Positions 1-64,000 of a stretch of 64,000 nt of DNA are shown here, in pieces. A program made the translations under genes and the position numbers. Under the pieces are notes generated by a model, which saw nothing but the letters and a program-made list of their open reading frames with translations, had not been told where the DNA came from and searched no databases. This DNA is from Kitasatospora sp. A2-31 (GTDB lineage Bacteria > Actinomycetota > Actinomycetes > Streptomycetales > Streptomycetaceae), in the NCBI RefSeq assembly GCF_022288725.1, contig NZ_JAKNTA010000003.1, positions 383,286 through 447,285 of the forward strand. The letters are read 5' to 3'. The first letter of the stretch is position 1; each line of letters starts with the position of its first letter.

Positions 1-2
1 TG

Positions 3-866
3 CGCGAGGAGCTGGAGTTCACCGGTTCGGCGCGCTACCTGCTGTACGAGATCCTGCGCGAGGCGCCGCGGCCGCGCCGGCTCCGGTGGCTGGGGCCGGT
101 CGGCTGGCGGCTGGTCCGGGCGGTCGCGGCCCGGGCGATCACCGCCCTCACCGTCGCCGACCTGCCGCCCGGCTACCGCGAGCGCTTCGGCCTGGCCCCC
201 ACCCGGCGGGCGGCCGTGCTCTCCGCGCTGCTGCACCGCGGCGGCCGGGCGGTGGCGACCCGGCTGCCGGACCACCTCCGCTACCGGTCGCCCGACCGTC
301 GGCCCACCGTGCGCCGGCCGCCCCGGCACGACACCCGGCGTCCGCGGGTGGACCGGTTCTTCCACGAGGTCCTGGACCAGACCGGGGACGGACACGTCAC
401 CGCCCGCGACCTCCAGGCCATGGCGCACAACGTCTGCTGGCAGCTGGAGCTGTCCGACGACGGCGAGGCCGCGGTGTACGCCGGCTTCGAGGCCTGGTGG
501 GAGCAGCTCCGCTCGACCATGGACACCGACGGCGACGGACGGGTCGACCGGGCCGAGTTCGTCGCCGCCACCCTGGCGGGCTGCGACCGGGACCCCGATT
601 ACCTGGAAGCCGGTCTGCTCCGTGCGCTGCGCGCCGTCTTCACGGCCGCCGACACGGACGGCAGCGGCTACCTGGACGTCGACGAGTACCGGGCGGTGTT
701 CGGCGGCCGTCGCGTCCACCCCGCCGAACTCGCCCACGGGTTCCGGCAGCTGGACTCGGACGGGGACGGCCGCATCACCGAGCGGGAGTTCCTGGCCGGC
801 TTCGTGGAGTACTTCACGGCCCGGAGCCCGTCCGCGGCCGGCACCCACCTCCTCGGCCGCCCGTGA
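3..866 (+). CDS. MpaB-like (DUF2236) oxygenase C-terminus fused to EF-hand calcium-binding region, 5' end off window
   Basis: The reading frame is open from base 3 to the TGA at 864-866, so the start lies upstream. The first ~95 residues resemble the C-terminal end of the DUF2236/MpaB oxygenase family (LTVADLPPGYRERFGL, then LPDHLRYRS). The frame continues without a stop into four EF-hand loops: QTGDGHVTARDL, DTDGDGRVDRAEF, DTDGSGYLDVDEY and DSDGDGRITEREF. Streptomycete calsymin-like EF-hand proteins normally stand alone at ~180 aa, so this is either a true fusion or a frame runs through two genes; a GTG at 216 could start a separate 216-aa EF-hand protein. Three of the four loops have the canonical D-x-D-x-D/S-G pattern; the first is weaker. 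Substrate unknown. Confidence 0.7.
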   Translation, partial: REELEFTGSARYLLYEILREAPRPRRLRWLGPVGWRLVRAVAARAITALTVADLPPGYRERFGLAPTRRAAVLSALLHRGGRAVATRLPDHLRYRSPDRRPTVRRPPRHDTRRPRVDRFFHEVLDQTGDGHVTARDLQAMAHNVCWQLELSDDGEAAVYAGFEAWWEQLRSTMDTDGDGRVDRAEFVAATLAGCDRDPDYLEAGLLRALRAVFTAADTDGSGYLDVDEYRAVFGGRRVHPAELAHGFRQLDSDGDGRITEREFLAGFVEYFTARSPSAAGTHLLGRP

Positions 867-1406
867 CGCCCCCGCCGGGGCGGCGGGGGGCCGGAAGCCG
901 AGCGGGTGCCCGGCCCGGCCGCGCGCCGACGTCCGGCTCGCCGCGGCCGCGGTACCCCGAGGATCCGGTCCGATCCCGGCCGGTGGTCCCCGCCCGCCCG
1001 GCTGCCGCCGAGCACCACCCCGGCCACGCCCGGTGCCCGCGCGAACCCCGGCCCTCTCCCCGCTGATCGTTCGCCTGCCCTGCCCTGCCCTGCCCGGCCG
1101 GCCGGGCAAGGCACGGAGATCATCACGCCCCCGTACGGCACCCGCCCGCCGGCGCCCCGGGCCCTCGCCCCGGCGTGACCGGACCGTCGCGCCAGTCGGC
1201 CTGCGCGGCCGACCGTAGGACGGTTTGGCGGATCCGGCTGCTGTCAAGCGCCGGATTGGCCAAGATCATCCCCCGGTTCGCCCGGCCGCTCGTTGTGGGT
1301 GCCGGGGCGACTTCGCAGACTGTGCGCACGGCATCGCTGCCGGTCAGCGGCCGGTTCAGTCCCACCCCGCCCGCAATCCACCCGTAAGCATGATGGATAC
1401 TGGCCC
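867..1406. other. Non-coding gap before the cyd operon
   Basis: No convincing gene was found in these ~540 bases; open frames here are GC-rich shadows without a ribosome-binding site. A short TGCCC tandem repeat (about 1079-1095) leads into a palindrome at 1091-1108. The remainder should hold the cyd promoter, but I could not fix -35/-10 boxes. Confidence 0.5.
1091..1108. terminator. GC-rich palindrome, possible terminator
   Basis: Perfect 18-bp palindrome TGCCCGGCCGGCCGGGCA, lying ~225 nt after the EF-hand gene and well before cydA. It has no T-tract, as is usual for streptomycete terminators. The distance from the stop codon makes the assignment uncertain. Confidence 0.3.
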
Positions 1407-1430
1407 TTGTGAACGTGTTCACGTTCACAA
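1407..1430. promoter_or_regulatory. Rex-type redox operator upstream of cydA
   Basis: Perfect inverted repeat: arms TTGTGAACGT and ACGTTCACAA separated by GTTC. The core TGTGAACGTGTTCACG differs at two positions from the streptomycete Rex operator TGTGAACGCGTTCACA. It ends 104 nt before the cydA start. Rex is the NADH/NAD+-sensing repressor that controls cydABCD in Streptomyces coelicolor, so derepression at low oxygen is the expected behaviour (family knowledge; binding not shown here). Confidence 0.82.
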
Positions 1431-1534
1431 GCGGACAAGCTTGCGCTGATGAGCAGCGGTCTACGGCTAGAGATGACGTTTCTGAAGTTTGTCCGGTAAG
1501 TGACCTTCACCAGGTCGGTTGGAGAGAGGGCGAC

Positions 1535-3079
1535 GTGGAACTGGCAATCGCTCACGAGACCATCGCGCGATGGCAATTCGGCATCACCACCGTCTACCAC
1601 TTCCTCTTCGTCCCGCTCACCATCAGCCTGGCCGCCGTCGTGGCCGGACTGGAGACCGCCTGGGTGCGGACGAACAAGGAGAAGTACTTCCACGCCACCA
1701 AGTTCTGGGGCAAGCTCTTCCTGATCAACATCGCGATGGGCGTCGTCACCGGCATCGTCCAGGAGTTCCAGTTCGGCATGAACTGGTCCGACTACTCCCG
1801 GTTCGTCGGCGACGTCTTCGGCGCCCCGCTCGCGATGGAGGCGCTGATCGCCTTCTTCTTCGAGTCGACCTTCATCGGCCTGTGGATCTTCGGCTGGGAC
1901 AAGCTGCCGAAGAAGCTGCACTGCGCCTGCATCTGGATGGTCGCGCTCGGCACCGTGCTCTCCGCCTACTTCATCCTGGCGGCGAACTCGTGGATGCAGC
2001 ACCCGGTCGGCTACACCGTCGACCCGGCCACCGGGAAGGCGCAGCTCACCGACATCACCCGGGTCCTGTTCCAGGACACCACCGTGACCGTCGTCCTGCA
2101 CACCCTGACCGCCGCCTTCCTCACCGGTGCCGCCTTCATGGTCGGCATCGCCTCCTTCCACCTCTGGAAGGCCAAGCGCCGGCCCGACGGCGCGGACCCG
2201 CAGAAGGTCGCCGTGATGCGCACCTCGCTCCGGGTCGGCCTCGTCCTCGCGGTCGTCTTCGGCCTGGGCACCGCGCTCAGCGGCGACTCGCTGGCCAAGG
2301 TGATGTTCCGCCAGCAGCCGATGAAGATGGCAGCGGCCGAGGCCCTGTGGGACACCCAGGCACCCGCGCCGTTCTCGGTCTTCGCCGTCGGTGACGTCGG
2401 CAAGGGCCACAACTCGGTGGAGCTGGAGATCCCGGGGATACTCTCCTTCCTCGCCAACAGCGACTTCAGCTCGTCCGTCCCCGGCATCAACGACACCGCC
2501 GACGCCGAGGCCGCCGCGTTCGGCGGCGACCCGAAGGACTACATCCCGAACATCTTCGTGACCTACTGGGGCTTCCGCCTCATGATCGGCTTCGGGATGA
2601 CCTCCTTCACGGCCGGCCTGGTCGGCCTCTGGACCACCCGGAGGAAGTGGTTCCTGGCCCCCGGGTTCCGCACCGGCGACACCGAGGTGCCGCGGCTGAT
2701 GCTGACCCCCGGCCGTGAGCTCGGCCCCTTCCTCACCAGGTGGAGCTGGCGGATCGGGATCCTCACCATGGGCTTCCCGCTGATCGCCAACAGCTTCGGC
2801 TGGGTCTTCACCGAGATGGGCCGCCAGCCGTGGGCCGTCTTCGGGCTGATGACCACCGCGAGCGCCGTCTCGCCGAACGTGGGCGTGGGCACCCAGATCG
2901 GCGCGCTGGCCACCTTCACCGCGCTGTACGCCGTCCTCGCCGTCATCGAGGTCCGGCTGCTGGTGAAGTACGCCAAGGCCGGCCCGGTCACGTCCGAGCG
3001 ACCGCCGGCCGTCGACCCGTCACTGCGCGGCCCGTCCGAGGGCGACGACGCCGACAAGCCCCTCGCCTTCGCCTACTGA
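1535..3079 (+). CDS. cydA: Cytochrome bd ubiquinol/menaquinol oxidase subunit I
   Basis: 514-aa integral membrane subunit carrying the quinol site and the three hemes of cytochrome bd, the high-affinity terminal oxidase used at low oxygen. The GTG at 1535 is chosen because GGAGAG lies 8 nt upstream and it gives the standard N-terminus ELAIAHETIARWQFGITT; the upstream GTG at 1409 lies inside the Rex operator. His22 in TTVYHFLF matches the heme b595 ligand; LAMEALIAFFFEST carries the conserved acidic residues; NSWMQHPVGY, HTLTAAFLTG and GRQPW are family signatures. The Q-loop appears short, as in actinobacteria. Followed 22 nt later by cydB. Confidence 0.97.
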   Translation: MELAIAHETIARWQFGITTVYHFLFVPLTISLAAVVAGLETAWVRTNKEKYFHATKFWGKLFLINIAMGVVTGIVQEFQFGMNWSDYSRFVGDVFGAPLAMEALIAFFFESTFIGLWIFGWDKLPKKLHCACIWMVALGTVLSAYFILAANSWMQHPVGYTVDPATGKAQLTDITRVLFQDTTVTVVLHTLTAAFLTGAAFMVGIASFHLWKAKRRPDGADPQKVAVMRTSLRVGLVLAVVFGLGTALSGDSLAKVMFRQQPMKMAAAEALWDTQAPAPFSVFAVGDVGKGHNSVELEIPGILSFLANSDFSSSVPGINDTADAEAAAFGGDPKDYIPNIFVTYWGFRLMIGFGMTSFTAGLVGLWTTRRKWFLAPGFRTGDTEVPRLMLTPGRELGPFLTRWSWRIGILTMGFPLIANSFGWVFTEMGRQPWAVFGLMTTASAVSPNVGVGTQIGALATFTALYAVLAVIEVRLLVKYAKAGPVTSERPPAVDPSLRGPSEGDDADKPLAFAY

Positions 3080-3101
3080 CGACGGATAGGACCGATCGAC
3101 C

Positions 3102-4127
<1,026 letters not shown>

Positions 4128-4130
4128 GCC

Positions 4131-7100
4131 GTGAAGCCGGTCGACCCCCGCCTGCTCGGGTACGCGCGCACCACCAGGGCCTTCCTGGCCGGATCGGTGC
4201 TGCTCGGCGCCGTGAACGCGGCCCTGGTGGTCGCCCAGGCGAGCCTGGTCGCCGAGATCGTGGTCCGCGGTTTCCAGCAGCGGGCCGCGCTCGGCGAACT
4301 CACCGCCCCGCTGGTGCTGCTGGCGCTGACGGCGGTGGGGCGCGGGCTGGTCGGCTGGCTCACCGAGCTCGTCGCCCACCGGTCGGTCGCCCGGGTGAAG
4401 TCCACCCTGCGGCGCCGCCTGCTCGACCACGCCACCGCGCTCGGCCCGGCCTACCTGGCGGGCCGGCGCACCGGCGAACTCACCACCCTCGCCACCCGCG
4501 GCGTCGACGCCCTGGACGACTACTTCGCCCGGTACCTGCCCCAGCTGGCGCTCGCGGTGATCGTCCCGGTCGTCGTGCTGCTGCGGATCCTCGGCGCCGA
4601 CCTCGCCTCCGCCGCGATCATCGCCGGGACGCTCCCGCTGATCCCGCTCTTCATGGTGCTGATCGGCATGGCCACCCAGTCCCGGATGGACCGGCAGTGG
4701 GCCACGCTCTCCCGGCTCTCGCACCACTTCCTGGACGTGGTCGCCGGGCTCCCGACGCTCAAGGTCTTCAACCGGGCCCGGGCCCAGGCCGCGACCGTCG
4801 CCCGGATCACCGCCGACTACCGCCGGGCCACCCTGCGCACCCTGCGGATCGCCTTCGTCTCCTCCTTCGCGCTGGAGCTGCTCTCCACGCTCTCGGTGGC
4901 GCTGGTCGCCGTCTCGATCGGCTTCCGGCTGGTGGACGGCACGCTGGACCTGGAGACCGGGCTGCTGATCCTGATCCTGGCGCCCGAGGTCTACTTCCCG
5001 ATCCGCCAGGTCGGCGCGCTCTACCACTCCAGCGTCGAGGGGCTGACAGCCGCCGACGAGCTCTTCCGGGTGCTGGAGACCCCGCTGCCGGAGGCGGGCA
5101 CCGTGCCGGCGCCCGACCCGGCCGGCGCCACCGTCGAGGCCGCCGGCCTGACCGTCGCCTTCCCCGGCCGGGCGGCGCCCGCGCTGGCCGGCGCCGACCT
5201 GACGCTCCGTCCGGGGGAGACGGTCGCGCTCACCGGACCGAGCGGGGCCGGCAAGTCCACCCTGCTCGGCGTCCTGCTCGGGCTCACCGCGCCGGACGCC
5301 GGCACCGTGCGGATCACCGCCGCCGACGGCCGGACGTACGACCTGGCCGAGCTGGAGCCGGACGGCTGGCGGTCCCGGATCGCCTGGGTGCCGCAGCACC
5401 CGCACCTGTTCGCCGGGACGGTCGCCGACAACGTCCGGCTCTACCGGCCGGACGCCGGGGAGGCGCAGCTGCACGCGGCGCTGCGGGCCGCGCACGCGCT
5501 CGACTTCGTGCAGGGGCTGCCGCAGGGGTCCGCGACCGTGCTCGGGGAGGACGGCGCCGGGCTCTCGGCCGGCCAGCGGCAGCGGCTGGCACTGGCCCGG
5601 GTGCTGCTCGCCGACGACCGGCCGCTGGTGCTGCTGGACGAGCCGACCGCCAATCTGGACGGCGAGTCGGAGGCGGCCGTGGTGGCGGCCGTCCAGGCGC
5701 TGGCGGCCGACCCGCGGCGGACCGTGCTGCTGGTGGCGCACCGGCCCGCGCTGCTCGCGGTCGCCGACCGGCGGGTGCGGCTGGCGGCCCCGGACGCGGT
5801 CGGGCCGGTGGCAGCGGGCGGTGCGGCAACGGGCAGTGCGGTGGCGGTGCTCACCCCCAGCGGGCGGCCGGTGCCCGCCCCGGCGGACGCCGACGTCGAC
5901 CCGGCCGACGATCCGGCCGGGGAACGGGGGGTGAAGCCCCGGCTGGCGCTCTCGGTCCTGCTCGGCGCGCTCGCCCTGGGCTGCGCGGTGGCGCTGATGG
6001 CCACCTCCGGCTACCTGATCTCCCGTGCCTCCGAGATGCCGCCCGTGCTCCACCTGATGATGGCCGTCACCTCGGTGCGCGCCTTCGGCATCGGGCGGAG
6101 CGTCTTCCGCTACGCCGAACGGCTGGTCTCGCACGACGCCGTACTGCGCAGCCTCGGCGCCCTCCGGGCCGCCGTCCACCGCCGGCTCACCGTGCTCGCC
6201 CCGGCCGGGCTGCCCGCCTTCCGGCGCGGGGACCTGCTGTCCCGGCTGGTCGCCGACGTCGACGCGGTGCAGGACCACTACCTGCGCTGGCGGCTGCCGG
6301 CCGCCGTGGCCGCCGTGGTGTCCCTGGGTTCCGCCGTCGCGCTGGGCGCCTTCCTGCCGGCCGCCGGCGTGGTGCTCGGCGCCGGCCTGCTGCTCGCCGG
6401 GGCGGCGGTGCCCGCGCTGACCGGGCGCTGGTCGGCCGGGGCCGAGCGGCGGCAGGCCCCGGCCCGCGGCCGGCTGGCCACCGCTGTGGTCGACACCTTC
6501 ACCGGGACGGCGGAGCTCGCCGTCGCCGGGGCGCTGCCCCGCCGGCTGGCCGCCGTCCGCGCCGCCGACGCGGCGCTCACCGGGCTGGCCGCCCGCTCGG
6601 CGGCCACCGCGGCGCTCGGCACCGGCCTGATCACCCTGCTCACCGGGCTCACCGTGACGGCCGCCGCGGCGGCCGGCGTCCAGGGCGTCCACAGCGGTGC
6701 GCTGGCCCCGGTCTGCCTGGCGGTGGTGGTGCTCACCCCGCTGGCCGCCTTCGAGGCCGTCACCGGGATGCCGCTCGCCGTCCAGGCCCGCCGCCGCAGC
6801 CGGGCCGCCGCCGCACGCCTCGACGAAGTGCTGGATGCGCCCGCGCCGGTCATCGAGCCGGCCGAGCCGGCGGCGCTGCCCGAGCAGCCGCTGCCGATCG
6901 CGGTGCGCGGCCTGACCGTACGGCACCCGGGGCAGCCGGTGGACGCGCTGGCCGGCGTCGACCTGGACCTCGCCCCCGGGCGGCGGATCGCCGTCGTCGG
7001 GCCGTCCGGTTCCGGCAAGACCACGCTCGCCCACGCCCTGCTGCGCTTCCTCGACCCGGTGGCGGGGAGCGTCACGCTCGCCGCCGGCCGTCCACAGGCT

Positions 7101-7697
7101 GTGGACAGCCGGGAGCTGGCGGGGGACGACGTCCGCCGGGTGATCGGACTCTGCGCGCAGGACGCCCACGTCTTCGACAGCTCGCTGCGGGAGAACCTGC
7201 GCCTGGCCCGGCCCGGCGCCGACGAGGCGCAGCTGCGTGCCGCGCTGGCCGCCGCCCGCCTGCTGGACTGGACCGACACCCTCCCGGCAGGGCTGGACAC
7301 CATGGTCGGCGAGCACGGCGCCCGGCTCTCCGGCGGCCAGCGCCGACGGCTCGCGCTGGCCCGGGCCCTGCTGGCCGACTTCCCGGTGCTCGTGCTGGAC
7401 GAGCCGGCCGAGCACCTCGACCTGCCGACGGCCGATGCGCTCACCGCCGACCTGCTGGCCGCCACGGCCGGCCGGACCACCGTCCTGATCACCCACCGGC
7501 TGGCCGGTCTGGACGACGCCACGGTCGACGAGGTGCTGGTCCTGGACGGCGGCCGGGTGGTCGAGCGTGGCCGGTGGTCCGCGCTGGTCGCGGAGCCGGG
7601 CGGCCGGCTGCGGGCGATGTGGGAGCGCGAGCGGGAGGCGGACGGGTTCGCGCCGGCCGGTGCGGGGGAGGCGGCGCCGGTGCCGGCCGGGCGCTGA
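4131..7697 (+). CDS. cydCD: Fused CydD-CydC heterodimeric ABC exporter (thiol/heme export for cytochrome bd assembly)
   Basis: 1188-aa protein containing two complete ABC half-exporters in one chain; in E. coli CydD and CydC are separate. First half: membrane domain ~15-310, Walker A GPSGAGKST at ~369, signature LSAGQ at ~478, Walker B VLLLDEP at ~500. Second half starts near residue 600: Walker A GPSGSGKTT at ~957, signature LSGGQ at ~1066, Walker B LVLDEP at ~1087. The fusion is typical of streptomycetes. The transporter is needed to assemble cytochrome bd; its cargo (glutathione/cysteine in E. coli, or heme) is not settled and actinobacteria lack glutathione. GTG start 3 nt after the cydB stop. 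Confidence 0.95.
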   Translation: MKPVDPRLLGYARTTRAFLAGSVLLGAVNAALVVAQASLVAEIVVRGFQQRAALGELTAPLVLLALTAVGRGLVGWLTELVAHRSVARVKSTLRRRLLDHATALGPAYLAGRRTGELTTLATRGVDALDDYFARYLPQLALAVIVPVVVLLRILGADLASAAIIAGTLPLIPLFMVLIGMATQSRMDRQWATLSRLSHHFLDVVAGLPTLKVFNRARAQAATVARITADYRRATLRTLRIAFVSSFALELLSTLSVALVAVSIGFRLVDGTLDLETGLLILILAPEVYFPIRQVGALYHSSVEGLTAADELFRVLETPLPEAGTVPAPDPAGATVEAAGLTVAFPGRAAPALAGADLTLRPGETVALTGPSGAGKSTLLGVLLGLTAPDAGTVRITAADGRTYDLAELEPDGWRSRIAWVPQHPHLFAGTVADNVRLYRPDAGEAQLHAALRAAHALDFVQGLPQGSATVLGEDGAGLSAGQRQRLALARVLLADDRPLVLLDEPTANLDGESEAAVVAAVQALAADPRRTVLLVAHRPALLAVADRRVRLAAPDAVGPVAAGGAATGSAVAVLTPSGRPVPAPADADVDPADDPAGERGVKPRLALSVLLGALALGCAVALMATSGYLISRASEMPPVLHLMMAVTSVRAFGIGRSVFRYAERLVSHDAVLRSLGALRAAVHRRLTVLAPAGLPAFRRGDLLSRLVADVDAVQDHYLRWRLPAAVAAVVSLGSAVALGAFLPAAGVVLGAGLLLAGAAVPALTGRWSAGAERRQAPARGRLATAVVDTFTGTAELAVAGALPRRLAAVRAADAALTGLAARSAATAALGTGLITLLTGLTVTAAAAAGVQGVHSGALAPVCLAVVVLTPLAAFEAVTGMPLAVQARRRSRAAAARLDEVLDAPAPVIEPAEPAALPEQPLPIAVRGLTVRHPGQPVDALAGVDLDLAPGRRIAVVGPSGSGKTTLAHALLRFLDPVAGSVTLAAGRPQAVDSRELAGDDVRRVIGLCAQDAHVFDSSLRENLRLARPGADEAQLRAALAAARLLDWTDTLPAGLDTMVGEHGARLSGGQRRRLALARALLADFPVLVLDEPAEHLDLPTADALTADLLAATAGRTTVLITHRLAGLDDATVDEVLVLDGGRVVERGRWSALVAEPGGRLRAMWEREREADGFAPAGAGEAAPVPAGR

Positions 7698-9611
<1,914 letters not shown>

Positions 9612-9815
9612 GTCGGTCGGGCGCCCGGCTCCGAGCCGGTCCGCGGGGGGCTTGCGAGGACTCGGCGGACCCCTGGGGCTCGCACCTTCTCGAACGGATG
9701 GTGACGGAGTGGGGCGCAAGAGGGGTGAGTGGTGTGCAGTCGGTGAATGTTTAACGAGAGAGAACTTCGCGGCCAACGGAGCAAGTTGTGCATTTCCCGC
9801 CCTTCCGGCGCGCTC

Positions 9816-9825
9816 GTGTGCACAC
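9816..9825. promoter_or_regulatory. 10-bp palindrome upstream of the DUF1508-like gene
   Basis: GTGTGCACAC, perfectly symmetric, 44 nt before the preferred start of the next gene. It could be a small operator, but a 10-bp palindrome is weak evidence. Confidence 0.2.
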
Positions 9826-9869
9826 ATAGCTTTACTCCCGTCTCGGAGAGGTACCGGACTGGGGGGACA

Positions 9870-10286
9870 GTGGACGCGTCGGGCCGCGGTCACGCCGCAG
9901 CAGGGGCAGGTCGAGGGGGGTTCCGGGCCGAACGGGCGCCGGACGGGCGCTACCGCTGGCAGCTCAAGGCGCCCAACGGCCGCGTGGTGGCGATCACTCC
10001 GGCCGCGTACGAGACGGCCGGCGAGGCCGAGCGCGGCTTCGACGGCCTACGCGCCGGCGCCGACACCCTGGTCGCCCGGATCACGCACGTCCGGGACGGC
10101 ATCGGCTGGATCTGGGTCGTCCCCGGCTCGCGCACCCTCCCCGAGGTGCGCTCCAGCCGCGCGTACGAGCGGTACGCGACCTGCCAGAACGCCTTCCGGC
10201 GGTTCGTGGTGCTGCTGGCGAAGCAGCCGGCTCTCGAACTCCCGGACCGCTCGTCGCCGTCGAGACGCTCCGATGCCGCCCGCTGA
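9870..10286 (+). CDS. DUF1508/YegP-like small protein, paralog 1
   Basis: 138 aa from a GTG preceded by GGGGGGACA; an upstream in-frame start at 9747 is possible but adds unconserved sequence. The core (RYRWQLKAPNGRVVA, then AYETAGEAERGFDGL) matches the YegP/DUF1508 pattern in which an aromatic strand is followed by an N-G turn and a helix. The second half (GIGWIWVVP, then SSRAYERYATCQNAFRRF) has the same layout as the next gene. The function of DUF1508 proteins is not established. Overlaps the next gene by 14 nt, so translation is probably coupled. Confidence 0.7.
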   Translation: MDASGRGHAAAGAGRGGFRAERAPDGRYRWQLKAPNGRVVAITPAAYETAGEAERGFDGLRAGADTLVARITHVRDGIGWIWVVPGSRTLPEVRSSRAYERYATCQNAFRRFVVLLAKQPALELPDRSSPSRRSDAAR

Positions 10287-10674
10287 GCGCCGGGGCCCCC
10301 GTCTGCTGATCCTCCCCGCCGCCGACCGCTGCGTCGGCTGGGCCCTGCGCGCCGCCAACGGCCGGCAGCTCGGAGCGGGCGTCCGCACCTACCGCAGCGA
10401 GGACGAACTCGCCGAGGCGGTCCGCGAGTTGATCATCGAACGGGCGGCCCTGCGGTGCACCGTGGGACAGTCCGATGGGCGCCTGTGGGTGTGGACCGCG
10501 CACCTGCCCGTGCGCAGTACCCGCCCGGGCGCCGGTGAGGCCGTCCCGGTGGCCCGCAGCGCCCGCGGATACCTCCGGCGCGACCAGTGCCAGGCCGCCG
10601 TGGAGGCGTTCCTGACCGGTCTCCAGTGGATCGGGCAGGAGCTGCGGCGCAGCGGCGGCCGCCGGCCCTGGTGA
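10273..10674 (+). CDS. Divergent paralog of the preceding DUF1508-like protein
   Basis: 133 aa from ATG 10273, overlapping the previous gene by 14 nt in another frame. Aligns by eye with its neighbour: VGWALRAANGRQLGAG against YRWQLKAPNGRVVA, a following Tyr plus acidic/alanine helix, a central LWVWT against WIWVV, and SARGYLRRDQCQAAVEAF against SSRAYERYATCQNAFRRF. This indicates a tandem duplication followed by divergence. No catalytic motif or membrane segment is visible. Confidence 0.65.
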   Translation: MPPAERRGPRLLILPAADRCVGWALRAANGRQLGAGVRTYRSEDELAEAVRELIIERAALRCTVGQSDGRLWVWTAHLPVRSTRPGAGEAVPVARSARGYLRRDQCQAAVEAFLTGLQWIGQELRRSGGRRPW

Positions 10675-11085
10675 CCCGGTCCGCACCGCAACCGCACCCG
10701 CTCCATACCGCAACCCCTCCGTACCGCGACCGCACCGCCTCGCACCCCCCTGCGGGCATCCGCGGCCGCCCGGCCGCCCTTCCCTCCTCCCCGGTGAAGC
10801 GCAGGTTTCCGGCAACACCCCGAGCCGCCACCTGGAGAAGAACGTCACCGGCCTCCGACCTGCGGATTTCCCAGCCGCCGCGGCTGCCCTGACCAGTCAC
10901 TAAACCTCTCCGAACCGATGAGTCGACATTCGCCGGCGGCCGCTCACCGCACTTCCGGCGCAACCGCCGCGGCGGACAGGATCAGCTCTGCCGGAGCGGC
11001 CGCCGCGGACGCGGTCACCGGCCCCGGGCCCCGACCAGGGCGCGGGTACAGCGATGCACGTCTCTCCCACCGGAGGAACAGGAAC
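10675..11085. other. Intergenic region before the Pst-like locus
   Basis: About 410 bases without a supportable gene. It begins with loosely repeated ACCGCAACC / ACCGCGACC motifs and should hold the promoter of the first PstS-like gene. I looked for tandem GTTCACC-type PHO boxes bound by PhoP in streptomycetes and found none convincing; the best partial match (GCTTCACCGG) reads on the minus strand near 10790-10815. Confidence 0.4.
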
Positions 11086-12117
11086 ATGCGCAAGACCGCT
11101 GCCAAGCTGCTCGCCGTTGCCGCCATCGCCACTTCGGTCGCCACCGTCGCCGCCGGCACCGCCGTCGCCGACCCGGCCGTCACCCCGGCCGCCGCCGACA
11201 TCGTCAGCGTGGGCTCCGACACGACCCAGGCCGTGTCGACCCAGTTCTCCGCCGACTACAACGCGTACCTGACCAGCATCGGCGACACCACCTCGCCGCG
11301 GTACTACAGCTGGGACGCGACCGGTTCCGCCACCATCACCCCGAAGTCCGGCGCCTCCGCCATCACCCGTCCGAACGGCTCGGGCGCCGGCATCACCGAG
11401 CTGAACACGGCCGGCTCCAAGGTCGACGTCGCCCGCTCCTCGCGTGCCCCGAAGGCGACCGACCCGGCCTCCGACATCTTCGTCGCGTTCGCCAAGGACG
11501 CGGTGACCTGGTCGGCCAACAACGGCGGCCACGCGCCGGCCAGCCTGACCGCCGCCCAGCTCAAGGGCATCTACGACTGCTCCGTCACCAACTGGACGCA
11601 GATCAGCGCCACCCTGCCGAACGCCACCATCAAGCCGTGGCTGCCGCAGGCCAACTCCGGCACCCGCGCCTTCTTCCTGACCGCGATCGGCAACCCGACC
11701 GTGGGCAGCTGCGTCCAGGACGGCCCGGAGGAGAACGAGGGCGTCGACTCCCGCCTGACCGGCGCCGACGTCGTCTACCCGTACTCGGTCGCGGCCTACC
11801 TGAGCCAGACCGTCGGCGGCCACGGCACGGCCACCTCCAACCCGGGCAGCCTGACCCTGCGCAACGTCGGCACCCTGGTGCCGGTCAACACCACCACCAA
11901 CACCATCAACGCGCCGTTCGCCGCCTCCGCGTTCGGCCGCGTGGTCTACAACGTGGTCCGCAACGCCGAGTGGACCGCGACCGACGCGCACGGCGCCGCG
12001 CTGCGCAACATCTTCGGCCCCTCGGGCTGGATCTGCACCAACGGCAGCAACGACATCAAGAGCTACGGCTTCCTGCCGCTCTCGGCTGCCGCCTGCGGCA
12101 CCACCACCCACAGCTGA
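11086..12117 (+). CDS. Secreted PstS-like phosphate/anion-binding protein (1)
   Basis: 343 aa, ATG preceded by GGAGGA. Sec signal peptide KTAAKLLAVAAIATSVATVA ending near ADPAV. The mature protein begins with the PstS-type fold: VSVGSDTTQ, ITRPNGSGAGI and VDVARSSRAP are positions that in PstS bind the oxyanion through backbone and Ser/Arg contacts; ANSGTRAFF is the hinge-side S-G-T motif. There is no lipobox, so the protein should be released into the wall or medium. First gene of the Pst-like locus, closed by a strong hairpin, so it may be expressed above the later genes. Phosphate is presumed, not shown. Confidence 0.82.
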   Translation: MRKTAAKLLAVAAIATSVATVAAGTAVADPAVTPAAADIVSVGSDTTQAVSTQFSADYNAYLTSIGDTTSPRYYSWDATGSATITPKSGASAITRPNGSGAGITELNTAGSKVDVARSSRAPKATDPASDIFVAFAKDAVTWSANNGGHAPASLTAAQLKGIYDCSVTNWTQISATLPNATIKPWLPQANSGTRAFFLTAIGNPTVGSCVQDGPEENEGVDSRLTGADVVYPYSVAAYLSQTVGGHGTATSNPGSLTLRNVGTLVPVNTTTNTINAPFAASAFGRVVYNVVRNAEWTATDAHGAALRNIFGPSGWICTNGSNDIKSYGFLPLSAAACGTTTHS

Positions 12118-12142
12118 TCTCCGGCTGGTCACGCCGCACCAC

Positions 12143-12176
12143 CCGGCGGCCACGGGCTCCGGCCCGTGGCCGCCGG
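12143..12176 (+). terminator. Strong hairpin after PstS-like gene 1
   Basis: 15-bp perfect arms (CCGGCGGCCACGGGC and its complement) with a 4-nt loop, 26 nt after the stop codon. Probably an intrinsic terminator or an mRNA-stabilising 3' stem that sets a high level of the first gene relative to those downstream. Confidence 0.7.
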
Positions 12177-12249
12177 CCACATCCGCGCGCGCCGCGCCAG
12201 CCGCTCTCGGCACCACGCACGACCTCTCACCCCTCCCAAGGAGTTCAGC

Positions 12250-12843
12250 ATGTCCCGTACCCGCGCCTGCCTCGCCGCCGCCGGTGCCGCCGCCGTCCTC
12301 GCCGTGACCGGCCTGAGCGGTGCGGCCGCCGCCGACACCGCCCCGGTGGCGCCGACCGGCAGCGCTGTGGTGCACGAGAGCACCGCGTTCCTCAAGGACG
12401 CGGCCCTCAGCGGTGTGGTGGTCATCCCGCTGCCGGCCGCCACGCCGTCGTACGACGGCACCACCGGCTTCTCCACCACCTTCCCCGTGACCGGTGGCGA
12501 CGCCAACCTCCAGGGCTACTACGGCAATGTCGAGCTGGGCGGCAGCCTGCTCTTCATCGACGTCTTCACCGGCAAGAGCGCGCTCTTCAAGCAGCTCGCC
12601 TTCAGCGCGGACACGTTCCAGATCACCGGTGTCGCGGCCGACGGTGCCGCTGCGGTGGCGCTGCTCGACCCGGCCGGCATGACGGACATCACCCGCTCCG
12701 GCGCGACCCAGAAGGTGACCTCCACCGACCTCAAGGTGGACGCCGAGGGTGCGAAGGTCCTGGACGGCAAGCTGAACACCTCCTTCTTCAAGGGCGGCCA
12801 GTCGGTCGGCGACTTCACGCTGACCTTCACCTCCGGCAGCTGA
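12250..12843 (+). CDS. Secreted beta-rich protein of unknown function
   Basis: 197 aa, ATG 7 nt after AAGGAG. Signal peptide to about residue 30 (VLAVTGLSGAAAADT). The mature part alternates short hydrophobic strands with Gly/Asp/Thr turns (GYYGNVELGGSLLFIDVFTG, SVGDFTLTFTSGS), suggesting a single beta-sandwich; no Cys, no anchor, no catalytic motif seen. The position between binding-protein genes suggests a role at the cell surface with the Pst-like transporter, but this is inference only. Loosely like HtaA-type surface domains; not strong enough to assign. Confidence 0.7.
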   Translation: MSRTRACLAAAGAAAVLAVTGLSGAAAADTAPVAPTGSAVVHESTAFLKDAALSGVVVIPLPAATPSYDGTTGFSTTFPVTGGDANLQGYYGNVELGGSLLFIDVFTGKSALFKQLAFSADTFQITGVAADGAAAVALLDPAGMTDITRSGATQKVTSTDLKVDAEGAKVLDGKLNTSFFKGGQSVGDFTLTFTSGS

Positions 12844-12866
12844 GCGCCCCGGGCGGCCGGCACTGC

Positions 12867-12896
12867 GGCGGGTCCGTGCGACGGCACGGGCCCGCC
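12867..12896 (+). terminator. Hairpin terminator
   Basis: 13-bp stem GGCGGGTCCGTGC / GCACGGGCCCGCC with one G-T-type mismatch and a 4-nt loop, 24 nt downstream of the secreted-protein stop. A second small inverted repeat (CGGAGTT-CCC-AACTCCG, 12926-12942) follows and may belong to the next promoter region. Confidence 0.6.
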
Positions 12897-13103
12897 GTGC
12901 TGTGCGGAAGTCCGCCCCGTCCGTGCGGAGTTCCCAACTCCGTTACGGAGTCGCCACGTTGGGGCCCCGTACATCGACACGACCGGATCCGGCCATCTCC
13001 GGCTGGCCGAATGGATGCGAACCGGAGCCGTCGGCCCGCTCGCAGCCTGATCCCCTCTCGCGCCGCGCCACGGGCGGTGCGCGTTCGTACGGAGGTGCCC
13101 GCA

Positions 13104-15800
13104 ATGAGACTCCGACTCCTACCTGATCCGAGACGCGGGAGGTGGCGCCGGCGACTGCCGGCGATCGCCCTCGTCTGGTCGGTGGTGGTGGCGCTCGGCG
13201 TGGCCCCCGTCGGCCTCGGCGCGCTGCCGCAGGCACAGGCGTCGGTGTCGTCGGCCGTGACGAAGCCCGGGCCGAAGGCGTGGGACCCGAACACCTGGAC
13301 CGAGGGCCCCGAGGGAAGCGTGACGGTGGCCCAGACCAAGGACCTCTCCCACCAGGTGCTGCAGGTCTCCTGGAGCGGGTTCACCCCGACCCTCAACACC
13401 ATGGGCGAGTCGGTGCCCGTCGTCACCAAGGGCGACAAACAGGTCCTGTACGCGGTCCGGGTCTACCAGTGCCGCGGCCTAGACCCGAAGATCACCGACT
13501 GCTACGGCAGCACGCTGTACAACGCCGACCCCGCCAAGGGGTTCGACCAGGTGGCGCCGCCGCAGGGCACCACGACGCCGGACTTCCCCTCCAACATGGC
13601 GATCGCGCCCACCGGGGCGGACGGCTCGGGGGCGACCAGCATCGAGGTGTGGACGGCGACCGAGAGCCCCTCGCTCGGCTGTGACGCCACCCACCCGTGC
13701 TCCCTGGTGATCGAGCCGAACTACGGCGGCGACACCCAGGACCCGAACAAGGTGCGCAACGGCGCGGTCGACTGCACCGACCACCTCAGCGACGTCGACG
13801 GCTTCTTCAACACCGCGAGCGACGGCGGGCTGGAGGCCTACGCGGCGTCCTGGCCCGGCAACGAGTACGCCGGCTTCCAGATCGGTGAGCAGTGCGCCTG
13901 GGAGAAGCGGACCGTCATGCCGCTGTACTTCGCGCCCACCGCGGCGGACTGCGAGAACCGGACCGCGGTGTTCAAGTCGGCCGGGCTGGAGATGGCGAAC
14001 CGCGCCGTCCAGCAGTGGCGGGCCGGGCTCTGCCTCGCCGCCCCGCCGCTCTCCTTCCAGTACTCCGCCTCCGGCGGTGAGCCGCAGGCCCGGCAGGCCT
14101 TCCTGGGCGGCGCCGGCCTCGACGTCGCGCTGACCGCGCGGCCCGACACCGCGACCCCGGCCCGGCCCTACGTCTACGCGCCCCTGGCGACCAGCGGGGT
14201 CTCGGTGGTCTTCGTCGTCGACGACACCAGGACCGGCCGCCAGCTGCGGGACATGAAGCTGACGCCGCGCCTGGTGGCCAAGCTCCTCACCCAGTCGTAC
14301 GCGCCGCCGGGCCTGCCGGTGGCCTCGGTGAACGGCAACCCCAGCTGCATCTTCCAGGACCCGGAGTTCCAGCAGCTGAACCGGTTCCCCGAGGCGAGCG
14401 GCATGCAGTGGCCGTCCTCCTGCGCACCGGCGGAGTTCGAGCCGACCGTCGTCGGCGGCACCACCGACCTCGTGTACCAGTTGACCGCGTGGATCGCCGC
14501 CGACCCGGACGCCACCCGGTTCCTGGACGGCGAGGAGGACCCGTGGGGCATGCGGGTGAACACCTTCTACCAGCGCGGCGCCTTCCCCGGTTACCCGGTG
14601 GACGCCGTCCAGCCGCAGGACTTCTCCGGCCCGACCGGTGCCTCCGAGGCCGCCAGGAAGATGCGGCAGTACGAGTGGAACCCGGTGCTCGGCGGCCTCA
14701 CCCAGGTCTTCCGGACCATCCAGGAGAACCGCTCCACCTGCCAGCTCTGGATGCCCGACGGGACCGGCAACCACCCGAAGTGCGACCCGATGACCCGCGG
14801 CGACCGCAAGCTCTTCGCCGTCATGGACAGCGCCCAGGCCAAGGCGTTCTCGCTCCCCGAGGCGGCCTTGAAGAACCCGGCCGGCGGCTTCGTCCCGCCG
14901 ACCACCAACGGCTTCCAGGCGGCGGTGGGCGACATGACGACCGACGCCGCGACCGGCACCCAGCAGCTCCCGTACGGCGTGGCCGACACCGCGTTCTCCC
15001 GGGACGCGCAGGCCTACCCGCTGACCACCGTCCAGTACGCGATGGTGCCCACCGGCGGGGTGTCCGGCGAGAAGGCGGCGGCGATCAGCCGCTTCCTCAC
15101 CACGGTCGCCGGCAGCGGCCAGGTCTACGGGGTTGAGCCGGGCAGGCTCGCACCGGGCTTCCTGAGCCTGACCGGGGCGCAGCGCCGACAGGCCCTCGAC
15201 GCCGCGAAGCACGTGGAGCTCCAGGACGGCACGTGGCCCGGCAACCAGGTGCCCCCGCCGGCCCCACCGACGAGCGGCGACGGCGGCACCACGGGCGGCA
15301 CGACGGGTGGCGCGACCGGCGGCACGGCCGCCGGTAGCGGGAGCGGGGCCGTGACCGGCGCCGCGGGCACCGGCGGCGCGGCCCCGGTCGCCGACGGCAC
15401 GACAGCCGGCGGCTCGTACGGCGGGTCCTCCTCCGGCAGCACCGGCAGCACCGGCGGCCCGGGCGTCGAGAGCGCCACCGGCGGGGCGACCGGCACCACC
15501 GGCACCACCGGCGGCACCGGCGCCCTCCCGGCGAACGCGACCCCGGCACCGACCGCCGCGAAGCCCACCGCCACGCCGAGCGCCCCGGCCGGCCCGCTCG
15601 CGGCCGCCCCGGTGGCGGCCGGCAGCCCGGCCGCCGACCGGGCCGGCACCGCCCGGCTGCTGCTGCCGGTCGCGGTGATCGCGGGCCTGGTGCTGCTGAT
15701 CGGCGGCCCGGCGGCGCTCCTGCTCGGCGGCACGCCCGCCGGTGAGCGGGCGATGGCCGCGACGGGCCGGGCCTGGGCGCGGCTGCGCCGCCGGCCCTGA
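13104..15800 (+). CDS. Large membrane-anchored PstS-like binding protein (2)
   Basis: 898 aa, ATG 8 nt after GGAGG. Signal sequence (RRLPAIALVWSVVVALGV) then a long extracellular region containing several Cys and a PstS-like core: APLATSGVSVVFVVDD, LTPRLVAKLLTQSY and SYAP-type loops correspond to the segment after the hinge in PstS proteins, and LTTVQYAMVPTGG with SRFLTTVAGSGQ to the last helices. From ~715 a Gly/Thr/Ala linker of ~120 residues leads to one transmembrane helix (LLLPVAVIAGLVLLIGG) and a short basic tail. It is thus tethered to the membrane outer face, unlike gene 1. About 2.5 times the usual PstS length. Confidence 0.75.
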   Translation: MRLRLLPDPRRGRWRRRLPAIALVWSVVVALGVAPVGLGALPQAQASVSSAVTKPGPKAWDPNTWTEGPEGSVTVAQTKDLSHQVLQVSWSGFTPTLNTMGESVPVVTKGDKQVLYAVRVYQCRGLDPKITDCYGSTLYNADPAKGFDQVAPPQGTTTPDFPSNMAIAPTGADGSGATSIEVWTATESPSLGCDATHPCSLVIEPNYGGDTQDPNKVRNGAVDCTDHLSDVDGFFNTASDGGLEAYAASWPGNEYAGFQIGEQCAWEKRTVMPLYFAPTAADCENRTAVFKSAGLEMANRAVQQWRAGLCLAAPPLSFQYSASGGEPQARQAFLGGAGLDVALTARPDTATPARPYVYAPLATSGVSVVFVVDDTRTGRQLRDMKLTPRLVAKLLTQSYAPPGLPVASVNGNPSCIFQDPEFQQLNRFPEASGMQWPSSCAPAEFEPTVVGGTTDLVYQLTAWIAADPDATRFLDGEEDPWGMRVNTFYQRGAFPGYPVDAVQPQDFSGPTGASEAARKMRQYEWNPVLGGLTQVFRTIQENRSTCQLWMPDGTGNHPKCDPMTRGDRKLFAVMDSAQAKAFSLPEAALKNPAGGFVPPTTNGFQAAVGDMTTDAATGTQQLPYGVADTAFSRDAQAYPLTTVQYAMVPTGGVSGEKAAAISRFLTTVAGSGQVYGVEPGRLAPGFLSLTGAQRRQALDAAKHVELQDGTWPGNQVPPPAPPTSGDGGTTGGTTGGATGGTAAGSGSGAVTGAAGTGGAAPVADGTTAGGSYGGSSSGSTGSTGGPGVESATGGATGTTGTTGGTGALPANATPAPTAAKPTATPSAPAGPLAAAPVAAGSPAADRAGTARLLLPVAVIAGLVLLIGGPAALLLGGTPAGERAMAATGRAWARLRRRP

Positions 15801-15930
15801 GCCCGCAGCGGCAGTGACGACCCGGCGGGGCCGCCGTCCCCGGCCCCGCCGGGTCCCCCCTCCCCGGGGGGGCCGCCCGGGGACTCCCCGTACCGAGCAC
15901 TTCCGTACCGAGCGCGCCGGAGAGCAGACC

Positions 15931-16950
15931 ATGACAGCCGCCGCCGAGCCCGCGGCACCGCACGCCGGGGCTCCACGTCCACCCGATCCCGATGTCCCCC
16001 GCGTCATCACCGCCCCTGCCACCTCGGGAGACCGGATGTTCCGCGGGGTGCTGCGGGTGGCGGGTCTCTCGGTCTTCGCGATCATGGGGCTGATCGCGTT
16101 CTTCCTGATCCTGCGCGGCGCGAGCGCGCTGGGCGAGGTGGGCTGGTCCTTCCTTACCGAACAGAGGTGGCAGACCCAGGCGCACAACTTCGGCATCGCC
16201 GCGGTGCTCCCGAACGGCCTGCTGATCGCGGTCATCGCGCTGGTCGTCGCCGTCCCGGTGGCGCTCGCCACGGCGGTCTTCATCTCCGAGTACGCGCCCG
16301 CCCGGCTGCGCGCCACGCTGATCTCGCTGGTCGACCTGATGGCGGCGATCCCCAGCATCGTCTACGGCCTCTGGGGGCTGTTCTTCCTCCAGCCGCGGAT
16401 CATCGGCTTCGTCCGCTGGACGGCCAACCACCTGGGGGACGCGATCCCCTTCCTCAAGGTGCGCACCGGCGACATCGGGACGTCGTACACGTCCTCGACC
16501 TTCATCGCCGGGGTGGTCGTCTCCCTGATGATCATCCCGATCGTCACCTCGCTCAGCCGGGAGGTGTTCTCGCAGGCCCCGCAGGGCGAGCGGGAGGGCG
16601 CCTACGCGCTGGGCTCCACCCGGTGGGGGATGGTCCGCACGGTGGTGCTGCCGTTCGGCCGCGGGGGTGTGATCGGCGCGGTGATGCTCGGCTTCGGCCG
16701 GGCGATGGGCGAGACCATCGCCGTCGCGCTGATCATCTCGCCGAACTTCAAGGCGATCACCCACGTGCTGGAGAACGGCGCCAACTCGATCTCGGCGCTG
16801 ATCGCGCTGCGGTTCGGCGAGTCGGACGACCTCTCGCTCTCCGCGCTGATGGCGGCCGGGCTGGTGCTCTTCGGGCTCACCCTGCTGGTCAACCTGGCGG
16901 CCGGGTTCGTGATCAACCGCTCCCGCTCCGGCGCCTCGACGGCGGACTGA
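15931..16950 (+). CDS. pstC: Phosphate ABC transporter permease PstC
   Basis: 339 aa; proline-rich cytoplasmic N-terminus of ~35 residues, then about six helices. Contains LMAAIPSIVYGLWGLFFL, typical of PstC/PstA, and the EAA-type loop EREGAYALGSTRWGMVRTVVLP that contacts the ATPase, followed by RAMGETIAVALI. ATG at 15931 chosen for length. Followed 58 nt later by pstA. Confidence 0.93.
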   Translation: MTAAAEPAAPHAGAPRPPDPDVPRVITAPATSGDRMFRGVLRVAGLSVFAIMGLIAFFLILRGASALGEVGWSFLTEQRWQTQAHNFGIAAVLPNGLLIAVIALVVAVPVALATAVFISEYAPARLRATLISLVDLMAAIPSIVYGLWGLFFLQPRIIGFVRWTANHLGDAIPFLKVRTGDIGTSYTSSTFIAGVVVSLMIIPIVTSLSREVFSQAPQGEREGAYALGSTRWGMVRTVVLPFGRGGVIGAVMLGFGRAMGETIAVALIISPNFKAITHVLENGANSISALIALRFGESDDLSLSALMAAGLVLFGLTLLVNLAAGFVINRSRSGASTAD

Positions 16951-17008
16951 CCGTGGCCCGCCCCGCCGCCCGCCGCCCGCTGCCGCCCCGCCGTGAAGGG
17001 ACGTACCG

Positions 17009-18196
17009 ATGACCACCCTCGACCTGCCGCCGGCCACGGAAGCCGCACCGGCCGCCGCGGCCGCCGCCGTCGAACCACCCGCCCCCGAGAAGCGGATCCG
17101 GCTCGGCGGCGTCACCGCCGAGGACGCGCTGACCCTGGCCGGTGCGCTGACCGGCTCGCTGGGCCTGGACTGGATGCTCTACGAGCGGGTCCTGCCGTTC
17201 AGCGGTGCGTTCGGCTTCCTGCTCTGCTGGTACGTCCTCTTCCTGTTCGGCTACCTCGCCATCGGCCGGCTCCAGTGGGGCCCGCTGGTGGTCCGCGACC
17301 GCCTGGTCTCGGTGGTCGCCTGGAGCTCCGGCGTGCTGGTGGTCGGCCTGATCGCCGACCAGATCGGCTTCGTGCTGGCCCGCGGCCTGGAGGCGGCCGA
17401 GCACCTCAACTTCTTCACCGAGTCGATGGACCACACCGCCGCGCTCTCCCCGATCACCTCGGGCGGTGCGCTCAACGCCATCGTCGGCTCGCTCGAACAG
17501 CTCGCCCTGACCACGCTGTTCGCCGTTCCGCTGGGCATCGCGGCGGCCGTCTTCATGTCCGAGGTCGGTGGCCGGATGGCCCGGCCGGTGCGGACGCTGG
17601 TCGAGGCGATGACGGCGCTGCCGTCGATCGTCGCCGGGCTGTTCATCCTCGGTGTGGTGATCATCACCTTCGGGTTCGAGAAGAGCGGCCTCGCGGCCTC
17701 GCTCGCCTGCACCGTGATGACGATGCCGATCGTCACCCGGGCCGCCGAGGTGGTGATCCGGCTGGTGCCGGGCACCCTGCGGGAGGCCTCCTACGCGCTC
17801 GGCGGCAGCCAGTGGCGCACGGTGTGGAACGTCGTGCTGCCCACCGCCCGGCCCGGCCTGGTGACCGCGGTGGTGCTCGGCATGGCGCGCGGCGTCGGGG
17901 AGACCTCGCCGGTGCTGCTGACCTCGGGCTTCACCTCGCAGTTCAACGCCGACCCGTTCAGCGAGCACCAGGTCTCCCTGCCGCTGTACATCTGGAACTA
18001 CGTCAAGCAGCCCTACCCGGAGATGATCTCGCGTGCCTTCGCGGCCGGGCTGACCCTGATGGGCGTGGTCCTGATCCTGTTCGTCACCGCGCGCGTGCTC
18101 GGCGGCCGCCGCCCCGGCCGGTTGACCCGGCGCCAGGTGCGCCGGATCGAGCGCTCGGCCCGCCGTGCCGCGGCCGCCGCCGCCGGGACGCACTGA
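17009..18196 (+). CDS. pstA: Phosphate ABC transporter permease PstA
   Basis: 395 aa with an Ala-rich cytoplasmic leader, two extra N-terminal helices and a six-helix binding-protein-dependent permease domain. EAMTALPSIVAGLFILGVV and REASYALGGSQWRTVWNVVLP (EAA loop) are characteristic, with ARGVGETSPVLL near the C-terminus. ATG preceded by GAAGGGA. The stop overlaps a possible ATG of the next gene by one base, though the next gene's better start is 18235. Confidence 0.93.
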   Translation: MTTLDLPPATEAAPAAAAAAVEPPAPEKRIRLGGVTAEDALTLAGALTGSLGLDWMLYERVLPFSGAFGFLLCWYVLFLFGYLAIGRLQWGPLVVRDRLVSVVAWSSGVLVVGLIADQIGFVLARGLEAAEHLNFFTESMDHTAALSPITSGGALNAIVGSLEQLALTTLFAVPLGIAAAVFMSEVGGRMARPVRTLVEAMTALPSIVAGLFILGVVIITFGFEKSGLAASLACTVMTMPIVTRAAEVVIRLVPGTLREASYALGGSQWRTVWNVVLPTARPGLVTAVVLGMARGVGETSPVLLTSGFTSQFNADPFSEHQVSLPLYIWNYVKQPYPEMISRAFAAGLTLMGVVLILFVTARVLGGRRPGRLTRRQVRRIERSARRAAAAAAGTH

Positions 18197-18234
18197 TGTC
18201 CGACCCAACCACCCTCAGGACCAGAGGAGTTCCC

Positions 18235-20121
18235 ATGTCGTGGGAGGCCGCAAGCCGCCCCGTGGCACGCCCGCTTGCCGTGCTGCTGTCCCTGATGCTC
18301 GCCGCGGGCTCCCTGCTGCTGGGGCAGAGCACCCCGGCGTTCGCGGCGACCGCGCTCAACGCCGACGGGTCCAGCTGGGCCGGTCCGGCCATCGACCAGT
18401 GGCGCCAGGACGTCGCCCCGCAGGGCATCCAGATCAACTTCAACCCGATCGGTTCGGCGGCCGGCCGCAACCAGTGGAGCATCGGCCAGGACGACTTCAC
18501 CGCCTCCGACGTGCCGTTCCGTTCGAAGTCGGACACCGGGCTCGGCCAGGCCGGCCAGGCCGGCGGCGGCGGCAAGCCCGAGAACCCGCGGTACGGGTTC
18601 TCCTACGTGCCGATCACCGCCGGGGGGACGACCTTCATGTACAACCTGGTCGTCGCCGGCAAGCAGGTGCGCGACCTGCGGCTCTCCCCGCAGACGATCG
18701 TCGACATCTTCACCAACAGGATCACCAACTGGAACGACCCGAAGATCACCGCGGACTACGGCAGGGCCCTGCCCTCGCTGCCGATCACCCCGGTGGTCCG
18801 CTCGGACGGCTCGGGCGCCACCGCGCAGTTCACCCGCTGGATGAGCCACACCCACGGCGCGCAGTGGGAGGAGTACTGCAAGGCCGTCAACGGCATCTCG
18901 TGCGGCGAGTACACCGAGTTCTTCCCGCCCTCCGGCCGGATGACCGCACAGAACGGCTCCGACGTGGTCGCCGGCTACATCAAGGCGCCGTCCGGACTCG
19001 GCACCATCGGCTACGACGAGTACGCCTTCGCCAAGCGCAGCAACTGGCCGGTCGTGAAGGTGCTCAACCCGGCCGGCTACTACGCGTTGCCGACCGCCTC
19101 CAACGTGGCCGTCGCACTCACCGCCGCCAGGATCCGCGGGGTCGACGACGCAACGGCGCCCGACGACCCGGACTACCTGCAGCAGAACCTCGACGGCGTC
19201 TACACCATGAACGACCCGCGCTCCTACCCGCTGTCCAGCTACAGCTACGTGATCGTGCCGCGGGCCGGGGCCGCGCTGCCGCCGCCGCCACGCTTCAACG
19301 ACGACAAGGGCAGTGCGCTCAGCAGGTTCCTGGCCTACGTGCTCTGTGAGGGCCAGGGCGAGGCGGACGGCCTCGGCTACTCCCCGATCCCGCGCAACCT
19401 GGTCCGCGGCGGTCTGCTGCAGACCCGGCACATCCCCGGCAACGCCAGCCCGGTGGACCCCGACTCGCTCTCCAACTGCAACAACCCGACCTTCAACCAG
19501 GCCGGTGAACTGACCGTCCTCAAGAACGCCCCGCAGCCCAGCCCGTGCGACAAGCAGGGCGCGCCGCTGGACTGCACGGTGCAGAACGGCCAGCCCGTGA
19601 AGAGCGGTTCGGGCTCCGGCGGCTCGGCGCCGGGCTCCGGCTCCGGCGGCTCCGGCGCCGGCGGGGCCGTGACCGGCGGCAGCGGCACGTCCGGCTCGGC
19701 GGGCTCCTCCGGCGGCGGGCGCAAGCCCGGCGCGACCGGCACCGGCAGCGGCACCTCCGGCGGCGCCGGCGGCACGGCCGGCAGCGGCGGCGCCGCGGGA
19801 GGCTCCTCCGGCGCCGGCGGGACCGGCCCCGGCGACACCGGCCAGCCCGCGGACGGCGGGGACGCCGGCGGTGCGGCGGGCGGCGGCGACCCGGTGGCCG
19901 AGGAGGTCGTCGACCCCCAGACCGGCCAGGTGGTCGCGCGCGGCCGCGGCGGCACGGGCACCGGGGAGGTCCCGGCCAACGTGGTCGCGGTGGACGGGCG
20001 CCCCGAGGACTGGACGCTCTCCGTCCTCACCGCGATCGAACTGCTCGCCGTGGTGACCGTCCCACCGCTGCTCGGCCGCCGCCTGCTGCGGCGCCGCGAC
20101 GGCGCCGGCGGCCGGTCGTGA
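18235..20121 (+). CDS. Membrane-anchored PstS-like binding protein (3)
   Basis: 628 aa. ATG 18235 chosen over the overlapping ATG 18196 because AGAGGAG lies 5 nt upstream and a clean signal peptide follows (PLAVLLSLMLAAGSLLLGQ, cleavage after TPAFA). PstS fold: GPAIDQWRQDV, FTASDVPF, TTFMYNLVVAGKQVRDLRLS, FTNRITNWNDPKI and VRSDGSGATAQFTRWM are close to canonical PstS, so anion binding is likely intact. Residues ~455-585 form a Gly/Ser linker, followed by one helix (SVLTAIELLAVVTVPPLL) and a basic tail, tethering it to the membrane. Overlaps the next gene by 4 nt. Confidence 0.85.
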   Translation: MSWEAASRPVARPLAVLLSLMLAAGSLLLGQSTPAFAATALNADGSSWAGPAIDQWRQDVAPQGIQINFNPIGSAAGRNQWSIGQDDFTASDVPFRSKSDTGLGQAGQAGGGGKPENPRYGFSYVPITAGGTTFMYNLVVAGKQVRDLRLSPQTIVDIFTNRITNWNDPKITADYGRALPSLPITPVVRSDGSGATAQFTRWMSHTHGAQWEEYCKAVNGISCGEYTEFFPPSGRMTAQNGSDVVAGYIKAPSGLGTIGYDEYAFAKRSNWPVVKVLNPAGYYALPTASNVAVALTAARIRGVDDATAPDDPDYLQQNLDGVYTMNDPRSYPLSSYSYVIVPRAGAALPPPPRFNDDKGSALSRFLAYVLCEGQGEADGLGYSPIPRNLVRGGLLQTRHIPGNASPVDPDSLSNCNNPTFNQAGELTVLKNAPQPSPCDKQGAPLDCTVQNGQPVKSGSGSGGSAPGSGSGGSGAGGAVTGGSGTSGSAGSSGGGRKPGATGTGSGTSGGAGGTAGSGGAAGGSSGAGGTGPGDTGQPADGGDAGGAAGGGDPVAEEVVDPQTGQVVARGRGGTGTGEVPANVVAVDGRPEDWTLSVLTAIELLAVVTVPPLLGRRLLRRRDGAGGRS

Positions 20122-21053
20122 CGGCCCCGGCGCTGGAGAAGCCGGGCGCCGCCGCGCAGCCCGCGCCGCCGGCGGGAGAAGCTGCGCAGCCGGCCTCCGC
20201 CCGGGAGCGCGGGGCGGCCGGGCGGCGGACGGCCGGGGCGCCCGGACGGCGGCGGTTCCTCCAGGCGGCCTGGGCGGTCTCCCTGCTGGCCGCACTGATC
20301 ACGGGCTTCGTCGGCTACCTGTTCACGCTCTCGCACCTCCAGGAGCGGCACTTCCAGTCCACCGCCCACAAGACGTTCCGGGACCAGCTGGCCCGGGCGG
20401 TCGCCCCGACCGGCGCCGCCGGGGACGGAGACCCGGTCGCGCTGCTCGACATCCCGGCGATCGGCCTGCACCAGGCCGTCGTGGTGGAGGGCACCACCGG
20501 CCGGGACCTCATGCGCGGTCCCGGCCACCGCCGGGACACGGCGCTGCCGGGTCAGAGCGGGGTGGCGGTGGTGTTCGGCCGCGGGGCCACGTTCGGCGCG
20601 CCGTTCGCCGAGCTCGCCAAGCTGCGGGTCGGCGACCGGATCGAGGCCACCACCGGCCAGGGCAGGTTCACCTACACCGTCAACGTGTACGGCGACGGCG
20701 ACCACCCGATCAGCGACCCGGCCCGCAACCGCCTGGTGCTGGTCACCGGGGACTCCGACTGGATCCCCGGCTCCACGGTGACGGTCGGCGCCCGGCTGGA
20801 GGGCGAGCCGGAGGTGAACCCCGGAGGCCGGCCCGCCACCGTCCCGTACGACAAGGCGCTGGCCGCCGACAAGGGCGCGCTGGCCACGCTGCAGCTGTGG
20901 ACGCTCGGGCTGCTCGGTGCGGTGGTCGCCGTCACCGTGCTGGCCCGGATCTGGCACCGCTCCGCGGCCTACCTCAGCCTCGCGCCGGTGGTCGGCGCGC
21001 TGCTCTGGGCGGTCTACGAGAACGCCGCCGCCCTGCTGCCCAACCTCTACTGA
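20118..21053 (+). CDS. Membrane protein with degenerate (catalytically dead) sortase domain
   Basis: 311 aa, GTG overlapping the previous stop (GTGA). N-terminal helix (AWAVSLLAALITGFVGYLF), an extracellular domain, then two C-terminal helices. The domain has sortase landmarks in order: LLDIPAIGLHQAVVVEGTT, MRGPGHRRDTALPGQSG, TFGAPFAELAKLRVGDRI and LVLVTGDSDW. In active sortases these read AGHRTTYGAPF (catalytic His) and TLTTC (catalytic Cys), with a later Arg. Here His is replaced by Arg in VVFGRGATFGAPF, Cys by Gly in LVTGDSD, and no Arg is in place, so transpeptidation is not expected. In an operon with the Pst-like genes it may be a structural or assembly factor for the anchored binding proteins (inference). 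Confidence 0.75.
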   Translation: MTAPALEKPGAAAQPAPPAGEAAQPASARERGAAGRRTAGAPGRRRFLQAAWAVSLLAALITGFVGYLFTLSHLQERHFQSTAHKTFRDQLARAVAPTGAAGDGDPVALLDIPAIGLHQAVVVEGTTGRDLMRGPGHRRDTALPGQSGVAVVFGRGATFGAPFAELAKLRVGDRIEATTGQGRFTYTVNVYGDGDHPISDPARNRLVLVTGDSDWIPGSTVTVGARLEGEPEVNPGGRPATVPYDKALAADKGALATLQLWTLGLLGAVVAVTVLARIWHRSAAYLSLAPVVGALLWAVYENAAALLPNLY

Positions 21054-21076
21054 AGCGCGCCCGGAGGGCCGTACCG

Positions 21077-21976
21077 ATGACGGATGCACAGATGACCGAC
21101 GCCCCGCTGCCCGACCGGTCGGCAGCGGCCGGACCGGTCGACCCGGCGGCCGGGACCCTCACCCTGCCGCCGGTCCCGGCGGCGCCCGCGGACGGCGTCC
21201 CGCTGGCCGCGTTGGAGACCCGCGACGTCTCCGCCTGGTTCGGCGCCCGCAAGGTGCTGGAGCGGGTCTCGCTGGCCATGACCGCGGGGGAGGTGACCGC
21301 GCTGATCGGCCCGTCGGGCTGCGGCAAGTCCACCTACCTGCGGATCCTCAACCGGATGCACGAGATGGTGCGCGGCGCGGCGCTCTCCGGCGAGGTGCTG
21401 CTGGACGGCGACGACGTCTACCGGCCGGGCCGGCGGCCCGCGGAGGTGCGCCGCCGGATCGGGATGGTGTTCCAGCGGCCGAACCCGTTCCCGGCGATGT
21501 CCGTCCAGGACAACGTCTCCAGCGGGCTGAAGCTGGCCGGCATCAAGGTGTCCCGGGAGGAGCGCGAGCACCTGGTGGAGACCAGCCTGCGCCGGGCCGG
21601 GCTCTGGGACGAGGTCTCCAGCCGGCTGCAGACCCCCGGTGGCTCGCTCTCCGGCGGGCAGCAGCAGCGCCTCTGCATCGCCCGGTCGCTGGCCGTCTCG
21701 CCGGACATCCTGCTGATGGACGAGCCGTGCTCGGCGCTCGACCCGACCTCGACCCGGCGGGTCGAGGAGACCATCGCGGAGCTGCGCGGGCGGCTGACCA
21801 TCGTGATCGTCACCCACAACATGCAGCAGGCGCAGCGGGTCTCGCAGTCCTGCGCGTTCTTCCTGGCCACCCACGACACCCCGGGCCGGATCGTCGAGGC
21901 CGGGCCGACCGAGCAGTTGTTCGGTGCCCCGCGCGACCGGCGGACCGCCGACTACGTCAACGGCCGCTTCGGGTAG
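21077..21976 (+). CDS. pstB: Phosphate ABC transporter ATP-binding protein PstB
   Basis: 299 aa, ATG 9 nt after GGAGG. An acidic/proline N-terminus of ~45 residues precedes the ATPase. Walker A GPSGCGKST, Q-loop VFQRPNPFPAMS (a PstB hallmark), signature LSGGQQQRLCIAR, Walker B ILLMDEPCSALDP and switch His in VTHNMQQAQR are all intact, and DYVNGRFG is the standard PstB C-terminus. It energises the PstC/PstA pair encoded upstream. The distance from the pstA gene is unusual: a binding protein and the sortase-like gene intervene. Confidence 0.94.
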   Translation: MTDAQMTDAPLPDRSAAAGPVDPAAGTLTLPPVPAAPADGVPLAALETRDVSAWFGARKVLERVSLAMTAGEVTALIGPSGCGKSTYLRILNRMHEMVRGAALSGEVLLDGDDVYRPGRRPAEVRRRIGMVFQRPNPFPAMSVQDNVSSGLKLAGIKVSREEREHLVETSLRRAGLWDEVSSRLQTPGGSLSGGQQQRLCIARSLAVSPDILLMDEPCSALDPTSTRRVEETIAELRGRLTIVIVTHNMQQAQRVSQSCAFFLATHDTPGRIVEAGPTEQLFGAPRDRRTADYVNGRFG

Positions 21977-22002
21977 CCGGGTGGCAGCGGGGCGCCCCGG
22001 GG

Positions 22003-22830
22003 TCAGACACGCCCCAGGAACCCCTCCAGCACCGCCGCGACGCCGTCCTGCTCGTTGCTGACGGTGTGCAGCGGCACCGCCGCCAGCACCTGTGGGTGCG
22101 CGTTGGCGACGGCGTACGCGGTGCCGGCCCAGGCCAGCATCTCCAGGTCGTTCGGCATGTCGCCGAAGGCCACCACCTCGCTGCGGTCGATCCCGCGCCC
22201 GGCGCACCAGCGGGCCAGCGTGCTGGCCTTGGTGACGCCGGGCGCGCTGATCTCCAGCAGCGGGACCGGCGCCGAGCGGGTGATCTCGGCCAGGTGGCCG
22301 GCCACCGCGCGCGCCTCGGTGAGCAGCTTGTCCGGGTCGAGGTCCGGGTGCTTGGCCAGCAGCTTGAACAGGCCCCTCACCGGGCCACCGGTGCCGAGCA
22401 GCTCCTCCGCCGGGCCGACCGGGTGGCTCTCGTCCTCGCCCCACATCCGCAGCTCGTACCCGGGCTCGCGGGCGAACCCGGCCGGGTACTCGAAGGCGAA
22501 CGCGGTACCGGGCAGCTTCGCCCGCAGCGCCGCGACCACGGCGAGCGCGGCCTCGGCGCCGAGCGGGGAGGACTCCAGCAGTTCGCCGCGCCGCACGTCC
22601 ACCACCGCGCCGCCGTTGGAGCAGATCGCCACACCGTGGCCGCCGATGTGCGCGCTCACCTGCTGCATCCAGCGCGGCGGGCGGCCGGTCACGAACACCA
22701 CCTGGACGCCGGCCGCCTCGGCCGCCGCGAGGGCCGCGGCGGTGCGGGCGCTGACGGTGCCGCCGCCGCAGAGCAGGGTGCCGTCCAGGTCGGTGGCGAT
22801 CAGGCGGGGGGTGGTGCGGGGTGTGGTCAC
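22003..22830 (-). CDS. Cof-type HAD-superfamily hydrolase
   Basis: 275 aa. HAD motif I DLDGTLL (nucleophile Asp near residue 15), motif II VTGRPP, a C2B-type cap, the conserved Lys before the cap end (GVTKAST) and motif III/IV FGDMPNDLEML, as in Cof/YbjI sugar-phosphate phosphatases. Substrate cannot be told from sequence. Convergent with pstB, with only 26 nt between the stops, and not obviously part of the Pst-like locus. Confidence 0.88.
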   Translation of the reverse strand: MTTPRTTPRLIATDLDGTLLCGGGTVSARTAAALAAAEAAGVQVVFVTGRPPRWMQQVSAHIGGHGVAICSNGGAVVDVRRGELLESSPLGAEAALAVVAALRAKLPGTAFAFEYPAGFAREPGYELRMWGEDESHPVGPAEELLGTGGPVRGLFKLLAKHPDLDPDKLLTEARAVAGHLAEITRSAPVPLLEISAPGVTKASTLARWCAGRGIDRSEVVAFGDMPNDLEMLAWAGTAYAVANAHPQVLAAVPLHTVSNEQDGVAAVLEGFLGRV

Positions 22831-22900
22831 CGGACCATCTTCGCCTACCGCCGCCGGGAGGTCACCGCCGCGGCGGCGGCCTCCCGGCGGGGTCGGGGCC

Positions 22901-23908
22901 TCAGCCGACGTCGAGGGTCAGGCCCGCGGTGTGCAGCTGGCCGCCCGTCTGGAACTGGAGGAACAGCCGCCAGGCGCCGCTCGCCGGCAGCTCGGCGTGG
23001 AACGGCAGGGTCGGCCCGCCGGTGGCGCCCGCCGCGGCCCGGGCCTCGGGGTGCAGGTGAGCGAAGGCCTGGTCCCCGGCGCGGAAGGCGGTCAGGTGGG
23101 CGAAGGTCTCCAGGTACGGCTGCAGGTCGGTGACCGGCTTGCCGTCCTTGCTGACGGTGACCTTCAGCTCGCCCGCCTTCCCGGCGACCGGGGTGCCCTC
23201 GACGGAGACGGTGTAGCCGTCGACGGTGGCCGTGCCGGTGGCGGCGGGCAGTTCCGCGACGGCGGCCGCGCCCTCGCCGGGGACGGTCACCGTCCGGCTG
23301 AGCACCAGACCGGTGCCCCGGCCGGGGCCGCTGTCCGGCACGAAGGAGGCGTAGAGCCGCCAGCTGCCGGCGGTGAGGGCGGCCAGCGGGGCCGTCCAGG
23401 TGCCGTCGGCGGCCATCTCGGGGTGCACGTGCTGGAAGCCGGTGAGGTCGGAGCGGATCGCGTAGAAGTGCATCCGCTTGGTCTGGTCGGGCTCGAAGGC
23501 GGTCAGCGGCTTGCCGTCCGGGCCGGTGACGGTGAACCGGAACTCGGTGGGCGCCCCGGCCGGCAGCGAGTCGGTGGCCGGGGTCAGGCGGTAGCCGTTG
23601 CGCTCGGCCGCCAGGCCGGGGGCGTCCGCCGCGGGGTCGGCGGTGCCGGGCGCCGCGGTGGTCGCGGTGGCGGAGTCGGCCCCGGGCATCCGGTGGCCCT
23701 GGTGTCCGCCGGCGGGCGTGCCGGCACCGGTGCCGGTGGCGCCGGTGGCCGTGGCGGTGGCGGTGGCGCCGGCCGCGCCGTGGTCCATGCCGCCCATCGC
23801 GTCGGAGCCGCAGGCGGTGAGGGTGAGCGCGAGGACGGCGGCCCCTGCGGCGAGCGCCAGCGAGCGGTTGCGGGTACGGCGGGTGCGGGTGTGGGTGGTG
23901 TGGGACAT
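22901..23908 (-). CDS. Met/His-rich lipoprotein, probably copper-related
   Basis: 335 aa. Twin-basic leader then hydrophobic stretch and lipobox ALTLTAC, so lipid-anchored outside the membrane. Just after the Cys is a Met/His-rich stretch (DAMGGMDHGAAG, then GGHQGHRMPG) suited to Cu(I)/Cu(II) binding. The rest looks like two beta-sandwich units with MHFYAIRSDLTGFQHVHPEM and LTAFRAGDQAFAHLHPEA, each keeping an H-x-H pair. Lies 80 nt downstream of a DUF6153-like gene with a CsoR-like operator. A role in extracytoplasmic copper handling is inferred from motifs and context, not from a characterised homolog. Confidence 0.72.
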   Translation of the reverse strand: MSHTTHTRTRRTRNRSLALAAGAAVLALTLTACGSDAMGGMDHGAAGATATATATGATGTGAGTPAGGHQGHRMPGADSATATTAAPGTADPAADAPGLAAERNGYRLTPATDSLPAGAPTEFRFTVTGPDGKPLTAFEPDQTKRMHFYAIRSDLTGFQHVHPEMAADGTWTAPLAALTAGSWRLYASFVPDSGPGRGTGLVLSRTVTVPGEGAAAVAELPAATGTATVDGYTVSVEGTPVAGKAGELKVTVSKDGKPVTDLQPYLETFAHLTAFRAGDQAFAHLHPEARAAAGATGGPTLPFHAELPASGAWRLFLQFQTGGQLHTAGLTLDVG

Positions 23909-23988
23909 CTCGTCGGTTCTCTTCCGGTGTGTTCGGACAGGGCGCGGCGCGCCCGGACCTCGTTCGGGGAGGTCCGGGCGGGGCCCGG

Positions 23989-24462
23989 TCACGTCCGTGC
24001 GACGCACATCCGGAGCAGGAGCCGGCGGCCGGCCGCCGGCGGCGCCCGCGGGCCGTCGGCCCGCCGCCGGAACGCCCCGCCGAGGGCGGCGAGCAGGGCC
24101 GCGACCGGGGCGAGCGCCCGTACGGCGGGCGGGGGGAGCTCGGCGGCGTCCCGGTCCCGGGCCGACACGCAGGACGCGGCCTGCTGCTCGCCGCCCGCCG
24201 TCCGCCCGCCTTCGAGGCGCGGGCCCGGGGCCGTGGGCGGGGCGGCGGCGTGCTGCGGGTCGCCGCGGCCGGCGGCGGGGTGGTGCGGCGGTCCCTGCGG
24301 GGGGGCGACGGGCGCGGAGGAGGCCGGTTCGTGACAGCCGCCGGCCGCGGTGGGCGAACCGTGCATCAGGAACAGTCCGGCCAGCAGGGCGCAGACGGCC
24401 AGCAGCCGGGCGGTCGTCCGCCCGCCGCTCCGCCCGTCGCTCCACCGTCCGCCCGCCGTCAC
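23989..24462 (-). CDS. DUF6153-like small membrane protein
   Basis: 157 aa from a GTG with no good Shine-Dalgarno. One N-terminal helix (TTARLLAVCALLAGLFLMHG) is followed by a His/Cys-containing proline-rich loop (GGCHEPASSAP, PPHHPAAGRGDPQHAAA) and a second hydrophobic stretch near the C-terminus. The architecture resembles the streptomycete DUF6153 family, whose function is unknown. The CsoR-like palindrome 9 nt upstream and the metal-binding-type lipoprotein downstream suggest copper-controlled expression. Confidence 0.6.
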   Translation of the reverse strand: MTAGGRWSDGRSGGRTTARLLAVCALLAGLFLMHGSPTAAGGCHEPASSAPVAPPQGPPHHPAAGRGDPQHAAAPPTAPGPRLEGGRTAGGEQQAASCVSARDRDAAELPPPAVRALAPVAALLAALGGAFRRRADGPRAPPAAGRRLLLRMCVART

Positions 24463-24471
24463 GAAGGAGAC

Positions 24472-24490
24472 GATACCCCGGATGGGTATC
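24472..24490 (-). promoter_or_regulatory. CsoR-like copper operator
   Basis: Inverted repeat GATACCC-CGGAT-GGGTATC immediately upstream of the DUF6153-like gene. It fits the actinobacterial CsoR operator pattern (TACCC, short spacer, GGGTA), at which the repressor is released by Cu(I). Location directly before the start codon fits repression. Confidence 0.65.
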
Positions 24491-24608
24491 GGATCCTCGT
24501 GAGTTTCGGCCCCGGGCCACCGCTTTCCGGCCGATTCGCCCAGGTGGCGGATCCCGCGGGGCGCGAGTGGGCAGAAGGGGAGCGGCCACCCCGACGGCAG
24601 GAAGAGCC

Positions 24609-24803
24609 ATGCCACCTCGCCAGCTCCAGGTCCGCCCGCTCCAGGACGAGTGTTCTCCGACCACCCCGGGCTCCCGGGACGCCTCGCGCGAGCCGGTACT
24701 GATCGGCGACATCCTCTTCGAGGCCCTCGCCGAGCTCGCCGGCCGCGGCGCCGCCGAGGCGCCTGCGCGCTTTCCCGGCCAGCGCACCCGTGCCCACCCG
24801 TAG
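24609..24803 (+). CDS. Small hypothetical ORF
   Basis: 64 aa, ATG preceded by AGGAAGAG. The sequence (MPPRQLQVRPLQDECSPTTP, then VLIGDILFEALAELAGRG) has one Cys and a short amphipathic helix, with no recognised domain. It reads away from the copper-related pair. Could be spurious given the GC content; the ribosome-binding site is the only positive sign. Confidence 0.3.
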   Translation: MPPRQLQVRPLQDECSPTTPGSRDASREPVLIGDILFEALAELAGRGAAEAPARFPGQRTRAHP

Positions 24804-24980
24804 GACCGGTCCCGAAGCCCTCGCCGGACCGTCCGCGATCCCGTCCGAAGCCGCTCCCGGGTCCGTTCGACCGGGCCCGGGCCGGGCGGCCGCTTCCGTC
24901 CACTCCGCCCCGACCTGCGGGAACGCCGCCGGCCACCCGAGAGCCCCGGCCGGTTGACGCTGCTTTGTCGCGGTATTCCG

Positions 24981-25020
24981 CGGCTAGACGCTTTATGCCA
25001 TGGCATAAAGCGTCTAGCCG
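24981..25020. repeat. Perfect 40-bp palindrome
   Basis: Two 20-nt arms meet with no spacer at 25000/25001; the left arm begins CGGCTAGACG and the centre is GCCATGGC. It is more AT-rich than its surroundings and has no T-tract, so a terminator role is unlikely. It sits 41 nt before the first small gene at the left edge of the biosynthetic cluster and may be a large operator or cruciform-forming site. Confidence 0.85.
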
Positions 25021-25061
25021 GGCAGGGCCGGGCACCGAATTCCGGCGCTGAAGATGGAAGT

Positions 25062-25364
25062 ATGTACCTCATACATGTGCGCCTCCGGGCTCCTGGTGGA
25101 TCGACGAGTACGGCGGACCTGGCCGGAATCATCGGTTCCTTCGCGGAGGACCGGGACCGGCTCGAACACGTCTCCGTGCACCGGACCCTCCCCGGGGAGG
25201 TCACGGTCGGCTTCTTCAGCCTGGTGGCGAGCCTGACCGAGGCCGAGGAGAGCGCGGCCCGGGTGGCCGGGCGGGCCGTGTCCGACCACCCCGACCTGGC
25301 CGGTTTCGCCGTCGGGTCGGTCGGTGCGGCGCTGGTGCCGGGCCCTTGGTGGGACCTGTCCTGA
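25062..25364 (+). CDS. Small conserved-looking protein at cluster edge
   Basis: 100 aa, ATG just after GGAAG. Predicted alpha/beta protein (MYLIHVRLRAP, then EVTVGFFSLVASLTEAEESA) ending GPWWDLS. No signal peptide, membrane segment or catalytic motif. I recall similar ~100-aa proteins beside SARP genes in actinomycete clusters but cannot name a family. Lies between the 40-bp palindrome and the secreted peptide gene. Confidence 0.65.
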   Translation: MYLIHVRLRAPGGSTSTADLAGIIGSFAEDRDRLEHVSVHRTLPGEVTVGFFSLVASLTEAEESAARVAGRAVSDHPDLAGFAVGSVGAALVPGPWWDLS

Positions 25365-25529
25365 ACGGGCCGGCGTGGACGGCTTAGGACAGTGCATGTT
25401 CCGTCCAGGCGCCATCTGTTCCCTCCGGCCCGGCCGTCGAGCACAGTGGAGATGTCGGCGGGAACGAGCGCCGCACAGGATCCCGGGAAGCGCCCGGGCA
25501 ACAGTCGAGAAACCATTCGGGAGAATTCC

Positions 25530-25712
25530 ATGCTGGCCACGCGTGTCTCCAAGTTCGCCGCTCTCGCGCTCATCGTTTTCGGCGGAATGACGATTCAGGC
25601 GGCCGTTTCGGAATCCGCGTCCGGTCGCTCCGGCGAAATCGCGACCGCGGCGGCGGACGTGCACATCACCCAGGACAACGACCGCCTGGACGACGTCACC
25701 TGGGGTTCCTGA
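25530..25712 (+). CDS. Small secreted peptide
   Basis: 60 aa, ATG a few bases after GGGAG. Basic start (LATRVSKF), hydrophobic core ALALIVFGGMTIQAAV, probable cleavage near ATAAA, leaving about 20 residues ending NDRLDDVTWGS. No Cys and few Ser/Thr, so not an obvious lanthipeptide precursor. Position between the ~100-aa gene and the SARP suggests a signalling or regulatory role, but there is no direct evidence. Confidence 0.6.
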   Translation: MLATRVSKFAALALIVFGGMTIQAAVSESASGRSGEIATAAADVHITQDNDRLDDVTWGS

Positions 25713-25862
25713 TCCCGCGGCTGCGGTGGACGCGGCGGACGGACCGCCGCACGGTGCGATGAACGACCGGCAGAGATGCCGACGGCCGGATGTCACGGAA
25801 TGAACCGGCAGTTCCTGGAACAGGCGCTGTGATTCGGGCGATGCACGACGGGGGCGAAGACG

Positions 25863-27941
25863 ATGGAATTCCTGGTGCTGGGTGCGCTGGAGGCGCGCCG
25901 GGCGGGCGAGCCGGTGGACGTCCGGGGCATGCGGCAGCAGCGGCTGCTGGCCCTGCTGCTGCTCAACGCCAACCGGGTGGTTCCGGTGGACGTGCTGGTG
26001 GACGAGCTCTGGGAGGACCCGCCGCTGTCGGCCCGTCCGCAGGTGCACAACGCGATCCGCGACCTGCGCCGCATCCTGTCGGGCGCCCACGAGTGCCGAC
26101 TGGTCACCGTCGACGTCGGCTACCGCCTGGTCGTCCCCGAGGGCGCGCTCGACGCGCACAACTTCGCCGGCCGGGTCCGCGAGGCCCGGGTGGCCGAGCG
26201 GGAGGGCCGGCTCCCCGAGGCGATCCGGCTGCTTCAGTCCGCGGTGGACCTCTGGCGCGGCGACGCGTTCGCCGGCATCCACTGCCCCGCCGTCACCGGC
26301 GCCGCCGTCAAGCTCAACGAGCAGCGGCTGACCGCCACCGAGGACCTCATGGCGCTGCGCCTGAAGGTCGGTGAATCCAGCTCGTTGGTGGGCGAGTTGC
26401 ACGCGCTGCTGGCCGAGTACCCGCTGCGCGACTCGCTCCGCGGCAGCCTGATGACGGCCCTGTGCCGCAGCGGGCGGCAGGCCGACGCGCTCGCCGTCTA
26501 CGACGAGGGCAGACGCTTCCTCGCCGACGAGCTCGGCCTGGAGCCGAGCCCCCGACTCCGGGCGCTGCAGGCGGAGATCCTCGCCGACGCCCCGGGCATC
26601 CACGGCGCCGCCGTCCGCACCGCCGGCCTCGACGGCTCCCGCGTCCGCGCCTCCGGGGCCCGTGCGTCCGATGCCGTTCCCGTGCTCGCCGGCCCCGCCG
26701 CCGACGGAGGCTCCCGGTCCGCGCCGTCGTCGGGCGCCCCCGGCCCGGACGGCCGTCGCGCGCTGCCCGCGGGCCCGGCGCCCGCTGCCGACCGCCACCG
26801 CAACTACCTGCCGCACGACCTCACCGACTTCACCGGCCGCCCCGCCGAACTGGCCGCGGTGCTGGACGCGGTGGCCGAGGCGCCGGCCGGCGCCCCGCTG
26901 ATGGTCGCGGTCGACGGCATGGGAGGGGTGGGCAAGACGACCCTGGCGGTGCACGTCGCCCACCGGGTCACGCCGCACTACCCCGACGGCCAGTACTTCG
27001 TCGGCCTGCACGGCTTCAGCGAGTCGCGGCCTCCGCTGCCGCCCGAGCAGGCGCTCGGCGCGCTGCTGCTGGCCGCCGGCGTCCCGCCGAAGGCGATCCC
27101 CGCCAGCCTGGAGGAGCGCAGTGCCCTGTGGCGGTCCACGCTGGCCGGCCGGCGCTGCCTGGTGGTCCTCGACGACGCGGCGGACACCGCCCAGGTCAGA
27201 CCGCTGCTGCCGGGCACCGGCGGCACGCTGGTGCTGGTGACCAGCAGACGCAAGCTCACCGCACTCGACGGCGCACTGCCGGTCTGCCTGGACGTGCTGC
27301 CGCCCGCGGACGCGGCCGCCCTGTTCGGCCGGATCGTCGGCGAGCAGCGCGCGGGCCGGGAGCCGGCGAAGGTCGCCGAGGCGGTCGACCTCTGCGGGTA
27401 CCTGCCGCTCGCGGTCCGGATCGCCGCGACCAGGCTGCGCGACCGCCCCGCGTGGGCGGTCGCCGACCTGGTGGACCGGCTCTCCACCACGCCGCAGCGG
27501 GCGCGCTGCCTGCAGTCCGCCGAGCGGGACCTGATGGCGATGCTGCGGGCCTCGTACCAGCACCTGGACCGGGAGCAGCGGCGGTTCAGCCGGCTGCTCA
27601 GCCTGCACCCGTCCCCGTCCTTCGACATCGACCACGCGGCCGCCGTGACCGGCCTGCCCGCCGACGAGGTCGAGTGCTACGTCGACGTGCTCTTCGAGAA
27701 CAACCTCGTCCGGCTGGACGCGCCGGCCCGGTTCTCCTTCCACCGCCTGATCAGGGACTGCACCCGCGACCTGCTCGTCGAGTGTGCGGCGGCCGGCTTC
27801 GCGCCGGAGGGTTTCGCGCCGGAGGGTTTCGCGCCCGAGAGGTTCGTGCCGGAGGGGCTCACCGCCGAGGGCCGGGCGCTCGACGCCCTCGTGCCGGAGG
27901 CCGAACCGGTCGGCCGGCTGGTCTCGCTCGACGCGGCCTAG
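25863..27941 (+). CDS. AfsR/SARP-family transcriptional activator with NB-ARC ATPase domain
   Basis: 692 aa. Residues 1-95 form the OmpR-type DNA-binding domain (MEFLVLGALEARRAG ... VDVLVDELWEDPPLS), 96-245 the bacterial transcriptional activation domain (ELGLEPSPRLRALQAEIL), and ~330-600 an NB-ARC module with P-loop GMGGVGKTT at ~353 and LVVLDDAADTAQV. The tail carries an imperfect five-residue repeat (GFAPE) near 27797-27850. No tetratricopeptide repeats, so shorter than AfsR itself. Such SARPs switch on their cluster by binding heptameric repeats; it is the likely pathway activator. Confidence 0.92.
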   Translation: MEFLVLGALEARRAGEPVDVRGMRQQRLLALLLLNANRVVPVDVLVDELWEDPPLSARPQVHNAIRDLRRILSGAHECRLVTVDVGYRLVVPEGALDAHNFAGRVREARVAEREGRLPEAIRLLQSAVDLWRGDAFAGIHCPAVTGAAVKLNEQRLTATEDLMALRLKVGESSSLVGELHALLAEYPLRDSLRGSLMTALCRSGRQADALAVYDEGRRFLADELGLEPSPRLRALQAEILADAPGIHGAAVRTAGLDGSRVRASGARASDAVPVLAGPAADGGSRSAPSSGAPGPDGRRALPAGPAPAADRHRNYLPHDLTDFTGRPAELAAVLDAVAEAPAGAPLMVAVDGMGGVGKTTLAVHVAHRVTPHYPDGQYFVGLHGFSESRPPLPPEQALGALLLAAGVPPKAIPASLEERSALWRSTLAGRRCLVVLDDAADTAQVRPLLPGTGGTLVLVTSRRKLTALDGALPVCLDVLPPADAAALFGRIVGEQRAGREPAKVAEAVDLCGYLPLAVRIAATRLRDRPAWAVADLVDRLSTTPQRARCLQSAERDLMAMLRASYQHLDREQRRFSRLLSLHPSPSFDIDHAAAVTGLPADEVECYVDVLFENNLVRLDAPARFSFHRLIRDCTRDLLVECAAAGFAPEGFAPEGFAPERFVPEGLTAEGRALDALVPEAEPVGRLVSLDAA

Positions 27942-28112
27942 GGACGGCTCGCGCCCCCCGCTCCCGTTCTTCCCCGCCGATCGGCCCCCGCCGGTCGGCC
28001 GGGCCTGCTGTCCGGACATCTTTCCGGAACGTTCGGGTCAGTGGCCGTCTACCCAAGGTCAGTAAGCTCCCCATAAACAAGCAGATAGCGCTGATCGAGG
28101 GGGATCGCATCA

Positions 28113-29108
28113 ATGCTGGATGTTTTGGGGCTCGACGCCGAATCGGAGGCCGTCTACCGCGGGATGCTCGGGAACCCGCAGAGCGGTGTCGCCGGGCTCG
28201 CGGCCGGGTTGGGCATGACCGAGGAGAGAGTCCGCCGCTGCCTGGACAGACTCAGCGAACTCGCGCTCATCCAGCCCTCGGCGCGGGAGGGCATAGGTTT
28301 CCGGGCGATCGGCCCGGAGACCGCGATGGAGGTCCTGCTGGCCCGTCAGCAGGCTGAACTGGCCGCCCAGCAGATGCGGGTCGAGGCCTCCCGGGCGGCG
28401 GCGGCCCAGCTGATCGCCGAGTGCTCGGCGCTGCGCCCGGCGGCCACCGACGCCGACTCCGAGCAGCTGATCGGACCGGAGTCGATTCGCGAGCGGCTGG
28501 CGGAGCTGGCCGGTTCCGCGCGGACCGAGGTCGCCACCTTCGCCCCGGGCGGCGCCCACTCCGAGGAGGACCTGCGGGCCAGCCGGGCGCCCAACGCCGC
28601 GCTGCTGGAGCGCGGGGTGCAGATGCGGACCGTCTACCTGGACAGCGTCCGCAACCACCGGCCGACGCTGGACCACGTCACCTGGCTGAACTGCCACGGC
28701 GGGCAGGTCCGCACCGTGCCGGACCTGCCGATCCGGATGATCATCTTCGACCAGCGCCAGGCGGTGCTGCCGATCGACACCGAGGACGCCCGGGCCGGCG
28801 CGGTGGTACTGCGCGGGGCCGGGACGGTCGCGGCGCTGTGCGCCCTGTTCGAGAGCGTCTGGAACGTCGCGATCCCGGTCGGGGACACCCCGAAGTGCGA
28901 CGCCAAGGGCATGCCGCCGCAGGAGCACGCCGTCCTCAAGATGCTCGCCCAGGGCTACACCGACGAGGCCATCGCCAAGCGCATGGGGGTCTCGCCGCGC
29001 ACGGCCCGGCGTTTCGCCGCCAACCTGATGGAGAGGCTGGACGCCCGGAGCCGGTTCGAGGCCGGGGTGCACGCCGTCCAGGACGGCTGGCTCCCCGCCA
29101 CGCGCTGA
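28113..29108 (+). CDS. LuxR-family regulator with TrmB-like N-terminus
   Basis: 331 aa, ATG after GAGGGGGA. The N-terminal ~70 residues (ESEAVYRGMLGNPQSG ... LGMTEERVRRCLDRLSELAL) resemble a TrmB/winged-helix module; the C-terminal ~65 residues are a LuxR HTH (ILKMLAQGYTDEAIAKRMGV, SPRTARRFAANLMERLDA). The central region (MRTVYLDSVRNH ... RMIIFDQRQAVLPID) is the phospholipase D-like sensing fold of this streptomycete regulator type. Many secondary-metabolite clusters carry one as a pathway-specific regulator. Convergent with the MFS gene. Confidence 0.88.
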   Translation: MLDVLGLDAESEAVYRGMLGNPQSGVAGLAAGLGMTEERVRRCLDRLSELALIQPSAREGIGFRAIGPETAMEVLLARQQAELAAQQMRVEASRAAAAQLIAECSALRPAATDADSEQLIGPESIRERLAELAGSARTEVATFAPGGAHSEEDLRASRAPNAALLERGVQMRTVYLDSVRNHRPTLDHVTWLNCHGGQVRTVPDLPIRMIIFDQRQAVLPIDTEDARAGAVVLRGAGTVAALCALFESVWNVAIPVGDTPKCDAKGMPPQEHAVLKMLAQGYTDEAIAKRMGVSPRTARRFAANLMERLDARSRFEAGVHAVQDGWLPATR

Positions 29109-29142
29109 CTCCGGGCGACGAGACGCTTTCGGGCAGCAGGCG

Positions 29143-30867
29143 TCACGCGGCCGGGCCGCTCTGGCGCGCCTCGCGGCGGTCCGCCGCGAGCAGCGCCAGA
29201 GCGGGCAGCAGGGTGAGGGCGTAGACGCCGAGCAGCCAGCCGAAGGAGTGGGCGAAGGCGCCCGGCACCAGGCCGTGGCGCTCCTGCGCGGCCTGCTCCA
29301 GCACGACCGTGACCACGGCGATGGCCAGCGCACCGCCGATCCGCTGGGTCAGGTTGAGCTGGGAGGAGGCGTCCGGGATGGACTCCTGACGGATCGACTG
29401 GAACGCCCGGGTCATCGTCGGCACGATGGTCAGCCCGGTGCCCAGGCCGCGGACCACCAGACTGGCGCAGAGCAGCAGGTAGGAGGTGTCGTCCGAGAGG
29501 GTGGTGAGCGGCGCGGTGGCGAGCATGGTCAGCGTGATGCCGATGACGACGGTCGCGCCGCCGCCCAGCTTCTTGAGCAGGACGCGGGAGAGCCAGGCCG
29601 CGGTGACCACGCCGAGGCCGCCGGTGGACATCAGCAGTCCGGTGGTCACGGCGGTCTCGCCGCGCGCGCTCTGGAAGTACAGCGGGATGAGCATCATCGG
29701 CGAGTAGAGGACGAAGCCGAGGCAGAACACGTTGACCACGGCCGTCGCGTAGACGCGGTTGCGGAACAGCCGCAGGTCCAGCAGCGGGAAGCGGGCGCGC
29801 AGCTCGCGGACGACGAAGACGGCGCCGCTCAGCACGGCGAGGCCCAGCGGTGCCAGCAGGGAGGCGCTCGCCCGCACGCCCTGGTCGGCGAACTCGTGGA
29901 TGGCCAGCACCGTGCAGACCGTGCAGGTGGCGGAGGAGAGCAGGCCCACCACGTCGAGCGGCTTGGCGATCCGCTCGGCCGGCGCGTCCTTCTTCACCCA
30001 GCGCAGGGTGACCGCGAACAGCGCCGCGCAGAGCGGGATGTTGATCAGGTAGACCGCCGACCAGCCGCCGGCCTCGACCAGGAGGCCGCCGATGGTCGGG
30101 CCCAGCAGGGGGCTGATCAGCATCACGCTGCCGTTCAGCGCCTGGACCCGGCCCAGGTGCTCGCGCGGGACGCCGCGGGTGAGCAGGATCGTCGACACCG
30201 GGGTGAGCACGCCGGCGGCGGCGCCGGACAGACCGCGGGCGGCGACCAGCTCGGTGAGGGTCTGGCTGAAGGCGCAGCCCGCGGAGCCGAGGGCGAAGAC
30301 GGCGGTCGCCGCGGCGAAGACGCGCTTCACGCCGAAGCGGGTGGCCAGCCAGCCGGTGGCCGGCATGACGGCGGCGAGGGCGATCAGGTAGGCGGTGACC
30401 ACCCACTGGACCTGGTTGATCCCGCCGAACCGGGCGGTGGTGTCCTCGATCGACACGTTCACGATGGTGGTGTCGAGCAGGGCGAGGAAGCCGCCGGTGA
30501 TGGCGGCGGCCATGGTCAGGAGGGCGGAGGCGGACGGCCCGGACGGTTCGCCGTCGGCCGCCGGGGCCCGCTCGCCGGCGGCCTCGGCACCGGTCTCCGA
30601 GCCGGCGGTCTCCGAGCCGGTCTCCGAGCCGGCGGTCTCCGAGCCGGTCTCCGAACCGGCGGTCCCGGTCCCGGCGTCGGGATCGGCCGCGGGCCCGGTG
30701 CCGGTCGCGGGTGCGAGGTCCTTCCCGCCCACGGGCTCGGTGTCGCCCGCGGGCGCGGCGCCGGCGTCCGGTACGACCGGCGCGACCTCCGCCACGGCGT
30801 CCACCACGGCCTCCACCTCCGGCGGGCTCGGCGCTTCCTCGGTGCTCAGCTTGGTTGTCGTCGGCAT
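29143..30867 (-). CDS. DHA2-type MFS drug exporter
   Basis: 574 aa with about 14 helices. Motif C region LLVEAGGWSAVYLINIP, motif A GWLATRFGVKRVF and LDTTIVNVS in the first helix identify the EmrB/QacA (DHA2) family of proton-driven exporters. The N-terminal ~110 residues are an acidic, low-complexity cytoplasmic extension with the repeated unit GSETA(G). Last gene of the leftward run, 40 nt after the acyltransferase; probably exports the product or a toxic intermediate. Confidence 0.9.
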   Translation of the reverse strand: MPTTTKLSTEEAPSPPEVEAVVDAVAEVAPVVPDAGAAPAGDTEPVGGKDLAPATGTGPAADPDAGTGTAGSETGSETAGSETGSETAGSETGAEAAGERAPAADGEPSGPSASALLTMAAAITGGFLALLDTTIVNVSIEDTTARFGGINQVQWVVTAYLIALAAVMPATGWLATRFGVKRVFAAATAVFALGSAGCAFSQTLTELVAARGLSGAAAGVLTPVSTILLTRGVPREHLGRVQALNGSVMLISPLLGPTIGGLLVEAGGWSAVYLINIPLCAALFAVTLRWVKKDAPAERIAKPLDVVGLLSSATCTVCTVLAIHEFADQGVRASASLLAPLGLAVLSGAVFVVRELRARFPLLDLRLFRNRVYATAVVNVFCLGFVLYSPMMLIPLYFQSARGETAVTTGLLMSTGGLGVVTAAWLSRVLLKKLGGGATVVIGITLTMLATAPLTTLSDDTSYLLLCASLVVRGLGTGLTIVPTMTRAFQSIRQESIPDASSQLNLTQRIGGALAIAVVTVVLEQAAQERHGLVPGAFAHSFGWLLGVYALTLLPALALLAADRREARQSGPAA

Positions 30868-30907
30868 GTTCGAACGTCCTTCGTCGTCAACAGGGGGTCG
30901 AGCCGCG

Positions 30908-32092
30908 TCAGTCCGCGTCGACGAGGCCGCGCTCGACCTCGTCGAGGACCGCTTCGGCCGCCTCGGCCGCGCCGGGACGGTTGCGGCAGGAGAGGGTCAG
31001 TTCGGTCCGGTCGCCGATCTGGCAGGTGCTGAGGAACATCTCGGCGTAGGGCACGAGCATCGGCAGGGTGAAGTAGTCGGTGGGGCGGAACCGGTCGGTG
31101 CGGTAGAGCTCGGTGTCGATCCGGCCGTGGTCGGTCAGGATCGCCGTGCAGGGGAACCGGCTGCCGTCCAGTTCCCGGGCCTCGCGGAGCGAGTTGGCGA
31201 ACGGGTTGCTGCGCAGGAAGTCCCGGTCCAGCACGGCGACCTCGCGCTTGCGCAGCATGGCGCCGAGCAGCTGGCTGTGCAGCCGGTTCCAGCGGTCGTT
31301 GCGGTGCAGGTCGAGGACCAGCTGGGAGGTGAGGTTGGCGGTGGAGCGCACCGAGCGGTCGTGCCGGCGCAGGTCCACCGGGACGATCAGGCGCCCCGAC
31401 TCGGTGCCCAGGCGACGGGAGACGGCGGCGGCGACCCGGGCGGTGACCGCGGACGGGCAGGCCGGGACGGAGCGGCGGAGCCAGAGCGGGGTGCCGTCGG
31501 CGGCGCCGTGGCCGAGGACGGCGGGGAAGCCCTCGACCCGGGCCGGCGCGGGGGCGGCCGGCACGGTGCCGGCGGCGGTGCGGAAGTGCGTGTCGTCGAC
31601 GGTGGCCGCGGCCCCGACCGGCTCCTCGCCCCGCAGCGCCCGGAACACGTCCTCGATCCAGTTCCGCAGCCCCCGGCCGTCGGTGACGATGTGACTGGCC
31701 CGGAACACCAGCCGGGTCACCGGCCCCTCGGCGAGGCCGACCTCGCAGACCGGGCCGGCCACGACGTCGAGGTCGCCGTGGAAGAACGGGTGGTCGAAGC
31801 CGGCGGCGGACGGCAGCCCGACCACCGGTGGCACGGGGCCGTCGGCGCGCCAGGCGGCGCCGCGGCGGCGGACCGCGAGGCCGGGGCCGGCCAGGGTGGC
31901 GGCCCGGACCGCCGCGCGGAGCTCGTCCGGCTTGATCCGGCCCTCGCCCTCGATCACCATCTGGATCAGCTGGGGCGTCCCGGTGGCGGCGGCGTTCAGG
32001 TAGCCGCGCTCGATCTGCGAGATCCGGCGGCTGTACGGGCGGGTGGCGGCCGGCGGGGCCGGGGTCTCGGTCGCCGTCGCGGTCGGGCTCAT
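30908..32092 (-). CDS. HxxxDG acyltransferase (condensation / PapA-like)
   Basis: 394 aa. Motif SHIVTDGRG matches the catalytic HxxxDG of condensation domains, PapA and related acyltransferases (general-base His in H-I-V-T-D-G); there is no double His. TALTLP-type DFGWG motif is not clear. The start ATGA overlaps the PPTase stop by 4 nt. As the cluster has no NRPS modules or thioesterase, this stand-alone enzyme could join a carrier-bound acyl chain to an amine or alcohol, releasing the product. This is inference from family and context. Confidence 0.78.
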   Translation of the reverse strand: MSPTATATETPAPPAATRPYSRRISQIERGYLNAAATGTPQLIQMVIEGEGRIKPDELRAAVRAATLAGPGLAVRRRGAAWRADGPVPPVVGLPSAAGFDHPFFHGDLDVVAGPVCEVGLAEGPVTRLVFRASHIVTDGRGLRNWIEDVFRALRGEEPVGAAATVDDTHFRTAAGTVPAAPAPARVEGFPAVLGHGAADGTPLWLRRSVPACPSAVTARVAAAVSRRLGTESGRLIVPVDLRRHDRSVRSTANLTSQLVLDLHRNDRWNRLHSQLLGAMLRKREVAVLDRDFLRSNPFANSLREARELDGSRFPCTAILTDHGRIDTELYRTDRFRPTDYFTLPMLVPYAEMFLSTCQIGDRTELTLSCRNRPGAAEAAEAVLDEVERGLVDAD

Positions 32093-32784
32093 GCTGCTGG
32101 CTCCAGGGTCAGGGCGTCCGTACGGACGGCGGGCTCGGTGGGGCGGGACTGCCACCACCACCGCACCGGGGCGGCCGCGTCGGTGGCGAGCGCCAGGTGC
32201 AGACCGTGGCCGAGGCCGGCCGACCGCACCAGGTAGCCGGTGTTGGTCGGGCGCCAGCCCGGCCGCCAGGCGGGCAGCCGGACGCCGGCGAAGGTCTCCT
32301 TGCGGATGTGCGAGGCCTTGATCAGTGCCTCGCACTCGGCGAAGTCCCGCATCGTGGCGGGCTGCCCGGCCGGCTTGCCGAGCAGGTCGCCGAGCCACTG
32401 CATGGCGTGCGGGCGGTCGCGGTGGTCCTGCAGGTCCACGCCCACCTGCGGGCCGGAGGCGAGGGCGACGGTGCTGAACCCGGCGCAGTGCGCCACCGAG
32501 GCGGTCAGGCCGAGCGCCGGCAGGCTCCACCGCCGGTGCTCGTCCCGGGCGAGGTCCCGGGGGGTGACGGTGCACCCGTGGAGCCGGGCGACCGCCTCGG
32601 TGATCAGCCACCGGCCGGCGTCGTTCAGCCGGTGGCCCATCCGGTCCCGCGGCAGGTGCGGGTGGCGGGTGACGAGGCAGTCGATCGCCGCCCCGCCGAC
32701 CCGGCCCTCCCCTGCCGCAGTGGCCCGCGGCGCCGCGTCCGTCGCCGCGCCGATCAGCGCCGTGCCCATCAGCGCCGTACCCAT
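32089..32784 (-). CDS. 4'-phosphopantetheinyl transferase-like protein
   Basis: 231 aa. Sfp-type landmarks: SVAHCAGFSTVALASG (SxSH-like), QVGVDLQDHRDR (metal motif GVDxE, here with Gln in place of Glu) and FAECEALIKASHIRK (usual W/FxxKEAxxK, here ECEALIK). These changes affect residues that bind Mg2+/CoA in Sfp, so activity is plausible but not certain. It would convert the cluster's two ACPs to holo form. Its ATG overlaps the KS stop by one base; an in-frame second ATG 15 nt on (MGTAL repeated) is an alternative start. Confidence 0.75.
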   Translation of the reverse strand: MGTALMGTALIGAATDAAPRATAAGEGRVGGAAIDCLVTRHPHLPRDRMGHRLNDAGRWLITEAVARLHGCTVTPRDLARDEHRRWSLPALGLTASVAHCAGFSTVALASGPQVGVDLQDHRDRPHAMQWLGDLLGKPAGQPATMRDFAECEALIKASHIRKETFAGVRLPAWRPGWRPTNTGYLVRSAGLGHGLHLALATDAAAPVRWWWQSRPTEPAVRTDALTLEPAA

Positions 32785-35099
32785 CAGGACCTCGCGTCGA
32801 GCACTGCCGCGGCGTAGCTGCCGCCGTAGGCGAAGCTGGACAGCAGCAGCCGTCCCTGCGGCGCCCCGCCGCCGAGCGCGGCCACCAGACCGAGCGCACC
32901 GGCGCTGCCGTAGGTCTCGCCGAGCAGCGCCTTGGGCGCCACGGTGGGGCGGTCGGCCAGCCCGGCCAGCCGGAGCGCCCGGGCCTGGGCGACGTCGACC
33001 AGGCTGTAGCCGGACGCGGCCGACACCACGGTGTCGATCTCCTCCGGGGCGGTCCCGGCCTCGGCCATGGCGCCGCGCAGCGCGCGGGCCCAGGCCTCGC
33101 CGTCGCGGCCGATCCGGCCGATGCCCACCGACTCGCCCGAGGCGCCGAAGCCCTTGACCGAGGCCAGGACGTCCGCGCCGCGGCCGGCGGCCGACTCCGC
33201 GCTCTCCAGCAGGATCGCGGCGGCGCCCTCGCTGAGCACCATCCCGCTCCGGCCGCCCGGGACCACCTGCGCGGTCCGCGCGTAGCCGGGCAGCCGGGCC
33301 TGGGTGGCCAGGGCCTGCTCGGGGAACTCGTCGGCGACCACGACCATGATCCGGTCGGCGGCGCCGCGGGCGATGACCCGGGCCGCGAGCTGGAGCGCCA
33401 GGACCGAGCTGGTGCCGCCGTTGGCGATGGTCGCCGTGTAGCCGCGGTACCGGTGCAGCATCGCGACGTGGCCGGCCGCGGCGTTCACCACGGTGTTGGC
33501 GAACATCGACGGGTTGGCACCGGTGATGCCCTGCTGCAGGACGCCCTTGTGGAACTGGAGCACCGAGGTCACCGGGCCGTAGCCGGTGGCGAAGACGATG
33601 CCGGTGTTCTCGGCCTCGGCCCGCGAGGGCTTGCCGTGCCGCTCGTAGAGGTCGCCGACCGCGGCGGCGGCCAGCAGGCCCAGCGGGTCCATCCGGCGAG
33701 CCCGGCTCGGGTTGAGCTTGCGGGACGCGGCCCGGACGTCCACCCGGCCGATCGGCAGCTCGCCGATGCCCTCGACGTGCTCCAGGTCGGAGAAGCCGGG
33801 CCGGCCCTCCGCCAGTGCGGCGGTGAGCTCGGCGGTGCTGCCGGCCGAGCCGGCCAGCCCCGCCACGCCGGTGACGACGACGTCGTGCACCGCGGAGGTG
33901 CGCCGCGGAGCCCTGGTCGCCCGGCCGGGCTTGTTCAGCACCACCGTGGCGTTGTTGCCGCCGAAGGCGAACGAGTTGGAGGCGACGACCTCCAGCTCGG
34001 CCGGACGACCGGTGTCGGGGACGATGTCCAGCCTGAACGGGGAGGGCACCCCCCGGGTGTTGACGGTCGGCGGGATGGTCCCCCGGTCGATCGCCAGCGT
34101 GCTGACGATCGCCTCGACCGCCCCGGCGGCGCCGAGGGTGTGGCCGAGCATCGACTTGGTGGAGCTGGCCGGCGGGACGTCGGAGCCGAAGAGCAGCTTC
34201 ACCGCCTTGGGCTCGGAGACGTCGTTGGCCGGGGTGCCGGTGCCGTGCAGGTTGACGTAGTCGACGTCCTCGGGGCCGAGGCCGGCGGTGGCGAGGGCCT
34301 GCGCCATGGCGGCCGCGGCGCCCTTGCCGCTCGGGTCCGGGGCGGTCTGGTGGTAGCCGTCGCAGGAGAGGCCGTAGCCGCCCAGTTCGGCCAGGGCGCG
34401 GGCGCCGCGCTCGGCCGCCCGGTCCGCCGATTCGAGGACCATGAACCCGGCCCCCTCGCCCAGGGTCAGCCCGGTGGAGGCCGACATCGGCGCGCAGGGC
34501 TCGGGGTCGAGGGCGCCGAGGGCGCTGAACCCGTAGGCCGAGAGCTCGGCCAGCGGATCGACGCCGCCGCAGATCACGTGGTCGACCTCGCCCTTCCAGA
34601 GCAGCTCCGCCGCGTACCCGAGCGCCACCGCGCTGGCGGCGCAGGCGTTGGAGAGCACGATCCGGGGGCCGCGGAGGTCGAACTCGGCCGCGATGTAGTC
34701 GCCCACGCAGGGCAGCTGGGAGGCGGCGGCCTGGACGGCGTCGAGCCGGCCCTCGCGGACCAGGTCCCGGTGGACGCTCTCCAGCGTCGGCATCGCGCCG
34801 AGGCTGGAGCCGACCACCACGGCGACCCGGTTGCGGTCGACCGTGTCCAGGTCCAGCCCGCTGGTGCGCAGGGCCTCCCGGATGGCGGTGGCGGCCAGGG
34901 CGTAGCAGCGGTCGAGGTCGGCCGGCTGCTCGCTGGTGACCATGCCGGCCCACTCGGTGAGCAGCTCGGTGGTGTCGAACAGGGTGTTGGTCTTGATGCC
35001 CGAGATCCCCTGGGAGATGGACGACCAGCTCTTCTCGGTGTCGTCCCCGGCCCCGGTGATCAGCCCCAGGCCGGTGAGGGCGATGCGCGGCGTGGTCAT
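32784..35099 (-). CDS. Ketosynthase fused to a catalytically dead ketosynthase (KS-CLF-like single chain)
   Basis: 771 aa with two thiolase-fold KS domains. KS1 (1-395) has the full triad: Cys153 in SNACAASAV, His285 in NLHGTGTPAND and His320 in KSMLGHTLGAAG. KS2 (~405-771) keeps the fold (FANTVVNAAAGHVAML, MVLSEGAAAILLES) but has GG at the Cys site (ATIANGGTSS), SAASGYS for HGTGT and PKALLGETYGSAG for KSxxGH. That is the pattern of a chain-length factor paired with its KS. In type II PKSs these are normally two proteins; here they are one. Expected role: decarboxylative elongation on the ACP, chain length set by the KS1/KS2 interface. Confidence 0.88.
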   Translation of the reverse strand: MTTPRIALTGLGLITGAGDDTEKSWSSISQGISGIKTNTLFDTTELLTEWAGMVTSEQPADLDRCYALAATAIREALRTSGLDLDTVDRNRVAVVVGSSLGAMPTLESVHRDLVREGRLDAVQAAASQLPCVGDYIAAEFDLRGPRIVLSNACAASAVALGYAAELLWKGEVDHVICGGVDPLAELSAYGFSALGALDPEPCAPMSASTGLTLGEGAGFMVLESADRAAERGARALAELGGYGLSCDGYHQTAPDPSGKGAAAAMAQALATAGLGPEDVDYVNLHGTGTPANDVSEPKAVKLLFGSDVPPASSTKSMLGHTLGAAGAVEAIVSTLAIDRGTIPPTVNTRGVPSPFRLDIVPDTGRPAELEVVASNSFAFGGNNATVVLNKPGRATRAPRRTSAVHDVVVTGVAGLAGSAGSTAELTAALAEGRPGFSDLEHVEGIGELPIGRVDVRAASRKLNPSRARRMDPLGLLAAAAVGDLYERHGKPSRAEAENTGIVFATGYGPVTSVLQFHKGVLQQGITGANPSMFANTVVNAAAGHVAMLHRYRGYTATIANGGTSSVLALQLAARVIARGAADRIMVVVADEFPEQALATQARLPGYARTAQVVPGGRSGMVLSEGAAAILLESAESAAGRGADVLASVKGFGASGESVGIGRIGRDGEAWARALRGAMAEAGTAPEEIDTVVSAASGYSLVDVAQARALRLAGLADRPTVAPKALLGETYGSAGALGLVAALGGGAPQGRLLLSSFAYGGSYAAAVLDARS

Positions 35100-36139
35100 C
35101 AGGAGATCCTCGTGGTGAGCGAACGGGCGATGACGCGGGGCAGGGTGACGGTGCGCAGCGGGGTCTCGGCGCCGTCCTCGGCGGTGCCGGTCAGTTCGAG
35201 GCCGGGGACCCAGAACGGGGCCTCCAGGAGGGCGAAGACCAGCTCCTCGTCCGGGTTGGCGGACGGGGCCTGCCAGAGCACGGTGCCGATGCGGTGCTCG
35301 CCGGCCTTCACCTCGGTGCCGGCGGCGAAGCGGGCGTCCGCGGGGGCGGCCAGGGCGGTCAGCCGGGCCAGCTCGGTGGTGGGCTTGACCAGCTCCTCCG
35401 AGCCGGTGAACTCGCCGATCCGGTTCCAGTCGACCATCCAGGCGAGGTCGGCCTCGTGCACCGGCAGACCGGCGAAGCCGGCCGCGTAGACCGCCATGCC
35501 GGCCTCGGCCTGGACGCGGGCCAGGCCCTCCGGGCCGACCTCGGCGCCGCCCTTCCCGGCCACCGCGGCGAGCACGGCCTCGTGGGCGGCCTCGGGGGCG
35601 TTGGAGAGCAGCAGGTAGCCGTACTCGCCGGTGGTGCCGACCCGGGCCAGGTGGGCCAGGGCGGCCGGGTCGGACGGCACCGAGGACTCGGTGACGCCGT
35701 GCAGGGTCAGGCCGGAGATGTCGAAGTCGACGAACTCCGCGGCCACCGACCAGGCCTGCGGGCCCTCGAAGGCGCTGGCGCCCCAGCCCTCGGGCTCGAC
35801 CTCGACGGTGACGTCCTCGGGGGCGTCCAGCGCGTCGAGGTAACCGCGCAGCGCCTCGGTGGTGACCGGGGTGCGCGGCAGCAGCCAGGAGTCGTCGCCG
35901 ATCTCGAAGTGCAGGAAGATCGCGAACGGGGTCCCGTCGGCGTTCAGGGCGAGGGCCTCGCGGACGGTGTCCGGCTCGACGTACTCGCTCGACTTGGCCA
36001 GGAACCGGTCGAGCAGGGTGTAGCGGTCGCCGCCGGAGACCCGGACCAGCGGGGCGGTGATCCGGTAGGCGCCGGTGGCGGTGCGAACGGTGGTGTAGTC
36101 GTCCTGCGCGGTGCGCGGCACGGCAACGGTCGTGGTCAT
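35099..36139 (-). CDS. GcvT/YgfZ-like folate-binding aminomethyltransferase family protein
   Basis: 346 aa from ATG 36139 (AAAGGA upstream). Fold features of the glycine-cleavage T-protein family: RITAPLVRVSGGDRYTLLDR near the start, SSEYVEPDTVREALAL, QAEAGMAVYAAGF around 230 and a C-terminal beta-barrel (GTEVKAGEHRIGTVLW). In GcvT this fold binds tetrahydrofolate and moves a one-carbon unit. Within the cluster it could deliver or remove a C1 group; substrate unknown. The stop overlaps the KS start by one base. The upstream leader carries an 18-bp tandem repeat. Confidence 0.75.
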   Translation of the reverse strand: MTTTVAVPRTAQDDYTTVRTATGAYRITAPLVRVSGGDRYTLLDRFLAKSSEYVEPDTVREALALNADGTPFAIFLHFEIGDDSWLLPRTPVTTEALRGYLDALDAPEDVTVEVEPEGWGASAFEGPQAWSVAAEFVDFDISGLTLHGVTESSVPSDPAALAHLARVGTTGEYGYLLLSNAPEAAHEAVLAAVAGKGGAEVGPEGLARVQAEAGMAVYAAGFAGLPVHEADLAWMVDWNRIGEFTGSEELVKPTTELARLTALAAPADARFAAGTEVKAGEHRIGTVLWQAPSANPDEELVFALLEAPFWVPGLELTGTAEDGAETPLRTVTLPRVIARSLTTRIS

Positions 36140-36185
36140 GATGGATCGGGTCCTTTCCCGGGTGACGGTGTGCGGTGTCTGTGCG

Positions 36186-36252
36186 GTGCTCGTGGTGCTC
36201 TTCGTGCTCGTGGTGCTCTTCGTGCTCGTGGTGCTCTTCGTGCTCGTGGTGC
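36186..36252. repeat. 18-bp direct tandem repeat in intergenic leader
   Basis: Unit GTGCTCGTGGTGCTCTTC is present three times without mismatch (36186, 36204, 36222) plus a 13-nt partial copy, and a looser copy follows to about 36270. It lies in the 161-nt gap between the GNAT-fusion stop and the GcvT-like start. On the minus strand it would read as KSTTST, in frame with the downstream gene, but a proper ribosome-binding site and ATG follow it. Confidence 0.9.
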
Positions 36253-36300
36253 AGTGGTGCTCGTGGTGCTGAGGGGGTGCGGTTCCGGTGCCGCGACGGG

Positions 36301-38346
36301 TCAGACGACCGGCTCGCGGTGCACGGCCAGCTGCCAGGAGGCCTCGGCCCCGTGCGGCCCGGCGGCCGCGACGCAGCCGATGAGCAGGCCGGAGGCGGTG
36401 GTGCGCAGGACGACCTCCGCCTCGCCGGCGCCCTCGCCGACGGGCCGGCAGTCGAGCCAGCTCCCGTCGGCCAGCCGGACCGCGGCGGCCGCGGCCCAGA
36501 CCTGGCGGAACCCCGACGAGTCCAGCTCCCGGCGGGTGCCGGCCGAGTCGAGCACCACGGTGGTGCGGGACGGCGTGTTCGGGGTGATCCAGAGGACGAC
36601 CTCCTCCTCGGCCCCGGGGGCCCGGACGTCGATCCGGACCGGCTCGGCGGCCGACTCCGGCGCGGTGACCTCCCAGCTGATCCGCTCGTGCGGGGCGGCC
36701 AGGCCGAGGGGTTGCTTCTGCTCCCATTCGCCGGCCGTCGGGACGCCCCAGCCGAGGCCGGTGGCGCGGCTGAACCGGCTGTGCTCGCGGGTCACCCACA
36801 TCCCGGCCGTCCAGCGCGGGTTGCAGCCGAAGGCGCGGGTCCGGGGGTGGGGGCTGCGCAGGACCTTGGTGCCGCCCTCGGTCCACGAGGTGACCCCCGC
36901 GGCGGCGGCCTGCACCTTGACCGTCCGGGTTCCGGCGACCGGTTGCGGCGCCGCGGTGGAGCGGGCCGCGGGCCGGGCACCGGCACCGGCGCGGAACACG
37001 GTGCGCAGCCGGGCCACGCCGTCCTCGTCCTGCTCCAGGTGCCGTTCGACCAGGCCGGCGTGGATCAGCCGGACCGGCCGGGTGACCGGCAGCTCGATCC
37101 GGGTCGGGCCGTCGCTCCAGACCAGCTCGCTGCCGACGGGTGCGACCTGCGCGGCGGCGACCACCTCGGAGGCGTCGCGGACGCCGATCCCGGTGCCGAG
37201 CAGGTGCTCGGCGGTGGTGCCCTCCGCCGGGTCGGTCAGGGCGAAGGTGCCCTGCCGCAGCCCGATGGTCTGGAAGATCCGGCCTGGCCGGCGGGTGAAG
37301 GTGAAGTCCTGGCCGAGCACACCCCCGTCGAGGGTGATGGTGCCGACGACCTCGTCCTCCCCGGACCGCTCGGTGACCCGGACCCCGTGCTCGACCGCGA
37401 CGACGTCCAGGTCGCGCGGCTGGCCCTCGCGCCAGCCCGCCGACCGGTCCGCCTCGCAGCTGGGCCAGGTGGAGACGAGCAGCGGCCCGTGGTGGCCCGG
37501 GGCGGTGACGGTCACCGTGCCGTCGCCGCCGTCCACCTCGCAGACCAGGCCGCCGGACTCGAAGCGGTGCGGCGGGACCTGCCGGGCGGTCTTGACCCGG
37601 TACGGCGGCTCGGCGATCCGCAGCGGCCGGGCGGTGCCGTCGGGGGCGGTGAGCCGTGCGTCGAGCATCAGCCCGCGGTCCACGTCGATGCTCGCGTCGA
37701 TCCGGTACTCGCCGAGGGCCAGAGCGTAGGCGATGGTGCGGACGCCGTCCACCACCCGTACGTCGGAACGCAGTTCGTCGTCCCGGCCGCCGGCGACGTT
37801 GGCGAAGCTGCTGAGTCCGCCCAGGGCGGCGACGGCCTCGGGGTCGAGGTCGGCGAAGACGCTCCGGAGGATCAGCGGGATGTAGTTGTGCAGCTCGACG
37901 TTGCCGTCCTCGCCGGGCACGGTCTCGCCGACGGAGACGCAGCCGACCCGGCGGTACAGCCGGAAGGCCACGGTGTTGGCCGGGTTGACGGTCAGTCGGA
38001 GCACGAGGCAGCCGCACTTCATCATCCACTCGACCGCCTCGGTGAACAACCGTCCGGTGATCACGCCGTTGCGGTAGGCGGGAGCGACGAAGAACATGTC
38101 CGCGATGAGCTCGCCGGCCCGCGCGGACCGCCGCCCGGTGCTGTGGAACAGCCCGAACGTGCCCACCACCCGCCCGTCGTCGACGGCCACCAGGAACGTC
38201 GCCGTGTCGCGCTCGGTCAGCTCGCGCTCCAGCTCGTCGCCGCCGATCCCGCCGGCCACCGGGTTGGGGTTGTCGCGGTGACGGTTGTAGAGCTCGGCGA
38301 TGTCGTGCGCGTCGCCCTCCTGGTACGGGCGGATCGTGATGGACAT
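36301..38346 (-). CDS. GNAT acetyltransferase fused to a large beta-rich unknown domain
   Basis: 681 aa, ATG 5 nt after AAGGAGG. Residues 1-160 form a GNAT domain (SITIRPYQEGDAHDIAELYN; VAPAYRNGVITGRLF as the acetyl-CoA-binding R-x-x-G/A-like segment; LTVNPANTVAFRLYRRVG). The remaining ~520 residues are rich in predicted strands, Trp and charged residues (GPLLVSTWPSCEADRSAGW, WTAGMWVTREHSRFSRATG) and may be a galactose-mutarotase-like or lyase-like fold, but I cannot assign it. The combination is unusual. It could acylate an amino group of the product and act on it further; substrate unknown. Confidence 0.7.
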   Translation of the reverse strand: MSITIRPYQEGDAHDIAELYNRHRDNPNPVAGGIGGDELERELTERDTATFLVAVDDGRVVGTFGLFHSTGRRSARAGELIADMFFVAPAYRNGVITGRLFTEAVEWMMKCGCLVLRLTVNPANTVAFRLYRRVGCVSVGETVPGEDGNVELHNYIPLILRSVFADLDPEAVAALGGLSSFANVAGGRDDELRSDVRVVDGVRTIAYALALGEYRIDASIDVDRGLMLDARLTAPDGTARPLRIAEPPYRVKTARQVPPHRFESGGLVCEVDGGDGTVTVTAPGHHGPLLVSTWPSCEADRSAGWREGQPRDLDVVAVEHGVRVTERSGEDEVVGTITLDGGVLGQDFTFTRRPGRIFQTIGLRQGTFALTDPAEGTTAEHLLGTGIGVRDASEVVAAAQVAPVGSELVWSDGPTRIELPVTRPVRLIHAGLVERHLEQDEDGVARLRTVFRAGAGARPAARSTAAPQPVAGTRTVKVQAAAAGVTSWTEGGTKVLRSPHPRTRAFGCNPRWTAGMWVTREHSRFSRATGLGWGVPTAGEWEQKQPLGLAAPHERISWEVTAPESAAEPVRIDVRAPGAEEEVVLWITPNTPSRTTVVLDSAGTRRELDSSGFRQVWAAAAAVRLADGSWLDCRPVGEGAGEAEVVLRTTASGLLIGCVAAAGPHGAEASWQLAVHREPVV

Positions 38347-38401
38347 TCCACACCTCCTTGTCTTCTGGTTCCGATGGGTGGGGGTCCGGCCCGGCGGGCG
38401 G

Positions 38402-38929
38402 TCAGCCCTTGCGCTCGGTGGTGACGATCAGGGAGCCGGCGGCGGCCAGCTCGGTGCCGACGCTGGCCCGGACCGACACCGAGCGGAGCCCGCCGAGCTT
38501 CTGGCCGAGCTTGGCCTCCAGCCGGAGCTGGTCGCCGGGGACGACCAGCCGGGAGAACTTCATCGAGCTGATGGAGCCCAGGTAGCCGACGCTGGCCGAC
38601 GGGTCGCCGGTGCCGGGGTTCTCCGCCTCCAGCAGCTCGGCCACGTAGACGACGGCGACCAGCTGGGCCATCGCCTCGACGATCATCACGCCGGGCATGA
38701 TCGAGTGGTCCGGGTAGTGGCCGGCGAAGAACGGCTCGTTCACCGAGACGCTCTTGATGCCGCGGCCGGAGACGCCGGGCACGACGTCGTAGGCGCGGTC
38801 GATCATCAGCATCGGCCAGCGGTGCGGCAGCATCCGCTTGATGTCGTCCGAGGAGTAGCTGAAGGTCCGCTTCGGTTCCTCGACCGCTGCGGCCCGGCGC
38901 GCGGGCGCGGTCTCCGGCGCGATCGTCAT
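38402..38929 (-). CDS. FabZ-like 3-hydroxyacyl-ACP dehydratase
   Basis: 175 aa. Single hotdog domain with MLPHRWPMLMIDRAYDVVPG and the catalytic pair in FFAGHYPDHSIMPGVMIVEA (His in GHYP, Glu in VEAMAQ). A ~25-residue disordered N-terminus precedes it. Removes water from 3-hydroxyacyl-ACP to give the enoyl chain. Starts 2 nt after the ACP stop. With a KR but no enoyl reductase in the cluster, double bonds should stay. Confidence 0.92.
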   Translation of the reverse strand: MTIAPETAPARRAAAVEEPKRTFSYSSDDIKRMLPHRWPMLMIDRAYDVVPGVSGRGIKSVSVNEPFFAGHYPDHSIMPGVMIVEAMAQLVAVVYVAELLEAENPGTGDPSASVGYLGSISSMKFSRLVVPGDQLRLEAKLGQKLGGLRSVSVRASVGTELAAAGSLIVTTERKG

Positions 38930-38931
38930 GA

Positions 38932-39222
38932 TCAGACCTCGCGGGCTTCGATGAAGTCGACCAGGGCGTTGATCGAGCCGAAGGCCTCGAAGTCGTCGTC
39001 GCTGATCAGCACGTCGTGCTCGTTGTTGATCATGACGACGATCTCCAGGGTGTCCAGCGAGTCCATCTCCAGGCCGCGGCCGAACAGCGGCTGGTTGTCG
39101 GAGACGACCTCGGGCTCGGCGTCCAGGCCGAGGCGGTCGATGATCATCGACTTGATCTTCATGTTCTTCTCCAGGCGCTGCTCGGCCTGGGCGCGGACGT
39201 CCTCGAAGGTGGCGACGGACAT
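38932..39222 (-). CDS. Acyl carrier protein (1)
   Basis: 96 aa from an ATG preceded by AAAGGGA. Phosphopantetheine site Ser in GLEMDSLDTLEIVV, with the usual ACP four-helix pattern and an acidic surface (ISDDDFEAFGSINALVDFIE). Placed between KR and DH genes and near the KS, so it most likely carries the growing chain. Overlong upstream in-frame sequence was not used because it lacks a ribosome-binding site. Confidence 0.92.
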   Translation of the reverse strand: MSVATFEDVRAQAEQRLEKNMKIKSMIIDRLGLDAEPEVVSDNQPLFGRGLEMDSLDTLEIVVMINNEHDVLISDDDFEAFGSINALVDFIEAREV

Positions 39223-39285
39223 GGTGGTCCCTTTCCGGGGGTTGGGTGATGGATCGTCAGTTGAACTTCTTGGCTGACTCATCGG

Positions 39286-40047
39286 TCAGCTGTAGAGCAT
39301 TCCGCCGTCGACCGTGAGGACCTTGGCGGTGATGTACGAGGCGGCGGGGCTGGCCAGGAAGACGGCCGCCTGGGCGACCTCCTCCGCGGTCCCCATGCGT
39401 CCGAGCGGGATCGCCTGGGCGGCCTCCTTGAGCTGCGCCGGGGGCACCTTCTTCACCATGTCGGTGTCGATGAACCCGGGCGCCACCACGTTGACGCGGA
39501 TGCCGCGGCCGGCGGTCTCGTACGCCAGGGTCTTGGCCATCGAGATCACTCCGCCCTTGCTGGCGGCGTAGTTGGCCTGGCCCACCCGGCCGGCGATGCC
39601 GCTGGTGGAGGCGATCATGACGACCGCCCCGCCGGTGGCGTACATCTGCTTGGTCGCCTCGCGGGCGGTCAGGAAGGCACCGGTCAGGTTGGTGCCGATG
39701 ACCTCCTGCCACTTCGCGGCGCTCATCGCGGCCATGTGGCCGTCGGCGGTCACCCCGGAGTTGAGGACGGCGACCTCGACGTTGCCCCAGGTGCCGCGGA
39801 TCTCCTTGTACATCGCGGCGACCTGCGCCTCGTCCGAGACGTCGGCCCTGACCAGCAGGGCCTGCCGGCCGAGGGCGCGGATCCGCTCCGCGACCTCCTC
39901 GGCCTTCCCGGCGCTGTTGCGGTAGTTGAGGGCGACGTCGCAGCCGTGCTCGGCCAGGGCGATCGCGATCGCCGCGCCGATCCCGCGCGAGGCGCCGGTG
40001 ACCAGGGCCCTGGTGCCCTCGGCGAAGAGCCGTCCCGGGGCGCTCAT
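39286..40047 (-). CDS. FabG-like 3-ketoacyl-ACP reductase
   Basis: 253-aa short-chain dehydrogenase. NADPH motif TGASRGIG, catalytic Asn-Ser-Tyr-Lys set visible as GTNLTGAFL, IASTSGIAG and YAASKGG, and the FabG-type C-terminus SPAASYITAKVLTVDGGMLY. Reduces the 3-keto group made by the KS. ATGA overlap of 4 nt with the SbnB-like stop links its translation to the diaminopropionate genes. Confidence 0.93.
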   Translation of the reverse strand: MSAPGRLFAEGTRALVTGASRGIGAAIAIALAEHGCDVALNYRNSAGKAEEVAERIRALGRQALLVRADVSDEAQVAAMYKEIRGTWGNVEVAVLNSGVTADGHMAAMSAAKWQEVIGTNLTGAFLTAREATKQMYATGGAVVMIASTSGIAGRVGQANYAASKGGVISMAKTLAYETAGRGIRVNVVAPGFIDTDMVKKVPPAQLKEAAQAIPLGRMGTAEEVAQAAVFLASPAASYITAKVLTVDGGMLYS

Positions 40048-41075
40048 GCCGCACTCCCGGTGAGCGACGAGGTGACCTTGTGGCTGCCCGGGTCGAAGCC
40101 CTCGACCTCGGTGCCGAGGCCGGCCGCGACGGCGGCGTTCAGCACCGCCTCGGCGACGGCGAGGTCCAGCACGCCGAGGCCGAAGGGGGAGAAGACGACG
40201 GTGCGGGCCAGGGTGGCCGGATCGGTCCGGCCGTCCAGCAGCGCGCCGATCTCGGCGTGCACGAACTCCCGGTGCCCGACCTGCTGTTCGGCGCGGTGCA
40301 GGGAGGTCTGCTCGCGGACGGCGTGCTGCGCGTCGTCGACCACGTTGTGGGCGGCGAGCACCGAGGAGGCGCTGAGGTCGCGCAGCGACAGGTGCAGGAT
40401 CACCTGGCCGTGCGGCCGGTCCGGGTAGTCGGCCAGGTCGAGCCAGTAGCTGGAGTCGGTGGTGGCGATGCTCACGGTCTCGGCGCCGAGCGCGGTGGCC
40501 ACGTCGACGGCCCGGAAGGCGATCCCCGGGTACTCCGCGGCCAGTTCGGCCGCGAAGACCTTGGCCCGCTCCGGGAACGCGTCCTGCAGCAGGACGGTCT
40601 CGACGTCCGGGTGGACCTGCGCCAGGTAGGACATGACGCGGTGGTTGATGGTGCCACAGCCGATCAGGCCGACGGTGTGCACCGGGCGGCCGGCGGACAG
40701 CAGGCCGCTGGCGAGCGCGGCACTGGCCGCGGTCCGCACGGCGGAGATCTGGCTGCCCTCCATCAGGGCCACCGGGTAGCCGGACTCCAGGTCGTTCAGG
40801 ATGCAGAGCGAGGAGGCCCGCTGCATGCCCCGGTCCACGTTCTCCGGGAAGGACGAGATCCACTTGAGGCCCATCACCGGGGCCGGTCCGCCCAGGTAGG
40901 CGGGCAGGGCGATGATGCGCGAGTCCGGGCGGCCCAGCGGGCGCAGGAAGGTGGAGAACGGCAGGTCCGACTGGCCCTGGCTGTGCAGGACGTAGGCGGT
41001 CCGCACGGAGTCGAGGACGGTGGAGTCCAGACCCACCAGCGCGGCGCGGACGTCGTCGCGACCGAGGATCCTCAT
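40044..41075 (-). CDS. sbnB: SbnB-like N-(2-amino-2-carboxyethyl)-L-glutamate dehydrogenase
   Basis: 343-aa member of the ornithine cyclodeaminase/mu-crystallin family. VMGLKWISSFPENVDRGMQR, DLESGYPVALMEGSQISAVR and the NAD-binding VGLIGCGTINHRVM fit SbnB. In staphyloferrin B biosynthesis SbnB oxidatively splits the SbnA product into L-2,3-diaminopropionate and 2-oxoglutarate. It is adjacent to an SbnA-like gene with a 4-nt overlap, which makes this role much more likely than ornithine cyclisation. Confidence 0.9.
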   Translation of the reverse strand: MRILGRDDVRAALVGLDSTVLDSVRTAYVLHSQGQSDLPFSTFLRPLGRPDSRIIALPAYLGGPAPVMGLKWISSFPENVDRGMQRASSLCILNDLESGYPVALMEGSQISAVRTAASAALASGLLSAGRPVHTVGLIGCGTINHRVMSYLAQVHPDVETVLLQDAFPERAKVFAAELAAEYPGIAFRAVDVATALGAETVSIATTDSSYWLDLADYPDRPHGQVILHLSLRDLSASSVLAAHNVVDDAQHAVREQTSLHRAEQQVGHREFVHAEIGALLDGRTDPATLARTVVFSPFGLGVLDLAVAEAVLNAAVAAGLGTEVEGFDPGSHKVTSSLTGSAA

Positions 41076-42145
41076 GACTCACTCCTTTCTTGGTCGTGGT
41101 CCGGCAGGTACTGCCGGAGGTAGGACTCCACCCACTGGTCGTCGTAGATGGTGTCGAGGTAGCGGTCGCCGCCGTCCGGCAGCACCGCGACGCAGGTGGC
41201 GCCGGGCTCGATCCAGTCGGGCGCGCCCAGCAGTGCGGAGATCACGGCGCCGGAGGACCCGCCGGCCAGGATCGACTCCTGGGCCAGCAGCTGACGGCAG
41301 CCGCGGATGCACTCGGAGTCGGTCACCTTGACCACCCGGTCCGCCAGCCCCGGCAGCAGCAGCGGCGGGACGACCGCCGCCCCGTGGCCCGGGATGGTCC
41401 GCTTGTGCGAGTTCTCCCACGGCTCCGGCGGGCCGAAGATCACGCTGCCCACGGCGTCCACCGCGACGACCCGGGTGGCCAGGCCGTTGTCCCGGATGTA
41501 CTCGGCGCAGCCGCGCAGCGTGCCGCAGGTGCCGGCCGCGAGGAAGAGGTAGTCCGGTCCGCCCGGCAGGGCCTCGCAGATCTCGCTCATCGTGGTGTGG
41601 TGCGCCCGGGCGTTGTACTCGTTGGCGTACTGATTCGGCCAGTAGGCGTCCGGGGTGCTCTCCAGCAGCGACCGGACCCTGGCGATCCGGGCCGGCAGGA
41701 ACTCGCCGGTGGCCGGGTCGCGGTGCTCCACGACCTCGACCCGGGCCCCGTAGGCCCGCATGATGGACAGGTTCTGCGCGGTGGTCCGGGGATCGACCAC
41801 GCAGACCAGCTTGAGCCGGTAGAAGTTGCAGAGCTGCGCGAGCGCGATGCCGAGGTTGCCGGAGGAGGACTCCACCACCGTGGACACCCCCGGCACGAGC
41901 CGGCCGGTGCCGATGGCGTGCTCGATCATCGACTTGGCGGCGCGGTCCTTGATGCTCCCGCCGGGGTTGAAGCGCTCGCACTTGGCGTACACCTGGAAGC
42001 GGTTGGGCGGGAACAGCCGGTCCAGGGCGATCAGCGGGGTCCCGCCGATCGTGGCGACGATGTCGGGGTCCGACGGGCGCGGCGGGCGGGTCGGGCGGGT
42101 CGGGCGGACCCGCAGTGCCGCGTCGTCGGGGACGAGGACGGTCAT
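41072..42145 (-). CDS. sbnA: SbnA-like O-phosphoserine-dependent PLP synthase for diaminopropionate
   Basis: 357-aa cysteine-synthase-fold enzyme. PLP Lys in RFNPGGSIKDRAAKSMI, ESSSGNLGIALAQLC, YWPNQYANEYNARAHH and AAGTCGTLRGCAEYIR follow SbnA rather than CysK, as does LAGGSSGAVI. SbnA joins O-phospho-L-serine and L-glutamate to form N-(2-amino-2-carboxyethyl)-L-glutamate, the SbnB substrate. A proline/arginine-rich stretch of ~20 residues precedes the domain. Overlaps both neighbours by 4 nt, so LanB-like, SbnA and SbnB are translationally coupled. Confidence 0.92.
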   Translation of the reverse strand: MTVLVPDDAALRVRPTRPTRPPRPSDPDIVATIGGTPLIALDRLFPPNRFQVYAKCERFNPGGSIKDRAAKSMIEHAIGTGRLVPGVSTVVESSSGNLGIALAQLCNFYRLKLVCVVDPRTTAQNLSIMRAYGARVEVVEHRDPATGEFLPARIARVRSLLESTPDAYWPNQYANEYNARAHHTTMSEICEALPGGPDYLFLAAGTCGTLRGCAEYIRDNGLATRVVAVDAVGSVIFGPPEPWENSHKRTIPGHGAAVVPPLLLPGLADRVVKVTDSECIRGCRQLLAQESILAGGSSGAVISALLGAPDWIEPGATCVAVLPDGGDRYLDTIYDDQWVESYLRQYLPDHDQERSES

Positions 42146-44478
42146 TCCGGCACCTTCCTGCTGATCTGGAGCCGCAGCTCACTCACGTAGCGCTCGCCGT
42201 CGGCGTCCGGCAGCCAGGAGTCCTCGGGCGCCGGCAGCGGCTCGCTGACGGTCACGACGGCGCCGGGGTCGGCCTGCCCCGCCCGGCGGACGAGGTTGGC
42301 GAAGGAGAGCACCAGCGTCGGGCTGGTGAAGTCGACCAGGGACGGCTTGGTCTCCTCCGGGAACTTCACGAAGGCCTGCTCGGGCAGCCGGTGCCGGGTG
42401 ACCCAGCGGCGGACCGCCAGGTAGTCGCGGTGCCGGTCCGCCTTGGCCGGCAGCCCGACCTCGTCGGCCCGCAACCGCCAGGTCTCGCGGAACAGGACCA
42501 GGTCGTCGAGGGCCACCCGCGGAGCGTGCGGGCGGTCCAGGCCGATCTTGAAGGCGTCGCAGGCGATGATCGAGATCGGCACCGCGAGCAGCTCCGGGAG
42601 GCTCCAGGTGCGCCCGTCCGGGGTGGTGGCGGTGACGGTGCCGTCCGCCTCGGCCACGGTGATCGCGGCGGCCGGGTCGATCCGGTCCCGCTCGTCGAAC
42701 GGCGCCCGGGTGAAGCCGATCAACCGGTCCCCGGCGCCGATCGGTGCGGGCACCATCCGGCCGCTGTTGCGCTTCCAGCCGACCGGCAGCAGCGGCACCA
42801 GCCGCGGGGCGCCGATCGCCGCGTTGACCTTGTCGCGCAGTGACCCGTGGTCGGCGGTCCAGTCCAGGAAGGGCAGGTCCAGCGTGGCCAGGCAGGCGTG
42901 CAGCTCGCCCAGCACCACGGTGTAGTCACCGGCGTTCACCGCGTCCACGGACGGGGCGACCACCTGGAGGTCCGGGCTGTGCACCGCCAGGTGCGGTGAG
43001 CGCACCGGGCCGGTGGCGAAGACCGCGCGGGCCCGCTCCTCGATCCCGGCCACCGAGAGCCGGACCGGCTCGGACGCCGGGGCGTCCGGGTCCAGCGCGA
43101 TGACCTCGCGCCACTTCAGCGCCAGCTCGCGGGTCGCCGCGTGCACCGGGGCTGCGTGCTCTCCCCAGAACAGGGCCAGCACCTGCGGCCAGACGTCGGC
43201 CAGCGTCACCGTGCCGTGCCGCTCGGCGGCGGTCCGGACCAGCGTCGCGACCTCCGCCTCCACCAGCTCCGCGAGCCGGTTGCCGAACCAGTCCGCCGCG
43301 TCGGCGACCAGCGCCAGCGGGCGGGCGATGCCGTCCAGGAAGTCCTGCCCGAGGTCCATCCGGCAGTCCCGGAGGGAGTCCTGGTAGCAGAGCGTCCGGC
43401 CGGCGTACGCCTTGCCCTCCTCGCGGGAGGCCGCCTGCCCGGTGGTCCGGACGAAGAACCCGTCGAGCAGGTCGAGCGCCTCGACCAGCTCCTCGGCGGT
43501 GGTCGCGCGGTCGATCCCGTCCCGCAGCCGGCCGAGCTCGGCGAGCACGGCGTCGTACCGGACGAACAGCTCCGGGTCACCGATGGCGGCCACCCGGCGG
43601 CGCAGCACCTCCTCGGCGCGGACGTCGACCGGGACGTTCGCGTCCCAGGCGATCAGGCGCTGCTTCAGCAGTCGGCTCAGCACCTTCTCCACCCGGGTGC
43701 GGGCGGTCGCGGCGTCCCACTGCTCCTCGGCCGCCAGCGCGTCGGCGATGGCCTCGCCGTTGCGGTTGCCGTCGGCGCGGCGCAGCACCTGGACGTCGTC
43801 CGCGCGCAGCCGGACCACCTTGCGGCCCGGCATCACCAGCCGGTCGCCGTCGAGGTGGACGTCGGGCCGCAGCACCGGCGGGAACCACCAGCGGGCGCCG
43901 GGCTGTTCGGCCATCCACTCGCCCAGGGCGGCGATCGTCCAGCGCTCGAAGGACGTCCGGCTCGCCGAGGTGAGCGACGGGCCGGGCTCGAAGTCGATGG
44001 CGCGCCGGCCCCGGCCGACGGAGATCCACGCCCCCGGGCCGAAGAAGCCGATGGTCTCCGCCTTGGCGCAGTACCGCAGCCAGTACATGGCCAGGGTGCG
44101 CTCCCGCTGGCGGCGCTTGGACTCCTTGCCCCGGCCGGACGCCAGGGAGTCGAGGACCTGGTAGACGGTGCGGTTCTGCCAGGCGATGGCCTTGCGGACC
44201 CTGCCGTCGGTGGCGAGCCGGGCCAACCGTTCCGTCTCGGCGTCGCAGTCCGCCCGGTACGCCGCCTCGAAGGCGGCGTGGTCGGCCTCGCCGCTCTCCA
44301 GGAGCGCGGCCGCGCGGACCGCGTGCCGTCCGCCGAGGCGGTCCAGGCCGGAGACCGGGAAGCCGGCGTTGCGCAGCAGGCCGACGCCCCAGACCCGCCA
44401 GTGCGAGTCGCCGAGCGGCCGGGACGGCCCGAACTGCGACCAGTCGACCGCGCGGGCGGCCGCGAGCGTGTCGGTCAT
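42142..44478 (-). CDS. LanB-like protein (lantibiotic dehydratase N-domain / PEARL type)
   Basis: 778 aa. RYCAKAETIGFFGPGAWISV, REDGN-like ADGNRNGEAIADAL and the C-terminal FVKFPEETKPSLVDFTSP plus SEPLPAPEDSWLPD are hallmarks of full-length LanB proteins, which use aminoacyl-tRNA to glutamylate peptides or, in the PEARL subgroup, to add amino acids to a peptide C-terminus. There is no obvious C-terminal elimination domain beyond this length and no LanC, and no precursor peptide is evident nearby. It is coupled by 4-nt overlaps to the aminotransferase and SbnA genes, suggesting it uses or makes an aminoacyl/diaminopropionyl unit (inference). Confidence 0.82.
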   Translation of the reverse strand: MTDTLAAARAVDWSQFGPSRPLGDSHWRVWGVGLLRNAGFPVSGLDRLGGRHAVRAAALLESGEADHAAFEAAYRADCDAETERLARLATDGRVRKAIAWQNRTVYQVLDSLASGRGKESKRRQRERTLAMYWLRYCAKAETIGFFGPGAWISVGRGRRAIDFEPGPSLTSASRTSFERWTIAALGEWMAEQPGARWWFPPVLRPDVHLDGDRLVMPGRKVVRLRADDVQVLRRADGNRNGEAIADALAAEEQWDAATARTRVEKVLSRLLKQRLIAWDANVPVDVRAEEVLRRRVAAIGDPELFVRYDAVLAELGRLRDGIDRATTAEELVEALDLLDGFFVRTTGQAASREEGKAYAGRTLCYQDSLRDCRMDLGQDFLDGIARPLALVADAADWFGNRLAELVEAEVATLVRTAAERHGTVTLADVWPQVLALFWGEHAAPVHAATRELALKWREVIALDPDAPASEPVRLSVAGIEERARAVFATGPVRSPHLAVHSPDLQVVAPSVDAVNAGDYTVVLGELHACLATLDLPFLDWTADHGSLRDKVNAAIGAPRLVPLLPVGWKRNSGRMVPAPIGAGDRLIGFTRAPFDERDRIDPAAAITVAEADGTVTATTPDGRTWSLPELLAVPISIIACDAFKIGLDRPHAPRVALDDLVLFRETWRLRADEVGLPAKADRHRDYLAVRRWVTRHRLPEQAFVKFPEETKPSLVDFTSPTLVLSFANLVRRAGQADPGAVVTVSEPLPAPEDSWLPDADGERYVSELRLQISRKVPE

Positions 44479-45671
44479 CGGGACCCGCCCTCCGGGGGAG
44501 CGGCCGGCGCGGCGAGCGCCTGGGCCAGCCGGGCGACGCCCTCGGCGATGCGGCCGCGCGGCACGTGGCTGAAGCAGAGCCGCAGCCCGTCGGCGTGCTC
44601 ACCGCCGATCCCGAAGTGGCTGCCGGGGACGAAGGAGACGCCCCGCTCGGCGGCGGCCGCGGTGAACCGGCCGGTGTCCACGCCGTCGCGGTGGCGCAGC
44701 CAGATGTAGAAGCCGCCGTCCGGGCGCTCCCACTGCCAGGGCCCGTCGGTGCCGAGCTCGCGCTCCAGCGCGTCGGCCATCAGCGCGCAGCGCTCGCGGT
44801 AGCTCGCCCGGTAACCGTCGATCAGGTCGTTCCAGCCGCCGCGGGTGTGGAACGCGGCGAGCGCGGCCTGGGCGAGGGCGGACGGCGAGAGGGCGATCAC
44901 CTCGGTGGTGCGGCTGAGCGCCGGCACCAGGTGCTCCGGCGCGGCGATCCAGCCGCAGCGCAGGCCCGGGGCGAAGATCTTGGAGAAGGTGCCCAGGTAG
45001 ACCACGTTCTCCGGGTCGAGCGCCTGGAGGGCTGTGGTGGTGCTGCCGTCGAAGGAGAGCAGGCCGTAGGGGTTGTCCTCGATCACCAGGAGGTCCAGCT
45101 CCCGGCAGAGGGCCAGCAGCTCCTTGCGGCGTTCGACCGGCATGGTGGCCCCGGTCGGGTTCTGGTGCGTCGGGTTGCAGTAGAGCAGCCGCGCGGTGCG
45201 GCCGTCGGCCCGGAGGGCGTGGACGGTGCGGCGCAGCCCGTCGAGGTCCAGGCCGTCCCGGTCGGACGGCACGGCGCTCAGGTCGAGGCCGGCGGTGCGG
45301 AAGGCGGCGGTGGCGCCCGGGTAGGCGGGCGTCTGGACCAGGACGGTCTCGCCGGGTGAGGCGAGCCCGAGTCCGACGGCCATCAGGCCCATCTGGGAGC
45401 CGCTGGTGGGGACGAGGGTCTCGGCCGTGGCGCGGCCGTCCTCACGGGCCATCAGGTCGGTGACGGCCGGGACGAGGGCCTTGGCCACGTGCGGGGTCGT
45501 GTACTGGAAGGCGAGCTTCCCGCCGAGGCGGACGAGGCGGGAGAGCTGGCCGGAGATCGCCTCCAGCGGGAGGACGTCCAGGTCGGGCAGGCCCCCCGCG
45601 AAGGAGATCAGGTCCCCGCCCCGCTCGAAGAGCCGTGGCATCTCGGCCGCGGGTCTGGTGTCGGTCCACAT
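44475..45671 (-). CDS. Fold-type I PLP aminotransferase (LysN/MocR-like, no HTH)
   Basis: 398 aa. FAGGLPDLDVLPLEAI start, LVPTSGSQMGLMAVG, YCNPTHQNPTGATM, VIEDNPYGLL and PLP Lys in GTFSKIFAPGLRCGW, with substrate Arg in LRLCFSH, match the 2-aminoadipate/kynurenine aminotransferase group. The DNA-binding domain of MocR regulators is absent, so it is a stand-alone enzyme. It could aminate a keto acid or an acyl-chain carbonyl in the pathway. Coupled by ATGA to the LanB-like gene. Confidence 0.9.
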   Translation of the reverse strand: MWTDTRPAAEMPRLFERGGDLISFAGGLPDLDVLPLEAISGQLSRLVRLGGKLAFQYTTPHVAKALVPAVTDLMAREDGRATAETLVPTSGSQMGLMAVGLGLASPGETVLVQTPAYPGATAAFRTAGLDLSAVPSDRDGLDLDGLRRTVHALRADGRTARLLYCNPTHQNPTGATMPVERRKELLALCRELDLLVIEDNPYGLLSFDGSTTTALQALDPENVVYLGTFSKIFAPGLRCGWIAAPEHLVPALSRTTEVIALSPSALAQAALAAFHTRGGWNDLIDGYRASYRERCALMADALERELGTDGPWQWERPDGGFYIWLRHRDGVDTGRFTAAAAERGVSFVPGSHFGIGGEHADGLRLCFSHVPRGRIAEGVARLAQALAAPAAPPEGGSR

Positions 45672-45691
45672 GGGTATCGGTGTCCAGGTCC

Positions 45692-45940
45692 CTAGACCGC
45701 GGCCGGGGCCGCGGCGCCGGCCTGCGCCTGTGCGTACTGCAGCAGGCCGGCGGGCGAGGCGAGGGCGGGGTCGGCGAGCGCGTCGGGGTCGACCTCGATC
45801 CCGAACTCCTCCTCGACGGCCATCACCAGGGCGATGGTGTGGAGCGAGTCCACGCCCAGGTCCACGAGCGGGGTCTGCGGGTCGGTGACCCTGACGGCGC
45901 AGACGCGCTCGACGAGCTGGTCAAACTGCGACTGGTTCAT
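45692..45940 (-). CDS. Acyl/peptidyl carrier protein (2)
   Basis: 82 aa, ATG after GAGGACC. Phosphopantetheine Ser in LGVDSLHTIALVMAVEEEFG, followed by an Ala/Pro-rich tail. Its start lies inside the 3' end of the adenylating-enzyme gene (20-nt overlap), which suggests that enzyme loads this carrier. Sequence differs clearly from ACP 1, in line with separate starter/amino-acid and elongation carriers. Confidence 0.9.
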   Translation of the reverse strand: MNQSQFDQLVERVCAVRVTDPQTPLVDLGVDSLHTIALVMAVEEEFGIEVDPDALADPALASPAGLLQYAQAQAGAAAPAAV

Positions 45941-47444
45941 GGGTGGTCCTCGTCTGTGCGAAGGGAGTCGTGGTGGCGGGCGCGGCGGCCGGCGGGTCGA
46001 TCAGGCGCTTGGCGGCGGCGCGGTCGGGCTTGCCGTTGGCGGTCAGCGGTACGGCGTCGATCGGGACGATCAGGTCGGGCATCCGGGCGTGGTCGAGCTG
46101 CCGGGCGAGCTGGGCGCGGATCTCCTCCGGCGCCAGCGGGCTCTGCACCGCGAGGTGCAGCGGGCCGTCCTCGGGCTCGGGCTTCAGGGCCACGGCCGCG
46201 GTCACCCCGGGGATCCGCTCGGCGGCGTCCTCGATCTCGGTCAGGGCGAGCCGGATGCCGCGGCGCTTGATCACGTCGTCGTCGCGGCCGGCGAAGTAGA
46301 GCCGGCCGTCCTCGTCGAGGTGGCCGCGGTCGCCGGTGTGCAGCTCCAGGGTGCCGTCGGTGCGACGGACGAAACGGTTCTGCTCCTCGAGCGGGATCCC
46401 CCAGTAGCCGGCCATCACGGTCGGGCCCCAGACCACGATCTCGCCGACCGTGCCGGGGGCGAGCGTCCGCCCCTCGGCGTCCACGATCCGCACCCGGTCG
46501 CCGGGGATCGGCGGACCGACGGAGTCGGGGTGCGCGGCGTACTCGGCCGGGTCGAGGATCGAGATGCGCTTGCACTCGGTCATCCCGTACATCGAGGCGA
46601 AGGCCGAGCCGGGGAAGAGCTCCAACAGCTCGGACATCACCGCCCGGCCCGGCCGGGCACCGGTGTTGGTGAACAGCCGCACCCTGGTCGGCCGGCGCAG
46701 CTTGCCCTGGAGCAGGGCCAGGATCTGTGCCAGCGACGGCACCAGCGGGACGACCGTCACGCCGTGGCGCTCGATGACGCGCAGCAGCCCGACATCGTGG
46801 CTGCGCTGGGCGAGGACGAGCGTGCTGCCGGTGAGCGCGCAGAACAGGGCCTGGTAGAGCCCGTAGTCGAAGGAGAGCGGCAGCCGGCAGAGCACCACGT
46901 CGTCCGCGCGGTACTGCAGGCGGGCGTTGACCGCCTCGACCGCCGCGAGCATCTGCCGGTGCGGGCAGACGACGCCCTTCGGCCGGCCGGTGGTGCCGGA
47001 GGTGTAGATCAGCATCGCCGTGCTGTCGTCCGGGACGTCGGCGGCGAAGTCGTCGGCGGGCGTGTCCAGGATCTCCTGCCAGGCCTGAGCCACCTCGACG
47101 GTGCGGCCGGCGGCGCGCCCCGCGGCGGGCGGGCAGAGCGCCAGTGCGGCCGTGCAGTCCTGGACGATGTGGGCGACCTGGGTGTCCGTCAGTTCAGGGT
47201 GCACCGGGACGAAGACGGCGCCGATCCGGAGCGTGGCGTAGAAGAGGGCGAGGAAGGCGCGGTCGTTGCCGCCGGTGTACACCACCCGGTCGCCGGCGGT
47301 GACACCCCGGCCCCGCAGCCAGCCGGCCGCGCGGTCCACGGCGGTGCCGAGCCCGCGGTAGTCGAGGGAGCCGTCGGCGTCGATGACGGCGGGGTGGTCG
47401 GCGCGCTCGGCGCGCGGGCGGGTGAGCAGGTCAGACACCAGCAC
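45921..47444 (-). CDS. AMP-forming acyl/amino-acid ligase loading a carrier protein
   Basis: About 507 aa from GTG 47444, chosen because GAGGAG lies 9 nt upstream; an upstream GTG at 47474 would add ten residues and overlap the previous gene by 44 nt. Core motifs: LIYTSGTTGRPKGVV (P-loop), YGMTECKRISIL, GELVVWGP-like region GEIVVWGPTVMAGYW, HTGDRGHLDEDGRLYF and the catalytic Lys in LTANGKPDRAA. Belongs to the ANL superfamily; the specificity residues do not let me name the acid. Most likely activates a starter acid or amino acid onto ACP 2. Confidence 0.88.
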   Translation of the reverse strand: MLVSDLLTRPRAERADHPAVIDADGSLDYRGLGTAVDRAAGWLRGRGVTAGDRVVYTGGNDRAFLALFYATLRIGAVFVPVHPELTDTQVAHIVQDCTAALALCPPAAGRAAGRTVEVAQAWQEILDTPADDFAADVPDDSTAMLIYTSGTTGRPKGVVCPHRQMLAAVEAVNARLQYRADDVVLCRLPLSFDYGLYQALFCALTGSTLVLAQRSHDVGLLRVIERHGVTVVPLVPSLAQILALLQGKLRRPTRVRLFTNTGARPGRAVMSELLELFPGSAFASMYGMTECKRISILDPAEYAAHPDSVGPPIPGDRVRIVDAEGRTLAPGTVGEIVVWGPTVMAGYWGIPLEEQNRFVRRTDGTLELHTGDRGHLDEDGRLYFAGRDDDVIKRRGIRLALTEIEDAAERIPGVTAAVALKPEPEDGPLHLAVQSPLAPEEIRAQLARQLDHARMPDLIVPIDAVPLTANGKPDRAAAKRLIDPPAAAPATTTPFAQTRTTHEPVAV

Positions 47445-48378
47445 GGGCGGGCTCTCCTCTGCCGATCGCGGCACCGAGCCGCTCGTGGGCCCGGGTGAGC
47501 TCCCGGGGCGAGTTGACGGACAGCACCTCCAGGCCGGGGAACTGTCGCTTGAGGATGTTGGCCAGGGTGCGGGCCGGCGGCAGCGAGACCGCGAGCTCCG
47601 GCGTCAGCTCGGCCAGGGTGCGCAGGCAGAGGTCCCAGCGCACCGGCCGGACCACCTGGTCGACCAGCCGCCGGCGGATCTCCTCCGGCTCGGTGAGCAC
47701 CGCGCCGTCCGCGTTGGAGAGCAGCAGCTGGTCCGGCCGCTCGAAGCGCATCGTGGCGGCGGCGGCCGCGACGGCCCGGCGGGCCGACTCCATGTACGGG
47801 GTGTGGAAGGCGCCGGCGACGGGCAGCGGCTTGACCGTCGCGGAGGGCGGCGGCGCGGCGGCCAGCTGCTCCAGGCGCTCGGTGGGACCGGCGGCCACGA
47901 TCTGGCCGGGGCCGTTGAACGTGGCCGCGGTGAGGCCGAGTTCGGAGATCCGTGCCAGCACCTCCGGCTCGTCCCCGCCGACCACCGCCGCCATCGAGGT
48001 GGGTGCCTCGGCGCAGGCCGCGGCCATGGCGCGGCCGCGGATCGCGGCCAGCCGGACGGCGTCGGCGGGGCTCAGCACCCCGGCGAAGGCGGCGGCGGTG
48101 AGCTCGCCGACGGAATGGCCGGCGGCCACCGTGCTTCCCTCGGGCGCCGTCCGGGCCAGCACGCCGTGGGCCAGCAGGCCCTGGGCGACCAGCAAGGGCT
48201 GGGTGTTCTCGGTGCGGGCGATCTCCGTGGCGGAGGCCCTGGTGCCCAGGTGGGCCAGGTCGCAGTCGGCGGCCTCGGACCAGTCGCGGATGCGTTCGGC
48301 GTGGAGCGGGTCGCGCAGCCAGCCGGCCAGCATGCCGGGGGTCTGGGAGCCCTGGCCCGGCGCGAGTATGGCGAACAT
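47431..48378 (-). CDS. FabD-like malonyl-CoA:ACP acyltransferase
   Basis: 315 aa, ATG after AAAGGGGGA. Ser-His pair: AAGHSVGELTAAAF (GHSxG nucleophile) and VAGAFHTPYMESAR (catalytic His). LAPGQGSQTPGM is the usual N-terminus. The conserved Arg that binds the malonyl carboxylate would lie in AAIRGRAMAAA. Supplies extender units to ACP 1. Overlaps the ligase start by 14 nt. Confidence 0.92.
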   Translation of the reverse strand: MFAILAPGQGSQTPGMLAGWLRDPLHAERIRDWSEAADCDLAHLGTRASATEIARTENTQPLLVAQGLLAHGVLARTAPEGSTVAAGHSVGELTAAAFAGVLSPADAVRLAAIRGRAMAAACAEAPTSMAAVVGGDEPEVLARISELGLTAATFNGPGQIVAAGPTERLEQLAAAPPPSATVKPLPVAGAFHTPYMESARRAVAAAAATMRFERPDQLLLSNADGAVLTEPEEIRRRLVDQVVRPVRWDLCLRTLAELTPELAVSLPPARTLANILKRQFPGLEVLSVNSPRELTRAHERLGAAIGRGEPARAGV

Positions 48379-48566
48379 GTGTTCTATCCCCCTTTCGTGT
48401 GGTGCCCTTCGCACGGCGCCAGGCGCCCGGTGCGGTCCATGGGTGGTGTTGCGGTCCGGGTGGTGGTGCGGTGGTCGGCGGTGGGTGCCGGCCGTCCGGG
48501 GTGGGCCGGCACCCACCGGGCTACTGGCGGCCGGTCGGACCGGCGGCCGGACTACTCGCGGCAGGA

Positions 48567-49361
48567 CTACTGACGGCCGGTGCTCTTGGCGAACCGGCGG
48601 ATCGCCATGAACGAGAAGCCGGCGAACCAGGCGACGATGTTGAAGACGGCACCCGCCAGGCTGGAGTGCTCACCGCTGAACGAGTAGCCGTCGGTGAGGG
48701 AGTAGCGGGCGAGGGTCGCGACCCCGTACATCGGGGTGAACCGCGAGATCTCCAGCATGGTCCCGCTGAGCGGGATGAACAGGTTGCCCAGGAAGGCGAG
48801 CGCGGTCATGGTCAGGCCGGGCATGTGCATCACGACGTCGGGCTTGAGCGCCAGTCCCATCGCGATGCCGAGCGCGGCGAACACCGCCGCACCGAGCCAG
48901 GCCACCAGCAGCGACGTCACCCAGACGCCGGCGTCGGCCTCGGCGCCGGTGAGGGTGCCGAGCACGCCGACGATGGCCACCGGGACGCCGGCCATCAGGA
49001 CCGAGCAGAGCACCTTGACGAGCAGGTACCCGGGCGGGGTGAGCGGGCTCAGCGCGATCGTGCGCATCCAGCCCGACGCGCGCTCGACCGAGATGGTCGC
49101 GGCGGAGCTGGTGGCTGCCGTCGCGGCGCCGTACACCGCTAGGCCGATCATCATCCAGGCGGCGAAGTTCCCGTGCGGGAGCGTCGGGTTGTTCGGGCTG
49201 GTGCGGAACAGGGCGAGGTACAGCACGGCCGGCAGCAGGACGGTGAAGATCGTGGTCTGGCGGTTGAACCGCCGGCGGAGCTCGTAGCGGATGAAGGTGG
49301 GGTTCACCCCGCTGAACGTGGAGGTCGCGGGACGGGCGCCCGACGCGGTGAGGGAGGCCAT
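48567..49361 (-). CDS. ABC-2 type transporter permease
   Basis: 264 aa with six predicted helices and the ABC-2 motif pattern: NPTFIRYELRRRFNRQTTIF at the cytoplasmic start, SVERASGWMRTIALSPLTP (coupling helix) and FLGNLFIPLSGTMLEISRF between helices 5 and 6. Pairs with the ATPase whose stop overlaps its ATG. Similar to daunorubicin-type DrrB exporters, so efflux of the product and self-protection are likely. Confidence 0.9.
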   Translation of the reverse strand: MASLTASGARPATSTFSGVNPTFIRYELRRRFNRQTTIFTVLLPAVLYLALFRTSPNNPTLPHGNFAAWMMIGLAVYGAATAATSSAATISVERASGWMRTIALSPLTPPGYLLVKVLCSVLMAGVPVAIVGVLGTLTGAEADAGVWVTSLLVAWLGAAVFAALGIAMGLALKPDVVMHMPGLTMTALAFLGNLFIPLSGTMLEISRFTPMYGVATLARYSLTDGYSFSGEHSSLAGAVFNIVAWFAGFSFMAIRRFAKSTGRQ

Positions 49362-50317
49362 CAGATCCCCTTCTGGACGGTGCGGCCGTTGGTGGTGATG
49401 GCCACGAAGGCCTCTTCGAGACTGCGGGGGGCCACTTCGATCCCGGTGGCCGACGTCTCGTTGACCAGCACGCGCAGCAGGGAGTCCGAATCGGTGCAGT
49501 TGAAGTAGTGGCGGTCGCCGCGGACGGTGCTGGAGCGGACGCCGGCCGCCCGGGCCACCAGCTCCGCCTCGTAGGGGCCGATCACGGCGGAGACCGTGCG
49601 TCCGCTGATCGCGGCGCGGATCGACGAGGCCGAACCGTCGGCCACCACCGATCCCTTGTCGATCATCACCACGCGGTCGGCGAACTGGTCCGCCTCCTCC
49701 ATGTAGTGCGTGGCGAACATGACCGTCATGCCGCGCCCGGCGTCCTCGCGGACGGCCGCCCAGAACTCCCGGCGGGCCGACACGTCCATCCCGGCGGTCG
49801 GCTCGTCCAGGACCAGGAACTCGGGGTCCGACAGCAGTGCGAGGGCGAACCGGAGCCGCTGCTGCTCACCGCCCGAGCAGGCGGAGACCCGGCGGTCGCG
49901 CAGCTCGGCGACGCCCGCCCGGCGCATGCACTGCTCGGCGTCGGCGGCGGGGTGGAGCGAGGCCAGCATGTGGACCGTCGCGCCCACGGTCAGGTCCGGG
50001 AGCAGGCCCCCCGACTGCAGGACCGCGGCCACCCGTCCGTCGCGGACCGCCTGCTGCGGCGGCAGGCCGAACAGCTCGACCGTTCCCGAGTCGGGCCGGG
50101 TCAGCCCCAGCAGCATGTCGATGGTGGTCGACTTGCCGGCGCCGTTGGGCCCGAGGAACGCCACGATCTCGCCGCGCCGGATCCGCAGATCCAGTCCGTT
50201 CACGGCGGTGAACTCCTCGCCCTTCGCGCTGGTGAAGCGCTTGACGACCGTGCTGAGCACAGCGGCATCAGGGGACGTCGCCCCCCTCGACGCCGGGCGG
50301 GTCTGGTAATCGATCAT
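49361..50317 (-). CDS. DrrA-like ABC transporter ATP-binding protein
   Basis: 318 aa. Walker A GPNGAGKST, signature CSGGEQQRLRFALAL, Walker B FLVLDEPTAGMD and switch His in ATHYMEEADQFADRV, followed by the ~90-residue C-terminal domain found in DrrA-type exporter ATPases. First gene of the leftward run, preceded by a hairpin-rich gap of 334 nt that should hold the main promoter of the biosynthetic operon. Confidence 0.92.
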   Translation of the reverse strand: MIDYQTRPASRGATSPDAAVLSTVVKRFTSAKGEEFTAVNGLDLRIRRGEIVAFLGPNGAGKSTTIDMLLGLTRPDSGTVELFGLPPQQAVRDGRVAAVLQSGGLLPDLTVGATVHMLASLHPAADAEQCMRRAGVAELRDRRVSACSGGEQQRLRFALALLSDPEFLVLDEPTAGMDVSARREFWAAVREDAGRGMTVMFATHYMEEADQFADRVVMIDKGSVVADGSASSIRAAISGRTVSAVIGPYEAELVARAAGVRSSTVRGDRHYFNCTDSDSLLRVLVNETSATGIEVAPRSLEEAFVAITTNGRTVQKGI

Positions 50318-50503
50318 CTTTCCGAGTCCTCACGATTCGGCGGAGCTCGCCTTGGTGAGAACCACTCTCCCGGCCCCGCCTATCCGTTCGAACCGGCGCC
50401 GCTACCACCCCCCTATCCGGCCCCTATCCGCCTCGCCCACCCCCAGTCGCACCCGCTCCCACCTGCACCGATGCCGGGCGAGCCGGGCCGGGAACGCACG
50501 ACG

Positions 50504-50582
50504 GGGCGGCGGTCGCGGAGCCCCCCGCGCCCGCCGCCCCATCGTCGGGCGGCGGTCGCGGAGTCCACCGCGACCGCCGCCC
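50504..50582. terminator. Tandemly duplicated hairpin
   Basis: Two copies of a ~43-bp unit, each a 15-bp stem GGGCGGCGGTCGCGG with a 6-nt loop: 50504-50539 (one mismatch) and 50547-50582 (perfect). They lie downstream of the L,D-transpeptidase gene (minus strand) and upstream of the ABC ATPase gene. Best read as a doubled terminator of the transpeptidase. The rest of the 334-nt gap shows no gene. Confidence 0.65.
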
Positions 50583-50651
50583 CATCGTCGGGTCGGGCAG
50601 GGGGCGACGGTGTCCCACCGCCGCCCCCGGACCCTCACGGAGGGTGTGCGG

Positions 50652-51908
50652 TTACCACTGGGCCCAGGGGAGGTTCCAGCCACCCATGCCGTTGTCGGGG
50701 GCGACCGTCTTCTCCTTGGTGTTCACGACCTTCACGACGTCGCCGACCATCGAGTCGTTGTAGAACCGGCCGGCCACCGAGGTGTCGCTGCCCCCCTTCA
50801 CGTCCTGCATCGAGACGCAGCCGTGGCTGGTGTTCGCCTTGCCGAACGGGGTGGGCCAGTAGTTGCCGTGCACGAAGGTGCCGGACGTGGTCAGGCGCAT
50901 CGCGTGCGGGACGTCCGGGATGTCGTACTCGCCGCCGAGCCCGACGGTCCGCGAGTTCATCCGGGTGACCTTCGTCTTGGACATGATCACCATGATGCCG
51001 CCCCACGACGGGGTGGCGTCCGCGCCGAGGGTGACCGGCACCGTGGTGCTCTTGCCGTCCCGGACGATCGTCATCTGGTGTGACGCCGCGTCGGCCGTGG
51101 AGACCTGCGAGCGGCCGATGGTGAACGGCTCGTCCTTGTCCACGTCGCCGTAGACGCCCGGCGAGACCTCGACGTTCTTCAGCCGGTAGTGGACGGTCAC
51201 CTTGGTGCCCGGCTTCCAGAGCTCGGCCGGGCGGAAGTCGATCCGGTCGTCGCCGAACCAGTGGCCCTTGACCTCGGTGCCGTTGTCGGTCTCGAAGGTG
51301 ATGGCCTTGGCGACGGCGTCCTTGTTCTTGATGCCCTTGGTGAACTCCACCGAGACGATCATGCCGACACCGTAGGTGCCGTTGTCGGTGATGTTGTCGT
51401 TGGCGGACACCTTCCGGTCCGGCGTCAGCGTGGTGAACGAGGAGGCCGCCGCGGCCACCAGGCCCTCGCCGTCCTTGGCCTGGGCGTTCACCCGGTACAG
51501 CGTGCCGACCGCCAGCGGGCCGCTCGGCTTCCAGCCGGTGCCGTCGGGGGTGATCGCGCCGGCCACCGGCTTGCCGTCCTTGTCGGTCACCTCGACCGTG
51601 GTGAGCTTGCCGTTCGCCACCGACACGTTGAGCGCGTTGGCCGGCGCGACGTCCTTGGCGCCGTCCTTCGGCTCCACGCTCACCACCGCCGCCGACGTCT
51701 TCGGCGTCGTGGCCTGGCCGGAGGCCGTCGTGGCGGCCGCCTCCCCGGGCCTGCCCGTGTCGCCGGGCCCGCTCGTGTCGCCGCCCGCGCTCCCGCCGCT
51801 GCAGGCCGCGGTCAGCAGCAGGACGCCGCCCGTCAACATCGCCACCGCACCGTGGCGGAGACGGCTGGTCGTGCGGATCGCGGCTCCGGCCGCGCGAACT
51901 GTGTTCAC
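50652..51908 (-). CDS. L,D-transpeptidase lipoprotein (YkuD, Ldt-type)
   Basis: 418 aa from GTG 51908 (AAGGAAA upstream). Lipobox LLTAAC at ~30; two immunoglobulin-like domains follow (SVEPKDGAKDVAPANALNVS; VSPGVYGDVDKDEPFTIG), then the YkuD domain with GTFVHGNYWPTP and catalytic Cys364 in NTSHGCVSMQD. C-terminal tail ends GGWNLPWAQW, as in mycobacterial LdtMt2. Makes 3-3 cross-links between meso/LL-diaminopimelate residues in the wall. A stand-alone housekeeping-type gene. Confidence 0.95.
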   Translation of the reverse strand: MNTVRAAGAAIRTTSRLRHGAVAMLTGGVLLLTAACSGGSAGGDTSGPGDTGRPGEAAATTASGQATTPKTSAAVVSVEPKDGAKDVAPANALNVSVANGKLTTVEVTDKDGKPVAGAITPDGTGWKPSGPLAVGTLYRVNAQAKDGEGLVAAAASSFTTLTPDRKVSANDNITDNGTYGVGMIVSVEFTKGIKNKDAVAKAITFETDNGTEVKGHWFGDDRIDFRPAELWKPGTKVTVHYRLKNVEVSPGVYGDVDKDEPFTIGRSQVSTADAASHQMTIVRDGKSTTVPVTLGADATPSWGGIMVIMSKTKVTRMNSRTVGLGGEYDIPDVPHAMRLTTSGTFVHGNYWPTPFGKANTSHGCVSMQDVKGGSDTSVAGRFYNDSMVGDVVKVVNTKEKTVAPDNGMGGWNLPWAQW

Positions 51909-52006
51909 GGTGTTTCCTTGGGGAGGACGGCCGGCCCGGGCGGGCCGGTGGGGCTGAGGGTCGGTCCGGGGCGGCGTCCCGCCGCTCCGCGGAGTCGTTC
52001 GGGCTG

Positions 52007-52681
52007 TCACCAGCTGAGGGCTTCGTCGAGCGACCGCTGCCAGTACGTGACCTTGAGGGAGTCGTCCACGTAGGCGCCCGTCGCCGGCAGCGGCGGATGC
52101 GCCGCCGCCCCGAAGCCCTCCTCGCCCGAGGGGCCGTGGAAGAGGACGGCCAGGGACGTCACGGTGTGGCCGTTCGCGGCGCTGCCGTCGTCGGCGGCCA
52201 GCCTCACGGTGGCGTAACCGGACTCCCCGGGCCTGAGCGTGACGACGGCCTGCGGGTGCGAGTCCTCGATGGCCGGTGGGACGGACGGGGCCTCGCCGAA
52301 CCAGACGGCCGGATAGCCGTAGAGGTTGCAGCTGCCGGCACCGGTGTTGGTCACCGTGAGCAGCATGTGGTTGACGGGTCGGTTCAGCGGGGCGGCGGTC
52401 GTCCTGGTGCCGTGGCCCTCGCAGGTGACGGGCGGGGCCGGGACGGCGGACGTCCTGGCGTTCGCCGCAGCCCCGGCGGAGGTCTTCGAACCGGCGGGCG
52501 CGGGCGTCGCGACCGGAGTTCCGGTGGCGGAGGCCGGACGGGCGGTGGCGACCGTACCCGGTGCGGCGGCCCCGGCGTCGGCTCCCGCGTCGTCGTCGCA
52601 GGCGGTCAGGGCGACGGCGGCGAGCGCGAGGGCCGCGGCGGCGGTGATCAGCCGGGTGCGGTACGTGCGGGCGGTGATCAC
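52007..52681 (-). CDS. DUF4232 lipoprotein
   Basis: 224 aa from GTG 52681. Lipobox AAVALTAC then an Ala/Thr/Pro linker of ~50 residues. The DUF4232 core runs from VTCEGHGTRTTAA: NHMLLTVTNTGAGSCNLYGY, PAVWFGE, then LRPGESGYATVRL. Two Cys (VTCE and GSCN) probably form a disulfide. The family is common in actinomycetes and has no established function. Divergent from the HTH-membrane gene 192 nt away. Confidence 0.85.
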   Translation of the reverse strand: MITARTYRTRLITAAAALALAAVALTACDDDAGADAGAAAPGTVATARPASATGTPVATPAPAGSKTSAGAAANARTSAVPAPPVTCEGHGTRTTAAPLNRPVNHMLLTVTNTGAGSCNLYGYPAVWFGEAPSVPPAIEDSHPQAVVTLRPGESGYATVRLAADDGSAANGHTVTSLAVLFHGPSGEEGFGAAAHPPLPATGAYVDDSLKVTYWQRSLDEALSW

Positions 52682-52873
52682 GTGGTCGTGGCTCCTTCCG
52701 TTGTTCGTCGGGGCGTCGTGGTGATTGGATGACCGGAGTCTGGGGAGTGATCCGTCCCGGCCGCCAGGGCTGTGGGCAGGACAGGGACGCTGGAACGAAC
52801 GCACCGGCCCTGACCAGCGGGAACGGGCTATCCCTGGAACGCCGGAACGGGACGTCGAGGGAACGGGGAACGA

Positions 52874-54121
52874 GTGGCGGGGGCGACGGAACCCGACGGG
52901 ACAGCGGACTTCGCGCGCCTGCTGCAGGACCTCAGGAGCCGCTCCGGGCTGAGCTACGGGGTGCTCGCCAAGCGGCTGCACATGAGCACGTCCACGCTGC
53001 ACCGCTACTGCAACGGCACCGCGGTGCCCAACGAGTTCGCACCGGTCGAGCGGCTCGCCCGGGCGTGCCGGGCGACCCCGCAGGAGATGGTGGAACTGCA
53101 CCGGCGCTGGATCCTGGCGGACGCCGCCCGGGGGCGCCGGGGGGCGCACGGCACGGAGACGGCCCCGACGGCCGATCCGGTCGGCCCGGCGGGTCCGACG
53201 GGGACCCACGAGCCGGGCGGGGGCGCCGAGCCGGTGGTCGAGGTGACGCCGGTGGTCGAGGTGACGCCGGCGGCCGCGCCGCCCCGGCGCCGTCGCACCG
53301 CGCTGGCCGCCTCGGCCGCGGCCCTCGCGCTGGCGGCGGCCGTGGTGCTGATCGTGCGCCTCTCGCCCGGGGGTGACGCGGCCGACGGGCGGGACGCCGG
53401 TGACCGGCGGGCGGCCGCTGCCACGGCGTCGGCGCCGGCCACTACGGGCTCCGCGCAGCCGCCGGCCGCCCCCTCCGCCGCCCCCGCCACGGCCGCACCG
53501 GACGCCTCACGCGACAGCGGGCCCGTCCCGCTCACCGTCGGCGTCCGCCCGTACGTCTACGAGGACGCGTGCAGCCAGCACTTCCTCGTCCCGAGCGAAC
53601 CGGCCCAGGTGGGCCCGCCCGCGAACGAGCACGACGCCCCCCGCTGGGCTGCCGCGTACGGCGCCGTCTCCTCCCGGGAGCAGCAGGTCGCGCTCACCGT
53701 CCAGGGCACCGGCGCGGACACGGTCGTCCTGGAGGCACTGCACGTGCGGATCACCGCCCGGAGTGCTCCGCTCGCCTGGAACGACTACGCGATGGGCATC
53801 GGCTGTGGCGGTGGCATCGAGACCAAGTCGCTCGACATCGACCTCGACAAGGGCAGTCCCACCGTCACCACCGCGAACGGCCAGCGCGGCTTCCCGTACA
53901 AGGTCAGCAAGACCGACCCGGAGGTCTTCTACGTCACCGCGCACACCAGGGAGCACGACGTCCGCTGGGACCTCTCGCTGGACTGGTCGAGCGGCGGCCG
54001 CCACGGCACCGTGCACATCGACAACGGCAACGCCCCCTTCCGCACCAGCGCCGACGCCGGCCGCCCCGGCTACGACTACCCCCTGGGCGGCGGCGAGTGG
54101 ATCAAGCGGGAGCACGGGTAG
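52874..54121 (+). CDS. Membrane-anchored XRE-type HTH protein with extracellular domain
   Basis: 415 aa from GTG 52874. Residues ~12-75 form a Cro/C1-type HTH (LLQDLRSRSGLSYGVLAKRL, STSTLHRYCNGTAVPN). A Pro/Thr linker with a duplicated VVEVTP leads to one membrane helix at ~142-165 (ALAASAAALALAAAVVLIV). Outside is a ~200-residue beta-rich domain with two Cys (YEDACSQHFL, MGIGCGGGIE). This streptomycete layout suggests a regulator or scaffold linking an outside signal to DNA or a partner protein; no ligand is known to me. Confidence 0.8.
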   Translation: MAGATEPDGTADFARLLQDLRSRSGLSYGVLAKRLHMSTSTLHRYCNGTAVPNEFAPVERLARACRATPQEMVELHRRWILADAARGRRGAHGTETAPTADPVGPAGPTGTHEPGGGAEPVVEVTPVVEVTPAAAPPRRRRTALAASAAALALAAAVVLIVRLSPGGDAADGRDAGDRRAAAATASAPATTGSAQPPAAPSAAPATAAPDASRDSGPVPLTVGVRPYVYEDACSQHFLVPSEPAQVGPPANEHDAPRWAAAYGAVSSREQQVALTVQGTGADTVVLEALHVRITARSAPLAWNDYAMGIGCGGGIETKSLDIDLDKGSPTVTTANGQRGFPYKVSKTDPEVFYVTAHTREHDVRWDLSLDWSSGGRHGTVHIDNGNAPFRTSADAGRPGYDYPLGGGEWIKREHG

Positions 54122-54221
54122 GCCGCGGACCGGACCCCTCGGGGCGGTCGGAGCGGGCGGCGCAGAGGCGCCCGACCGCCGCCACGGAAGACTCCGTCAA
54201 CCGGCGCGGCAGTTCCTCGGG

Positions 54222-54253
54222 CCGAGCGGATGCCGGGCACTCTCGTGACCCCG
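54222..54253 (+). pseudogene. Eroded LLM gene fragment (copy 0)
   Basis: Only the last ~32 nt are recognisable: GCCGAGCGGAT ... CTCGTGACCCCG aligns with CCGAGCGGATCCGG ... CTGGTGACCTCG of the better copies. Judged mainly by its position, immediately before the shared left-end sequence of the first VapBC unit. Oldest-looking copy. Confidence 0.5.
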
Positions 54254-54318
54254 GCCCAGCGTCTCCCGTGCCTCACGCGCTGACCTGGGGAACGCGGCGA
54301 GGCGGCCCGAGTGGGCGT

Positions 54319-54711
54319 TCAGATCGGCTCGACGGCGATGCGCGGGTGACACAACCGACGCAGGTCGTCCGCGTCGCTGGTGACAACGGTGACGTCGCCG
54401 TGCTCCATGTGGGCTGTGGCCGCGAGCATCGCGTCGATGGCGTACTTGTGACCGTGCATCCCTTCGGTCGCAAGCAACTTGCTGGCAGCGCGTGCGATCT
54501 CCTCCGTGACGGGGCGCACCTTGGCCAGGGAGACGGCGTGGTCGAACGTCGCCTGCGGCACCTTCGGGTCGCGCGCCTCGACCAGGGTGGCCGCACTCGT
54601 CACGACAAGCAGATCCAGGCTTCGGGCGACATCCAGCCATACGGTCATGGCGCGATGTCGGCGGGAGAGCTTGGAGAGGGCCTCGCTGTCGAGTACGAGG
54701 GTGCCGCTCAC
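54319..54711 (-). CDS. VapC-type PIN-domain toxin (1)
   Basis: 130 aa, GTG overlapping the antitoxin stop (GTGA). PIN-fold acidic residues visible in TLVLDSEAL, KYAIDAMLAATA and VVTSDADDL, which would bind the metal for RNA cleavage; the usual Glu is in VEARDPK. Part of a VapBC pair. Its 3' end lies ~65 nt from the unit's left junction. A truncated close relative lies at 56537. Confidence 0.85.
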   Translation of the reverse strand: MSGTLVLDSEALSKLSRRHRAMTVWLDVARSLDLLVVTSAATLVEARDPKVPQATFDHAVSLAKVRPVTEEIARAASKLLATEGMHGHKYAIDAMLAATAHMEHGDVTVVTSDADDLRRLCHPRIAVEPI

Positions 54712-54989
54712 GCGGCGTCCGCCGGAGCCGCGCCGCCCCGGTGATCCGCGTGGTACGTGCGAATGCGCTCGGCCTTGGCCGCGACCTCGGCCGGATCGAC
54801 CGGGCCGTGCTCCGCTTCGGCGGCAGCGATGTACTCGTCGATGGCCTCTCGCTGCAACTGTCGCTGCACGGCCTCCTCGATGTAGGACGAGACGCCCTGC
54901 TTTCCGGCCCGGGCGCGAATCGCCTCCAGGGTCTCGGCGCGAAGGGAGACGCTGGTGACTCGGGTCCTGCCGGGGCGAGGCGTTTCCAT
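54708..54989 (-). CDS. VapB-type ribbon-helix-helix antitoxin (1)
   Basis: 93 aa from ATG 54989; an in-frame ATG at 55007 lacks a better ribosome site. N-terminal RHH strand and helices (RVTSVSLRAETLEAIRARAG, VSSYIEEAVQRQLQREAI), then an acidic toxin-binding tail. Binds VapC and should repress its own promoter; a small TGTA-G-TACA palindrome lies at ~54999-55007, just upstream. Confidence 0.82.
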   Translation of the reverse strand: METPRPGRTRVTSVSLRAETLEAIRARAGKQGVSSYIEEAVQRQLQREAIDEYIAAAEAEHGPVDPAEVAAKAERIRTYHADHRGGAAPADAA

Positions 54990-55148
54990 GACAGAAGTGT
55001 AGTACATGATGTGTGAAGGGTGTGGGTGAGTCGGACGCCCGCTCCGGTGAGATCGGGAAGTGCATCAAGGAGGGGGAGCGCCTTGGCGCCTACGATCCTG
55101 TCTCCGGCCAGCAGCGCAAGGGCCCGATCCGGGACGGAAGTGCGGGGA

Positions 55149-55397
55149 ATGATCTGGGTGGTACTCGGTTTCGACCGGAGCAGCGACTCCGTGGTCGTGG
55201 AGTGGGAGCTGCCCGAGAGCTTCACCGAGGACGACGCGGCACGGCTGGTCGGGCCGCACCCCGACCTGGTCGGGTCGTCCTTCCCGCTCTCGGAGAGCGA
55301 GCTCGCAGCGGTCTCGCGGCTCCTGGGCGTCCGGACGGACGCCGGCCGGGTCGCCTACTTCCTCGAGGCGCAGGACGATTCGCGGGGAGCCCGCTGA
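55149..55397 (+). CDS. Small uncharacterised protein in the array
   Basis: 82 aa, ATG preceded by GGAAGTGCGGGGA. IWVVLGFDRSSDSVVVEWEL, then SFTEDDAARLVGPHPDLV and VAYFLEAQDD. It resembles small streptomycete proteins of about this length that I cannot name with certainty (possibly the DUF7683 type). It is the only plus-strand gene among the TA units and ends just before an LLM start remnant. Confidence 0.6.
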   Translation: MIWVVLGFDRSSDSVVVEWELPESFTEDDAARLVGPHPDLVGSSFPLSESELAAVSRLLGVRTDAGRVAYFLEAQDDSRGAR

Positions 55398-55399
55398 TC

Positions 55400-55424
55400 C
55401 GTGGTGACGTAGGGTCGCCGATAT
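55400..55424 (+). pseudogene. Minimal LLM gene remnant (upstream motif plus first four codons)
   Basis: GTAGGGTCG, which precedes every better LLM copy, is followed 5 nt later by ATGCGTTTGAG, matching the M-R-L-S start of the intact gene. Homology then stops and the sequence enters the broken toxin gene on the other strand, so a deletion has removed the rest of this copy and the left end of the next unit. Confidence 0.6.
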
Positions 55425-55432
55425 GCGTTTGA

Positions 55433-55465
55433 GTAGGGGACATTCTCGTCGAGCAGGATCCTCAA
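55433..55465 (-). pseudogene. Start of a DUF5615-type toxin gene, truncated
   Basis: TTG start overlapping the antitoxin stop by 4 nt (TTGA), then residues RILLDENVPY, the typical beginning of DUF5615/PIN-like toxins that pair with DUF433 antitoxins. After about eleven codons the frame runs into the LLM remnant, so the toxin cannot be made. Too short to appear as a gene by length alone. Confidence 0.7.
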
Positions 55466-56109
55466 GAGGCGGCCTGCCGGAGTCCCTCGTCCGAGTAACT
55501 GTCGACGTAGTCGGTGAAGTCGGCCGCATCACGAGCTGCCTCGGGGGTGACGCCCGGGTAGAAGTCCCTGATCGACTCCGGTCGGATGCCGTCCCTAAGG
55601 AGAGCCGCGACCTCCGAGGCGGGAATCCGCGTTCCCTCGATCACCGGCTCACCACCGCGGACCAGTGGATCGACGGACAGGTGGTTCCTGGGGCGCAGCA
55701 GGTTCGGAATCTGGCGGCCGTTTCGGTAGAACGGCCGAAGGACATCGACCATCTCGTGGATGACCACGTTGCCCCGCTTGCGCACAAGGTCCACGGCATG
55801 ATCGGGATCTGCCAGATAGATCGTGCCGTCACCGGCCACGAGTCGGTAGCTGGACAGATGCTCGCGTTCGTCGAGATCGTCGCGCAAGGTGCCCAGCGCG
55901 CGACGGATCTTCTGGAGTGAGGCTTCCTCTCGAAGCCTCACGCAGATACGAAGCGCGACAACATCCCGGAACGAGTAGAGAATCGGCCGGGAGGCGGAGA
56001 TCTCCGGCACGAGGACGGCACCACGAGGGCCTGCGGCCCTGCGCCAGTGAGACAGCTGGCGCAGAGTGGCGCCGGACAGCGCGGCAGCGAGCTTCGGCTC
56101 GTAGGACAC
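55462..56109 (-). CDS. DUF433-family antitoxin with MerR-like N-terminus
   Basis: 215 aa. N-terminal DNA-binding-like part (SGATLRQLSHWRRAAGPRG ... LYSFRDVVALRICVRLRE), C-terminal DUF433 domain (GGEPVIEGTRIPASEVAALL, then RPESIRDFYPGVTPEAARDA). In this class the partner toxin is a downstream DUF5615 protein; here only its first codons remain, leaving an orphan antitoxin that may still bind DNA. Confidence 0.82.
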   Translation of the reverse strand: MSYEPKLAAALSGATLRQLSHWRRAAGPRGAVLVPEISASRPILYSFRDVVALRICVRLREEASLQKIRRALGTLRDDLDEREHLSSYRLVAGDGTIYLADPDHAVDLVRKRGNVVIHEMVDVLRPFYRNGRQIPNLLRPRNHLSVDPLVRGGEPVIEGTRIPASEVAALLRDGIRPESIRDFYPGVTPEAARDAADFTDYVDSYSDEGLRQAAS

Positions 56110-56254
56110 GGCGGCACCTCCCAGACTTCGCGCGGCAGACTACGGAACCGTACTTCATGGTCTCGTACAGCCGGCACGCTCGCCAGGATTTCACCCGAAC
56201 GGGGATTCGCCGGAGACCCCGGCTCCGCCGAGCGACTCCCGTAGGGTCGACGGC

Positions 56255-56470
56255 ATGCGCTTGGCCACCGGGATCCTCCCCATTCACCGGTGGGCCGAGG
56301 GGCAGAAGATCTGGCGGCCGGCCGAGGACCTCGGGTTCCATGCCGCGTACACCTATGACCACCTGAGCCGGCGGTCCTTCCGGGACGAGCCGTGGTTCGG
56401 GGCGGTCCCGACGCTGACGGCGACGGCGACGGCGACCGAGCGGATCCGGCTGGGGACGCTGGTGACCTCG
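56255..56470 (+). pseudogene. LLM oxidoreductase 5' fragment (copy A)
   Basis: 216 nt colinear with codons 1-72 of the intact gene at 59675, preceded by GTAGGGTCG. The frame is open (RLATGILPIHRWAEGQKIW, then RSFRDEPWFGAVPTLTA) and stops 30 nt after the break. More diverged than copy B at third positions. Homology ends at GTGACCTCG, the same base as in copy B. Confidence 0.88.
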
Positions 56471-56536
56471 GTCAAGCGTCTTTCATGTATCACACGCTGA
56501 CTTGCGGAAACGCGGTGATGCGGCTGGATTGGGCGT

Positions 56537-56806
56537 TCAGATCGGCTCGACGGCGATGCGCGGGTGACACAACCGACGCAGGTCATCCACGTCGCTGGTG
56601 ACAACGGTGACGTCGCTATGTTCCAGGTGGGCCGTGGCCGCGAGCATCGCGTCGATGGCGTACTTGTGACCGTGCAGTCCTTCGGTGGCGAGCAGCTTGC
56701 TGGCAGCGCGTGCGATCTCCTCCGTGATGGGGCGCACCTTGGCCAGGGAGGCGGCGTGGTCGAACGCCGTCTGCGGACCCTTCGGGTCACGTGCCTCCAC
56801 CAGGGG
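56537..56806 (-). pseudogene. VapC toxin remnant (2), N-terminus missing
   Basis: The last ~88 codons match VapC 1 closely (KYAIDAMLAATAHLEH, VVTSDVDDLRRLCHPRIAVE) but homology ends at LVEARDP and the first metal-binding Asp is lost. No antitoxin gene remains. The upstream 75 nt lead directly into LLM copy B, so a deletion removed the front of this TA unit. Confidence 0.8.
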
Positions 56807-56883
56807 CCACCCCGATCCCCAAGCGCACTCGACCGCGGGTTGCTCGAACCCGCCCTCAAGCGGGTGCGCGTAGGGTCGGGAGC

Positions 56884-57099
56884 ATGCGACTGAGCACCGT
56901 GATCCTCCCCATCCACCGGTGGAGCGAAGGGCAGAAGATCTGGCGGCGGGCCGAGGACCTCGGCTTCCACGCGGCCTATACGTACGACCACCTGAGCTGG
57001 CGGAGCTTCCGGGACGAGCCGTGGTTCGGGGCGGTCCCCACGCTGACGGCCGCGGCCGCCGCGACCGAGCGGATCCGGCTGGGCACGCTGGTGACCTCG
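56884..57099 (+). pseudogene. LLM oxidoreductase 5' fragment (copy B)
   Basis: 216 nt with only 4 mismatches to 59675-59890 by direct comparison, three of them clustered in codons 14-16. The 14 nt before the ATG (GTAGGGTCGGGAGC) are identical too. Homology ends exactly after GTGACCTCG; the next bases are GTCAAGCCTCG instead of CCGAACTTCC. The near-identity suggests recent insertion or ongoing gene conversion. Confidence 0.92.
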
Positions 57100-57172
57100 G
57101 TCAAGCCTCGTTCACCCATCACATGCTGACCTGCGGAAACGCGGATCACGAATGCCCTGAGCCGCCCTCGAA

Positions 57173-57574
57173 TCAGATGGCGATGAGCCGGATCCGGTCA
57201 CCGCAGAGCTTGGCCATGTCGTCGATGTCCGATGTCACCATGGCCACCGGACCTGGCTGGCGGAGCGCCATCTCGGCGACGGTGGCGTCGATGGCGTACT
57301 TGTGACCGTGCAGACCGGCCTGCTTGAGAAGCACTGCGGAGGCTCTGGCCGCGTGCCCGGTAACGGGCTCGATCCTGACCTGGGAGAGCACCCAGTTCAG
57401 TCGGGCGGTGTTCGCCTTGGCGTGCGAGATCTCCACGATGGTGTTGGCGCCGATGACCAGGCCGGCCCCTATCGAGTGAAAGGCCTTGATCATCGCGAGC
57501 ACCTCCCGGTCCTGCGAGATCCAGGCGGACATTCCCTGGGAATCCAGCACGACGGTCTCGATCCGCCCACTCAC
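57173..57574 (-). CDS. VapC-type PIN-domain toxin (3)
   Basis: 133 aa, GTG overlapping the antitoxin stop. PIN acidic residues in TVVLDSQGM, NTIVEISHAK, KYAIDATVAEMA and MVTSDIDDMAK are all present, so nuclease activity is plausible. Same size and orientation as VapC 1 but clearly divergent, sharing mainly the HGHKYAID and SD-DD regions. Confidence 0.85.
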   Translation of the reverse strand: MSGRIETVVLDSQGMSAWISQDREVLAMIKAFHSIGAGLVIGANTIVEISHAKANTARLNWVLSQVRIEPVTGHAARASAVLLKQAGLHGHKYAIDATVAEMALRQPGPVAMVTSDIDDMAKLCGDRIRLIAI

Positions 57575-57819
57575 GCGGCAGCCGCCCCGCTGCCCGGCTC
57601 GGACGAACCAAAGATCCTCGCGTGCGCGGCGGCGAGCTCCTCTTCGGTGAACGCGCCGTGTTGTTCCTCGTACTGGCGGAGCTCTTCCGCGACCAGTTGA
57701 TGTCTGATCTGCCGGGCCACTGCTTCCGCGACGTAACCGGAGATGTTGTCCGTGAGTTTCTTCAGCTCGGCCACCTGCTCCGTGGGCAGGGTGACTGTGA
57801 TGCGTGTGGTAGCCGCCAT
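57571..57819 (-). CDS. VapB-type antitoxin (3)
   Basis: 82 aa from ATG 57819. N-terminal RHH-like segment TTRITVTLPTEQVAELKKLT and ISGYVAEAVARQIRHQLVAE, then an acidic helix (EEHGAFTEEEL-type) that would wrap VapC. A 17-nt inverted repeat begins 8 nt upstream of its start, fitting autorepression. Confidence 0.83.
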   Translation of the reverse strand: MAATTRITVTLPTEQVAELKKLTDNISGYVAEAVARQIRHQLVAEELRQYEEQHGAFTEEELAAAHARIFGSSEPGSGAAAA

Positions 57820-57826
57820 GAAGCAA

Positions 57827-57843
57827 GCATACCGCCGGTATGC
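57827..57843 (-). promoter_or_regulatory. Probable VapBC autoregulatory operator
   Basis: Inverted repeat GCATACC-GCC-GGTATGC immediately upstream of the vapB3 start. Seven-base arms and location are typical of TA self-repression sites. It lies just before degraded LLM copy C. Confidence 0.6.
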
Positions 57844-57856
57844 ACACTCTGGCCGG

Positions 57857-58037
57857 ATGATCCTCCCATCCATCGGTGGAGAGAGGGGCGGAAGGTTTGG
57901 TAGCGGGCCGAGGGGCTGGGGCTCCTCGTGGCCTACCCGTACGACCACCTGAGCTGGCGGAGCTTCCGGGGCGAGCCGTGGTCCGGGTCGCTTCCGACGC
58001 TGACCGAGTGGGCGCGGCTAGGACGCTGGCGACCTCG
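57857..58037 (+). pseudogene. Degraded LLM oxidoreductase 5' fragment (copy C)
   Basis: Alignable from ATGATCCTCCC (intact gene: GTGATCCTCCCC) through ACCACCTGAGCTGGCGGAGC to GCGACCTCG, with several small indels and missing start codons, so ~181 nt instead of 204. The 3' break is again at ACCTCG followed by GTCAAGCCTCG. Not translatable. Confidence 0.82.
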
Positions 58038-58209
58038 GTCAAGCCTCGTTCACCCATCATGTTGGGCCGGTACTCAGGTCCTCACCGGCAGCCGGGCACG
58101 TACCAGCTCCGGCTTTGATCGCGCCCTCCGTCCGATGGGGCGTAGACGAGGATCTCTTCTTGTCAAACGCAGAGACATCGTCCGATCACTAAATGTAGTT
58201 TTACCCCCA

Positions 58210-58230
58210 TGCAAGCTGAGCAGGCTTGCA
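58210..58230. promoter_or_regulatory. Inverted repeat before the ParA-like gene
   Basis: TGCAAGC-TGAGCAG-GCTTGCA, 20 nt upstream of the parA-like ATG and overlapping the region where its promoter/leader should be. Could be an autorepression operator or a centromere-like site for the ParA system. No further copies were noticed nearby. Confidence 0.45.
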
Positions 58231-58250
58231 CTGGCGGAGGGGTATCGGGC

Positions 58251-59174
58251 ATGCGAGTCGTATCAGTCATCAACTACAAAGGTGGAGTCGGCAAGACCAC
58301 GCTGACTGCAAATATCGGAGCGGAGCTGGCGTTTCGGGGGAAGAAGGTACTGCTCATTGACCTCGACCCTCAAGCGAGTCTGACCTTTTCTTTCGTCCGG
58401 CCGGAGCATTGGCAGCAAAATCTCGAGGCCGACAAGACGATTAAGAAGTGGTACGAGTCGTTTGACTCCAGCCCGCCGCTTAGCCTGTCTTCACTCATCG
58501 TGAGAGCGCCTCGCGTTGGAGACTATCGGAATGGCGGCCTTCTGCGGTTCATTCCCTCGCACCTCGGCCTGATCAATGTTGACCTCGAACTCGCCACAGA
58601 GCTCGGCGGGGCATCTCTGAAGCAATCGAAGATCAACTATCTGCGTGTGCATCGGCGCCTTGCTGAAGGCCTGAAGGAAGCCGCCTTTAGTGAGTTCGAT
58701 GTCATCCTCATTGACTGCCCGCCAAACTTCAACGTCGTAACAAAGAATGCAATTGTCGCCAGCGACAGCGTTCTGATCCCAGCCAAGGCTGACTATCTTT
58801 CCACGCTTGGCATCGACTACCTCCGGCGAAGCCTGAGTGAGCTCGTGCGGGACTACAACGAGTATGCGCAGCTTGAGTCCGGTGGCAATGAGGTGCGACC
58901 CATAAATCCTGAAATCCTCGGCGTCGTCTTTACGATGATGCAGTTCTACGACGGCCAGCCGATCTCTGCCCTTCGCCCGTACATGCGCCAGACGGCCGCG
59001 GTCGGGGTGCCGGTATTCAAAACCTTCGTCAGGGAGAGCAAGACATTGTTCGCCGGCTCGCCCAGCAGTGGGTTGCCGCTAGTATTGAGAGACGGAAAGA
59101 CAACGACCGAGAAGAAAATTCTCAAGGAACTTGAAGGCCTGGTTTCAGAATTCCTGCTCAAGCTTGGGGCGTGA
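58251..59174 (+). CDS. ParA/Soj-family ATPase
   Basis: 307 aa from ATG 58251 (GGAGGGG 8 nt upstream); an ATG at 58209 would add 14 residues. Deviant Walker A KGGVGKTTLTANI, Walker A' region VLLIDLDPQASLTF and Walker B DVILIDCPPNFN identify a ParA-type ATPase; the length and insertions resemble phage/plasmid or defence-associated ParA rather than chromosomal Soj. Base composition is clearly less GC-rich than the rest of the window, a sign of recent transfer. Followed 16 nt later by a small partner gene. Could aid maintenance of a mobile unit. Confidence 0.88.
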   Translation: MRVVSVINYKGGVGKTTLTANIGAELAFRGKKVLLIDLDPQASLTFSFVRPEHWQQNLEADKTIKKWYESFDSSPPLSLSSLIVRAPRVGDYRNGGLLRFIPSHLGLINVDLELATELGGASLKQSKINYLRVHRRLAEGLKEAAFSEFDVILIDCPPNFNVVTKNAIVASDSVLIPAKADYLSTLGIDYLRRSLSELVRDYNEYAQLESGGNEVRPINPEILGVVFTMMQFYDGQPISALRPYMRQTAAVGVPVFKTFVRESKTLFAGSPSSGLPLVLRDGKTTTEKKILKELEGLVSEFLLKLGA

Positions 59175-59190
59175 CGACGTGGAGCCCTCG

Positions 59191-59598
59191 ATGGAAAATC
59201 CCAACGCAGTGCTCGGCCTGATCGGAGCATTCCTGCAGTCCCTGTCGCCCGAGCAGGTCGAAGACCTCCTGTCAGGGCGATCCCGGATAGCTCTGGTGAA
59301 GCGACAAGTGCAACGAGAAGTCAAGACCCTCGAAGATCCTGCAGGGGTCGATTACGACCAGCTGCGGGAAGATTTGTCCGGCGCCCCGTCAAGGGAATCC
59401 GGAGAAGAGTATCTGGAAAGTAAAAAGCTGGGCCGTTCCGGCCTACTGGCACTTGCGCGATCATTGGACATTCCAGTCCGCAAGGGTGACAACATGAAGA
59501 CACTTAAGGAAGGGATCATCGAGGCCACAATTGGATATCGGTTGAGGTCTGGGGCAATCCGGGGAGAATGGCCGGATGGGGGCGGGTCGGGTGATTAG
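59191..59598 (+). CDS. Small SAP/Rho-N-like protein, putative ParA partner
   Basis: 135 aa, ATG 6 nt after GGAG. The N-terminal half is helical and charged (QVEDLLSGRSRIALVKRQVQ); residues ~90-120 (LGRSGLLALARSLDIPVRKG, NMKTLKEGIIEATIG) fit the helix-extended-helix of SAP/Rho-N nucleic-acid-binding domains. Its place after a ParA gene suggests a DNA-binding adaptor in place of ParB. No known family could be assigned. Same low-GC composition as the ParA gene. Confidence 0.7.
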   Translation: MENPNAVLGLIGAFLQSLSPEQVEDLLSGRSRIALVKRQVQREVKTLEDPAGVDYDQLREDLSGAPSRESGEEYLESKKLGRSGLLALARSLDIPVRKGDNMKTLKEGIIEATIGYRLRSGAIRGEWPDGGGSGD

Positions 59599-59674
59599 AA
59601 GATCCCGGCCGGTTTCATTTCGCCAGTCGAGGGCCTCTCTGCCAGCGACCCTAGCCCCCAGTAGGGTCGGGAGC

Positions 59675-60562
59675 ATGCGACTGAGCACGGTGATCCTCCC
59701 CATCCACCGGTGGGCCGAGGGGCAGAAGATCTGGCGGCGGGCCGAGGACCTCGGCTTCCACGCGGCCTATACGTACGACCACCTGAGCTGGCGGAGCTTC
59801 CGGGACGAGCCGTGGTTCGGGGCGGTCCCCACGCTGACGGCCGCGGCCGCCGCGACCGAGCGGATCCGGCTGGGCACGCTGGTGACCTCGCCGAACTTCC
59901 GGCACCCGGTGACGCTCGCGAAGGAGCTGGTCTCCGTCGACGACGTGTCGGGCGGGCGGCTGACCGTGGGGATCGGGGCCGGCGGGACGGGCTTCGACGC
60001 GACGGCGATGGGCCAGGAGGCGTGGTCGCCCAGGGAGCGGGCCGACCGGTTCGGGGAGTTCCTGCCGCTGCTGGACAAGCTGCTGCGGCAGGACGCGACC
60101 ACCGAGACCGGCACCTACTACTCGGCCGTCGAGGCGCGGAACATCCCCGGCTGCGTGCAGACGCCGCGGGTGCCGTTCTACGTGGCCGCGACCGGCCCGC
60201 GCGGGCTGAAGCTGGCCGCCGAGTACGGGCAGGGCTGGGTGACGTACGGCGACCCGCGCGGGCCGGCCGACGTGCCGGTGGCGCAGGCGCCCTCGGTGAT
60301 CAAGAGCCAGATCGAGAAGCTGACGGTCGCCTGCGAGGCGACCGGCCGGGACGTGGCGACGCTGGAGAAGGTGCTGCTCCAGGGCTCGACCGCGGAGAAG
60401 CCGCTGCAGTCGGTGGACGCCTTCGTCGACTGGGCCGGCGCGTACCGGGAACTGGGCGTCACCGAGCTGGTGATCCACTGGCCGGTGCCGGACTCGATCT
60501 TCGCCAACGACCTCGCCGTCTTCGAGCGGATCGCCACCGAGGGCCTGGCACAGCTGGGCTGA
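59675..60562 (+). CDS. LLM-class F420-dependent oxidoreductase (intact target gene)
   Basis: 295 aa, ATG with GGGAG upstream. Bacterial-luciferase-like TIM barrel: TYDHLSWRSFRDEPWFG, RIRLGTLVTSPNFRHPVTLA, DVSGGRLTVGIGAGG, VPFYVAATGPRGLKLAAEYG and a C-terminal LVIHWPVPDS. These proteins use reduced F420 (or FMN); the substrate cannot be told. The first 72 codons exist in several truncated copies upstream, and the gene stays complete at the right end of the array, consistent with its 5' part having been supplied by the last inserted unit. Confidence 0.92.
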   Translation: MRLSTVILPIHRWAEGQKIWRRAEDLGFHAAYTYDHLSWRSFRDEPWFGAVPTLTAAAAATERIRLGTLVTSPNFRHPVTLAKELVSVDDVSGGRLTVGIGAGGTGFDATAMGQEAWSPRERADRFGEFLPLLDKLLRQDATTETGTYYSAVEARNIPGCVQTPRVPFYVAATGPRGLKLAAEYGQGWVTYGDPRGPADVPVAQAPSVIKSQIEKLTVACEATGRDVATLEKVLLQGSTAEKPLQSVDAFVDWAGAYRELGVTELVIHWPVPDSIFANDLAVFERIATEGLAQLG

Positions 60563-60662
60563 ACCGGGGTCGGGGTCAAGGGGGGGGTGTCGGCGGCAGG
60601 CGCTAGTCTGTCCGCCGCACCTACCAGCTGATCATGCGTCACCAAACGGGGGTTCCTTCGTC

Positions 60663-61304
60663 ATGCCTGCTCTCCGGAGAACGTTCGGCGCCGCACTGGC
60701 CGCCACCGCCGCACTGGCCGCCCTGACCGCCTGCGGTCCCGACAACTCCTCGGACCAGGCCGGGGGCGGCGGCGCCGACAAGCCCGCGGCCACGACCCCG
60801 GCCACGGCCGCGCCGACCGGGGCCGCGACCGGGGCCGCGCCGACGGGCAAGCCGGGCGCGACGGGTACGACCAAGCCCGGTGGCACCGCCAAGCCCGGCG
60901 GGACGGGCAAGCCCTCGGCCGGCGCGAGCGACGAGCCGGAGGGATTCTGCGACGCCGCGCCGCTGCCCGCCGGGCAGAAGTGGATCTACCCGGTGAAGGG
61001 GACCAGCACCACCACGCTGGTCTACAAGGACACCAAGACCGCCTGCGGCGTCAACGACGTGGTCTTCGAGCCGACCGGCGCCGACAAGACCGCGCCGTTC
61101 GCGCCCACCGTCAAGGGCCACCTGAACTCCGTGATGGTCCCGTCGAAGGACGTCAACCTCGCCGACCTGGTGAAGCACATCAGCGAGTGCCTCGCCGACC
61201 CGACCAGCAGCAAGGGCTTCTACCCCTGCTCGGGCGGGGACTACAAGGTCGCGATCGACTCCTCGGGCAAGGTGGTCGAGCTGACCGAGCGCGCCCACTC
61301 CTGA
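60663..61304 (+). CDS. Secreted lipoprotein of unknown function
   Basis: 213 aa. Lipobox ALTAC near residue 24, then a ~70-residue Gly/Ala/Thr/Lys-rich linker with repeated GGTAKPGGTGKP. The C-terminal ~110 residues hold four Cys (EGFCDAAPL, KTACGVNDV, SECLADPTS, YPCSGGDY), probably two disulfides. No named domain. Preceded by a TAGTCT-type -10 near 60604 and followed by a hairpin, so likely monocistronic. Confidence 0.8.
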   Translation: MPALRRTFGAALAATAALAALTACGPDNSSDQAGGGGADKPAATTPATAAPTGAATGAAPTGKPGATGTTKPGGTAKPGGTGKPSAGASDEPEGFCDAAPLPAGQKWIYPVKGTSTTTLVYKDTKTACGVNDVVFEPTGADKTAPFAPTVKGHLNSVMVPSKDVNLADLVKHISECLADPTSSKGFYPCSGGDYKVAIDSSGKVVELTERAHS

Positions 61305-61354
61305 TCCGCGGAGGGCGCACGACGCCCGGCCCCCGGAGCGCCGGGCCCCCGGAG

Positions 61355-61387
61355 CGCCCGGCCGTCGGCGCCCCGGACGGCCGGGCG
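61355..61387 (+). terminator. Hairpin terminator
   Basis: Perfect 12-bp arms CGCCCGGCCGTC / GACGGCCGGGCG with a 9-nt loop, ~50 nt after the lipoprotein stop. Further smaller CCGGAGCGCC repeats lie just before it. The remainder up to 61650 shows no gene and should carry the promoter of the next operon. Confidence 0.65.
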
Positions 61388-61650
61388 GTCCGGGGGGTCG
61401 TGAGGACCGTGGGAGAGCGCGGAACGGGGCGGCCCGGCGGAAGGTGCCCGATCCGCCCGTTGCGGTTCGATCACGGCGTGTCCGATTGGTTGATCATTGT
61501 GACGGAGTGCGGTGATTGATTTCGTTGGCAGTGGTGTGGACCGGCTCTCATAATTCCAGCTGAGACGCGTGACGGTCGGCCCGAAGGGCCACGGGGGGTG
61601 GCCCGCGAGGGGCCCGCGCGCGACATTCCACATGCCTCCGGGGGAGTTCC

Positions 61651-62544
61651 TTGTCCGCGCCCGAAAACGTTCCGCCTGCCGCCGTCCCGGCGACGGTGGA
61701 GGCGTCAGACACCCAGGCCGTTCCGGCCGTGCCCGCCGAGCCGGCCGCGATGCCCGTGCCCGCCGAGCCGGCCGCAGCGGCGCGCCGGCTGCCGCGCGCG
61801 GCCGGCGTCGCCCTCGCCACCGCGGGCCTGCTCGCCGTCACCGCGACCAGCGCCGTCGTCACCGTGGCCGTCGGCAAGCCGGATCCCCGGCCCGCCGCGG
61901 CCGCCGCACCGGCCGCGGCGCCGGCCACCGCCACGTCGAGCCCGAGCGCGTCCGCTCCGGCCGCCGCCCCGTCGGCGCCGAGCGCCGTGCCGACCACGGC
62001 CCCGCCCGCCCCCGAGCCCAAGCCGACCAGCACGGTCCGGGGCACCGTCAAGGGCGGCAAGCACGAGGGCGACCTGCGCTACTTCCTGCTCCCGATCCCG
62101 GACGGCGGAGAGTCGTACGGGCCGGTCGACGGCATGACGATGGACGACGACGCGGTGGCCGACATCTTCGGCAAGCAGGACGGCATCATGCGGATCCTCG
62201 GCAGCTACGGCTACCGGGACGCCGCCACCCGGACCTACCGCACCGCCGACGGCAAGGCCGAGGTCACCGTCACGCTGATGCGGTTCGCCACGACCGGCGG
62301 GGCGAGCGACTTCGCCAAGAACCACACCATGAAGCTGGACCCGATCGACATCGACGGGGACCCCGCCGCGCACGGCTACCTGGACCGGCCCAAGCAGCAG
62401 GCCTACACCGGCTCGATGGCCGGCATCTCCAGCCAGGGCGACGTGCAGTACACGGTCGACGTCGACGTGAAGGGCACTCCGGACAAGGCCCTGCTGAGCG
62501 AACTGATGAAGCGCCAGCGCGAGTGGCTGTCCAACGGCGGCTGA
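61651..62544 (+). CDS. Membrane-anchored protein, tandem paralog 1
   Basis: 297 aa from a TTG preceded by GGGGGAG. Ala/Pro/Glu-rich cytoplasmic N-terminus, one helix at ~52-72 (VALATAGLLAVTATSAVVTV), a low-complexity outer linker, then a ~170-residue domain starting GDLRYFLLPIPDGGESYGP. Shares layout and the GxLRxLLxPxP motif with the next two genes. The domain includes VTLMRFATTGGASDF and resembles no family I can name. Function unknown. Confidence 0.75.
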   Translation: MSAPENVPPAAVPATVEASDTQAVPAVPAEPAAMPVPAEPAAAARRLPRAAGVALATAGLLAVTATSAVVTVAVGKPDPRPAAAAAPAAAPATATSSPSASAPAAAPSAPSAVPTTAPPAPEPKPTSTVRGTVKGGKHEGDLRYFLLPIPDGGESYGPVDGMTMDDDAVADIFGKQDGIMRILGSYGYRDAATRTYRTADGKAEVTVTLMRFATTGGASDFAKNHTMKLDPIDIDGDPAAHGYLDRPKQQAYTGSMAGISSQGDVQYTVDVDVKGTPDKALLSELMKRQREWLSNGG

Positions 62545-62596
62545 GCCCGCCGCCGTCCCGTTCCACGTCACCCTTCCTGCCTCCTGGAGCCCTTCC

Positions 62597-63544
62597 GTGA
62601 CCACCGAATCCGTGGAGCCGTCGGCTGCCGACGCGCCCACGCAGGCCGCGCCGCGCCCCCTCGCGCCGCCCGAGCCCGTGGAGCCGGCCGCGCCGGCCGC
62701 GCCGGCCGCACCTGCGCCCGTCGCCTCACCTGTGCCCGTCGCCGCACCTGCGCCCGCCGGGACGCCCGCTGCGTCTGCAGCCGAACCCGGCGCCGAACCC
62801 GCCGCAGCGCCCGCCTTCCCGCCCGCCTTCCCGCCGGTCGCCGGCCCGCTGCCCACGAGCCGGCCCCGCCGGCCCCGACCGGTGCTGCTGCTGGTCTCCG
62901 GGCTGCTGCTCGGGGCCGTGGTCGGCGGTGCCGTCGGCTACGCGGTCCAGGCCGGCCGCCCGCCGACGCCGCTGCCGCCGATCCAGGTCGCCCTGCCCTC
63001 GTACCCGGCCGCGGTGGTGGACCCGCGTGCGGCCGCGGCTGCGGCGCCCAAGCCGCTGGCCGTCGACGGCGACCTGCGGAAGCTGCTGGTGCCGGCCCCG
63101 GCCGGCGCCACCCCGTGGGCCGACTACCCGGACACCCCGACCTGGATCACCGTCGGCGAACTCGCCGAGCGCAGCGGCCGGTCGGCGGAGGTCTTCAGGA
63201 CCCTGAACGCCAAGGACTTCCGGCGGGCCGTCGAGGTCGACTGGAAGCAGGACGGTCTGAAGGTCCGGGTCTCGCTGATCCAGTTCTCGGCCGACCGCGC
63301 CGCCGAGGCGAAGTCCCGGGCCACCGGCTACAACCTCAAGCCGTTCGCGGACGACGCCAACGGCGGCTACCAGGTGGACTCCGAGGCTTCGTACTGGGCC
63401 GAGACCACCGAGAAGTACTACCTCGGGACGGCGCACGCGCAGCGCGGCACCGTGGTGATGGAGATCAAGGTCTTCGGCACGGAGCCGGTGAACCCCGATG
63501 TCGTGAAGGGCATCGCCAAGCAGCAGTGGGAGCGGCTGGTATGA
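62597..63544 (+). CDS. Membrane-anchored protein, tandem paralog 2
   Basis: 315 aa from GTG 62597. Very Ala/Pro-rich N-terminus (~95 residues), one helix (PVLLLVSGLLLGAVVGGAVG), then an outer domain beginning GDLRKLLVPAPAGATPWAD and containing VRVSLIQFSADRAAEAKSRA, parallel to VTVTLMRFATTGGASDF of paralog 1. Stop overlaps the start of paralog 3 (ATGA). Confidence 0.75.
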   Translation: MTTESVEPSAADAPTQAAPRPLAPPEPVEPAAPAAPAAPAPVASPVPVAAPAPAGTPAASAAEPGAEPAAAPAFPPAFPPVAGPLPTSRPRRPRPVLLLVSGLLLGAVVGGAVGYAVQAGRPPTPLPPIQVALPSYPAAVVDPRAAAAAAPKPLAVDGDLRKLLVPAPAGATPWADYPDTPTWITVGELAERSGRSAEVFRTLNAKDFRRAVEVDWKQDGLKVRVSLIQFSADRAAEAKSRATGYNLKPFADDANGGYQVDSEASYWAETTEKYYLGTAHAQRGTVVMEIKVFGTEPVNPDVVKGIAKQQWERLV

Positions 63545-64000
63545 CCGACAGCACCGTGACCGGGGCGGCCTCCCCGGAGCCGACCCCGGGCGTCGACGCC
63601 ACGCCGGCCCCTGCCGCCCCCGCCCCTGCCGCCCCCGCCCCTGCCCCCGCAGTTCCGGCCTCTGCTGCTTCGGCCGCCGAGCCGTTCCCGGCCCCCGCAG
63701 TTCCGGCCGCCTCCGGCCGCCGGCTCCTCCGGGCCACCGGCGCGGTCGTCGCGGCCGCCCTGGTCGGCGTGGTGATCGGCCTCGGCGTCATCAGGACCCA
63801 TTACGACGGTCCCGCGCCCGCCGCCACCGCCGCCGCGCCGACGGCCGCACCCGCGCCGACCGCCGGCCCGACCCCGTTCGGCGCCAAGTCCAACGGCAAC
63901 CACTTCGGCTCGCTGCGCGACCTGCTGCTGCCCGTGCCGGCCGGCTACGCGCTCGGCCCGGACGAGGGCGGCTACGGCAACGACGTCGAACTGGGCGCCG
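63541..64000 (+). CDS. Membrane-anchored protein, tandem paralog 3, 3' end off window
   Basis: ATG 63541 overlaps the previous stop by 4 nt and the frame stays open to the window end (153 codons). Ala/Pro-rich start, one helix (GAVVAAALVGVVIGLGVI), then GSLRDLLLPVPAGYALGPDE, the same motif as in paralogs 1 and 2. The remainder lies beyond the window. Confidence 0.75.
   Translation, partial: MTDSTVTGAASPEPTPGVDATPAPAAPAPAAPAPAPAVPASAASAAEPFPAPAVPAASGRRLLRATGAVVAAALVGVVIGLGVIRTHYDGPAPAATAAAPTAAPAPTAGPTPFGAKSNGNHFGSLRDLLLPVPAGYALGPDEGGYGNDVELGA

Follow-up and report, generated by a model that had tools for sequence, protein, structure and literature searches.

Sortases are enzymes that staple proteins to bacterial cell walls. 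The class E sortases of Streptomyces (5go5, 5cuw) and the class D sortase 4d70 share their fold (Z 15-18) with a protein of Kitasatospora sp. A2-31 that we refer to here as the pseudo-sortase. Unlike these enzymes it is without the active-site His, Cys and Arg, has two extra C-terminal membrane helices and is encoded in an importer locus. A group of active sortases (L060/L089, L091, L092 and L070) shares with the pseudo-sortase the LLP ending of a C-terminal helix and an extended match to the family profile, but in these proteins His, Cys and Arg are intact, they fall outside the pseudo-sortase clade and, at the two loci examined (L089 and L091), they adjoin an ABC ATPase and a CcmB gene rather than Pst genes. 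The Kitasatospora genome itself contains eight other sortase-domain matches, all outside the window, by which we mean the whole 64,000 nucleotide stretch analysed. Two of them (C57:7735-8010 and C146:61457-61732) have an identical score and open-frame length, which points to a duplicate or an assembly effect. In Actinoplanes missouriensis five sortase candidates have been described in a paper whose main text contains neither phosphate nor the word ‘catalytic’ (PMC13251363). A literature search, with most subscription papers outside its reach, found no earlier description of inactive sortases, pseudo-sortases or sortases associated with Pst loci.

The importer genes also have a close counterpart in the canonical PstSCAB system of the same genome (C212, about 630-634 kb), which has PstC, PstA, PstB and a PstS-like protein as does the window locus. 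The canonical copy has a perfect PHO-box repeat and a lipoprotein PstS, and no pseudo-sortase within the 9 kb examined, whereas in the window the locus encodes several binding proteins (two have C-terminal helices) as well as the pseudo-sortase; no PHO-box-like repeat was detected in the window at the threshold used. A further likeness is to the clusters of WxL proteins and WxL-interacting proteins of Firmicutes, since WxLIP_PGBD proteins and Ig-like proteins with WxL-like ends are found in some related loci (type B, below). However, neither WxL nor WxLIP proteins were found in the window's own operon, which is of type A, and the WxL domain itself stays below threshold.

A sortase-fold protein among Pst-type genes

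The locus lies on the forward strand in the order SBP0, sec1, bigPBP, pstC, pstA, PBP2, pseudo-sortase, pstB. The permease genes pstC (15931..16950) and pstA (17009..18196) score above their NCBIfam cut-offs (TIGR02138, 260.8 bits against 196; TIGR00974, 213.3 bits against 193), which agrees with an earlier sequence-only reading that had placed the pseudo-sortase inside a Pst-type operon. The ATPase gene pstB (21077..21976) falls just below its own (TIGR00972, 334.7 bits against 343.2) and the PstS score of the locus, at 156 bits, is under the NCBIfam cut-off of 205. SBP0 (11086..12118) encodes a secreted, divergent PstS-like binding protein (Pfam PBP_like_2, 50.6 bits) that is conserved in the locus and is without a C-terminal membrane anchor as judged by hydropathy. 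The product of sec1 (12250..12843), a gene restricted to type A loci, is a secreted protein whose model (pLDDT 84.7) resembles the Corynebacterium HtaA CR2 heme-binding domain with a Z of 14.2, the next family reaching 5.8. It has no Pfam match and the HtaA Pfam domain (PF04213) matches nothing in the genome, so that this likeness is one of fold only. The gene bigPBP (13104..15800) encodes a large binding-protein-like surface protein with a C-terminal membrane helix and no Pfam match.

PBP2 (18235..20121) is a PstS-like binding protein with a Gly/Ser-rich linker and a C-terminal membrane helix. In alignment with E. coli PstS it keeps the equivalents of S38, D56, R135, S139 and G140, while that of T141 is Ala; these are positions that we take to be phosphate contacts. 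Because most of them are kept in this PstS-like member, the ligand of the importer is probably phosphate. At the C-terminus, PBP2 and bigPBP alike have a membrane helix followed by a basic tail, and no convincing sorting motif was found on these tails across loci, a single loose pattern match occurring in L143.

The pseudo-sortase gene (20118..21053, forward strand) is a real open reading frame of 311 codons with a GTG start. This start overlaps the TGA stop of PBP2 in the sequence GTGA (20118-20121), and an overlap of the form xTGA recurs in nine of the ten relatives compared; together with the C-terminal membrane helix of PBP2, this bears out the earlier claim of translational coupling to an anchored PstS-like gene. 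The protein has an N-terminal membrane helix, a sortase-fold outer domain at approximately residues 100-230, two C-terminal helices and the C-terminal end LLPNLY. A hydropathy scan and the model place the helices at about 47-71, 252-278 and 281-310, in line with the three that had been proposed, although the third, which is helical in the model, has a summed hydropathy just below the scan threshold.

Residues 110-190 match the Pfam Sortase profile with 51.3 bits against a cut-off of 26.6, but the match covers positions 1-81 of 125 and so leaves the half with the catalytic Cys unaligned. The top NCBIfam family is the class E sortase NF033747, with 68.3 bits against a cut-off of 160. An AlphaFold2 model (pLDDT 78) matched sortase structures with a Foldseek E of 2e-11; over 126 residues at 1.9 A the Z scores were 17.6 for sortase D and 17.3 for sortase E. 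In this model the outer domain clearly has the sortase beta-barrel fold, as had been proposed from the letters of the sequence, and the sortase strand and turn motifs quoted at that time are present in the protein.

Loss of the active site across the family

Alignment with Streptomyces avermitilis sortase E and with active sortases from the same genome places Arg155 (codon 20580..20582, forward strand) at the position of the catalytic His (VVFGRGATFG against VAGHRRTYG) and Gly211 (codon 20748..20750, forward strand) at that of the catalytic Cys (LVLVTGDSDW against LTLTTCTP). The late active-site Arg is missing, so that, as had been claimed, no catalytic residue is left. A protein search combined with surveys of relatives, phylum and class yielded a family of 58 members spread across Actinomycetota. 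Its members score at least 199 bits, apart from the fragment L113, and all other homologues score at most 130. They also form one clade, all lying on one side of a branch with an SH-aLRT of 97, in a quick tree that was built with the catalytic columns excluded and has some long branches and an arbitrary root.

The catalytic His is replaced by Arg in 54 members and by Lys in three, the last having a gap, and the Cys column holds Gly, Ser, Ala or Thr but Cys in none of the 58. Homologues with an intact His or Cys in a Pst-type locus, which would have told against the sequence-only reading, were looked for and none was found: both residues are absent from every member that covers these columns. 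In the nearest homologues outside such a locus His, Cys and Arg are all intact. Among the lower-scoring homologues that cover the columns Cys is always retained, and His in all save L083, a sortase outside the family with Asp at this position. In the basal member L059/L088 the active-site Arg survives although His and Cys are gone, which makes it an apparent intermediate in the loss of the catalytic residues. From these alignments, the loss of the active site is not local decay. Among close Kitasatospora relatives the pairwise dN/dS of the domain is 0.13-0.41, and the N-terminal tail is drifting (dN 0.33-0.70). Taken with the charge conserved at residue 155, this constraint argues against decay of the pseudo-sortase.

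Linkage to importer genes

Genes of the Pst-type locus (counted as pstC, pstA, pstB, the PstS-like protein, bigPBP or the secreted binding protein) adjoin 57 of the 58 family members. The expectation that homologues always sit beside pstA/pstB-like genes was therefore upheld in terms of locus genes for all but one member, L100, which lies at a contig end. Gene order in these loci is variable while the linkage persists, and in L087 the pseudo-sortase is divergent from pstCAB within the same locus. In another genome (G018) the pseudo-sortase is truncated (L041), with pstB still adjoining.

In a sample of 98 genomes of the class, 16 have both the pseudo-sortase and bigPBP, and each gene occurs alone in two (Fisher p ~2e-14); of these four exceptions, three come from assemblies at most 78% complete. 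Three genomes (G198, G233 and G237) have two copies of each gene; neither gene occurs in the five other genomes that this sample includes from the window's own family. The loci of Streptomycetales are of two types. Type A, to which the window locus belongs, has sec1, and type B has WxL-like and WxLIP-like proteins. Type A occurs in 14 of 24 Kitasatospora relatives of the same genus (truncated in one), type B in three and both types in none; in Catenulispora-like genomes the two types often occur together. In the type B loci L134, L138 and L127, WxLIP_PGBD proteins above the Pfam cut-off and Ig-like proteins with WxL-like ends adjoin the Pst genes. An apparent type B fusion of the pseudo-sortase with the protein upstream (a long open reading frame in L043) was rejected, as GC-rich DNA accounts for the open frame and the pseudo-sortase has its own ATG start.

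Possible roles of the pseudo-sortase

Sequence comparison and modelling thus show a sortase fold, loss of all catalytic residues, grouping in a single clade, replacement of His by Arg or Lys, constraint on the domain and a linkage that is fixed despite rearranged gene order. The idea of a dead sortase built into a Pst-type locus has stood, and the association extends far beyond a single window. As the active site is wholly lost and the protein is nevertheless retained phylum-wide in an importer cluster, it is probably a non-enzymatic part of a surface machine. We consider it fairly probable that the pseudo-sortase is a dedicated membrane-anchored, non-catalytic subunit on the outer face of an accessory Pst-type ABC importer with PstS-related binding proteins. 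The old sorting-signal groove, unable to cut, would hold a partner. The best candidate is a stretch of the tethered binding proteins, either their linker or the segment next to the membrane, with PstCA as another; binding proteins held in this way would stay beside the permease. We place docking of this kind first for two reasons: the binding proteins have the general build of sortase substrates (linker, helix and basic tail) with no convincing cut motif, and the outer face on which they lie is also the predicted side of the pseudo-sortase domain. Taking gene linkage, topology and these partner tails together, we infer, as the sequence-only reading had suggested, that the pseudo-sortase may organise tethered binding proteins near PstCA. 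The groove could also be empty. The divergent arrangement of L087 is a point against the subunit reading, and the PstS and PstB scores under the NCBIfam cut-offs and the lack of a PHO-box-like repeat in the window tell against phosphate as the ligand.

The pocket might instead be a ligand site in which the Arg or Lys that replaces His binds an anion, such as phosphate or a phosphorylated envelope polymer, making the protein a receptor or relay and not a scaffold. The exclusively positive charge at this position, the phosphate-type importer locus and the phosphate contacts of the PstS-like member are consistent with such a role, but the other two catalytic positions are variable and the Arg might equally make an internal salt bridge, and we regard this explanation as unlikely. 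It is more doubtful still that the pseudo-sortase acts as an antagonist or chaperone, binding sorting signals or tethered proteins uncut and so shielding them from active sortases. The genome does have its eight further sortase-domain matches and the partners resemble sortase substrates that have no cut site; however, partners without a convincing sorting motif have little that needs protection, and the linkage is to importer genes and not to active sortase genes.

Continued enzymatic activity through another nucleophile or chemistry appears very improbable. In its favour, the fold survives together with much of the motif sequence around the site, and Ser or Thr takes the place of Cys in some members, but with Gly, Ala, Ser and Thr all found there no single nucleophile is conserved, and the general base His is gone from every member that covers its column. 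A decaying, functionless sortase remnant, which the lost catalytic residues and the truncated copy of G018 might suggest, is scarcely credible given the phylum-wide retention, the consistent Arg or Lys for His, the constrained domain and the fixed locus; as an account of the whole family, decay is refuted by conservation.

For the subunit reading at the level of the family, we lean slightly towards a pseudoenzyme that arose once, early in Actinomycetota, and was fixed as a structural or ligand-relay subunit in a multi-receptor surface importer not described before. This importer would combine a Pst permease and ATPase with several tethered or secreted binding proteins, many members adding WxL-like or HtaA-like surface proteins. 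Automatic annotation may label proteins of this family as sortases. A consistently inactive sortase, present phylum-wide and linked to an importer, would mean that the sortase fold can serve without catalysis, and would suggest that actinobacteria capture nutrients with a surface machine that has gone unrecognised.
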